Shown one piece after another: positions 1 to 39,178 of a stretch of 39,178 nucleotides of DNA (its first letter is position 1; every line of letters starts with the position of its first letter). The stretch covers positions 1 through 39,178 of the forward strand of contig NZ_JAQMSD010000132.1 in NCBI RefSeq assembly GCF_028330525.1, written 5' to 3'. The notes below the pieces were generated by a model. The model searched no databases. It was not told the origin of the DNA and saw only the letters and a program-made list of their open reading frames with translations. The stretch comes from Spirulina sp. CS-785/01 (GTDB taxonomy: Bacteria; Cyanobacteriota; Cyanobacteriia; Cyanobacteriales; Spirulinaceae). The translations under genes and the position numbers were made by a program.

Positions 1-265
1 ACAAACTTGGGTCAAAAGAATTTTAAAGTTTTGCCCAGTCCATGAAATCTGGATTGAACGAGTTAAATTTGACACCCAGTTAATGCAAAATGCAGAGATG
101 AGTGGGAAGGAGTACCAACAAGGAACAGTCCAAGGCTACACCATAAGAGAATATCTCTTAGAGAAATGGAATCGTCAAGAGCGAAAAAGATTGGGAACTT
201 CACTCTCTTATGTCTCAAAGGTGATTCATCGTAAGGATGGCTATAAGTATGGTTTTGTGGCCTAA
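1..265 (+). pseudogene. IscB-type RNA-guided nuclease remnant (partial, HNH and following region deleted)
   Basis: The frame is open from the window edge to a TAA at 263-265, so the gene begins upstream. The visible residues run from a WVKR-type helix through 'RVKFDTQLMQNAEMSG' and 'EYQQGT' to 'REYLLEKW'. This matches the segment just before the HNH domain in IscB/HEARO-associated nucleases, where a Cys-containing HNH ('CAYC...') should follow. Instead the frame jumps to 'SYVSKVIHRKDGYKYG', which resembles the extreme C-terminus of IscB. The HNH core and last RuvC part therefore appear to be missing through an in-frame deletion. IscB proteins are IS200/IS605-type transposon nucleases guided by an omega RNA encoded upstream; that RNA would be outside this window. 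The stop overlaps the next start (TAATG). Family assignment is from recognised motifs; the deletion is inferred from their abnormal spacing. Confidence 0.6.
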
Positions 266-675
266 TGTCAAAAAAAAGTCGAGTAAATCCCCTACTAGAG
301 GTTAACCCCCAAGTCCAAGGATTTGAAGAAATTTATCGCAACGGCCAACGGCAAGTCCGGTATTGGAATGACCCGGATTTTCTCACCACTCACGATTTCC
401 TCGACGGGAGAGGGTTTAATCCCTTCCGGTCCTGGGGTCGAGATTTGCCCTTTCTAGGGGATGATAGTCCCACCCATTGGCACAACTCCTCCACCCCTCG
501 CTATATTAACCCCTATGAGGTAGTGGTTGAGGCTGAGTCGCCCTCCTCGGGCCTTGGGGGCAATTTCTGGCAGAATGCGAAACAAGGGTTAACCCGTGGG
601 ACGCGCAAGTTAGGCAATATGGTGAGAAATATTCCGGCTGCGTTACAAGCAGCTTGGCGCACTTTGAATCAATAA
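265..675 (+). CDS. Hypothetical protein, 136 aa, overlapping the IscB remnant
   Basis: I do not recognise this family. The ATG at 265 shares its A with the TAA stop of the IscB remnant, so translation could be coupled; there is no separate Shine-Dalgarno. The protein is soluble and has no signal peptide or membrane segment. Its middle is rich in aromatic residues, Asp and Gly (around 'DFLDGRGFNPFRSWGRDLPF'). The C-terminal 40 residues are basic and probably helical ('GTRKLGNMVRNI'), which could suit membrane or nucleic-acid contact. It ends 34 bp before the convergent stop of the metalloprotease gene. It may be a host gene invaded at its 5' end by the IscB element, or an element passenger. 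The reading frame is convincing in length and composition, but function is unknown. Confidence 0.5.
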   Translation: MSKKSRVNPLLEVNPQVQGFEEIYRNGQRQVRYWNDPDFLTTHDFLDGRGFNPFRSWGRDLPFLGDDSPTHWHNSSTPRYINPYEVVVEAESPSSGLGGNFWQNAKQGLTRGTRKLGNMVRNIPAALQAAWRTLNQ

Positions 676-709
676 GAGACAATTATGAGCGTAGGTTGAA
701 TGCTGGGTT

Positions 710-3358
710 TCAGAAGACTCGCTCATAGCGGGCATCGAGGGTTTTTGTAATGCGATCGCGCGTTTCCTCTAAATGGGCTTTCGTATAAATATCCAACCCT
801 CGGCCATGGTGTCTTAATACCCCGCCAATCGCGTCTTTTAATTCCCGAAGTTGATACCACGCTAAGGTTTGGGCATCTTCGGGAACAGTATAATCATCTA
901 ACACCATAGCAACTAACATTTTTACATATATGCGTTGTAAAGAACGACGCAGGGTAGAAATATTCTGGCCTCCCTCTTGCACCACCTCAGACCAAATATT
1001 TTGTTTCAAAGTCTCATATAATTCCGGCATCGTTAAGATACTCTTGGGATCATCCGTCTTGAGTTCATTATTGCGTAATAAACTCAACCGATCCCCAGAA
1101 AGGAGCGATCGTAAAATCCGAAATTGCCTAACTACAATTATCTCATGAATGGGATAATCAAGAGAACCCCTAGGCCGATCATCCTCCCAATGATTCCAGC
1201 GAGACGGGGCCAACTGGTTGAGTAATTGCGGCGGAAAAACTAAATACTCATCCGAGAATACATACTTTGCCAAAATTGTCAAGGCTTTCCGTTGTTTTTC
1301 TACCGGAATTTGCTCAAAAGGCGGACGACTGACTCCCGTTCGAGGTTGAACCCGATCAAAAGACCGTCCCCCAATAAACCTAGCCACAAAGCGAGCCTGA
1401 CGAAAATAATGGCCTAATATTTCATTAAACTTATCTCGCACCTCACTATAACTATCCTCCTGTACCGGATATCGCTTTTGCAACCGTTCCCACATCACCA
1501 AAGCATTCTCCATCTGCATTTGGGAAGCCTCCAAAAGATTCTCACCCAAATCCCAAGTATTCACATAGGGGTCATTAAATCCCCAATAGTCCTCATCCGT
1601 CGCATAAGCTAACTCCCGTTGGGAGGCCCGTTGGGCAATTTGGTCTAAAAACCGCCGTTCAGCAAAAGGAACAGCAACCCCACTCGGTTTGTACCCATAC
1701 TCAATGGCCCATCGATCATAAGGCCCCACCAGAGTCGGAAAATAATCCCCCTGTTCCACCCCATCCGGGGCTAAATTCACCCCCACATAGTCCATCACAG
1801 AAGACACCAACCCCCGACTGCGAGTAATAGCCGGATTATGTAATTCTTCGGTAGTTAAGAGGGTACTGCCATGAAAATTATGCCGCAATCCCAAAATATG
1901 CCCCACCTCATGGGCAACCAACCACCGCAGATATTGACGAATAAACTTTTCTTTCTCCTGTGGAGGGGCAATTTCGTCTTGTAACACAGACAAAGAAGTG
2001 ACACCGAGAGCAAGTTGTTCTCCGGCCCCCAATGCAAAACAAATATCCTGTTTAGCCAGTTGTTCTAGGGAAAATAAAGCCGGAGTTTCCCCATCCCCCC
2101 GACATCCTAATGCTTGCTCACCATGAAAAAAGGCTTCGTAGTCTTCTACCTTAGACTGTAAAACATTGCCGACAATAATAACATCCGCCGAAAGAATTTC
2201 CCCAGTCAGGGGATTCACACGGCGGGGACCAATTCCTCCAAAACTTGCACGGGTGCTATTACTCCAGCGAATGGTATTGTAGCGGATATCTTCAGGACTC
2301 CAATCGGCATGATCCGGCATTTGCCGCACTTCGATAGCATCTATAAACCCCGCTTGTTCAAACGCAGCATTCCACATTAATATCCCCTCTCTCACCGTCT
2401 CTCGGTATTCGTGAGGGATAGTGTTATCTAACCAAAAGACAAGGGGGTCTTTAGGGGGAGAGAGTTCAGCATTGGGGTTTTGGGGTTCGAGATGCCAGCG
2501 TTCAATATAGCGGACAAATAGATCACGTTCGTTAAGGTTAGAAAGGTTTTTATAAGCGGTAATAAAGTATCCCACCCGTTCATCGGCTAAACGGGGGACA
2601 TAGCCGTTATTTTGGGGAAGTTGGGCGATACTGTAATGGATAGAGAGATTAAAAGCGCGATTATCCGGCAGATTGGAGAAACGAACCGGAGACTCCCCAG
2701 AACGCAACGAAAAGCCATAGACCGCTTCAAGTTCAATATTTTGGGGATAGGCGCGACCTTGGCTGAGATAGGATTTATTTTTGTCAAACTGGTAGGAGGA
2801 GAGGAGATCATCATTCAGACCCCATCTTGAATGAGGATCAATTATATTTTCTGTGCGAAGGAGAAGTTCATTCAGATCAATAAAAAGACTTTGCCGTTCT
2901 GGGTGAGTGGCCAGAATGGGGAGAGAATAGAGTACCGAGTCACTAAACGACTGGTCAAGGTTAGCTTCTTGGGGGTCATCGGGACGAGTGCGAAAGTAAG
3001 TATTGGGAATGACAAACTGGAGTTGGTCATTCACCCGACGAAATTGAAACAGAAAGCTATTACCTGCCAGACCATTTACAAAATCGCCTTCTCCAATACC
3101 TTGAGAGAGGGAAGGGATACAGAGATAGTTTTGGTTGAGTTGGTCGGGTTGAATTTCGAGATAGTAATGACCTACCTCTCGGTCATGATAGAGGGTAAAC
3201 AGACCGTATTCGACGGGGACTTGCTCGACGAGTTCGAGGAAATTAGCCTCTGATTCTGGAGTAGAGGCAGTTGTCGGGAGTGGGGGGTTGAGGAAACTGA
3301 GTCCTAAGCAAAAAAGCAGTCCTAAGAGAAAATGCAGCCCAATTCGCACTTTTTTCAT
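710..3358 (-). CDS. Secreted zinc-dependent metalloprotease (DUF5117/DUF4953-like)
   Basis: I place the start at the ATG at 3358. It gives a classic signal peptide (MKKVRIGLHFLLGLLFCLGL, then a small-residue region), whereas the upstream in-frame extension reads through a dispersed repeat. The mature protein of about 860 aa has the extended metzincin-type site HEVGHILGLRHNF at residues about 483-495: two His ligands and catalytic Glu, then the third His. A Met-turn candidate, 'SSVMDYVG', lies downstream. This architecture matches the large bacterial 'zinc-dependent metalloprotease' family with DUF5117/DUF4953 domains, which is probably periplasmic or extracellular; natural substrates are not established. 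It stands alone on the minus strand and is separated from the 85-aa gene upstream by a terminator. Family is confident, function generic. Confidence 0.85.
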   Translation of the reverse strand: MKKVRIGLHFLLGLLFCLGLSFLNPPLPTTASTPESEANFLELVEQVPVEYGLFTLYHDREVGHYYLEIQPDQLNQNYLCIPSLSQGIGEGDFVNGLAGNSFLFQFRRVNDQLQFVIPNTYFRTRPDDPQEANLDQSFSDSVLYSLPILATHPERQSLFIDLNELLLRTENIIDPHSRWGLNDDLLSSYQFDKNKSYLSQGRAYPQNIELEAVYGFSLRSGESPVRFSNLPDNRAFNLSIHYSIAQLPQNNGYVPRLADERVGYFITAYKNLSNLNERDLFVRYIERWHLEPQNPNAELSPPKDPLVFWLDNTIPHEYRETVREGILMWNAAFEQAGFIDAIEVRQMPDHADWSPEDIRYNTIRWSNSTRASFGGIGPRRVNPLTGEILSADVIIVGNVLQSKVEDYEAFFHGEQALGCRGDGETPALFSLEQLAKQDICFALGAGEQLALGVTSLSVLQDEIAPPQEKEKFIRQYLRWLVAHEVGHILGLRHNFHGSTLLTTEELHNPAITRSRGLVSSVMDYVGVNLAPDGVEQGDYFPTLVGPYDRWAIEYGYKPSGVAVPFAERRFLDQIAQRASQRELAYATDEDYWGFNDPYVNTWDLGENLLEASQMQMENALVMWERLQKRYPVQEDSYSEVRDKFNEILGHYFRQARFVARFIGGRSFDRVQPRTGVSRPPFEQIPVEKQRKALTILAKYVFSDEYLVFPPQLLNQLAPSRWNHWEDDRPRGSLDYPIHEIIVVRQFRILRSLLSGDRLSLLRNNELKTDDPKSILTMPELYETLKQNIWSEVVQEGGQNISTLRRSLQRIYVKMLVAMVLDDYTVPEDAQTLAWYQLRELKDAIGGVLRHHGRGLDIYTKAHLEETRDRITKTLDARYERVF

Positions 3359-3385
3359 AGCAGTAAAGAACAATCTCCTTGATCT

Positions 3386-3415
3386 TTCCTTTGTGTTCTT
3401 TGTGTCTTTGTGGTT
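3386..3415 (-). repeat. Dispersed 'ACCACAAAGACACAAAGAACAC' repeat copy
   Basis: Read on the minus strand this is AACCACAAAGACACAAAGAA followed by CACAAAGG. Near-identical copies occur at 8668-8697, 8795-8824 and 35552-35579, and a weaker one near 20924-20946. All are intergenic. Such sequences are scattered widely through cyanobacterial genomes. Confidence 0.7.
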
Positions 3416-3436
3416 ATACATCGCCCTCACCCCCCA

Positions 3437-3470
3437 ACCCCCTCTCCCAACTTGGGGAGAAGGGGGTGGG
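3437..3470. repeat. Palindromic C/G-rich repeat (hairpin)
   Basis: ACCCCCTCTCCCAA is followed closely by TTGGGGAGAAGGGGGT, giving a long near-perfect hairpin with a tiny loop. This is the familiar cyanobacterial REP-like intergenic palindrome. It lies upstream of the metalloprotease gene next to a dispersed repeat copy. Confidence 0.6.
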
Positions 3471-3503
3471 TATTGCCCACCCACAGAGCATTTCAGAATT
3501 GAT

Positions 3504-3530
3504 TAAAAAACCTGCTAGGGAAGCAGGTTG
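3504..3530 (-). terminator. Rho-independent terminator after the 85-aa gene
   Basis: On the minus strand the sequence is AACCTGCT, loop TCCCT, AGCAGGTT, then TTTT. That is a perfect 8-bp stem followed by a U run, 23 bp past the stop of the gene at 3553-3810. Confidence 0.8.
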
Positions 3531-3552
3531 CAGGGGGAAGATAGTGGGGGAG

Positions 3553-3810
3553 TTAATATTCGGGTCGTTCGACACTACTGGCAAATATCGGTTCAACACG
3601 AAGCGCGGCAACCGTACTAGGACGGACTACCATATATTCTCCTTGAATGTTTTTAATAGGAACATTGATAAAGCCAGTATCATCGGCTTTGGGCATTAGT
3701 TCCCCACTATACCATTTTTGAAATTCTTGGATAGTCGGAAAACGGACTTCCTCTCGGTGTCCACTCATGAGAAAGATGTGAACGGCAAATTCATCAGGCT
3801 TTCTGGGCAT
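3553..3810 (-). CDS. Small conserved-type hypothetical protein, 85 aa
   Basis: The ATG at 3810 has a strong Shine-Dalgarno (AAGGAG, spacing about 8). The short protein is soluble and mixed in charge, with no signal peptide or Cys pair. Features include 'HIFLMSGHREEVRFPTIQEF' and 'FINVPIKNIQGEYMVVRPS', suggesting a compact beta-rich fold in which a few strands precede a helix. A clean terminator follows the stop, so this looks like an independent monocistronic unit. I do not recognise a named family and assign no function. Confidence 0.7.
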   Translation of the reverse strand: MPRKPDEFAVHIFLMSGHREEVRFPTIQEFQKWYSGELMPKADDTGFINVPIKNIQGEYMVVRPSTVAALRVEPIFASSVERPEY

Positions 3811-3954
3811 AAATTCTTCTCCTTGTTTCCCTCCAGACAGTATGGGGATGTTTGGTTATTGGGTGTTGGGGAGTCTATGAAGGTCACTGGGTTATGACTA
3901 AGACTCCCTCCCCAAAATAACATTCTCTCAGACGATAGGAGGATTGAGGAGGAT

Positions 3955-4722
3955 TCAGTTAAAGAGGTTAAAGCGTTGTAGGAGGGTTTCGAGGAGGGGG
4001 GGGAGGGTTTTTTGTAAGTCTTGGGGGGTACTAAAGGCGAGTTTTTGTTGACTGCTGAGATCAAAGGGGAGTTGGCCTTTGTGGAAATGATCCATTTGTA
4101 GGAGGAGAATTTCGCCGGGTCGTTTATTATTGAGAGCATAGCCTAGTTCTAGGCAAACGTGGGGACTGAGGAGGAGGTGGGGGGTTGCTTCGCCGGGGGT
4201 TTGGGCGATGGCTGTTCCGTCGGCGATGACGAGGAGACTGCGGCGAATTTGCCGAAATTGACCACTGGTGAGACGTAAGGGGGTATCTTGGGGACGGGCG
4301 GCTTTTTCGAGACGGAGGGGAAGACGAGAACGGGGGTTTAAGGTTGCGATCGCAGTTTCCAGCGCATCCCCAATAATTTCACTAGAGGTAGGATACTCTT
4401 GCTGATAACTAAAAAAGATTTGGGGTTCAATAAACGCGGTGGTTTCCCGTTTGGTGAAATAAATCTCTTGGGAGATCAGGTCTATATTAGAGATGGCATA
4501 CCCTCCACTCCCTTCGATATAAAACTCGACGGTTTCCCCTTCGAGGTAGCGGCCAAACCAGTCGGAGTTTTCCACCATCCGCAGATCATCGAGAAAATCA
4601 GCCCGCAACCCCGATTTTAACAAGCTATTACGACTCAACCGCAGATCATGCGGTCGTTTAATGATTTCCCGAATGGGTTCATACTGTTCGAGATACCATG
4701 CGCGTAATGCAATGATTGCCAT
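3955..4722 (-). CDS. Protein with C-terminal TIR-like domain
   Basis: The N-terminal ~95 residues are an unrecognised mixed domain. The C-terminal half has the order expected of a TIR/nucleoside-deoxyribosyltransferase-like Rossmann fold. A first strand, 'IFFSY' (102-106), is followed by a helix (113-128), a strand with basic residues, then 'QFRQIRRSLLVIADGT' (155-170). The hallmark 'HVCLELGYAL' (188-197) contains a Glu (192) at the place of the NADase/nucleosidase glutamate. A strand 'EILLLQ' and 'LPFDL' follow, as in CAP12-type TIR proteins. TIR-like domains of this kind cleave NAD or bind nucleotides, but activity here is inference. The start ATG at 4722 has no clear Shine-Dalgarno. No obvious defence partner is adjacent. 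Confidence 0.55.
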   Translation of the reverse strand: MAIIALRAWYLEQYEPIREIIKRPHDLRLSRNSLLKSGLRADFLDDLRMVENSDWFGRYLEGETVEFYIEGSGGYAISNIDLISQEIYFTKRETTAFIEPQIFFSYQQEYPTSSEIIGDALETAIATLNPRSRLPLRLEKAARPQDTPLRLTSGQFRQIRRSLLVIADGTAIAQTPGEATPHLLLSPHVCLELGYALNNKRPGEILLLQMDHFHKGQLPFDLSSQQKLAFSTPQDLQKTLPPLLETLLQRFNLFN

Positions 4723-4785
4723 AACCCCTCATCCCTGGTTCAACTAAGGATTTTCGATTGTAGCATCACAAGCGTCAGGGTTGGG

Positions 4786-4906
4786 GAGATGGGAGTCGGG
4801 AGTCGGGAGTTGGGAGATGGGGGAGGTAGGGAGTAACAACTGGTTACTGGTTACTGTTTACTGTTCCCTGTTCCCTGTTCCGGAGTTCCCTGTTCCCTAT
4901 TCAACC
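4786..4906. repeat. Low-complexity short tandem repeats
   Basis: The stretch has heptamer-like runs (GGGAGTC, GGGAGTT, GGGAGAT), then TGGTTACTGGTTACTG, then repeated GTTCCCT units. It is typical STRR-type intergenic sequence of filamentous cyanobacteria. It separates the TIR-like gene from the Mo-nitrogenase-domain gene. Confidence 0.7.
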
Positions 4907-4908
4907 CA

Positions 4909-5271
4909 CTAACAATACATACTAATATCCTCCCCACAGTCATCCGCTAAATAGCATAAAGCGCGGAAACGGAGGCTGACAAACTGTTCATAAAAGGGGT
5001 TCAGTTTGCATAAAGGGGGAATATGAAATAATACTTTGCCGAAGACTGTAATATCTCGTTCAAACGGACATTGTGCCGGAATTAGTTGACAAAGGCGATG
5101 GGCTAGTTTTGGACTCTGAATGGGGAGAGTTTCCAGCCACTGCTTGAGGGGATGTAAGGGATCAAACTTGAAGTTTGAGAGAAATGTTTTGGCAGTTTGG
5201 GACGCTGGAGAATGGGGGAGAGACTCTTGAGGAAAGAGTTGTTGATTTGTGTATGCTGTTACATCAACCAT
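4909..5271 (-). CDS. Mo-dependent nitrogenase C-terminal domain protein
   Basis: The C-terminal ~85 residues contain the hallmark string of the Mo-nitro_C family: 'HPLKQWLETL', 'PKLAHRLCQLIPAQCPFERD', 'CKLNPFYEQF' and 'LRFRALCYLADDCGEDI'. Despite the family name these small cyanobacterial proteins are not nitrogenase subunits and their role is unknown. I choose the ATG at 5271 (120 aa). The frame stays open upstream to a TTG at 5379, which would add 36 residues, so the N-terminus is uncertain. Several conserved Cys (in CQLIPAQCPF and the C-terminal C..DDC) could bind metal. No nif genes are nearby, so nothing local ties it to nitrogen fixation. Confidence 0.75.
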   Translation of the reverse strand: MVDVTAYTNQQLFPQESLPHSPASQTAKTFLSNFKFDPLHPLKQWLETLPIQSPKLAHRLCQLIPAQCPFERDITVFGKVLFHIPPLCKLNPFYEQFVSLRFRALCYLADDCGEDISMYC

Positions 5272-5379
5272 TGCTTTTTGCTGTCCTAAAAGATGGAAAA
5301 GTGTTGCTTTTTCTAAATCTACAAGTACCGTTTCAAAATTCCGCAACTTCTGCCATAAATTTAGCTGGATTTTGCACAA

Positions 5380-5989
5380 TTTACGGAAAACCGTACCCGA
5401 TATCCTGACCCAATTTTGCTGCTGTTGTCACCCTAACCTTAGAACGGCCTTACCAACTCAGTTTTTCCCTTGTTACGGACTATTAAGCTAAATATCAAGA
5501 AATGATACAAGATATTTAACTTTTTTAGAGACGCGGTAACATAGAATTAAGTTGGTAATTTGTCAATTCAGTTACATCTTTTTTCGTAAGCTGATGTCTG
5601 GACTAGGCTTTTTGAATTATGCCGATTGAAATAAGCCAATAGGCGTTTTGAGCCATAGACTTAAAAAACTATCAGCAAGAATTGATCGGGTTTCAACAGT
5701 TAGCCGTTAAGAGCTTGACAGTTTAGAGTCGAGTTTAAACAATTTGAGGATGAGCGTGGGTTTAAATAGCCCAGTTTTGGGATTGTTCTAGTTCGAGTTT
5801 CTCACTTCGAGTTTCTAGTTCAATTTCCCTAGTTAGTGTTCTCCTTTAAATTGTTCACTGTCTCTATTCTGTCTTTTTTTTTCTTAGCTCGTTATTGATC
5901 TTATCACAGACAATTTGTGATTTGGATCAATTCTGCTCAAGAAACCTGAGAGTTGTTTTTGGCTATCTTTTTTGGTCTAGAAAAACAAT
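5380..5989. other. 610-bp intergenic region, no gene found
   Basis: AT-rich sequence with no convincing reading frame. It holds repeated GAGTTTCT/AGTTC words around 5790-5820, a 9-T tract near 5874 and a small palindrome, ATCACA/TGTGAT, at about 5902-5920. It should contain the promoter of the Mo-nitrogenase-domain gene and the 3' end of the signalling operon. Confidence 0.5.
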
Positions 5990-7189
5990 TTAATTATTGT
6001 TTTTGGGGGAGTCCTCCTGTAAAAAGAGATCGGGAACTGCGATCGCAGGTTTCCCGCTTTTCGAGGTAGGATGACTGGTAGTAGAGTGAGATGTTCCCGT
6101 CGGTGATGTAGCAAACATCCCCACCTCTGGAGAAGAAGTCCCAGACTCCTCCCCAGTCGGTTCATTGACCAACCAACTGGACGCAGTAAGATTGGGGGTT
6201 TGTTGACGACGTATTTTCGGGGAAGGAGTGGAGGAGGAGACGGGAGAGGGAGTCGGAGGGTTTGGGGGGGTTGGACGGGGTTTAACTGTCTTTTGAGACA
6301 AAGACGGGGATTTTGTGGTTTTGATGGTTTTTGCTTCCCAGATGAGTTGTTGGTGGTGGGGTTTCCCGTCGGGGAGAGAGAGGATATGTCCCGTCACCGT
6401 CATCCGACGTTTCAGGGAGTCTGAGACTAGGAACACAGACCCAAAAATGAGTGTATCTTGGGGAAGATTTTCCAGTAAGAGAGTCACCCCATTGACTCCG
6501 GGTTGGAGATGACGGGGGAAAAACTCCACCCCAGCAATTTCTGCGATAATGTCACAAGTCACCGGGACCACTACTCGCAGTTTAAAGGAGTGGTCACACC
6601 CCCACGCAAGTTGTCCTAAATTAATCGACTCTGGGTAGTCCCAAACCCCTGCTTCTGACGGGATACCTGTCACCATTCCACGAACCTCCACATTTTCAAA
6701 CTGTACATTACATCCGGGTTGAACTTGTATTGCGTAACTGTCGGGGTTGGGTTCGGTAAGTTCTATGCGACAATTTTTTAAAGTAATGCGATCGCAATTT
6801 AACGCAACCACCGTCCCCCCCCGTCCCCAAATGGTGGCCCCCTGACCATCCAAAACCACAGGTCGGTCAATAATGAGAGGAGACTGATATTCTTGTTGAG
6901 GAGGAAACAGAGTTAAAGTGTCCCCTTCTGGGAGAGTCTCTAGTTGATATTGCAGAGAATACCCCGAAGAAAAGTCCAAATGACTCGGAGACACCACAGG
7001 AGTCTCATCCCCCTGTAACCGTCTCCCCGACACTACAAACAGAGAGTCCGCAAGATCATCCTCCGACAGAGGAGGAGACAGAGGAGGAGGTGAAACAGGT
7101 TGAGGTGTCCGAGAGACAGGTTGCGGAGGAGGTAAACTCCCAGACTGTCCTAATAATGTTTGTTTTAAGGTTTTAAGTAGAGTAAGCAT
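5990..7189 (-). CDS. Proline-rich protein with short beta-helix-like core, third gene of the PP2C/kinase operon
   Basis: The 399-aa protein has three parts. Residues ~17-50 are a Pro-rich linker. Residues ~85-175 look like parallel beta-helix rungs: 'EYQSPLIIDRPVVLDGQGAT', 'VVALNCDRITLKNCRIEL' and 'GCNVQFENVEVRG', with repeating hydrophobic strands and Asn/Cys turns as in pectate-lyase-like surfaces. A beta-rich domain (~190-290) is followed by a long disordered Ser/Thr/Pro tail rich in TP and SP sites. It begins 49 bp after the zinc-ribbon kinase on the same strand, so it is probably co-expressed and the Ser/Thr-rich tail is a plausible kinase substrate (inference). No catalytic residues are recognised. 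No signal peptide is present, so it is likely cytoplasmic. Confidence 0.6.
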   Translation of the reverse strand: MLTLLKTLKQTLLGQSGSLPPPQPVSRTPQPVSPPPLSPPLSEDDLADSLFVVSGRRLQGDETPVVSPSHLDFSSGYSLQYQLETLPEGDTLTLFPPQQEYQSPLIIDRPVVLDGQGATIWGRGGTVVALNCDRITLKNCRIELTEPNPDSYAIQVQPGCNVQFENVEVRGMVTGIPSEAGVWDYPESINLGQLAWGCDHSFKLRVVVPVTCDIIAEIAGVEFFPRHLQPGVNGVTLLLENLPQDTLIFGSVFLVSDSLKRRMTVTGHILSLPDGKPHHQQLIWEAKTIKTTKSPSLSQKTVKPRPTPPNPPTPSPVSSSTPSPKIRRQQTPNLTASSWLVNEPTGEESGTSSPEVGMFATSPTGTSHSTTSHPTSKSGKPAIAVPDLFLQEDSPKNNN

Positions 7190-7238
7190 TTTTGTTATTT
7201 GTTATTTGTTCAACTCCAGACTGATAACTGATTACTGT

Positions 7239-8651
7239 TTACTGATAACTGTTAACTGTAGCAATGCGTCCATGAGACTCCTGAGACAGCAACAACCCCA
7301 ACCCCGGAGTTAACTCCACTGCTTTCCCCAGGGGAATATCCTCCCCCTCCAACGTCCTCAGAGACGAGAGAGACTGATTCACCAGTAGCCAACGCCCCTC
7401 ATGAAAAGTACAGTATGCTAAGGGGGTTCGATTTGCAGTTTCACTAGGAGACTGATGATCGAAAATATGCCAAGGATAGAGAGAACACCGATCATAGAGA
7501 ATAATATCTCGATCCTTGAACCATTGGCCGGGACGACGTTGCGACCTTAACGTTAAACGGGGAATAAACCCCTCTTGACGATAGTTGCAAAAGGGACAAA
7601 CTGGAGATGCAGGGTTAAAAATTAACCAACCACTGGGACAAGCGGAATTTTGACAAGGATAGAGTAAGTCCCATGTTTGCGTGAGTCCTTTCTCCCATTC
7701 TAAAGCAGACGCGCGATCGCAAGGTGAATGTAACCCCCCAATAAAGGCCCGTTCAAACAAACGCTGCAAATAGGGTCCTAATGCAGTATAAGGGAGAGTT
7801 AACGACTCAGGACGATTTGACCGATCTTCAGGATGTTCAATAAACAACGCATGACTCCCCAAACTTAACCGATCATCCTCCTCCGCAGATACCGTAGAAT
7901 GAACCTTGGGCCCCTCTAAGGGATGTCTCCCCAAAAGATACTGATAAATTAAAACCGCTAATGCGTGTAAATCCGTCCTTGTCGAAGCGTGGTGACGGTT
8001 CGGGTCATCTACCGCTAATTCTACCGTCGCCAACACCTCCGGCGCAATATAACCCCGTGTTCCAATCACATCCGGGGGAAACAGTCCAGGGACCACCAGA
8101 GAGTCAATATCAATAATGACACAGCATCCCACCGTAGGATCAATTAACACATTTTTATTGGATAAATCCGAATGGGCCAACCCTGCTTGATGAAGTCTGC
8201 GAACGGCCCGCGCTAACAGGACACAAATTCTGAGATAATTTAACCAACCTCCCCGTTCTCTCTCCGGTAGCATCCCCCGCAACTTCTCCAGGACAAACCA
8301 GGTACTTTCCTTCTCTTTCCCCTGACAAAACCCCTCTTGAAAAAAATAGTGATGGGGATAAACCGGAGTCATTACCCCCAACTGGGGAGAGGTGATAATT
8401 CCTGTTGGCCAACAAAACAAATTTTGCCAATAGTCTCCCCTGTCTGGGTCGAGGGTGGGGTTATATTTCTTGAGGATAGCATCGAGTCGGGCCAATCGGT
8501 TTTGATCTTGGGCTAAGTCGGGGTTTTTATAAAAACAAAGGACAGATTTTTGATCGGTGGTTAAATAAACTTCTTTCATTGCCCCTTCGCCAATTTTATC
8601 AGGGCAATATTCGATTTGTCTGCCGTCGGAGAGGGTTGCAAGATTTTTCAT
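7239..8651 (-). CDS. TerY-P triad-type protein kinase with C-terminal zinc ribbon
   Basis: The N-terminal ~290 residues are a divergent protein kinase. They include a glycine loop 'IGEGAMKEVY' (19-28), catalytic loop 'HSDLSNKNVL' and 'IIDIDS' in place of the DFG segment, then 'GTRGYIAPEV'. A Cys4 zinc ribbon follows (CQNSAC ... CPFC). The last ~100 residues form a beta-rich, FHA-like region ending near 'GLGLLLSQESHGRIATV'. This layout matches the kinase of TerY-P triads (TerY vWA protein, PP2C phosphatase, kinase with zinc ribbon), linked by comparative genomics to tellurite-resistance-type stress signalling. The start is the second of two adjacent ATGs (8654, 8651); no good Shine-Dalgarno is seen. 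The PP2C gene lies immediately upstream. The 5' end is copied in a tandem duplication. Confidence 0.8.
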   Translation of the reverse strand: MKNLATLSDGRQIEYCPDKIGEGAMKEVYLTTDQKSVLCFYKNPDLAQDQNRLARLDAILKKYNPTLDPDRGDYWQNLFCWPTGIITSPQLGVMTPVYPHHYFFQEGFCQGKEKESTWFVLEKLRGMLPERERGGWLNYLRICVLLARAVRRLHQAGLAHSDLSNKNVLIDPTVGCCVIIDIDSLVVPGLFPPDVIGTRGYIAPEVLATVELAVDDPNRHHASTRTDLHALAVLIYQYLLGRHPLEGPKVHSTVSAEEDDRLSLGSHALFIEHPEDRSNRPESLTLPYTALGPYLQRLFERAFIGGLHSPCDRASALEWEKGLTQTWDLLYPCQNSACPSGWLIFNPASPVCPFCNYRQEGFIPRLTLRSQRRPGQWFKDRDIILYDRCSLYPWHIFDHQSPSETANRTPLAYCTFHEGRWLLVNQSLSSLRTLEGEDIPLGKAVELTPGLGLLLSQESHGRIATVNSYQ

Positions 8652-8878
8652 CATTTTTTGGGGGAATAAACCACAAAGACACAAAGGACACTAAGGAAAG
8701 ATAAGGGATGAGGGTTAACGGTGTAAGATGACTACGGTTCCGTCGTCCAACGTCGGAAAGGGTTGCAAGATTTTTCATCATTTTTTGGGGGAATAAACCA
8801 CAAAGACACAAAGGACACTAAGGAAAGATAAGGGATGAGGGTTAACGGTGTAAGATGACTACGGTTCGGTCGTCGAAT
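8625..8878. repeat. Tandem duplication, two 127-bp copies spanning kinase 5' end and PP2C 3' end
   Basis: Copies start at 8625 and 8752 and differ at only a few bases. Each carries the kinase start (ATGATGAAAAATCTT on the minus strand), a dispersed ACCACAAAGACAC repeat, and the codons for the PP2C C-terminus ending in TVVILHR. The duplication leaves a spare truncated kinase start and a spare PP2C tail between the two intact genes. Confidence 0.9.
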
Positions 8879-10122
8879 GACCCTTTTTTGGTGTAATTGT
8901 CTAACCAGAGTTTTAATTTTTCTGGGGGTGGGGTGGGGTTGTTTTTGTCGAGTTTTCTTGCTACTGTGAGGAGTTGGGGGGTGGCGATTAAGTCTGGGAG
9001 AGAAAAGCCTAATGTTCGGGCAAGTTTACGACTGGAATAGATGGAGATTGGCTGAGGGGAATTTTCTGGAGAGGTGAGGGGGTGAACTAGGGAGGTAAAG
9101 TGATGTTTTTGTTGTTCGAGTTGGTCTAAATATCCCCAAAAACGGTTATCGGAGTCTAGGGATAATTCGATGATTCCATTGAGTAGTAAGTCTCCGTATA
9201 ATGTCTTTGCTTGTTTTTCGATGGGAAAGTAATCATCGGCCACTCCATCTGTCATTACGAATAATGCTTTCAGGGGACGAAAAAAGGGAAATGTTTTCCG
9301 CATTAATACATCTCGTTCTAATTTCCCCTCGGTGACTAGAAACTCCGTCTCACCGGAAAAACTGCCACTATCAGGACAACTTAATGGTTGAATATTGCCT
9401 TCGTTATCCAAAGCAACGGTTATCCCATCTCCGACTTGACAAGTGAACAGTAAACTATACTCGGTGTTTTTATAATTTACTGTCGTTTGTACGACTAAAA
9501 TTAAGGTGGCTGCTAAATCGTTTAACTCAATATAACGGTGTCCCAAACTGATGTAATATTTAGTATAGGGATGGCGTTGTTGGACTGCTTTATCTACTGC
9601 ATTATAAGCAACTCTCATTGCTTCGTGTAATGCACATTGAACTGCCTCCAAATCCTCCGCTAAAAACGCCCCTGTGTCTTCTTGACGTTGAAAGGTATCC
9701 ACAGACCAAAGTTCTCGTTTTTGCAGTTTTAAGCCCTTTAAACGGTCTTCTAGGTAGCCCACAGACGCTTCACAAGACACCCTTGCACCTACACGAGAAA
9801 ACGGTCTAGAACCTGCCCCATCTGCTACGGCAATAATGGTCCAATCTCCACTGGTGGAACAGGTAAACCAATCATCACAGTTTGTTCCTTCGTGTTTGTG
9901 TTTTTTCCCCCGCACTCTGGCCCCTAAAAGGGTATAATGATGGGGGGTTTTTAGGGTTTGACAGAAGGATTCGGAATGGGGATCAGGTTCATGGGGTGGA
10001 ATGGGGTTATATTGCCATTTTACGGTGTTTTGGGGGGAGAGTTCATCGGCCATGACTTTGATCAGTCTCTGACTGGGAAACCACGGACGACGATGGGAGA
10101 GAGGGGGGGAGTAGTTCGGCAT
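8842..10122 (-). CDS. PP2C-type protein phosphatase (TerY-P triad)
   Basis: This is a PPM/PP2C metal-dependent Ser/Thr phosphatase. Recognised motifs in order are 'GTNCDDWF' (motif 1 region), 'IIAVADGAGS' with the metal-binding Asp, 'CQVGDGITVAL', 'LFVMTDGVADDYFP' and the terminal 'SFDDRTVVIL'. These are the conserved acidic positions that coordinate Mn/Mg. The N-terminal ~55 residues are extra, and an alternative start at M24 (10053) would trim them. The gene precedes the zinc-ribbon kinase on the same strand, so phosphatase and kinase probably act on shared targets with TerY, encoded about 10 kb away. A 15-bp direct-repeat motif lies 68 bp upstream of the chosen ATG. Family call is firm; start is less certain. 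Confidence 0.85.
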   Translation of the reverse strand: MPNYSPPLSHRRPWFPSQRLIKVMADELSPQNTVKWQYNPIPPHEPDPHSESFCQTLKTPHHYTLLGARVRGKKHKHEGTNCDDWFTCSTSGDWTIIAVADGAGSRPFSRVGARVSCEASVGYLEDRLKGLKLQKRELWSVDTFQRQEDTGAFLAEDLEAVQCALHEAMRVAYNAVDKAVQQRHPYTKYYISLGHRYIELNDLAATLILVVQTTVNYKNTEYSLLFTCQVGDGITVALDNEGNIQPLSCPDSGSFSGETEFLVTEGKLERDVLMRKTFPFFRPLKALFVMTDGVADDYFPIEKQAKTLYGDLLLNGIIELSLDSDNRFWGYLDQLEQQKHHFTSLVHPLTSPENSPQPISIYSSRKLARTLGFSLPDLIATPQLLTVARKLDKNNPTPPPEKLKLWLDNYTKKGSFDDRTVVILHR

Positions 10123-10189
10123 TTTTGCAACAATTCAGACTCTATGATTATTGTTGCAAAGGGTGTCGAGAAAGACGAGGGAGAAAAAA

Positions 10190-10204
10190 GCAGGTTAAAG
10201 CAGG
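10190..10204 (-). promoter_or_regulatory. 15-bp direct-repeat motif upstream of PP2C gene
   Basis: GCAGGTTAAAGCAGG on the plus strand (CCTGCTTTAACCTGC as read by the gene), two CCTGC half-sites on a 10-bp period. It starts 68 bp upstream of the PP2C ATG. Matching copies occur at 16170, 20894 and 23444. Confidence 0.45.
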
Positions 10205-10242
10205 TTTTTTGATAGTTTTTGGTTAAAAAGGGAATAGTTGAT

Positions 10243-10324
10243 TGTAGGTTGGGTGAAGCAAAGCGTAACCCAACACCCCCAAGGAGAAAGATGTTGGGTT
10301 TCACTCCGTTACACCCAACCTACA
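10243..10324. repeat. Intergenic inverted repeat (REP/MITE-like)
   Basis: TGTAGGTTGGGTG at 10243-10255 is perfectly complementary to CACCCAACCTACA at 10312-10324. Inside, ACCCAACA and TGTTGGGT also pair. The GTAGGTTGGGT type is a recurrent cyanobacterial intergenic palindrome. It lies just past the stop of the giant histidine kinase and could also work as a terminator or barrier. Confidence 0.75.
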
Positions 10325-10350
10325 CAAAATTTAAAATCATCATCCATTCA

Positions 10351-13300
10351 TTAATACTGCTTTTGCGGAATTTGAATTGTAAAGGTTGTTCCTTCACCTA
10401 AAATAGAGGTACAAGATAATGTCCCGGAATGCTTATCTGTGACAATTTGATAACTAATTGAAAGCCCTAATCCTGTTCCTTTTCCGATGGGTTTGGTGGT
10501 GTAGAAGGGATCAAAAATGCGCTGGACTTTTTCGGGAGGAATGCCAACTCCATTATCAGCGATTTTAATGTAAACTTGGTTGTTGAGAATTTCGGTTTTA
10601 ATGGTGATTTGGTTGGGATGTTCTACTAAGTCTTGAAAGGGGATATTTTTGCTTTTTTCATCTAAGGTATCAATGGCATTACTAATGAGGTTCATAAATA
10701 CCTGATTGAGTTGTCCTGCATAACAGTCCACTAAGGGTAAATCCCCGTAGTCTTTAATAATTTCAATTTCGGGATGATCGGATTTTGCTTTGAGACGATT
10801 ATGCAAAATCATTAAGGTGCTGTCAATGTTTTCATGAATGTCAATGGCTTTCATTTCTGCTTCATCGAGACGGGAGAAGGTGCGTAAAGATTTCACAATT
10901 TCCTTAATTCTATCTGCCCCAAATTTCATGGAATCTAGCATTTTGGGTAAGTCTTTTTGGAGAAAGTCGAGTTCAATGTCTTCTATTTCTTCTTCAATTT
11001 CTGGAGTTGGTTCGGGATAGGTGTCTTGATAAAGTGCTAATAAACTAAGGATGTCTTGAATATAAGTTTTAGCGTGGGTAATGTTGCCAAAGATAAAGTT
11101 GACGGGGTTATTAATTTCATGGGCTACTCCGGCGACTAATTGACCCAAACTAGACATTTTTTCCGATTGAATGAGTTGGGTTTGGGTTTGTTGTAGTTCT
11201 TGATAGGCTTTTTCTAGTTCTTTGGTTTTACTGCGGGTTTGTTCGTATAATTCCGCTTGGTTAATGGCTAAGACTAATTGAGTGGAGACGGCTTCCATTA
11301 ATTCTACATCATTGGCTTGCCAAGGATGTACGGTGTCTTGATAGGCCATGACCCAAACTCCGGTGTTTCCGGATTGTGTTTTCACGGGTAATGCTAATAA
11401 GGAAGTATAGTTCATTCCTTGGAAAAATTCCCGGATAATCGGATCGGGAAATGTTTGCACTTCGTCAATTTGTAAGGTTTCTCCGTGGAGGAGGATATCA
11501 TTTAAGGGGGATAATGCTTGGGCTGGATATTGCCCAATTACGCTGGGTAAGTCCGGATGTTTTGCTTCTTCGACGATCTCCCAATAGGAGTTTTCCCCTT
11601 GGTCAATATACCAGATAAAATAAGCATAGGTGGGGTTCATGGTGGTATAAATTTCTGTCACCGCAGTTTTGATGATGGTGTGGACATGGAGGGAATTGCG
11701 AATTTGGTTAATGATGCGATTGAGGAGTTCTTCCCGTTGGGCGTTTTGTTGGGCAATTTCGGCAGCGTGTTGGGTTTGTTGGTATAATTCAGCTTGGTTT
11801 AAGGCGATCGCCAGTTGACTGGCCACGGTATCCAATAATTCCACTTCCTCATCCAACCAAGGCCGTTCCCCGGTACAATGGCAAATACTCCACAAACCAA
11901 TTTGACCCCCTTGGGTATGGATGGGGAAGACTAAACAGGAAGTGTAGCCCATTTCTTGGAGAAATTGCTTTAATTGGGGATCGTCGTTAAAGGTGGACAC
12001 GGAATCAATACGGACTCGTTCCCCTTGTAAGACTTTCTCTGTAAACCCTCCTAACACTTCACGGGGATATTTTCCCACTAAACTGGGGAGTTCAGGGTTG
12101 TTGGCCTCTTTGATGACATCCCAGTAAGGGGGGTCTTGGTCTTGACGATACCAAATAAAATAACTGCGATCTATTTCTAATAATCTTTGGGTTTCTTGAA
12201 CTGCGGTTTCTAAAATGGTGTCGGAGTCGAGAGAAGTGCGAATTTGACTGGCCAAACGGTTCATTAAGGTTTCCCGTTGGGCCTGGGCTTTGGTTTCGGA
12301 AATATCCCGGATGACGGTAGAATAATAGACGATTTCCCCTTGGTCGTTGTAGTGAGCTACTACGGTTTGTGAGACGGGGATAGGGTCGCCTTGGGGGGGA
12401 GTGATGCGGTTTTCTCCTTGCCAAACGCCGTGGGTCTGGACGTGGGGGAGAATGGTGTTTAAGACGCGATCGCTTTCTTCTGGGGTGTGGAAGTCTTGGA
12501 TGTACGTTTGTTGCACTTCCTGTTCTGAGGTGATGCCGAATAATTGACGCAGACTTCGGTTCATGTAAATTTGTTGGCCGTCTAGGTTACTGGAGGCGAC
12601 AAAATCTGGGGTGGCTTCTAAAATGTCAATTAAGCGGTTTTTCTCGTTTTCGATTTTTTTCCGTTCGGTGATGTTTTCGGTAAAGATAATAATTCCCCCT
12701 ACTTCTCCGCTTGTTTCATACCACGGATAAATGGCCCAGCGTACCCATTCTATGGACCCGTCGAGTCGGGGAAAGGGGTCTGCTTCGCAGGTTTGGCTAT
12801 TTCCGGCTAAACAATGTTGATGGATTTGTTTCCAGCGATCGCTGATTTCTGGGAAAACCTCGTAGAGAGACCGACCCATAATTTCTTCTCGTTTTAGTCC
12901 ATAGTCGTCTAACAATTTTTGGGAGATGACCAGATAGCGCATTTCTTGGTCAAACATGGCCACGGCCACGGGGGTATCTTGGACAAAGAGACGGAGACGT
13001 TCTTCACTCTCTTGTAAAGCGAGTTCTGCTTGTTTCCGGTCGGTGATATTGTTGGATGTTCCCACAATGCGATACACCTGTCCGGTTTCGTCATGGAGGG
13101 GGGTTAAGGTGGCTAACCAGCAAGTTTCCTGACCTTGTAGGGGGAGATAGCGTTCTTCGTAAACGGGGACCCCTTGTTGGACGCAATATTGAAATTGCGA
13201 TCGCATACCTTGGCCTTGGTCTTCCCCAAAAATCGCCTCTGGGGGTTTCCCTTGAACTTCCTCTAAGGTGACTCCCATCATATTCAATGCGAGGGTATTA

Positions 13301-14559
13301 AAACTTTGAAAGTAAAAGTCCCCGTCGGGAGTCACCTCAATGACAAAAATGGCTTGTTCAATGCCATCATAGATACTGCGGAGAAATTGTTCTTGTTCCC
13401 GTAATTTCGCTTCTGTGGCTTTAATATCGGAGATATCCCGAATAATCGTAGAGAGATGGGTTACGTCTCCCCCGTTCCGTTGATGAACGAGAATTGCTTG
13501 GGAAATGGGAATTCGTTCACCGTTGAGGGTTTGTAGTTCACTTTCTCCCACCCAAAACCCATGCTGTATCGCGTGGGGAATGGCCACTTCTGTCAAATGT
13601 TGAGCAATGTCTGGGGGATGAAATTGGCTGATTTTATATTGGGTGATATCTTCGTCTAACCCCAATCCTAAGAAGTTACGACCATTGGTATTGAGATAAT
13701 AGGCCGTTCCGTCGGGGGTTGTCGATCCGATAAAGTCGGGGGTGGTTTCGAGGATGTCTAACAGTCGGTTTTTCTCTGCTTCTGCTTCTTTTTGTCCAGT
13801 GATATCTCTTGCGATCGCATATATTAATCCTTCTTCGACAAAGGGGGCCACGGTCCAAGCAAACCATTTATAACTCCCATCTTTACAACGATAACGGTTT
13901 TCAAACCATTGGGTCGCTTGGCCTTCACCCACTTTTTTGGCCTCGGCCTGAGTGCGTTCTTGATCATCGGGATGAATGAACTCTATAAAGGGGGTTGAGA
14001 GGAGTTCCTCTTGAGTATAGCCTAATGTAGTTTCCCAAGCGGGATTGAGCCGTTGAAAATAGCCATCAAAACCGATAATACAGAGGGGATCGAGGGGAAC
14101 GGTAAAAAAGCGATCCTCTTGGGGGTTTGGGTCTGAGAGGGGGGTGAGGATACTATCGAGACTGAGGGGGGTTCCCTGTTCGTCTGTGGTTAACCAAAAG
14201 CGATCGCGGATTTTACGAACTTGGCCCTCCGGCCATTGAATCGAGTATTCTATCTCTTGAGTATCAGTCTTGGCCGCTAACCACCGCTTGCGGACTCGTT
14301 CTCGGTCTTGGGGGATAATACTCTCTAAGGGGAAGTTTAAGGAATTATTCTCTTGGTCTAAAGATTGACCATATAAACTCGCGGTTGTGGGATTGAGATA
14401 GAGTAATTCGAGGGTTTGGGGGTGCAGCGATCGCACCCCTTCTTTAAGTTCTGTAAAAAAACGGTTGATCCACTTTTGAGATTGTGTTAAACACTGGGGA
14501 GAAAAGCCTTGGGAAGCAAAACGTTGAGAAAAAAAGGGTTCAGGAGAAGTTTGAAACAT
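10351..14559 (-). CDS. Multi-PAS/GAF sensor histidine kinase
   Basis: This 1402-aa protein has no membrane segments and no receiver. I see a weak N-terminal PAS (~35-135) and five PAS/PAC units (~150-255, 262-382, 388-510, 518-635, 642-757), each ending in an 'RDIT/RDIS/NITDR/NITER' signature. Two GAF domains (~775-925 and 945-1105) resemble each other closely. A coiled coil leads to the H-box 'LVAGVAHEINNP' with phospho-accepting His1147. The catalytic domain has Asn1294, 'DNGVGIP' (1335-1341) and 'GTGLGLS' (1361-1367). It is a cytoplasmic sensor able to integrate several ligands, and its response regulator is not adjacent. It follows the Ser/Thr kinase gene by 79 bp. Its kinase core is paralogous to that of the histidine kinase at 25072-26559. 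Confidence 0.9.
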   Translation of the reverse strand: MFQTSPEPFFSQRFASQGFSPQCLTQSQKWINRFFTELKEGVRSLHPQTLELLYLNPTTASLYGQSLDQENNSLNFPLESIIPQDRERVRKRWLAAKTDTQEIEYSIQWPEGQVRKIRDRFWLTTDEQGTPLSLDSILTPLSDPNPQEDRFFTVPLDPLCIIGFDGYFQRLNPAWETTLGYTQEELLSTPFIEFIHPDDQERTQAEAKKVGEGQATQWFENRYRCKDGSYKWFAWTVAPFVEEGLIYAIARDITGQKEAEAEKNRLLDILETTPDFIGSTTPDGTAYYLNTNGRNFLGLGLDEDITQYKISQFHPPDIAQHLTEVAIPHAIQHGFWVGESELQTLNGERIPISQAILVHQRNGGDVTHLSTIIRDISDIKATEAKLREQEQFLRSIYDGIEQAIFVIEVTPDGDFYFQSFNTLALNMMGVTLEEVQGKPPEAIFGEDQGQGMRSQFQYCVQQGVPVYEERYLPLQGQETCWLATLTPLHDETGQVYRIVGTSNNITDRKQAELALQESEERLRLFVQDTPVAVAMFDQEMRYLVISQKLLDDYGLKREEIMGRSLYEVFPEISDRWKQIHQHCLAGNSQTCEADPFPRLDGSIEWVRWAIYPWYETSGEVGGIIIFTENITERKKIENEKNRLIDILEATPDFVASSNLDGQQIYMNRSLRQLFGITSEQEVQQTYIQDFHTPEESDRVLNTILPHVQTHGVWQGENRITPPQGDPIPVSQTVVAHYNDQGEIVYYSTVIRDISETKAQAQRETLMNRLASQIRTSLDSDTILETAVQETQRLLEIDRSYFIWYRQDQDPPYWDVIKEANNPELPSLVGKYPREVLGGFTEKVLQGERVRIDSVSTFNDDPQLKQFLQEMGYTSCLVFPIHTQGGQIGLWSICHCTGERPWLDEEVELLDTVASQLAIALNQAELYQQTQHAAEIAQQNAQREELLNRIINQIRNSLHVHTIIKTAVTEIYTTMNPTYAYFIWYIDQGENSYWEIVEEAKHPDLPSVIGQYPAQALSPLNDILLHGETLQIDEVQTFPDPIIREFFQGMNYTSLLALPVKTQSGNTGVWVMAYQDTVHPWQANDVELMEAVSTQLVLAINQAELYEQTRSKTKELEKAYQELQQTQTQLIQSEKMSSLGQLVAGVAHEINNPVNFIFGNITHAKTYIQDILSLLALYQDTYPEPTPEIEEEIEDIELDFLQKDLPKMLDSMKFGADRIKEIVKSLRTFSRLDEAEMKAIDIHENIDSTLMILHNRLKAKSDHPEIEIIKDYGDLPLVDCYAGQLNQVFMNLISNAIDTLDEKSKNIPFQDLVEHPNQITIKTEILNNQVYIKIADNGVGIPPEKVQRIFDPFYTTKPIGKGTGLGLSISYQIVTDKHSGTLSCTSILGEGTTFTIQIPQKQY

Positions 14560-14638
14560 AATAATAGTCAGGGGAAAGACAATCAGAGCATTGCACCATT
14601 AGACTTATTATAGTGGGAACATTCCACAAGCTGTATAT

Positions 14639-16102
14639 TTAGGATTCGCCCTGTATATCTTGGACAAACTTAGTCATTTCCTCCTTTAACCAATTCGCTT
14701 CTGTTGAACTTAACGAAGGACAGCCAATTTTATGGGATCGTTTTTTCCCCTCCCAGATATACAAATACGGAGTCTTTTCATATTTATTCATAGGAATCTT
14801 TTTAATCTCAATTTCCGAGATATTTTTTGTCTTTCCTGAATAATTGCGATCGGACGAAAAAAGAAAAGAGGATTTAATCTTATAAAACTCCGGATAAACC
14901 TCCAACTCACAAGACGCATAAAGTCTCCCCATGAAAAAAAACATCACGATTAAAAACCAAGCCAGACCAATAGCAAGATCAACTTGTAAAAATATCAGCA
15001 ATATAAGCAGCACAACAAGAATACTTTGATAAACAGGGAGCAAGTTAATATTCAAAGGATAAGCCGCAAAAATAATCCATTCCAGAAACCCTCGTAACTG
15101 AGCAGGCAATTCCGTCCAAGACGAACTCTGACCCACATTAATCTGATATTGCCATCGTTCTATGGTCGCCGGACATTTAATATAAAGAGAATTTTGAGTT
15201 CTTTGGCAAATAATAGCACTCCCATCCGATTCACGAAGACTGCCCCCCCTCGGCTGAGACTTCTTTAATGTAGAAACAACAGGCGGTTTCTTCTCCAGCG
15301 TTTGTAATGCTTCCATCGCCGACAAACAACGGTCTTCTAACGCAGGTTCAACCAACCTTTCTAACCAATCTGCAAACGGTTCAGACACCTTAACCACCTT
15401 TCGCACATCAAACCGCATCCGTCTTTGGGGTAACTCTGCGGGAGACTTATGGGTGAGTAAATACAGCAGCGTACACCCCAAACTATACAAGTCCGACGCA
15501 GGAACAACCTGGCCGCGATATTGTTCCGGCGGCATATACCCAAACGTCCCCACAAAGGTACTCCCCAGACTCAGCGTATTGCGATACACCGCTTGCACTG
15601 CCCCAAAATCCACCAAATAAACCTTATTATCCTGATGTTGGACAATAATATTCTGGGGTTTAATATCCCGATGAATCACCGGAGGATGGAGACTGTGGAG
15701 ATAGTGGAGAACCTCCAGCAGTTGTTTCGCCACAAACTTCACCTGTTCCTCATTCAGAGACCACCCTCTAGGGACCAACTCCGCCAGTGACTCCCCCTCC
15801 ACCAACTCCTGAACCAAATAAAACACCCGGTCCGTCTCCGTATCCAAGTGAAAATAGTCCAGATAGTCCGGGATAAGGGGATGGTTGAGGGTTGCCAACA
15901 CCCGCGCTTCCCGTTCAAACAAATCTAAAATTTTCCATTCCTTGGTCTGACGCAGAGAAACCGCTTTCATAGCCACTCGTTGCTGGTTCGTCGTATCCAC
16001 CGCAGCATACGTCACCCCCATCCCTCCTTGTCCCAACTGAGTGACAATTTGATAACGGTTAGCAATAATATCCCCTTGGTGGTGTAGGTGTAGCGTGTTC
16101 AT
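14639..16102 (-). CDS. Ser/Thr protein kinase with C-terminal membrane anchor
   Basis: This Hanks-type kinase (~17-275) has the glycine loop 'LGQGGMGVTY', an 'AMK' lysine (46), 'HRDIKPQN', 'DFGAV' and 'GTFGYMPPEQ', all intact and so predicted active. After a linker come two close hydrophobic spans (~350-395, around 'LPVYQSILVVLLILLIF' and 'LAIGLAWFLIVMFFF') that anchor it in the membrane. A C-terminal beta-rich domain of ~90 residues ends 'ANWLKEEMTKFVQDI'. The second Ser/Thr kinase (23688-25082) shares this unusual tail, so they are paralogues. It is probably co-transcribed with the downstream histidine kinase, a pairing common in cyanobacteria. A direct-repeat motif lies 68 bp upstream of its ATG, the same distance as for the PP2C gene. 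Confidence 0.9.
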   Translation of the reverse strand: MNTLHLHHQGDIIANRYQIVTQLGQGGMGVTYAAVDTTNQQRVAMKAVSLRQTKEWKILDLFEREARVLATLNHPLIPDYLDYFHLDTETDRVFYLVQELVEGESLAELVPRGWSLNEEQVKFVAKQLLEVLHYLHSLHPPVIHRDIKPQNIIVQHQDNKVYLVDFGAVQAVYRNTLSLGSTFVGTFGYMPPEQYRGQVVPASDLYSLGCTLLYLLTHKSPAELPQRRMRFDVRKVVKVSEPFADWLERLVEPALEDRCLSAMEALQTLEKKPPVVSTLKKSQPRGGSLRESDGSAIICQRTQNSLYIKCPATIERWQYQINVGQSSSWTELPAQLRGFLEWIIFAAYPLNINLLPVYQSILVVLLILLIFLQVDLAIGLAWFLIVMFFFMGRLYASCELEVYPEFYKIKSSFLFSSDRNYSGKTKNISEIEIKKIPMNKYEKTPYLYIWEGKKRSHKIGCPSLSSTEANWLKEEMTKFVQDIQGES

Positions 16103-16169
16103 CCCTATCCCTTGAATCAGTCTAATCCTATTTTGGCTGAGGGATGAGAAAGATGCCAGTTAAGTTTCA

Positions 16170-16184
16170 GCAGGTTAAGGCAGG
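16170..16184 (-). promoter_or_regulatory. 15-bp direct-repeat motif upstream of Ser/Thr kinase gene
   Basis: GCAGGTTAAGGCAGG on the plus strand, starting 68 bp upstream of the kinase ATG. It sits in the divergent region shared with the plus-strand QueC-like operon, so it could affect either. It differs from the 10190 copy at one base; the flanks are unrelated. Confidence 0.45.
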
Positions 16185-16298
16185 AATCACCATGTCACAC
16201 ATCCTGACATTTTTTTGTTATACTTTAGCTTAAAGACTGACATTGTTAAACAGGAGGATGTTTCTGATGATCGAGTACAACTTAAAGGAGCAGTAACT

Positions 16299-16916
16299 AT
16301 GGCTGATGGGGATATTATTCCTGGACAACCCACTGGATACTACCGGACTCTCTACGAAAGACTGTGTGAGGGTAAAGCTGAACTACCAAAATTCACGTGG
16401 GATGTGATGGGTGCGTTGCGAGAGGATATCAAGCGCAAAGGAGATCAACTGATTGACTTGGCAAAGCGTATGGGTATATATCTAATGCACGCCATTGAAA
16501 ATGGAGAGACAAATTATGCGACTCTTAGACGGGAATTAGAACACATTAAAAATAGATGCCAGTGGGGAGCAGATTCTGATAAAGAACTGGTTTTTCGTGC
16601 AGGGAAAAGCATCATACATTCATTTCGCTACGGAGAATTAGAAGAAATCAAGAGTATCCCAGAACTTATTATAGGTCAGTACATGGAAGAAGTTTATAAA
16701 TCTAATTTTGAGTCACGTATTAATCCAAATGTTAAGCATTATGCTGATGCTGATGTATGTTTTTTAAATGAGTATATTCAAAGTATACGTTCAGATATTA
16801 TCAAGGTCGCTAGAGGATGGTCAAAAAAATTAAATCAAGGGAAAAGTGTAAATCAGATTAAGCGGCCACGTCGTAATAATATTAAAACAATTGATATGGG
16901 AGAAAATTTATTATGA
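16299..16916 (+). CDS. Unknown helical protein, first gene of the QueC-like operon
   Basis: I choose the ATG at 16299 (205 aa) because AAAGGAG ends 8 bases before it; an in-frame TTG further upstream lacks such support. The protein starts MADGDIIPGQPTGYYRTLYE and is predicted mostly helical, with many charged residues and no membrane segment. The C-terminus is basic ('IKRPRRNNIK'), suggesting nucleic-acid binding. I recognise no family. The stop overlaps the next ATG by four bases (ATGA), implying translational coupling with the QueC-like enzyme and hence a functional pair. In Qat systems QatB occupies the equivalent place before QatC, but I see no sequence match that would allow that name. 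The gene is AT-rich and lacks HIP1 sites, unlike its surroundings. Confidence 0.7.
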   Translation: MADGDIIPGQPTGYYRTLYERLCEGKAELPKFTWDVMGALREDIKRKGDQLIDLAKRMGIYLMHAIENGETNYATLRRELEHIKNRCQWGADSDKELVFRAGKSIIHSFRYGELEEIKSIPELIIGQYMEEVYKSNFESRINPNVKHYADADVCFLNEYIQSIRSDIIKVARGWSKKLNQGKSVNQIKRPRRNNIKTIDMGENLL

Positions 16917-18373
16917 TTACAACTTTTAAACAATCAGAAAAAAATATTTTTTTTGACTATACAATGAGCTTTGACCCCATATCAAATTGCCGAGGTTTAG
17001 TTCATTTTACTGATCATAAGACTAATGAAAGTCAAACAGTTGGTTTCACAGTAAATGATGAAGACTTTCAAAATAGAGTTAAAGAGTATTCTCCCCTCGT
17101 TATTGCAGACCTGATTGATCTTTCTGCTGCCATCTATGCTTCAGATCGTCTGGCAAAACACGAGCCACATAAAAAACAACGTCGCCTTAATGTAATATTA
17201 CCAGTACGTAATCCTAAATTATTAAATTCTTCATCTTTTCAAAGTAAGTTAAACCATTTACTTATATGGACAACTGGAAGTCAATGGGTATTTCACTTTA
17301 AAAAACGAGAAACAGATGGACGTTGTGTTGAAAATCAACAGCTTCTTTTCCCAAAAAATATGACCAATAGTGAGGTAGCATTGTGGAGTGGTGGTCTTGA
17401 TGCTTTAGCTGGACTTTACACTCGTCTTACAATGAAGCCTGAACAAACTTTTATTTTGTTTGGAACTGGTAGTAATAATATGATTCACTCTCGCCAAGGA
17501 ACAGTGGCCGAGAAAATACAATCTATTTTTCCAAATCATGTCAGTCTTCTGCGTGTTCCAATCCATTTTAATAAAAGTGGTAAACAATTAAAAAATAAAC
17601 TTTCCCGTGCGCGAGGTGTGGTTTTTACTTTATTAGGTTCTGCCTGTGCCTATTTGATGGGACAAAAAATGTTGTTTGTCTATGAAAATGGGATTGGAGC
17701 AATTAATCTTCCTTATACTAGAGCAACAATCGGTTTAGATCACTCTCGTTCTGTACATCCAAAAACTTTATTCATGGTAAGTGATTTGGTTTCAGAGCTT
17801 TTGGGAGAACAGTTTACAGTAAAAAATCCTTTTCTTTTCTGGACAAAAGCAGAAATGTGTAAATCATTAGCTCGGGACAAGAGAAACCATTTATCATGTT
17901 TCACAACTTCTTGTGATCATCGCCATCGAAAAAAAGAAGCATTTCAGTGTGGCTATTGCTCCTCTTGTCTTTTGAGACGACAAGCATTAGCCGCAGTTAA
18001 CTTAGAAGATAATACTCGTTATGTCATCACTCATGGAAAACCGCCACGACAAGACCCAAGTTTATATTTACGTCATATGAAAGAACAGGTCGATACTTTC
18101 AATGCTATTTTTAGTATGTCTTCTGATACTAATCTTCAATGGAAATATCTCTCCAAAGAATTTTCAGAACTAGATGATGTGGTTGATTATACTTGTGAAG
18201 TAGAGGGATTATCCCCAAACACTATACAAAACCGCCTCATCAGACTCTACCAAACCTATGTTTCAGAATGGGAAAAGGTTGACGCTCGTCTCTCGACTGG
18301 ACTAATAGATCAACAAAAACTGAATGTCAAGCAGGCATCTGAACAATGCCTAACTGTTACTCCCCAAAATTGA
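16913..18373 (+). CDS. QueC/QatC-like ATP pyrophosphatase (7-cyano-7-deazaguanine synthase family)
   Basis: After an N-terminal ~150-residue domain there is an N-type ATP-pyrophosphatase loop, 'ALWSGGLDALAG' (156-167), with the SGGxD signature of QueC. Next are an 'ENGIGAINLP' segment (258-267) and a zinc-site candidate with Cys334, 346, 349 and 352 ('FQCGYCSSCLLRR'), matching the QueC metal site in order. At 486 aa it is twice the length of housekeeping QueC (about 230 aa), which points to the defence-associated QatC/Cap9 type rather than queuosine synthesis. Those enzymes work in Qat and type IV CBASS; recent work, as I recall it, ties them to deazaguanine modification of a partner protein. 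No QatA or QatD is adjacent. It overlaps the upstream gene by 4 bp and precedes the next by 7 bp. AT-rich. Confidence 0.75.
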   Translation: MITTFKQSEKNIFFDYTMSFDPISNCRGLVHFTDHKTNESQTVGFTVNDEDFQNRVKEYSPLVIADLIDLSAAIYASDRLAKHEPHKKQRRLNVILPVRNPKLLNSSSFQSKLNHLLIWTTGSQWVFHFKKRETDGRCVENQQLLFPKNMTNSEVALWSGGLDALAGLYTRLTMKPEQTFILFGTGSNNMIHSRQGTVAEKIQSIFPNHVSLLRVPIHFNKSGKQLKNKLSRARGVVFTLLGSACAYLMGQKMLFVYENGIGAINLPYTRATIGLDHSRSVHPKTLFMVSDLVSELLGEQFTVKNPFLFWTKAEMCKSLARDKRNHLSCFTTSCDHRHRKKEAFQCGYCSSCLLRRQALAAVNLEDNTRYVITHGKPPRQDPSLYLRHMKEQVDTFNAIFSMSSDTNLQWKYLSKEFSELDDVVDYTCEVEGLSPNTIQNRLIRLYQTYVSEWEKVDARLSTGLIDQQKLNVKQASEQCLTVTPQN

Positions 18374-18380
18374 GGACATT

Positions 18381-19577
18381 ATGGCAACGAATATCCTAGA
18401 CAATATCGATCTGCGACAGTTGGGGGAACATCTCCAACAAGCGCGAAAACAACGGGGGATGACGCAGGCCGAGGCCGCAAAACTGATCAATGCCTCGCGG
18501 ACAACGATGGTGGCCATTGAAAAGGGTGATCGCCGTTTAAAAGCTAGTGAACTGATTAAACTTGCTCACGCTTACGGACAGTCAGTGAGTGAGTTTGTGC
18601 GGCAACGTCCTGTGATTGAACCGTTTGAGGTGCAATTTCGGGCGGTTTATCGGCGTTCAGAAGCAGAAACAGAACAAATTAAACCCTTTATTTTACAACT
18701 AGAGAAATTATGCCAAAATTATCTCGAACTAGAACAAATTATGGATTCACCTCTGCCCACCAATTATCCGGCAGAATACGCGGTGAAAGGAATGCCCATT
18801 GAACAACTCGCAGAAGCCATTGCTAGTCAAGAACGGCAAAGACTAGGACTTGGAGATACTCCTATAGGAAAACTTAGAGACATTTTAGAAACGACGGTAG
18901 GATTGCGAATTTTTTACCTACCCATGCCCCCTAAATATTCAGAAATTTATAGTTATGACGAACAATTAGGGGGATGTATGGGGATTAATGCTAATCACCC
19001 AGAAGAACGTCGCCGTTGGTCTTTAGCCCATGGCTATCTTCACTTTTTAGCCCATCGTCGCACTCCAGTTCTCGATCTAGAAGGACAATATCAAAGAATG
19101 CCAGAAAGTGAACAACTTGCCGAAGCCTTTCCGAAATATTTTCTCATGCCCACCAGTAGTTTATTAAAACAGTTTAATGATCGTTGTCGAGCCAATGGAG
19201 GAAAGTTTACACCAACTGATCTATTTACGCTGGCTCACTATTACGGAGTTTCTGTTCAAGCCTTTACTTATCGCTTAGAGGACATGAAATTACTGTCTTC
19301 TGGGACTTGGGAAAATTTGCGCGATCGCGGTTTAAAAGTGCGAAAAGTTCAACAAGATTTAGAGTTGGATGATATTCCCCAACGGTCTGATATGACTCCC
19401 ATACACTATCAGCATTTAGCCATTGAAGCACTCGATCAAGGATTAATTACTGAGGGACAATTTGCGAATTTTTTAGGAGTCAACCGTTTAGAAGCTCGTC
19501 AAATTGCTGAGTCGTTACGAGAGCATTCAAGCGGTATGCAAGAAAATGCCATTAATTTTGACCTGCGCCAAGTCTAG
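18381..19577 (+). CDS. XRE-family regulator with ImmA/IrrE-like domain, catalytic Glu missing
   Basis: Residues ~12-72 form an XRE helix-turn-helix ('ARKQRGMTQAEAAKLINASR'). Residues ~150-300 form an ImmA/IrrE (COG2856) metalloprotease-like domain. The zinc motif reads 'SLAHGYLHFLAHR' (214-226): the two His (217, 221) remain, but the catalytic Glu of HExxH is Gly218. The third ligand candidate Glu244 lies in 'EQLAEAFPKYFLMP'. The protein may bind zinc yet be proteolytically inactive. Such proteins often act as antitoxins or repressors paired with toxins. GAGG overlapping the upstream TGA supplies the Shine-Dalgarno, and the PIN gene follows 15 bp after. Unlike the first two operon genes it contains a HIP1 site. 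It probably autoregulates the cassette. Confidence 0.85.
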   Translation: MATNILDNIDLRQLGEHLQQARKQRGMTQAEAAKLINASRTTMVAIEKGDRRLKASELIKLAHAYGQSVSEFVRQRPVIEPFEVQFRAVYRRSEAETEQIKPFILQLEKLCQNYLELEQIMDSPLPTNYPAEYAVKGMPIEQLAEAIASQERQRLGLGDTPIGKLRDILETTVGLRIFYLPMPPKYSEIYSYDEQLGGCMGINANHPEERRRWSLAHGYLHFLAHRRTPVLDLEGQYQRMPESEQLAEAFPKYFLMPTSSLLKQFNDRCRANGGKFTPTDLFTLAHYYGVSVQAFTYRLEDMKLLSSGTWENLRDRGLKVRKVQQDLELDDIPQRSDMTPIHYQHLAIEALDQGLITEGQFANFLGVNRLEARQIAESLREHSSGMQENAINFDLRQV

Positions 19578-19592
19578 ACAGGATATTGTGTT

Positions 19593-20111
19593 ATGCAAAT
19601 TAACAGTTCTCATCTACTTTTAGATGCCTGTTGTACGTTAAACCTGTGTGCGTCTGGGCAATTCTTAGCAATTTTACAGAGTCTTCCGGTGCAGGTGGCT
19701 ATTGTTCAGGAGGTAGAACAAGAGTTAAAACGTATTGAGAATATCGAGCAATTTGAACAGGCGATTGAGCAAAGTTTATTAATTATTGTCAATTTTGAAT
19801 CAGAAGCAGAAGCAGAAACCTTTGTCAATTATGCCGCAACTCTTGATGACGGGGAAGCGGCCACAGGTGCGATCGCATTTCACCGGGAATGGTCGATGGC
19901 CACGGATGAGAAAAAGGCGATTAATTTTTTTGCTCAAGAAACCTCTAAGTTACAAATTCTCTCTACATTAGCAATTATTAAATTTTGGTCGGAGTCTGAG
20001 CAAATTGAGTCTCAAGTATTGCGGGATATCCTTAATGCAGTTCGAGTGAAAGGATCATATGTTCCTCATAATCAGCATAGTTTAAAACCTTGGTGGGATG
20101 AGAATTCTTAG
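19593..20111 (+). CDS. PIN-domain nuclease, putative toxin
   Basis: The 172-aa protein shows a PIN-fold acidic pattern: Asp11 in 'LLLDACCTLNL', Glu40 in 'VQEVEQEL', Asp86/Glu88 in 'LDDGEAATGAIAF' and Asp105 in 'MATDEKKA'. These match the four positions that coordinate Mg/Mn in VapC-like RNases. It begins 15 bp after the XRE-ImmA/IrrE gene with an AGGA upstream, so the two look like a toxin and its regulator or antitoxin. The last ~40 residues extend beyond a minimal PIN and end in 'KPWWDENS'. It closes the four-gene plus-strand operon; the next gene is convergent. The fold is likely, while the RNA target is unknown. It carries a HIP1 site (near 19867), suggesting long residence in this type of genome. 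Confidence 0.75.
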   Translation: MQINSSHLLLDACCTLNLCASGQFLAILQSLPVQVAIVQEVEQELKRIENIEQFEQAIEQSLLIIVNFESEAEAETFVNYAATLDDGEAATGAIAFHREWSMATDEKKAINFFAQETSKLQILSTLAIIKFWSESEQIESQVLRDILNAVRVKGSYVPHNQHSLKPWWDENS

Positions 20112-20136
20112 AGAAGCGCGATCGCACTTTTCAAAA

Positions 20137-20167
20137 AATGCGTTCGCGCAGCGTTTCCGGAGGAGAA
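20137..20167. repeat. Dispersed cyanobacterial repeat (GCGTTCGCGCAGCG type)
   Basis: ATGCGTTCGCGCAGCGTTTC followed by CGGAGGAGA is a recurrent intergenic motif in filamentous cyanobacteria. It marks the junction between the plus-strand cassette and TerY. A HIP1 octamer lies just before it. Confidence 0.5.
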
Positions 20168-20181
20168 TCGTACTTAAATAA

Positions 20182-20817
20182 CTAAGGAACGATCGCAATT
20201 TGCGGAGGGGGTGGAGGCAAATCGACTGGGGCATCTTCCATCACCTGCACCACACTATTAGAAGTCGCTTGAATGGAACTCGAAACCCATTGGAAAAATG
20301 CCTTTAAAGTATCCGGTTGTAAGTTATCCAATTTCACCACAATTTCAGTAATGCGTTTCAACAACTGTTCATCCGCAGAACTCCCCGCAGCACAAGCAAT
20401 AATATTACCTGTCCGTTGTTTTTGAAGACGGTCTGCGGCCTGTTGCCAACGGTCCGTCGGCATTCCATCAGTCATCAGAAAAACCAACGGTTTCCAATCC
20501 CCTTTTTGGGTAGGAGAAGACTTACGCACTTCTTTTTTGAGGCATTGTTCTAACAGTTGCAATGCTGCCCCCATTGAGGTTGATCCCCCCGCACGAATTG
20601 TGGGTTCTTTAAAGCTCATTAAATCGGTTAAAGGAATGGCTTGGTGGGCGGTACTTTCAAAGGTAATTACCGATAAATGAGCCGTTTCTAAAGCCATGGG
20701 ATCAGTCCGCAGTTCTGAGAGTAAGGCTTTTATCCCTTGACGGACAGCTTCGATGGGTTCTCCGGACATTGAACCGGAACAGTCTAAGAGTAAGTAAACA
20801 GGTAAGCGTCGAGACAT
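20182..20817 (-). CDS. terY: TerY-family vWA protein
   Basis: This 211-aa von Willebrand A domain starts almost at residue 1: 'RRLPVYLLLDCSGSMSGEPI'. The MIDAS motif is complete: DxSxS at Asp12-Ser16, a Thr/Ser in 'AGGSTSMG' and the Asp of 'FLMTDGMPTD'. The tail is short and Pro-rich. Length and opening sequence match TerY, the adaptor of the TerY-P triad, whose phosphatase and zinc-ribbon kinase partners are encoded at 8842-10122 and 7239-8651. It is cytoplasmic. An excellent Shine-Dalgarno (AGGAGG) sits upstream of the ATG. A variant of the direct-repeat motif begins 77 bp upstream. It lies next to the plus-strand cassette, which separates it from its triad partners. Confidence 0.88.
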   Translation of the reverse strand: MSRRLPVYLLLDCSGSMSGEPIEAVRQGIKALLSELRTDPMALETAHLSVITFESTAHQAIPLTDLMSFKEPTIRAGGSTSMGAALQLLEQCLKKEVRKSSPTQKGDWKPLVFLMTDGMPTDRWQQAADRLQKQRTGNIIACAAGSSADEQLLKRITEIVVKLDNLQPDTLKAFFQWVSSSIQATSNSVVQVMEDAPVDLPPPPPQIAIVP

Positions 20818-20893
20818 TTATGATCCTCCTATATTACATGATTAGTTATTATTATTTTCGGCAACTTTTGAAAACATTAAAAGGTATAAAAGA

Positions 20894-20908
20894 GCAGGTT
20901 TTAGCAGA
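20894..20908 (-). promoter_or_regulatory. Variant direct-repeat motif upstream of terY
   Basis: GCAGGTTTTAGCAGA on the plus strand keeps both GCAG half-sites and the 10-bp period of the other three copies but differs at three positions. It starts 77 bp upstream of the TerY ATG. Confidence 0.35.
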
Positions 20909-21012
20909 AAAGAAGGGGAGATGAACCGTAGAAACACAGAGAAAGCAGAGTCAAAAAAGTGGGTGTTTAAGATTCACGGAATGATTAGCTGGGATAAGGA
21001 AAAGCTCAACGC

Positions 21013-22065
21013 CTAATTTTGATGAGTCATTGCATTTTGTGGTGTTAAAATTTGCCGAATATTTTGTCCCAAAACTTCTAATTCAAACCATTGAGAATTA
21101 GTAGGGATTGTAAAATTTATTTTTGCAGGTAAACCATCGGTATATCGCTTGATAATATTACCGCGATCGTCATAAATAGTCCCCGTGGGAGCAACAATTT
21201 GATTCTCATCTACGACTTCTGCAAAAATTTCTACCATATCTCGCATAGTTTTGGCGATTTTATGATCCCAAATATCGAGATTTGTTCCCGTTTCCAAGTT
21301 ATCAAGCTCTAGCATTTGTTGCTCATGAATAGCATCACCCACCCCAATGAGGATACATTTTACTAGATTACGCTGTCCCGATGCGATCGCGCTTGCCAAT
21401 TGGCGAGTTTCTTCCTTTACTTCCGCCAAGTCATCCAACTTTCCATCGGTAATAAAAACATACATTCCCCGCTTGGCATCAGGAAACCGTTGCAGGAAAT
21501 AACGCAAGGCAGGGACTAATTTTGTCCCCACTCCAAAAGTCATTTCGCTTGCTCCTTGAATGACGAATTCTCGGCATTGTTGCTCGCTAAAATCACCCAA
21601 CACTTCCACCTGTTCGCCATTTCCTCCCGCCCAATAAATGACCGTAGAACCGCCTTGTGCGTCTAAATTTCCGGCTAAATAACTAATAAATTCCCGTGCC
21701 AACGGTTGCACAATATTCTCGGTAGAACGTAAATATCCCCGTTGTATGGCATCCTCATAGGCCGCACGCTGAAAGGACTGCACGGTTCGTCCATCTTCCG
21801 ACTTTACCTTAACCCAACCCTGTTGTTCGTAATGGGAGAGCATCTGGGGTGGCACTTCCCCTTCTAGCATTCTCCCATACCAATCTTTCATGGAGGCACT
21901 GGCATCTAGGGCAACTCCGGTTTTCCAGCCTTCTGCGGCCTGGCCTTGCAACTCCATGAGGATGGTAAACTGTACCTCAGACTGTTGACCGTGACGGCAA
22001 ATGTTGACTTTTCCAAATTCTTTGGCCGTCTTCTCGCTAGGGAGTGTAAAATAATTTTTAGACAT
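21013..22065 (-). CDS. vWA-domain protein (TerY-associated, paralogue of next gene)
   Basis: I take the ATG at 22065 (350 aa), with GAGGAAAG upstream, over an in-frame GTG one codon earlier. The vWA domain has MIDAS 'DASASM' near residue 53, 'GVGTKLVP' and 'YVFITDGKLDD'. About 70 residues between the first strand and the rest are expanded compared with TerY. The C-terminal ~60 residues form a beta-rich domain starting 'IVAPTGTIYDDRGN'. The same layout and tail ('IVAPTGRVESQSG', 'DGLPGKFRF') appear in the upstream neighbour, so these are diverged duplicates. Such vWA proteins commonly travel with TerY-type phosphorylation systems as metal-dependent adaptors. Cytoplasmic, with no signal peptide. 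An alternative placement is TerF-like; I am not certain of the subfamily. Confidence 0.8.
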   Translation of the reverse strand: MSKNYFTLPSEKTAKEFGKVNICRHGQQSEVQFTILMELQGQAAEGWKTGVALDASASMKDWYGRMLEGEVPPQMLSHYEQQGWVKVKSEDGRTVQSFQRAAYEDAIQRGYLRSTENIVQPLAREFISYLAGNLDAQGGSTVIYWAGGNGEQVEVLGDFSEQQCREFVIQGASEMTFGVGTKLVPALRYFLQRFPDAKRGMYVFITDGKLDDLAEVKEETRQLASAIASGQRNLVKCILIGVGDAIHEQQMLELDNLETGTNLDIWDHKIAKTMRDMVEIFAEVVDENQIVAPTGTIYDDRGNIIKRYTDGLPAKINFTIPTNSQWFELEVLGQNIRQILTPQNAMTHQN

Positions 22066-22098
22066 CACTTTTCTTTCCTCGCACTTTTCTTAGTTGCT

Positions 22099-22152
22099 GG
22101 GGGTTGCAGTTGGGCAGGACTTGCTATTCCGACGACAAACCACGCAACCCCC
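22099..22152. repeat. Inverted repeat between the two vWA genes
   Basis: GGGGGTTGC (22099-22107) pairs perfectly with GCAACCCCC (22144-22152) across a 36-base loop. No T tract follows on the minus strand, so it is not a standard terminator; it could tune expression of the second vWA gene. Confidence 0.4.
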
Positions 22153-22165
22153 GTTCAAATTTCGC

Positions 22166-23083
22166 TCACGCTGTAACAAAGACTTCTGAAATATCCTGTA
22201 CGATATCCTGAGAAGGGGTATGAACGATAAAGGCCGTTTCTCCTTGGGGGAGGATAAAGCGAAATTTTCCGGGGAGGCCGTCAGACCATTCGGCTAAAAC
22301 TTGCCCCGACTGGGACTCCACACGGCCTGTAGGGGCGACGATATCAGAGGTTAATTCCCCGAAGACTACTGCCAATATATCCGCTTCGTTTTGCATAGAT
22401 GCTACCATGCCACTCGACCAGAGGTCGTAGTCGATGCCTGTCCCTTCAAACATATCATCGAGGCGTTCGAGTTGCCCTTCGTCCACTTCTTCCCCAATAC
22501 CAATTAAAACCAGTTTAAAGGGTTCGGGGTCTTGTCCGGCGAGGGTTTGACCGATGTTCTGGCAATAGTTAATACAGTCTTGTTCATCTTGAATAATACC
22601 ATCGGTGATAATCACTCCGATTGTCCCGGTTGCACCTTTGGCGACTTGTTCAAAACCGTATTGGATAGCGGGGAGTAACTGTGTTCCTCGGCCCCATTTT
22701 TGCACGACGGGGCCGGCCACCGAGGCGGTGAGCCAGTCTTCTTCGCTAAATTCGCCAATTTCCTCGATTTTACCGCCATCGGGACTGACTGCCCAGTAAA
22801 TGGCGGAGGCTTGCCCAGAAAGGGTAATTCCGGCGAGGATATTGCCTAGTTTACGGGCAACACCTTGGACATAGTTGGGGTCGCCCCCGAAGGGCCCGCC
22901 AAAGCCGTACATTTTTTTGAGGGAGAGGGAGGCATCGAGGGCTAAAAATGCCCGTGTGTCGCCTTCTCCAAAGATTAATTCGGGGTCAGGCATGAAACAA
23001 ACGACGACTTCGTGGGTCCCGTCTGCTTGGGAGAGTAGGTTTACATCGGCGAGGGGACGGGTGGGGCGTGCAATTTTGGGCAT
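22166..23083 (-). CDS. vWA-domain protein (TerY-associated paralogue)
   Basis: The 305-aa vWA protein has the MIDAS start 'LALDASLSL' near residue 50, 'GRGTQLLPAI' and 'VIITDGIIQD'. The C-terminal ~65-residue beta-rich domain opens with 'IVAPTGRVESQSG'. It is clearly homologous to the next gene downstream, with matching segments such as 'GEFSEE' against 'GDFSEQ' and 'LVLIGIGEEVDEGQL' against 'CILIGVGDAIHEQQM'. A strong AGGAGG precedes the ATG. It is the first vWA gene of the TerY side of the locus and probably forms an operon with the following two. The DxSxS motif is intact (the last position before Leu is Ser), so metal-dependent ligand binding is expected. Partner proteins are unknown. Confidence 0.8.
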   Translation of the reverse strand: MPKIARPTRPLADVNLLSQADGTHEVVVCFMPDPELIFGEGDTRAFLALDASLSLKKMYGFGGPFGGDPNYVQGVARKLGNILAGITLSGQASAIYWAVSPDGGKIEEIGEFSEEDWLTASVAGPVVQKWGRGTQLLPAIQYGFEQVAKGATGTIGVIITDGIIQDEQDCINYCQNIGQTLAGQDPEPFKLVLIGIGEEVDEGQLERLDDMFEGTGIDYDLWSSGMVASMQNEADILAVVFGELTSDIVAPTGRVESQSGQVLAEWSDGLPGKFRFILPQGETAFIVHTPSQDIVQDISEVFVTA

Positions 23084-23429
23084 TGTTCCTCCTGTTAGTC
23101 TAAAAACCAGTTAATTTCGCTCTCTCTATCGGTTGGTTTGGGGTGGGGTTGATAAGTCCAAGATGGTTGGGTCGAAGTCCTGTTTTGCTTGGTAATGATG
23201 CCACTAGGTCAAAAACAGGAGTTTCTTAACCCCACAGAGCAGGGCGATGGCTAGAATGGCGACCATCGCGCTTATCCCCAAACTGTGTAATGATTGAATC
23301 AGTATTATGAGGTAAAAGAGGGAACGCACCGGACAAAGATGCGTTTCGCCTCTGGGTAACTGATGGAGCTTGAGTTGAGAGTCTGGTGTTAACTCACAGT
23401 TTCATCTTGGCGTATGGGGCGGGTTTCGC

Positions 23430-23564
23430 CTAGATAGAAAAAGGCAGGTTAAGGCAGGGGTTTATATCTCTGAGTTCTCCGTCGATGAGTTCGTAGCGCG
23501 TATTATCACCATATTGGGCAATAAATTCTTCAAAGCGGACAAATTGAGACAGAGCGTAGGTCAT
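23430..23564 (-). pseudogene. Truncated Uma2-family (DUF820) endonuclease-like gene
   Basis: The 44-codon frame from ATG 23564 reads MTYALSQFVRFEEFIAQYGD, then 'NTRYELIDGELRDI', the standard N-terminal strand-helix of Uma2 proteins. These belong to the PD-(D/E)XK superfamily, are usually about 190 aa and are very abundant in cyanobacteria. After 'RDI' the similarity stops and a stop codon follows 9 residues later. The break coincides exactly with the GCAGGTTAAGGCAGG motif. The rest of the gene is not seen downstream. Confidence 0.75.
23444..23458 (-). promoter_or_regulatory. 15-bp direct-repeat motif upstream of the vWA operon, inside the Uma2 remnant
   Basis: GCAGGTTAAGGCAGG on the plus strand, identical to the 16170 copy. 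It lies 361 bp upstream of the first vWA ATG and exactly where Uma2 similarity ends. This supports either a mobile or dispersed repeat or a site recruited later. Confidence 0.35.
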
Positions 23565-23687
23565 ATTCGGTTAAGAGGAACATTGCTGAAGACTGGTATT
23601 GCTTGACAAAAAGGGTCATCCCATTAAATGGCTATTTTACCTGAAAAGCACGATTCTCGTTCCCAATAAGTTCAGTGTATGCAGAAG

Positions 23688-25082
23688 TCAAAGGGACTCT
23701 AGAAATTGATTAATTTCCTGTTTGAGCCAGTTTTGCTCTACCGTTGTGATGCCATTAGCGAAGGCATAGCTATGAACCCCATGATGTAAGCGTAACTCCA
23801 TAATGGGGCGATTATTCACCTTGTAGCTTTCTTGTTTCTCGACGTTGACTAACTCTGCGGTTTTGCCCTGTTTTTGCTGAACATTGAAACCTAACAGGTA
23901 TTTAGTCAGAGTAAACTCTTGGCGGTTGATGGTTAAGATAGTCCGCATCAGACTACTATAGAGTGCGGTACGCATTAAAAAAATGCCGACGCACCAAAAG
24001 GGGATAGAAAAGAGCGCGAACCATCCTCCTCCTGCTGCTGCTCCCAATGTCCAAACAACAAGAAATCCATTCCAAAATAGCGCAAATCCCAAAAATCCGA
24101 CACTATTGCCACTCAGTCCAACTGGGGGAATGGTGATGTCTAGGGAGTCTCGATGACGCTTTAAGTCGATGCGACTGCCTGCGGGTTTGCTGAGGGCGTT
24201 TTTGTCTTGTTTAACAAGGGGGGTGGTGAGGGCGGTTAAGGCTTCTTTGGCATTGCTAAAACGGTCTTCTAGGGCGGGTTCTAGCATTCGTTCTAACCAG
24301 TCAGTCAAGTGAGGGGAGAGGTTGACGCGAGAACGGAAGTCAATTTTTAAGCGGGGTTGAGGGAAGTCTGCGGGGGAACTTCCAGAGAGAATGTAGAGGA
24401 GGGTGGCCCCTAACCCATATAAGTCAGTAGCAGGATAGGCGCGTCCGTGGTATTGTTCAGGGGGCATATAGCCATAAGTCCCTACGATGGTACTACCGCC
24501 AATTTGCGTTTGTCGATAGGTGTCTTGGACTGCACCAAAGTCCACTAATAATATTGTGTCGTCTGCTTTGCGGATGAGGTTTTGGGGTTTGATGTCGCGG
24601 TGGATAACGGGAGGGTGGAGGGTGTGGAGGTAGGTGAGAATGTTTAAGACTTGTTGGGCAATGTCTTTAATATCATCTTCACTGCTTCGCCACCCCTCTG
24701 CTACTAAGTCTGCAAGAGATGTTCCTTCAACGAGTTGTTGCGCGAGATAAAACCCCCGGTCGCTCTCTGTATCCACCTGCACATAGTCGATATACTGGGG
24801 AATCTGGGGATGATCTAATTGTTTGAGGGTTTTGGCTTCTCGTTCAAAGAGTTCGAGGGCTTTCCAGTCGTCTAAACGTCGCAGGGATAGGGCTTTGAGG
24901 GCGACGTTTTCTTGGGTTTGTTCGTCTAAGGCCGCATAGGTGACACCGACTCCGCCTTGGCCTAAAATGCCTTTAATTAGGAAGCGATCGCAAATTTTAT
25001 CCCCAATGTCATGCTGCGCTGTCATGGTTGACTCATGGCCTAATTCTCCCTCTATCATAAGCGCAAATCCCTCAAACAGCAT
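23688..25082 (-). CDS. Ser/Thr protein kinase with C-terminal membrane anchor
   Basis: Hanks-type kinase with 'LGQGGVGVTY', 'VALKAL' lysine, 'HRDIKPQN', 'DFGAV' and 'GTYGYMPPEQ', all complete. Two hydrophobic spans follow at ~325-375 (around 'VGFLGFALFWNGFLVVW' and 'WFALFSIPFWCVGIFLM'). A C-terminal beta-rich domain ends 'EQNWLKQEINQFLESL', paralogous to the kinase at 14639-16102. The ATG at 25082 overlaps the stop of the upstream histidine kinase by 11 bp, indicating one operon and possible coupling. In-frame ATGs at 25058 and 25025 are alternatives, and kinase homology begins near residue 33, so the first ~20 residues are doubtful. It probably phosphorylates cytoplasmic targets from the membrane. 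Substrates are unknown; the nearby vWA proteins are plausible (inference). Confidence 0.88.
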   Translation of the reverse strand: MLFEGFALMIEGELGHESTMTAQHDIGDKICDRFLIKGILGQGGVGVTYAALDEQTQENVALKALSLRRLDDWKALELFEREAKTLKQLDHPQIPQYIDYVQVDTESDRGFYLAQQLVEGTSLADLVAEGWRSSEDDIKDIAQQVLNILTYLHTLHPPVIHRDIKPQNLIRKADDTILLVDFGAVQDTYRQTQIGGSTIVGTYGYMPPEQYHGRAYPATDLYGLGATLLYILSGSSPADFPQPRLKIDFRSRVNLSPHLTDWLERMLEPALEDRFSNAKEALTALTTPLVKQDKNALSKPAGSRIDLKRHRDSLDITIPPVGLSGNSVGFLGFALFWNGFLVVWTLGAAAGGGWFALFSIPFWCVGIFLMRTALYSSLMRTILTINRQEFTLTKYLLGFNVQQKQGKTAELVNVEKQESYKVNNRPIMELRLHHGVHSYAFANGITTVEQNWLKQEINQFLESL

Positions 25083-26559
25083 TCACGGGAATTTCAATCC
25101 GAAACTCTGTCCCTTCACCTAAAGTAGAATTACAGATGAGTCTCCCTTGATGTCGTTCAATAATTTGCTGACTAATAGACAAACCGAGTCCTGTTCCTTT
25201 CCCAACAGGTTTAGTGGTAAAGAAAGGAGAAAAGAGTTCCCCTTGGGTTTCTTCGCTAATACCTGGGCCATTATCACAGATGGAAATTGCCACTCGTTCT
25301 GAGTTCACTTGTTCGGTTTTTAAGTAAATTTTTGGGTTCGTATGTTCAGCATCTTCTAACGCATCTAAGGCATTGCCAATTAAATTCATAAAAACTTGAC
25401 TCAATAACCCCCCATAACAGCGCACTAAAGGCAGTTCTTGATAGTCTTTAATCACTGCAACCGGGTTATCGTTGCATTGATGCTTTAAACGGTATTTCAA
25501 GAGCAACAATGTCCCCTCAATGTTCTCTTGTAAATTAATCCATTGTTGGTCTTTTTGTTCTAAACGGGAGAAATTCCGCAAGTTAGCAATAATCTCTTGA
25601 ATTCGCTCGACTCCAGTTCGCATGGAAGTGAGCAATTTGGGTAAGTCTTCTTGGATAAACTCTAGTTCAATGTCTTCTGCTTGTTCGCTAATGGGGTTTG
25701 GGAGAGGTTGGGGTAAATGTTGCGCTTGCAGGGTTAAAAATTCTAGTAAATCTTGGCTATATTGTAAGGCATAATGTAAATTACCACTGAGAAATTGTAG
25801 GGGATTATTAATTTCATGGGCAATCCCGGCAATGAGTTGTCCTAAGCTAGATAATTTTTCTGCTTGTATAAGCTGTAATTGCGTATTCTGTAAGGTTTGT
25901 ACTGTTTTTTGGAGTTCTTTAGCTTTGGCTTCTGCTAAAGCTGTAGCATGGCAACTTTGTTGATAAAATTTAGTCTGTTCTTGCTCTATTTCTTGGTCTC
26001 TTTCTTCGCTTTCCCGTTGATACTCGGCAACCGCTTGATCTAAAGCAAATAATAAACTACTTTCGGCAGCTTTTATGATATAATTGAGTTGATAATTTTC
26101 TAAACTAAACTCATTCGCAGACATCTTGACTAAATGATAACCTGCTGCAATAAAAGCTCTCAATTCTTGGTCTAAGTTGAGGGGAGGAGCGAAATAAATT
26201 TTTTTTATTTCGGGGGATAATACTCCCGATACATTTAAACGGTCATCTCCAAAAATTAGAGCCTGATGAGACTGCTCTAAAAGGCGTAATGTTGCTTCTA
26301 ACTCTTGACGAATTTTGGTTTGTTGGGTTGGGTTAGATGCAGTCACCAAACGCAGTGCAAAAAAGGCGGTTCGTTGCGTTAACATTCGCTGACGGCCACT
26401 AATATTAATTACCGCAGCATTGGTAGCTCGAATGGCCGCTATATGTTGTTGGTCTAAATACTGAGTCAAGGTACAGGTTGGGTCGGTTAACCCTTCACGA
26501 ATCAGATCAAGATGAGAAACCAAGTTAGACCACCCTTTCCCAATTACAATTTTTCTCAT
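25072..26559 (-). CDS. Sensor histidine kinase with PilJ-type N-terminal domain
   Basis: The N-terminal ~170 residues carry the PilJ/type-IV-pili chemotaxis-type sensory signature 'INISGRQRMLTQRTAFFALR' (51-70). Oddly, no transmembrane helix flanks it, so the domain would be cytoplasmic. A coiled coil (~180-235) leads to the H-box 'LIAGIAHEINNP' with His248. The ATPase has Asn396 ('MNLIGNALDAL'), 'DNGPGIS' (429-435) and 'GTGLGLS' (455-461). The kinase core, including an acidic 'DIELEF' stretch between helices, closely resembles that of the giant histidine kinase at 10351-14559. The Ser/Thr kinase gene overlaps its 3' end, so the two are translated from one message. No receiver or response regulator is adjacent. 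Confidence 0.88.
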   Translation of the reverse strand: MRKIVIGKGWSNLVSHLDLIREGLTDPTCTLTQYLDQQHIAAIRATNAAVINISGRQRMLTQRTAFFALRLVTASNPTQQTKIRQELEATLRLLEQSHQALIFGDDRLNVSGVLSPEIKKIYFAPPLNLDQELRAFIAAGYHLVKMSANEFSLENYQLNYIIKAAESSLLFALDQAVAEYQRESEERDQEIEQEQTKFYQQSCHATALAEAKAKELQKTVQTLQNTQLQLIQAEKLSSLGQLIAGIAHEINNPLQFLSGNLHYALQYSQDLLEFLTLQAQHLPQPLPNPISEQAEDIELEFIQEDLPKLLTSMRTGVERIQEIIANLRNFSRLEQKDQQWINLQENIEGTLLLLKYRLKHQCNDNPVAVIKDYQELPLVRCYGGLLSQVFMNLIGNALDALEDAEHTNPKIYLKTEQVNSERVAISICDNGPGISEETQGELFSPFFTTKPVGKGTGLGLSISQQIIERHQGRLICNSTLGEGTEFRIEIPVNAV

Positions 26560-26649
26560 TGTTTAGGTTAGGAAATTCAGAAGGAGGTTGATGTAACTTG
26601 AGATACATTTTTAGGGTTTTTGTTAAAGGTTCACCCAACAGACATCCCG

Positions 26650-29600
26650 TTACACTAACAACGTCAATTTTGATCCCTCCTCAGTTTTGCGGACTTCAAT
26701 GCGGTGTTGGAAGGCTTCTTTAAATTGGGGCATATGGGTTACAGTTAAGATACAGGCAAAATCTGAGGCAATGGCGTTGATTGCTGCAATCAAGCGATCG
26801 CACCCCTCAGCATCCTGAGTCCCAAACCCCTCATCCACAATTAACATCTGCAACGACGCACCAGAACGTTGGGCCAACAGTTTCGCTAACGCCAGACGAA
26901 TGGCAAAATTAATCCGAAACGACTCCCCCCCAGAATAAGTCTCATAAGCTCTAGTCCCCTGAGCATCCGCAATCAAAATCTCCAAAGTATCAATCATCTT
27001 ATCATTCTTCTTCTTCGAGGCACTCTTTTTAGCTTTCTGAGTCACAAACTGGACGTGCAACTGGTTTCCCGTTAACCGAGCCAAAATCTGATTCGTCTCC
27101 GCCTCCAACTGGGGTAAAATATTCTCAATCATCAACGCCTGTATGCCATTCTTCCCAAAGGCTTGAGCCAATTCCTGATAAATGCGATGCTGACGACGGA
27201 GAGACTGGACTTGCTCTTGGGTTTGCTCATAACGGGTTTTCGTCTCCGCTAAATGGCTTAAACGTTGCTGTAAGCGGCCTTCCTCCCCAATTAAACGGTC
27301 TAACTGTTGTCGTTGCTGTTGTATCTCTCGGTCTAACCGTTGAATTTCGGCCTGATAGTCCGGAATATCCTGCATTTTTTGCTCCAATTCCCGTAACTCT
27401 TGCTCCACCTGCTGTTTATCCTGTTCGCGCTGCTGGTGAAGGGTTTGCCATTCCCTCAGTTTGGCCTCCACTTGGGGGAGTTGTTGTTGGGCCTGTTGCA
27501 GTTGATAATATTGTTCTTGCCACTGCTGCACTTGAGGCCGTTGCAGTTGGTCGCGCAGGGATTGATGTTGACTGCGATCATAGCCCAAATCGCGGATTTG
27601 CTGCTCTAACGCGGCGATTTCCTGTTGTTGGGGAGAGTCCTCATTCAGACGACTTAAAGCGGTTTCTGTGGCTTTTAACTGGGTTTCCAGGGGGGGTTTC
27701 CGCGCTTGTAGTTGTTTTTGACGACGTTGGGTTTCTTCGAGGAGAGCTTGTTGCTTTTCCGCTTTCCCTAACCGCCGTTCTTCTTCTCGCATCAGAGCGT
27801 GCTTTTGCTCATCATAATTCAAGTCTGCAATTTGTTGGTCGAGGGTTTGTAACTGCTGGTGCAATTCTAGGGCATAATTCCCAGTACGGATAGATTCTTC
27901 AAGCTCACTAATTTCAGTTTGAATTTCCTGTAAGCGTTCGTAGTCGTCTCCACTGCGTTCTAGTTGTGCTTCGAGTTGGCCGCGTTCTTGTAACAGGGAC
28001 TCATAGCGTTTTAACTCGTCGCTGATCTGTTGGTATTCTTGACGCAGTTTCTTTAATTCCCCTTCACACCCGGCGATCTGTTCTTGAATGATCCATTTTT
28101 CCTGGTGGAGGTCTTCTTGTTCTCGGTGGGTTTTGCTGATCACGTGGGTGCGATAATGGTCATCCAGGGCGCGATCGCACAATGGACAAACGGCCCCCGG
28201 TTGTTGGAGCAAATCAAGTTTTTGCTGTATCTCCCGTAACGTCCGGTCAAAGGTGCGTTGCTGTTCTTCAAGACGTTCTTTTTCCGTGCGTTTATCCTGG
28301 CCTTTATCTTGTACCCGCTTTTGATAAACTTTTTTCTTATCCAATGCTTGCACTTGTTGATCAATCTCTAACACTTCTTTCCGCCATTGGGGAACTTGGT
28401 CTAGGATGCTAGAGAGGGTGGTTTTATGACTGTGCAGTTGGTCGAGTCGAGCCTTGAGTTGCGCTTGGGTCTGGCCAATCTCGGCCAACAAGGTGGTACG
28501 CTGTTTTTGTAAGGGGGCGACCTGCACCTGTAAACGGTCTAAGTCCTGCACTCGTTGGCGATACTGTTGCAGTTTAGCAAAATTGGCCTCAATTTCTGGG
28601 GCTTTGGCTAAGAAGGTTTGGTTCTCCTCCTCCTGTCGTTGCAGTTGCCTCAATTCCGTTTGCAGACGGTTTTGGTCTTGGGTGATTTTATACCGTTCTT
28701 GGGTTAAATTCTGTTGTGCCGTGGCCAGTTGTTCCTGTAAGGTTTGGTAGGTGTGCAGTTTATCCGCAAAGGATTTTTCGCGCTGTTGGAGTTGTTGTAG
28801 CTCTTGATAACGGGTTTGGATGTCTTCTGCTTGACGGAGGAGGTGTTCTAAATGCTGCTTGTCTTGGTGACAACGGGTAATGGCCTGGTTGATGCGATCG
28901 CAATCTTGAGTTAAATTACGAGACTGATTTTGCTGCCATCGCAATTTCTCCTCCCAAGAAGTCCGGTCATGTTGTGCTGTCTGTAACGCCTGTAATTGCT
29001 GCGTTTTCGCCGCTTGTCTCTCCTGTAACTGAGTCTTTTCTTGCACCAACTTCCCTTGTTCTTCCTCTAGACTGGGTTGACTGTCCAGTTGTGCTTGCAG
29101 AGGAGTTAAACTCTGTTCTAACTGCTCTAACTTGCCTTTGAACTCCTTGGCCTTATCCTTCGCTTGTCCAGAAAGGGTTTCGTACTGGTCCAGCTTGAGT
29201 AAGTCCGCTAAAATCTTCTTGCGTTCCGTAGCCTTTCGTAACATAAATTCATCAGCCCGGCCTTGTCGCAAGTATGCCGAATTTAAAAATGTATCATAAT
29301 CCAGCTTTAATGTCTGTATAATCCGTTTTTGCGTCGCTTTCACCCCCTTCTCCGAAATCGTCCGAAATAACCCCTGTTCCGTCTGTACCTGAAACTCTAA
29401 CGACGGACTGCGGCCTTGTTGACGGGAGCGAATAATGCGATAGATTTGCCCTTGACTCTGGAGCGTAAAATCTACCCGGACTGACTTCTCCCCACTGGTA
29501 ATAATATCATCATCACTGGCCACCCGACTCTGCCCCCAAATCGCCCAAGTCATCCCTTCGAGAAGGGAAGATTTTCCCGCACCATTGGGGCCGCAAATGC

Positions 29601-29682
29601 AAGCAGTATGCAGTCCTTGAAAGTCAAGCACCACATCTCGATAACTGAGAAAATTGTGTAAGCGTAACTGTAGCGGAATCAT
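26650..29682 (-). CDS. sbcC: DNA double-strand break repair ATPase SbcC/Rad50-like
   Basis: The N-terminal ABC half has 'LHNFLSY' and Walker A 'CGPNGAGKSS' (~30-39). Two very long Gln/Glu/Leu-rich coiled coils (~190-490 and ~530-840) flank the zinc hook 'CPLC' near residue 497, which dimerises Rad50-type proteins. The C-terminal half has 'YSGGESFRINFAIRLALA' (signature) and 'LIVDEGFGTQD' (Walker B/D-loop). At 1010 aa the length fits SbcC. With the SbcD nuclease it trims hairpins and blocked DNA ends. No sbcD lies next to it in this window, which is common in cyanobacteria. It is not obviously linked to the signalling genes downstream, as 90 bp separates it from the histidine kinase. Confidence 0.93.
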   Translation of the reverse strand: MIPLQLRLHNFLSYRDVVLDFQGLHTACICGPNGAGKSSLLEGMTWAIWGQSRVASDDDIITSGEKSVRVDFTLQSQGQIYRIIRSRQQGRSPSLEFQVQTEQGLFRTISEKGVKATQKRIIQTLKLDYDTFLNSAYLRQGRADEFMLRKATERKKILADLLKLDQYETLSGQAKDKAKEFKGKLEQLEQSLTPLQAQLDSQPSLEEEQGKLVQEKTQLQERQAAKTQQLQALQTAQHDRTSWEEKLRWQQNQSRNLTQDCDRINQAITRCHQDKQHLEHLLRQAEDIQTRYQELQQLQQREKSFADKLHTYQTLQEQLATAQQNLTQERYKITQDQNRLQTELRQLQRQEEENQTFLAKAPEIEANFAKLQQYRQRVQDLDRLQVQVAPLQKQRTTLLAEIGQTQAQLKARLDQLHSHKTTLSSILDQVPQWRKEVLEIDQQVQALDKKKVYQKRVQDKGQDKRTEKERLEEQQRTFDRTLREIQQKLDLLQQPGAVCPLCDRALDDHYRTHVISKTHREQEDLHQEKWIIQEQIAGCEGELKKLRQEYQQISDELKRYESLLQERGQLEAQLERSGDDYERLQEIQTEISELEESIRTGNYALELHQQLQTLDQQIADLNYDEQKHALMREEERRLGKAEKQQALLEETQRRQKQLQARKPPLETQLKATETALSRLNEDSPQQQEIAALEQQIRDLGYDRSQHQSLRDQLQRPQVQQWQEQYYQLQQAQQQLPQVEAKLREWQTLHQQREQDKQQVEQELRELEQKMQDIPDYQAEIQRLDREIQQQRQQLDRLIGEEGRLQQRLSHLAETKTRYEQTQEQVQSLRRQHRIYQELAQAFGKNGIQALMIENILPQLEAETNQILARLTGNQLHVQFVTQKAKKSASKKKNDKMIDTLEILIADAQGTRAYETYSGGESFRINFAIRLALAKLLAQRSGASLQMLIVDEGFGTQDAEGCDRLIAAINAIASDFACILTVTHMPQFKEAFQHRIEVRKTEEGSKLTLLV

Positions 29683-29887
29683 GAACCGTTTAACCTATGA
29701 CCTGGGTTGTACTATTTTCTCCCTTTTGCGATGATACTACCTTGAAATACATTTAAACTACCGATGTGTTAGATTAGCTTCCCTTCTCGCTCCTCCCTAA
29801 TCTCCAATTCTGGCATTTTTCGGGACAAACAGACTCCGGCCTCACGGGAAATTTTTTTTTGTGATTTTTTTTACATAAATATTTCTT

Positions 29888-29915
29888 TTGTCAAATTCTT
29901 GTGTTATTCTAATAG
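29888..29915 (+). promoter_or_regulatory. Predicted sigma70-type promoter for the leader/microprotein transcript
   Basis: TTGTCA (29888-29893), a 16-bp spacer and TAATAG (29910-29915), preceded by A/T tracts resembling an UP element. It points rightward into a 900-bp region without large genes that ends at a well-signalled 44-aa gene. Confidence 0.45.
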
Positions 29916-29921
29916 TAAGGG

Positions 29922-30824
29922 TTTCAAGAGTTTAGTGGTTCACACCTTATGGGTGGGTTTATACCCCGAACAAATACCAGTGGCAAATACCAGTATTGGG
30001 TTCACTCCCAGATGGGTTCAGGCCGCTTGGTTCAAGTCGATTGGCTAATGCTGAGAAGCAACTCTACTCACAAGGGCTTAACCTTAAAGAAAGTTTCTTA
30101 CAGAACTTTACGTAACCTTTAAGGAACAGCCACTCAAGTGTATACTGTTTCCCAGTAAGTCAAGAAAAGAGATGCAAGCTCTGGAACAGCAAGATATCTG
30201 AGTTGAAGGGATATCTTAGTTTAAGAGTCTAGGTTTAAATCGCTTACTTTAAATTTCTTAATTTAAGTATTCTAACCTAAGTATCTTAACCTAAGTATCT
30301 TAATTTAAGTCTTTTAACTTAAATATCTTGAGTTAGGTAGATGAGCTTCAATCTCTTAGCCTAAGTCTCTTAGCTGAGTGATTGTCGTTTGACTCACAGA
30401 GTTTAAGTCTCTTAACCTGAAAGATCAGTGACATCTAAAGCACATTGCTTTTCACAAGTCTTCTAATCGTAAAAAACATAGAACAGAATCTAATCTGCGG
30501 AGAAACTTCGTGAGAACAGTAAGTCTCCAATGATGAGTAGATAGGGTGTGACTTCTCTCGTAGTACGTTTTAAGGGTCAGAACGGGTTACGGAAACCTCA
30601 TCAGTCATTAGCATTCAAGACTGTGAATGACTTGACTGTTAATCGCTGACCGTTTCCGGCCTCATGTTGATGAAAAGGCCAAAAAATGGACGCTTTCCGA
30701 AACCTCAATAGTTGGGTCTAACTATTGACAGTCTCAATGCTGAAAGTCTCAATGCCGAAAAAATCCCCTTAACTCACCTGGTTCCCTAGCTTGCAGACCA
30801 ATCCCTTATTCCGGAGGTGAATCC
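29922..30824 (+). ncRNA. Candidate long structured leader or non-coding RNA
   Basis: No open frame of note. There is repeated structure instead: AAATACCAGT twice near 29972-29994, several GGTTCA words, a long 14-bp-period array (30202-30425), the perfect hairpin AATAGTT-GGGTCT-AACTATT near 30707-30726, and GTCTCAATGCTGAAA followed directly by GTCTCAATGCCGAAA. It runs from a promoter to a gene with an ideal Shine-Dalgarno, so it is probably transcribed as its 5' UTR or as a separate RNA. Confidence 0.4.
30202..30425. repeat. Array of about 16 degenerate 14-bp tandem repeats
   Basis: Units keep a strict 14-bp step with rough consensus TTAACTTAAGTATC. Clear units are TTAATTTAAGTATT, CTAACCTAAGTATC, TTAACCTAAGTATC, TTAATTTAAGTCTT, TTAACTTAAATATC and TTAGCCTAAGTCTC. 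The middle units are best preserved and the ends decay. The array is intergenic and 14 is not a multiple of three, so it is not coding. Confidence 0.85.
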
Positions 30825-30959
30825 ATGATGATTTTATTAGTAGCAACAGGTTATTTACTGGTTGTGTATGTTTTATTAATACTCGCCCAAAGACTCGCTA
30901 AACGACTTGCCAAGATTAGTTCCCCAAAAACTCAGCAAGTCAGTTCTAGCGACTGTTAG
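30825..30959 (+). CDS. 44-aa single-pass membrane microprotein
   Basis: The Shine-Dalgarno GGAGGTGA at 30813-30820 is a full match to the 16S anti-Shine-Dalgarno, four bases before ATGATG at 30825. Its strength exceeds every other gene here, which argues the frame is real. The product starts MMILLVATGYLLVVYVLLIL, one transmembrane helix. An amphipathic basic segment 'AQRLAKRLAKIS' and a short polar tail ending in Cys follow. The pattern is N-out/C-in by the positive-inside rule. I recognise no family. It lies at the end of the repeat-bearing leader and is convergent with murI. Small proteins of this type often modify larger membrane complexes; that is only a suggestion. Confidence 0.65.
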   Translation: MMILLVATGYLLVVYVLLILAQRLAKRLAKISSPKTQQVSSSDC

Positions 30960-30984
30960 GACATTCAATCTGTTCAGACTCAGA

Positions 30985-31030
30985 GTAAATTATCCTACAA
31001 ACCATCAATCCTTGAGACCAGATAATTTAC
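30985..31030. terminator. Perfect 10-bp inverted repeat between microprotein gene and murI
   Basis: GTAAATTATC (30985-30994) pairs with GATAATTTAC (31021-31030) over a 26-base loop. The right arm covers the murI stop codon (31027-31029). Its position between convergent genes suggests a bidirectional terminator or mRNA end, although no T tract follows. Confidence 0.35.
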
Positions 31031-31857
31031 CCTATAAATCGGCACGCTGGCAAGTGAGTCGATTGAAGGGAAACTTTTTCCACATGAGGATGTTCCCCTA
31101 AAAACTGTTGAGATAACAGCGCAAACTGCTGAGGTTCCCCACTAACACAGAAGCGAGTGGGGAGGGGGGAGTTTGTATTCTGGAGACTGAGTAATTGCAG
31201 TTCTTTTTCGGCTGCGATCGCAACCGCATAAGCCGGATTAACCGTCTTCACCGCAGGAGGTAAAATCCGCTTAATCACCGGATTTAAATGGGGATAATGG
31301 GTACACCCATAGATCAGCGTATCAATAGAGCGATCCAGTAAAGGCTGTAAATACTGCTCCGCAATTTGATAAGTATAAACATCCGTGAGGCGATTTTGTT
31401 CAATCAGGGGGACAAACTCCGGACACCCCACTTGGAACACCTCCACCCCCGCATCGGCCTCTAAAATAGCACGCTGATAGGCATTACTGGCCACCGTAGC
31501 CGGCGTAGCAATCACCCCAATAGAGCGGCCTTGATGAATGGCCGCCCGGGCCCCCGGTAAAATCAGCCCTAAAACGGGAAACGGGAACTCTTGGCGCACT
31601 TCTTCTAACGCTAAGGCAGAACTGGTATTACAGGCCATAATAACCATCTTCACCCCTTCGGCCTGCATCCAAGTGAGAATCTCCCGCACAAACTGGAGAA
31701 TTTCCTCCTTAGTGCGTGTTCCATAAGGCAAGCGTGCCGTATCGGCAAAATACAGAAAAGACTCCTCGGGTAACTGTTGCTTGAGTTGACGAAGTACCGT
31801 CAGCCCCCCAACACCACTATCAAAAACACCAATTTGGTTTTGTTGAACCTGTTTCAT
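31027..31857 (-). CDS. murI: Glutamate racemase
   Basis: The 276-aa enzyme has all landmark motifs: 'IGVFDSGVGGLTVL' (9-22), 'FADTARLPYGTR', the first catalytic Cys76 in 'MACNTSSA' and the second, Cys185, in 'YGCTHYPH'. It interconverts L- and D-glutamate to supply D-Glu for peptidoglycan synthesis in the cytoplasm. The length is normal and the ATG at 31857 is unambiguous. The amidase gene lies 111 bp upstream on the same strand. The two are also neighbours in other cyanobacteria, as I recall for Synechocystis, which suggests a conserved cell-wall unit. The spacer between them holds a heptamer repeat. Confidence 0.96.
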   Translation of the reverse strand: MKQVQQNQIGVFDSGVGGLTVLRQLKQQLPEESFLYFADTARLPYGTRTKEEILQFVREILTWMQAEGVKMVIMACNTSSALALEEVRQEFPFPVLGLILPGARAAIHQGRSIGVIATPATVASNAYQRAILEADAGVEVFQVGCPEFVPLIEQNRLTDVYTYQIAEQYLQPLLDRSIDTLIYGCTHYPHLNPVIKRILPPAVKTVNPAYAVAIAAEKELQLLSLQNTNSPLPTRFCVSGEPQQFALLSQQFLGEHPHVEKVSLQSTHLPACRFIG

Positions 31858-31925
31858 AAGGAAACCAGCAAAAATTTGGATTTTAGCAATACTACACCCT
31901 ATTTTGTCTTGATTCAGGCGAATTT

Positions 31926-31960
31926 AGTGGATAGTGGATAGTGGATAGTGGATAGTTGAC
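31926..31960. repeat. Heptamer tandem repeat (STRR), AGTGGAT x4 plus variant
   Basis: Four exact AGTGGAT units at 31926-31953 and a final AGTTGAC. It sits in the amidase-murI spacer. The related word GATAGTGGATAGTTGA recurs near 35523-35538. Confidence 0.9.
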
Positions 31961-31968
31961 GGTTGAAA

Positions 31969-33837
31969 TTAATACCGCCGTTGTACATACTCTAAAATAC
32001 CTCTTGCGATCGCTTCCGCCATTTGACTGCGGAAATTGGGGTCGGCCAAACGGGGGGCATCGGCTCGGCCTGTCACAAACCCCACCTCCACCAGAGAAGC
32101 AGGCATCGCAGAATTTCGTAACACATAGAAGCGGCCATGTTTCACCCCTCGGTTGCCAATGCGAATACTGCGCATAATGCTATTGTGAATCGTCTGGGCT
32201 AAAACTCGCCCTTGGGAAGAATAATAATAGGTTTCCACCCCATTCACATCAGGCCGACTCATACTAATCGCATTCGCGTGAATACTGACAAAAACATTAG
32301 CCCGCGCTCCATTGGCCATTTGAGTCCGTCCGGCCAAACTAACAAAATAATCGCGATCGCGGGTCATCATCACCCGCACCCCTTGCTGTTCCAAAAGACG
32401 GGACACCTGGAGCGAAATGGGCAACACCACATTTTTCTCCTGTAACCCCCCAATCCCGATGGCACCGGGGTCTTTCCCCCCATGGCCAGGGTCAATCACC
32501 ACCAACACCCGACTATTCGACACATCCGGCAAATCCCCCGTCGGTTGGGGATTGCGGGGCGGCAGAGGCGTGCGCTCAGACGGCGTGCGGCGGGGGGGAA
32601 GGGGAACGGGAATATTAACCTGTGAGGGATTCCGAGAACTGGTGTCCGACTGACGCTGTAACGTCAACGCCACCACCGTCGAACTCAACTGATTTAATTC
32701 CCCCACTTCAACCCCATTGACCGTGCGGAAGAGAATTTCCACACTGCCCTCTTGATTATATTGGCGAATCCGCATCTGAGAGAGCAAATTGGCCGCCCGT
32801 GACGGCAAATTGCCCCCTTGGAGATCATCAGCCAGTTGAGCATTAGGAATTTTTAATTGATAAACCCCGCTACTCCGATTGGACGAGAGCGAGGGTTCAA
32901 TGGGTCGATTGGAGCGAATTAAAATCTGATTGCCTAATCCCACCTCCACCGACTGAATCACCGCCAAATCTTCAGCTTGGCCTTGATCTGACCCATTATC
33001 CGCCACCGTCGTCGGTGGGGTAAGGGTAATATTGCCATTACTGCCGCGAATGATCGATCCTTCCCCAGGGACAATGGCCAATCCCCCATAACGGCTTAAC
33101 GAAGCCTGCCAATCGGTCGTATTCTCACTCACCGCCATAGTAATGAGAGCGCGAGAGGCACTCTCTTGGGTGAACGTCACCGTCTCCACCCCATAAGTCC
33201 CCACCGAAAACCGTTTAGATTTCAGGTCATCAGGGAGATTAATCCCATCGAGATTAATTTCCACTTGGCCCTCCCGACTGCGTTGGACTCTGACTCGCCC
33301 ATTGGCATTATCTCCGAGACGGACAAAAAAGCCATTACGGGTGACACGGAAGGGAGAAGACGCGGCCAGAGTCGGATTCTCTGACCCCTCCGACGCGCCA
33401 TTCGAGCGAGGGAACTTAGGCAACCCCTCCCCCCCACTACTTTCGGTAATGAGTCGAGGGGTTGGCAACTGCACCGACCATTCTCGCGGTGAAGACCCTT
33501 GAAAGCTCACAGCTTGGGGGTCCATGGTATAGCCTGGAGCTAACTCCACCACCAAACGAGTGGTCGTAGAATTAAACTGGCCGACCCGGATATTAGCGAT
33601 CGCGCCGCCCACCCGTTGACTGGCCGACGGTCGCCCCAAACGCACTCCCGGTAGATCAATCACCAACCGAGTCGGATCACTAATTAACTGGGCCTGGGGA
33701 CGGACTTGGGTATCGGTGGTAAACACCAAACGATTCTGTCCGCGCTCAAACCGCCAAAAGACCAAACGAGCGGCCTCGGCGGGTGAACAAGTTAACAAAA
33801 TACCCAGAAGACTGAGAAGTAGCCAGAGTTTTTTCAA
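31969..33837 (-). CDS. amiC: N-acetylmuramoyl-L-alanine amidase with AMIN domains
   Basis: The signal peptide (MKKLWLLLSLLGILLTCSPA) is followed by one clear AMIN domain (~25-125) and a second AMIN-like region (~290-400). A Pro-rich linker and a C-terminal amidase_3 domain (~445-620) complete it. Zinc and catalytic residues are visible: His in 'IDPGHGGKDPG', Glu in 'LQEKNVV', His in 'VSIHANAI' and Glu in 'LVEVGFV'. The enzyme cleaves the amide between MurNAc and L-Ala in the periplasm during septum or cell-junction remodelling; AMIN domains target it. The start is a TTG at 33837 preceded by AAGGAAAG, and no ATG would retain the signal peptide. murI lies downstream. The symbol follows filamentous-cyanobacterial AmiC; the exact orthologue is uncertain. 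Confidence 0.92.
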   Translation of the reverse strand: MKKLWLLLSLLGILLTCSPAEAARLVFWRFERGQNRLVFTTDTQVRPQAQLISDPTRLVIDLPGVRLGRPSASQRVGGAIANIRVGQFNSTTTRLVVELAPGYTMDPQAVSFQGSSPREWSVQLPTPRLITESSGGEGLPKFPRSNGASEGSENPTLAASSPFRVTRNGFFVRLGDNANGRVRVQRSREGQVEINLDGINLPDDLKSKRFSVGTYGVETVTFTQESASRALITMAVSENTTDWQASLSRYGGLAIVPGEGSIIRGSNGNITLTPPTTVADNGSDQGQAEDLAVIQSVEVGLGNQILIRSNRPIEPSLSSNRSSGVYQLKIPNAQLADDLQGGNLPSRAANLLSQMRIRQYNQEGSVEILFRTVNGVEVGELNQLSSTVVALTLQRQSDTSSRNPSQVNIPVPLPPRRTPSERTPLPPRNPQPTGDLPDVSNSRVLVVIDPGHGGKDPGAIGIGGLQEKNVVLPISLQVSRLLEQQGVRVMMTRDRDYFVSLAGRTQMANGARANVFVSIHANAISMSRPDVNGVETYYYSSQGRVLAQTIHNSIMRSIRIGNRGVKHGRFYVLRNSAMPASLVEVGFVTGRADAPRLADPNFRSQMAEAIARGILEYVQRRY

Positions 33838-33949
33838 GGTTCTCTTTCCTTACCTATGAACGATGACGAACGGCGATCTCCCTCGGTTGACAATCCGCTT
33901 ACCGCACTGCTAGAAGTCGTCAATTTTTCAATGTACCAACTACAAGCCA

Positions 33950-33971
33950 CAAAATCGATCAAAATCGATCA
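33950..33971. repeat. Short direct repeat AAAATCGATC x2
   Basis: Two exact 10-bp copies in tandem, in the 153-bp spacer between the antiporter stop and the amidase start. No function is evident. Confidence 0.5.
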
Positions 33972-33990
33972 AATTTAACGGTTGGTGGGT

Positions 33991-35379
33991 TTACGATTCC
34001 TCCGAGGCCGGAGTCGGTTCTCGTAGAACCACCCGCAATAAGGGAGGAGCTAAAAATGTAGTCGTAATTACCATCATAATAATAGCCGCTTCGGTTGCGG
34101 AGGAAAGTGCGCCACTTTCGGCCCCCACTCCCGCAAAGACTAACCCGACTTCCCCCCGTGGAATCATCCCCACGCCAATGGCCAGTTTCCGCAGTTCGCC
34201 TTTGCCCCAAATGGCAAATCCCGTAATAATTTTTCCCACAATAGCCACCAAAATCAGAAATGTGGCAATAATTAAACCTTCTCGGTTACTGGGATCAGCC
34301 GGGTTGAGAACCCCTAAATCGGTTCTTGCGCCTACTTCCACAAAGAAAATCGGCACAAACACATCCGAGACCGGAACAACTAATTCTTCCAACTCTTTCC
34401 GTTTTTCCGTCTCGGCCAAAATTAAGCCTGCCGCAAAAGCCCCTAAAATGCCTTCTAATTGAATCGCTGTGGCAATATAGGCCAACACAAAGGCAAACAC
34501 TAAGGCCGTCAGAATTAACTGGCCACGAGTTTGCATTTCATTCACTAACCCCACATAAAAGGGTTTAAGAAGCCGGCCCAGTAAAATTGCACCGACCAAA
34601 AACGCCCCGGCACTGATAATCAGATAGACAATATTGGTGATTTGGATTTCTCCCGTTTTCACCAGACTGGCAACCACGGCCAAAACCACAATCCCTAAAA
34701 CATCATCCAGCACTGCGGCCCCGATAATAATTTGGCCTTCCTTAGAACTGAGTTGGCCCAATTCCGCAAGGACTTTAGCAGTAATGCCGATACTGGTGGC
34801 CGTCAGGGCAGCCCCGGCAAAAATCGCCGGAACAGCAGGTAAACCGAAAATATACACTAATCCAGCCGTTCCCGCCACAAAGGGAGCAACCACCCCCACC
34901 ACGGCCACAATAACCGCTTGGGGACCCACTCGAATTAATTCTTGTAAGTCCGATTCGAGGCCAATTTCAAACAGGAGAATAATCACCCCAATTTCGGAGA
35001 GAACCGAGATCACCTCGCTTTGAGTCTCGAAAACGGGTTCTGCGGTTTCTGGGGTGAGATTCGAGGTTAATTGCAAAAACTGGATCACTAGGGAATCTTG
35101 GGCTTGTGCGCCACTATCAGGAAAGACTAAAAGTTGTAAGGCAGAAACCCCCACAACAACACCTCCCACTAATTCCCCTAAGACGGGAGGTAAATTAATC
35201 CGGGCGCAGAGTTCACCCCCGACTTTACTGGCCACGTAGATCACCACCAGACTCAGGAGAACTGCCGCTAAGATGAACGTGCTAGTCTCTGAACTGGCTG
35301 CCGATTCTTCGGCGGTGGCTAAGAGAGGAGAAGATAAAGGAAAGGGACAAATTTTCGCCCAAGTCATTACATCAAACAT
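33991..35379 (-). CDS. nhaS3: Na+/H+ antiporter, NhaS3/NapA-like (CPA2)
   Basis: About 462 aa with 12-13 hydrophobic segments. The key cation/proton site 'AAVLDDVLGIVVL' carries the Asp-Asp pair typical of electrogenic CPA2 exchangers (NapA/NhaS3). Further family strings are 'INLPPVLGELVGGVVVG', 'LLFEIGLESD', 'LEGILGAFAAGLILAETEKR' and 'GMIPRGEVGLV'. In Synechocystis, NhaS3 is an essential antiporter reported in thylakoid membrane. I take the ATG at 35379; an upstream in-frame TTG at 35397 and an ATG at 35367 are alternatives, and no Shine-Dalgarno decides between them. It is monocistronic. The K+/Na+ preference cannot be read from sequence. Confidence 0.88.
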   Translation of the reverse strand: MFDVMTWAKICPFPLSSPLLATAEESAASSETSTFILAAVLLSLVVIYVASKVGGELCARINLPPVLGELVGGVVVGVSALQLLVFPDSGAQAQDSLVIQFLQLTSNLTPETAEPVFETQSEVISVLSEIGVIILLFEIGLESDLQELIRVGPQAVIVAVVGVVAPFVAGTAGLVYIFGLPAVPAIFAGAALTATSIGITAKVLAELGQLSSKEGQIIIGAAVLDDVLGIVVLAVVASLVKTGEIQITNIVYLIISAGAFLVGAILLGRLLKPFYVGLVNEMQTRGQLILTALVFAFVLAYIATAIQLEGILGAFAAGLILAETEKRKELEELVVPVSDVFVPIFFVEVGARTDLGVLNPADPSNREGLIIATFLILVAIVGKIITGFAIWGKGELRKLAIGVGMIPRGEVGLVFAGVGAESGALSSATEAAIIMMVITTTFLAPPLLRVVLREPTPASEES

Positions 35380-35397
35380 TGATTCGGTTTGGTTCAA

Positions 35398-35738
35398 ACA
35401 TTCACTTTACTCTACCGTGTTCACTGGCTTTCCCTAAACCGGGACTTTTGAACAATGATGGGGAAGATAGGGGAGATGGGGGAGATGGGGGAGATGGGGA
35501 AGATAGGGGAGATGGGGGAGTTGATAGTGGATAGTTGAGAGTTGGGGAATTGAACCACAAAGACACAAAGGACACGGAGATGGGGGAGATGGGGAAACCA
35601 AAATATATTGGGAATGAATAATGGATAATGGATAATTAATTTTTGTTCTTTGTGCTTGGGAACAAGGGAATAGGGAATCGGGAACTCCGAAACAGGGAAG
35701 TGGTTCAACTATTAACTATCCACTCCCTTATCCCCTCA
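35398..35738. repeat. 341-bp intergenic region rich in short tandem repeats
   Basis: At 35458-35520 there are ~9-bp units GGGGGAGAT/GGGGAAGAT, then TAGTGGATAGTTGA words. A dispersed ACCACAAAGACACAAAGGAC copy follows at 35552-35579, and a second set of GGGGGAGAT units. No coding frame is supported; apparent reading through here consists of repeated Ile-Ser-Pro codons. Confidence 0.8.
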
Positions 35739-37199
35739 CTAACTCGCTTGAACTGACTCTCGATGGACGCTGTAACAGTTCCGTTGGTTTTTGGCGGCAT
35801 AGAGGGCTTGATCTGCATCTTGAATCAAGGTTTCTGGGGAGGGGTTGGACTTTGGAATGAGGGTGGCAATGCCTAAGCTAATGGTGACAACGGGAGAAAT
35901 GGGGGAGGAACAATGGGGAATGTTTAATTGTTCGACGCGCTGACGTAGGGTTTCGGCGATGTGCATTGCCCCATTGAGGGGAGTATTGGGGAGAATGAGG
36001 GCAAATTCTTCTCCCCCATACCGGGCGACCAAATCGGCGGGCCGTTTGCTTTCTTGGGAGAGGGCTTGGGCAATTTGCCGCAGGCATTCATCCCCTTGGA
36101 GGTGTCCATAATGGTCGTTGTAGGGTTTAAAGTGGTCGAGGTCACAGAGGATGAGGGAGAGGGGTTGTTGTTCTCGGAGGAGACGTTGCCATTCTTGGTG
36201 AAGATATACGTCAAAATGACGACGGTTGGCAATTTGGGTGAGGCCGTCAATGGAGACGAGGCGTTGGAGTTCTTGGTTGGCTTGGGCGAGGCGGTGATAG
36301 AGTTGGGATTGTTGGATGGCGATCGCCAGTTGTACGCTTAAAGTTTGTAACAGTTCGATGGTTTCGCTGCTCCATTGGCGCGGTTGCTGACATTCATGGG
36401 CGCAGAGAAAGCCCCATACTCGTTGTTCGAGGACAATGGGAACAAGTAAAAGGGCTTTGATGTCCAATTTTTGTAAGTTATAGAGTTCAGGCATGGACAG
36501 TCCCGCTTTTTGTATATCCGTGAGGGCTACGAGGTAGCCTTGGGGGAATTGTTGGGCGTAATGATTATGAAAATGGGAGGAGTTTAAGGTTTGACCGAGG
36601 ACGGAGTGTTGGGGATGGGTGACGGACTCAGCGACAAATTGGCCCTGTTGGAGGTGGTTGAGTTGGTAGAGGGCGACTCGTTTCACTTGCAGAAAGTCCC
36701 GCAGTTCTTTAACGGTACTATCAAAGATGGTTTTGAGGCGGAGGGATTGGTTCATGCGTTGCGCGATCGCGGCGAGCAAATGTTCTCGTTCTCGCTGTTG
36801 ACGCAATTCGGCTAAAATACTCGCCCGATCTATGGCATGATGAATTTCCCGAACCAGTTGTTTTCCATTCCATTGCCCTTTTACCAAATAATCTTGGGCC
36901 CCTTCTCGCACTGCTTCTAGGGCTATGGTGTTGTCGTCGAGTCCTGTTAACACCATAATGGGAGTATCGGGAGCGATGGCATAGGTTTCTTTCACGGTCT
37001 CTAGCCCCCGTTTATCCGGGAGCATCAGGTCTAGCAGAATAATATCAAAATTCTGAGTTTGCAAATGCGCGATCGCATCCTCCCAAAGGGGAGCATGAAT
37101 CACCTCAAAGTAGGTTTCCGTCACCTTTGCTAGATTTTCTTGTAATAAATCGGCATCTGTCGAACTATCTTCGACCAACAAGACTTTAATGGTATTCAT
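35739..37199 (-). CDS. Response regulator diguanylate cyclase (REC-GAF-GGDEF)
   Basis: The ATG at 37199 starts a 486-aa protein. The receiver domain (~1-125) has phospho-acceptor Asp57 in 'IILLDLMLPDKRG' and conserved Lys107. A GAF domain (~145-300) resembles the cyanobacteriochrome/phytochrome type ('VWGFLCAHECQQPRQW'). However, where chromophore-binding Cys normally sits it reads 'AGLSMPELYN', so bilin attachment is unlikely. The GGDEF domain (~315-482) has an active site GGEEF (395-399), and the inhibitory RxxD (RPAD, 386-389) lies five residues before it. It should make cyclic di-GMP when phosphorylated and be product-inhibited. No cognate histidine kinase is adjacent. Confidence 0.92.
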   Translation of the reverse strand: MNTIKVLLVEDSSTDADLLQENLAKVTETYFEVIHAPLWEDAIAHLQTQNFDIILLDLMLPDKRGLETVKETYAIAPDTPIMVLTGLDDNTIALEAVREGAQDYLVKGQWNGKQLVREIHHAIDRASILAELRQQREREHLLAAIAQRMNQSLRLKTIFDSTVKELRDFLQVKRVALYQLNHLQQGQFVAESVTHPQHSVLGQTLNSSHFHNHYAQQFPQGYLVALTDIQKAGLSMPELYNLQKLDIKALLLVPIVLEQRVWGFLCAHECQQPRQWSSETIELLQTLSVQLAIAIQQSQLYHRLAQANQELQRLVSIDGLTQIANRRHFDVYLHQEWQRLLREQQPLSLILCDLDHFKPYNDHYGHLQGDECLRQIAQALSQESKRPADLVARYGGEEFALILPNTPLNGAMHIAETLRQRVEQLNIPHCSSPISPVVTISLGIATLIPKSNPSPETLIQDADQALYAAKNQRNCYSVHRESVQAS

Positions 37200-37919
37200 G
37201 AGCAAAAAAAACGGAAAACATACAGATTCAACTAGCGAGCCAGCGCGTTTTTGTTTCTAGGAACAGGAAGATTCTCTATTTTTGAGACTGGGAAATGAGA
37301 ACAGATTATACTTCCAATAGACAATGGAGGGTCTTGTTCTCTCTCAAAATCCCCTGTAAATTTACTGATTGTGCAGGGGGCACGGCGGACTAATCAAAGT
37401 CTCCTTTCTCTAGGATACTTGAAAGTAAAAATTTGCGACTCACCGTTGGTCAAATTCAGCAATTTAGATTAAATTCAGGAAATTGTGACTAGAGAAAAGC
37501 GAAAATTGGGTATTTTTGTAGAACTCTCGAATTCATTATCACTAAACTCTAATGAGTCTAATTCAGAGAAATTATTATCATTATTGGCTTCCGAAAGGAT
37601 AACCTTTATACCTCAAAAGACTGAAAAACGAACAACATAAGTCTTCCAACGTAAGCCTTCAGAGAGTCCGGTTTAATCACCAATAGAAAATTGCCAGCCC
37701 TGACCGTGTAATGGCTGAAGAGTGACCGAGAAACCGAGAACTATAGTATTTTTCTCAAGTTGGGGCTGCCGTTCTTTTGCAGCGAAAAACCGCCAAAAAC
37801 GGCTCTGACTCCTAAACAGCGAACGGCCTCGCTATAATTATACAACCGAGTCTAGGAACTCCCGTCAGTGCATCACGTCTGAGAAGCTACACACCACTAC
37901 TTTTGGACAGAAAATAATC
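37200..37919. other. 720-bp divergent intergenic region, with promoter toward the TPR gene
   Basis: This region separates the diguanylate cyclase from the TPR protein gene and has no convincing frame. TATAAT at 37833-37838 lies about 80 bp before the TPR gene's ATG and is a good -10 element without a strong -35. Short hairpin-capable words (GCCAAAAACGGC near 37793) precede it. A small RNA could be encoded but I see no firm evidence. Confidence 0.4.
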
Positions 37920-38882
37920 ATGGCCAAACGTCGATTTTCTCTTGTTTTCTCCTCTCTCGTTGCCCTCTCCGTAAGTTTTTGGAGTGGCATGGCCTTCGCG
38001 GGTGATCCCTTCCGTAGCCAAAACCCCCGGCCTATTGGGGATCAAACCGAAGCGGCCTTTGAAGCCTTTTTTATGGAAGGAAATTATCCCGAAGCCGTAG
38101 AATTAATCCAACAGGCTGCAACCACTGAAACCAATGATCCCCTCACCAATGCCTTGATGGCCGCCCTAGCGTACAATCAACAAGACTGGAGTGGCCTGCA
38201 AACCCAAGCCCAAAATACCCTAGACACCGCAGAACAGATCATGGCGGATGATCCTCTGAGAGGGAATTTATATACCGCCATTGGGCATTTCTTGGAAGGG
38301 ATTTATAAATTTGAACAACAAGGGCCTGTCGGGGCCGTGGCCAAACTGGGGCAAGTGTTGCGGTATATGGATAAAGCGGCAGAAGTGAATCCCAATGACC
38401 CGGAATTAAATTTAATTAAAGGGTATATGGACTTAATTATAGCGGTTCACTTGCCTATGTCTGATCCCAGTGATGCGATCGCCAATTTAGAACGCAACGC
38501 AGCCCCCAGTTATCTTGTCCACCGAGGTATTGCCTTGGCCTATCGAGACATAGGACAAAGTGAAAAGGACACCAACCAGAGAAAAGACACCTTTGAAAAC
38601 GCCCTAGAATACGTCAACAGGGCCCTAGAAGAAACCCCAGATAACCCGGAAGTTATTTACCTTAAAGCCCAAATTCTCCATGAATTGGGTCATACGAACA
38701 ATGATGATCAAGACACCTTAGAAAATGCGATCGCCTTATTCGGCCAAGTCAAAGCCCACCTTGATCAACTCCCCGCCATCCCTCAATTAGACCGAGAAAT
38801 AAACATCGCTTGCAGTCGCGCCTATCCCCAAGGCCCCAACAACGAAGACTCCGAAGCCAGTCAAGTCTGCCAAGCCTTGTAA
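37920..38882 (+). CDS. Secreted TPR-repeat protein (Sll0314/Alr1548-type family)
   Basis: It has a signal peptide with a basic start and hydrophobic core, with likely cleavage after 'GMAFA' (27). The remainder (~290 aa) is helical with TPR-like repeats: 'AAFEAFFMEGNYPEAVELI', 'LMAALAYNQQDWSGL', 'DKAAEVNPNDPELNLIKGYM' and 'NRALEETPDNPEVIYLKAQI'. A single Cys pair ('NIACSRAY' and 'SQVCQAL') near the C-terminus could form a disulphide, consistent with a periplasmic or thylakoid-lumen location. Length and pattern fit a conserved cyanobacterial TPR family of unknown function, possibly a scaffold for protein complexes. It has its own TATAAT promoter element and no operon partners in view. Confidence 0.85.
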   Translation: MAKRRFSLVFSSLVALSVSFWSGMAFAGDPFRSQNPRPIGDQTEAAFEAFFMEGNYPEAVELIQQAATTETNDPLTNALMAALAYNQQDWSGLQTQAQNTLDTAEQIMADDPLRGNLYTAIGHFLEGIYKFEQQGPVGAVAKLGQVLRYMDKAAEVNPNDPELNLIKGYMDLIIAVHLPMSDPSDAIANLERNAAPSYLVHRGIALAYRDIGQSEKDTNQRKDTFENALEYVNRALEETPDNPEVIYLKAQILHELGHTNNDDQDTLENAIALFGQVKAHLDQLPAIPQLDREINIACSRAYPQGPNNEDSEASQVCQAL

Positions 38883-38984
38883 GCACAATTTATAGTTGAT
38901 AGTCCACTCAACTGTATTCGCTAACCGCTCGTTGAAAGCTAGACATTGATTGACATTGTTTAATTTTTGTTGACTTAGAAAGGG

Positions 38985-39178
38985 ACGAGCGTGCAGACTC
39001 AGCCATAAATCCTGTAAAAAGGTAGGCTACCTTCGCCCGGGTCATCACACCCAAGTGTAAACGCCAGCACTTGGCTCTGTGGTCTGTAATTAAACAAAAC
39101 ACCAACGCTTTTGGAGGTGGTGTTACAGACGTAAAAAGCCCTTTGAAGTTTGTCGAGGCAAACCTTACAGTTTAACTG
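38985..39178 (+). ncRNA. Structured RNA candidate, possibly HEARO/IscB omega RNA (runs off window)
   Basis: Compact nested pairing with no reading frame. CCAAGTG (39051-39057) pairs with CACTTGG (39068-39074). GTCTGTAA (39082-39089) pairs with TTACAGAC (39123-39130), enclosing CACCA/TGGTG (39100-39104 with 39118-39122). GTTTG (39148-39152) pairs with CAAAC (39159-39163). GGTAGGCTACC is at 39021-39031. Its size and multi-stem layout, and the IscB remnant at the other end of the window, suggest an omega (HEARO) RNA with the nuclease gene just downstream. The 5' boundary is a guess. The stems are seen directly; the family is inferred. Confidence 0.5.

What the first reader, a model, noticed from the sequence alone, without database searches (positions are those of the whole stretch)
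38985..39178. Strongly folded RNA at the right edge, possible omega RNA of an IscB element
Four perfect stems occur within 115 bases, including an 8-bp outer stem enclosing a 5-bp inner stem. No protein frame overlaps. The window's left end carries an IscB remnant, so the genome has had such elements. In intact loci the RNA lies directly before the iscB start, which would fall just past 39178.
Basis: partly seen in the sequence, partly recalled or inferred. Interest (0 to 1): 0.65.

Follow-up and report, generated by a model that had tools for sequence, protein, structure and literature searches.

The report
Omega RNA of a shrunken IscB transposon
The folded RNA at the window's right edge is a guide-RNA gene of the IscB kind (relatives of Cas9), but it sits in one of many copies of a cyanobacterial jumping gene, most of which have lost their nuclease, so it is a known kind of thing rather than a new one.

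Summary
Window 38990-39168 (+) matches the Rfam HEARO/omega-RNA model end to end, with most of the first 52 model positions skipped: 76.8 bits, E 1.9e-15. That is under the gathering score of 83, so a default scan misses it. Across 17 loci, 25 of 38 predicted pairs show compensatory changes. The feature starts earlier than stated: the transposon end and the RNA's 5' stem begin at 38925.

The window is one contig. It stops at 39178 inside a repeat found at 40 or more places in this genome. Copies that continue show the iscB ATG after 25 more bases, as predicted. However, 18 of 19 copies readable across the deletion junction keep only about 28 iscB codons fused to the iscB 3' end (a 438-bp mini-element), and no intact iscB is assembled. 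Relatives with intact iscB (426 aa) and the RNA directly upstream exist.

In these copies the RNA diverges as fast as the dead iscB remnant (3.0% against 3.4%), so there is no sign that the RNAs are kept for a function. Folding energy alone (z -0.7) would not have flagged the stretch. Best reading: an IscB (ISC-type) transposon copy, probably non-autonomous, carrying its omega RNA. Known kind, modest interest.

The parts
38925..39178 (+). Left part of a multi-copy IscB-derived transposon copy, cut by the contig end; the complete mini-element is 438 bp in C154
   Evidence: 40 or more places in the genome; sharp left end CCGCTCGTT with different host flanks, right end GGTTAACCC in sister copies
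38925..38991 (+). Transposon left end and 5' domain of the omega RNA: stem 38926-38933 with 38984-38991; its loop holds short repeats that vary in number between copies
   Evidence: Fold; in the C220 copy the HEARO match starts one base before the element end; repeats
38990..39168 (+). Omega RNA (HEARO, RF02033) scaffold
   Evidence: 76.8 bits, E 1.9e-15, model 1-211 of 211 with most of the first 52 positions skipped; covariation
39051..39074 (+). 8-bp hairpin of the omega RNA (39051-39058 with 39067-39074)
   Evidence: Helix 7: 6 of 8 pairs with changes on both sides, 99.3% of cells paired
39082..39130 (+). 8-bp outer stem (39082-39089 with 39123-39130) enclosing a short inner stem
   Evidence: Helix 8: 7 of 9 pairs with changes on both sides, 94.1% of cells paired
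38900..38924 (+). Host flank immediately 5' of the element; by analogy with IscB this would supply the guide segment
   Evidence: The 19 left flanks in hand differ; its role as guide is inferred
2..265 (+). iscB 3' part of another copy at the contig's left end; HNH and RuvC-III missing, frame kept
   Evidence: RRXRR PF14239; guided_IscB positions 137-194; jumps from about residue 196 to 400 of the G024 protein
266..308 (+). Right end of the same element family (ending GAGGTTAACCC) next to that iscB tail
   Evidence: Sequence; aligned with the mini-element right end

Best explanation
The right edge holds the omega RNA of a copy of an IscB (ISC-type, IS200/IS605-like) transposon, in what is most likely a cyanobacterium. 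Shown: the RNA family, the element's ends, the high copy number, the position of the iscB start after 25 more bases in sister copies, and the internal deletion that leaves about 28 iscB codons fused to the iscB 3' end in 18 of 19 copies readable across it. Inferred: in intact relatives a transcript running from the host flank through the omega RNA gives IscB a guide equal to the flanking host DNA, so IscB cuts the empty donor site left after excision and the element is retained. The mini-elements most simply keep both ends and the RNA because one deletion derivative was copied by a transposase acting in trans. Whether their RNAs still serve any IscB is not shown, and the divergence data give no support for it.
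For: HEARO match. 13 HEARO matches in the own genome, 11 of this family and 2 of another type. 16 of 16 related iscB loci scanned, of 19 fetched, have HEARO directly upstream. 25 of 38 pairs with compensatory change, 97.7% of cells paired against 31-39% when slid. 40 distinct places (a capped list), sharp ends, differing flanks. iscB ATG after 25 more bases in copies that continue. 18 of 19 copies readable across the junction deleted. No NF040563 match over its cut-off in the own genome, best 136.5 of 175 bits. Intact 426-aa IscB in G024 and G051 at 446 and 456 bits. Two 99.6% identical iscB elements at different sites in G024. A 144-aa Y1 transposase frame in the own genome.
Against: The Rfam score is below the curated gathering score. 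The window copy cannot be read past 39178. Which transposase moves the element was not tested. No empty site was demonstrated. The omega RNA part is not better conserved among copies than the dead iscB remnant (ratio 0.89, 0.61-1.35), which argues against a present function of these RNAs. In one search one of five measures, further pair types, was reached by 43 of 500 shuffles.
Confidence: 0.88

Rival explanations
1. The window copy is a full autonomous-type element: an intact iscB starts just past 39178 and the RNA is its working omega RNA. (Not exclusive of the best explanation for the other copies.)
For: C35 keeps an undeleted iscB 5' part after the same RNA: a 129-codon frame of which residues 6-119 match guided_IscB. 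Five right halves (C111, C252, C268, C260, window left) come from copies with a longer iscB 3' part. The assembly has 351 contigs, so a repeated intact copy could be missing.
Against: 18 of the 19 copies readable across the junction are deleted. No assembled iscB passes the family cut-off. C252 and the window-left copy are themselves truncated.
Confidence: 0.15
2. The stretch is not a functional RNA: its stems are only the DNA hairpins that an IS200/IS605-type transposase needs at the element end.
For: No excess conservation of the RNA part among the copies. The 5' stem lies at the transposon end.
Against: The structure matches the HEARO model over 179 bases. It shows compensatory change in relatives, which have iscB directly downstream. 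Only the outer 5' stem lies at the DNA end.
Confidence: 0.12
3. An unrelated structured RNA (leader, attenuator, riboswitch) of the host gene that follows.
For: The element starts 42 bases after a TPR gene's stop codon, in intergenic DNA.
Against: The permissive Rfam scan lists no other family above chance. The same RNA lies in many different contexts with the same ends.
Confidence: 0.01

Closest known systems
HEARO / omega RNA of IscB (Rfam RF02033; HEARO passages seen in PMC9755519)
   Same: Match from model position 1 to 211, same stem layout, directly upstream of the iscB start in sister copies and relatives; the 5' end of the model lies at the transposon end in C220
   Different: Score 6 bits under gathering; the 5' domain is a longer stem-loop with a variable repeat in its loop
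ISC transposons (IscB insertion sequences, IS200/IS605-like; recalled, primary papers not held)
   Same: iscB family protein, omega RNA at the 5' end, sharp ends, many copies, no room for a transposase in the 438-bp or 1.6-kb elements seen
   Different: Most readable copies have lost nearly all of iscB; right end reads GGTTAACCC, whereas G278 and G265 elements end in ATGA
MITE-like, non-autonomous IS200/IS605 derivatives (recalled)
   Same: Short internally deleted copies that keep both ends and outnumber the assembled parent
   Different: No terminal inverted repeats seen at the two ends; keeps a guide-RNA scaffold inside
IscB elements of genomes G024 and G051 (unnamed relatives, same order)
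   Same: IscB 80% and 76% identical to the C35 fragment, HEARO directly upstream
   Different: Intact 426-aa iscB; G024 right end TTAATACCCCC instead of GAGGTTAACCC

Membership tests
HEARO / IscB omega RNA (RF02033) | Match to the covariance model at the curated gathering score (a database threshold) | tested here: not met
   76.8 bits against 83. Of the 11 copies of this family found in the own genome, two (C283, 86.7; C220, 86.1) pass, so the family call rests on them and on the E-value.
HEARO / IscB omega RNA (RF02033) | Significant match over the whole model | tested here: met
   E 1.9e-15, model 1-211 of 211, with most of the first 52 positions skipped
HEARO / IscB omega RNA (RF02033) | Conserved secondary structure with compensatory changes | tested here: met
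   25 of 38 pairs; 0 of 500 shuffles reach the covariation score, though 43 of 500 reach the number of further pair types. The structure was predicted on the same alignment.
HEARO / IscB omega RNA (RF02033) | Lies directly upstream of an iscB start | tested here: met
   In sister copies and 16 of 16 related loci scanned; at the window's own site the contig ends first
HEARO / IscB omega RNA (RF02033) | Guides IscB cleavage with its 5' segment | not testable with these tools
   Needs biochemistry; the 19 left flanks in hand do differ
ISC (IscB) transposon | Encodes IscB with RuvC and HNH domains | tested here: inconclusive
   Only fragments in the own assembly; intact in relatives G024 and G051
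ISC (IscB) transposon | Discrete mobile unit with fixed ends and many sites | tested here: met
   two near-identical copies at different sites in G024
ISC (IscB) transposon | Moved by a Y1 (TnpA) transposase, inserts beside a fixed short target | tested here: inconclusive
   A 144-aa Y1 frame exists at C116, no link shown; AACCC at 20 of 21 right ends as printed, the 21st (C349s) shifted one base by a gap, but whether it belongs to the element or to the target could not be decided
MITE-like non-autonomous element | Short internal-deletion derivative in more copies than the parent | tested here: met
   18 deleted against 1 undeleted among copies readable across the junction; 5 further right halves have a longer iscB 3' part
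MITE-like non-autonomous element | Terminal inverted repeats | tested here: not met
   By inspection CCGCTCGTT and GGTTAACCC are not inverted repeats of each other; IS200/IS605 derivatives are not expected to have them (recalled)

The most novel reading that the evidence does not exclude
The mini-elements parasitise IscB as well as the transposase: each makes an omega RNA whose guide is its own host flank, so a shared IscB made elsewhere in the cell cuts that element's empty site and restores it. Retention would then be RNA-guided but in trans, with dozens of addresses served by one nuclease. The fixed right-end motif (ACCC rather than ATGA) would be the target-adjacent motif of this IscB lineage.
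Probability: 0.12. Interest if true: 0.6.

Novelty: new member of a known kind. Interest (0 to 1): 0.27.

Why it matters
It shows that a default Rfam scan can miss genuine IscB guide RNAs by a few bits, and that a feature cut by a contig edge can be read from sister copies. If the mini-elements' RNAs are still loaded by an IscB in trans, one nuclease would maintain many short elements, a simple natural case of shared RNA-guided retention. The divergence data here do not favour that.

Tried and rejected
Energy folding as evidence: rejected, z -0.71 and -1.66.

Selection on the RNA among the copies: tested by substitutions against their consensus, using the 40 loci and the window in hand (39 loci with a match, plus the window). 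Omega RNA part 111 of 3647 sites, 5' iscB remnant 55 of 1620, spacer 10 of 494, left end 20 of 1371, iscB 3' part plus right end 58 of 1591 (44 of 1221 without the longer-tail copies). Ratio of RNA to 5' remnant 0.89 (0.61-1.35, 95% by resampling copies without the tail copies). No sign of extra constraint on the RNA. A first alignment of in-genome RNAs held one empty row (C35) and too little variation for a pairing test.

Empty sites: the gene after C82 (19 genomes), the gene before C285 (19 genomes) and the gene at C335 (19 genomes) were compared with relatives. The insertions lie in or beside poorly conserved sequence and no exact empty site could be shown. Looking for the right-hand partner of the window copy through the TPR gene's neighbours in 10 relatives' loci gave none.

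Named relatives: a scan of genome contigs with the C35 fragment found none; a profile scan found 61 loci. Plasmid records: no match to the mini-element. G159's three iscB copies gave no consistent right end.

Literature: HEARO with IscB and cyanobacteria, 0 papers; at least two of IscB, non-autonomous, omega RNA, 14; HEARO with IS605, 9; at least four of IscB, guide, transposon, TnpA, retention, 55 with 15 listed; any of HEARO RNA, standalone, mobile genetic element, 78,522 with 5 listed, useless; HEARO with Rfam and IscB, 1; cyanobacteria with MITE and IS605, 8. I saw passages of PMC9755519 and one passage of PMC11870625; the others only as search listings. Two papers asked for by id are not held. 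The library lacks most subscription papers, so I make no claim that IscB mini-elements are unreported.

Full report
What is at the right edge. Its folding energy is unremarkable: z = -0.71, with 48 of 200 shuffles as stable. A default Rfam scan of the window finds nothing at gathering scores. The permissive scan of 38000-39178 gives HEARO (RF02033) at 38990-39168, plus strand, 76.8 bits against a gathering score of 83, E 1.9e-15, model 1-211 of 211 with only 4 bases shown for the first 52 model positions; the two other listings are at chance level (E 2.2 and 5.3). Repeating on 38915-39178 gives the same match at E 4.2e-16.

The element around it. A search of the own genome with 38900-39178 lists 39 matches, and with a sister copy 43 matches at 40 distinct places. 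Both lists are capped at 40 scored candidates, so they are lower bounds; the window's own left end, for instance, is not among them. At least 27 of the 40 places abut a contig end (lengths), which explains why this contig (C113, the window) also stops here. Aligned copies share a sharp left end, CCGCTCGTT, at window 38925, and a sharp right end, GGTTAACCC. Among the loci I had fetched, 19 left flanks differ from one another; of 21 right ends, 20 print AACCC and the 21st (C349s) is shifted one base by a gap. C154 and C220 are complete with both flanks; the C154 element spans 438 bases. In C220 the HEARO match starts one base before the element's left end, so the 5' end of the RNA model and the transposon end coincide there. 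With the left end included, the fold of the window copy shows a 5' stem, 38926-38933 with 38984-38991, and z = -1.66, with 11 of 200 shuffles as stable.

What follows the RNA. In copies that continue past the point equivalent to 39178, 25 bases follow and then the ATG of iscB. C35 reads on in a 129-codon frame, of which residues 6-119 match guided_IscB at 138.8 bits, then the similarity stops. Eighteen other copies readable across the junction share one internal deletion that joins about 28 iscB codons to the last codons of iscB and the right end; two of them, C18m and C335, lack the RNA side. Five further right halves (C111, C252, C268, C260 and the window's own left end) carry a longer iscB 3' part. 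The window's left-end protein is IscB with about residues 197-399 of the G024 protein missing. No iscB in the assembly passes the family cut-off; the best is 136.5 of 175 bits. Because the genome is in 351 contigs, an unassembled intact copy cannot be excluded.

Relatives. Of 388 genomes of the order, 163, the own one included, match the C35 fragment at E 1e-20. I scanned 16 of the 19 relatives' loci fetched there for RNA families: 16 of 16 carry HEARO, nine of them above the gathering score and two (L148, L149) only over model positions 53-197. G024 and G051 have intact 426-aa IscB proteins at 446 and 456 bits. G024 has two 99.6% identical elements at different sites, so that lineage is or was recently mobile. 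The profile scan of named genomes gave 61 loci whose titles name cyanobacteria or genera that I know to be cyanobacterial. For the structure test I aligned 17 RNAs: three from this genome and 14 of the 16 relatives, leaving out the two partial matches. 38 pairs are predicted, 25 with compensatory changes. 97.7% of cells pair, against 31-39% when partners are slid by 1-3 columns. 0 of 500 shuffles reach the observed value for four of five measures, but 43 of 500 do for the number of further pair types. The structure was predicted on the same alignment, which favours it in the slid control, but the margin is wide.

How it most likely works. In intact IscB systems the RNA upstream of iscB is the guide RNA, with a reprogrammable 5' spacer (passages of PMC9755519). 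Since the RNA model starts at the transposon end, the guide would be the host flank, and IscB would cut the site from which the element has left; this retention model is recalled and inferred, not shown here. The copies around the window are most simply short derivatives of one deletion event, spread by a transposase in trans. A 144-aa Y1 transposase frame exists at C116, but no link was tested. If the RNAs of the mini-elements mattered, they should change more slowly than the dead iscB remnant. They do not: 111 of 3647 sites against 55 of 1620, ratio 0.89, 95% 0.61-1.35. The left end changes least (20 of 1371), as expected if transposition is the main constraint on these copies.

Ends compared with other lineages. 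In G278 (eight copies) and G265 (three copies) the elements start GTCA, the first bases of the HEARO consensus, and end in ATGA. G024 starts CCGTTCGTG and ends TTAATACCCCC. G159's three copies gave left ends GGGATCATT but no consistent right end. The right-end motif of the window's lineage, AACCC, may therefore be its target-adjacent motif. The empty sites needed to prove that could not be found.

Verdict. The interpretation as IscB omega RNA is supported. The thing is a new member of a known kind: an omega RNA inside a copy, probably non-autonomous, of an IscB transposon.

Noticed in passing
window 1-675: The contig also begins inside a copy of the same element family. Its right end (266-308) runs in frame into a host-like ORF (265-675), so the ORF as listed starts on transposon DNA.
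   Followed up: partly
L050 3520-3883, L051 1-350 (minus), L052 1-330 (minus), L049 3833-4282 (minus): A second IscB-like family (MNRIPVVSKDGQPLMPTKPS...) with its own similar leader of about 200 bases at contig ends C286, C39 and C36, and a truncated frame in C78; those contigs gave no HEARO match. A bare leader-like stretch also ends C35 (L043 1-140).
   Followed up: no
L048 2894-3106 (minus) and L055 3057-3235 (minus): A second HEARO type (130.2 and 55.8 bits); in C38 an unrelated 224-aa frame follows instead of iscB.
   Followed up: no
L045 about 6429-6530, L056 about 5350-5464 (minus): The loop of the 5' stem carries a short tandem repeat (units like GATTGACATTGTT) that is expanded in the C69 and C165 copies.
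   Followed up: no
L123 (C246) between the two element matches: One copy is itself interrupted by about 125 bases of other DNA shortly before its right end.
   Followed up: no
element positions 316-321 in C154, C220 and others: Two subgroups of copies differ by 5 bases in the iscB remnant; the undeleted C35 copy lacks those 5 bases, so the longer form probably gained them.
   Followed up: no
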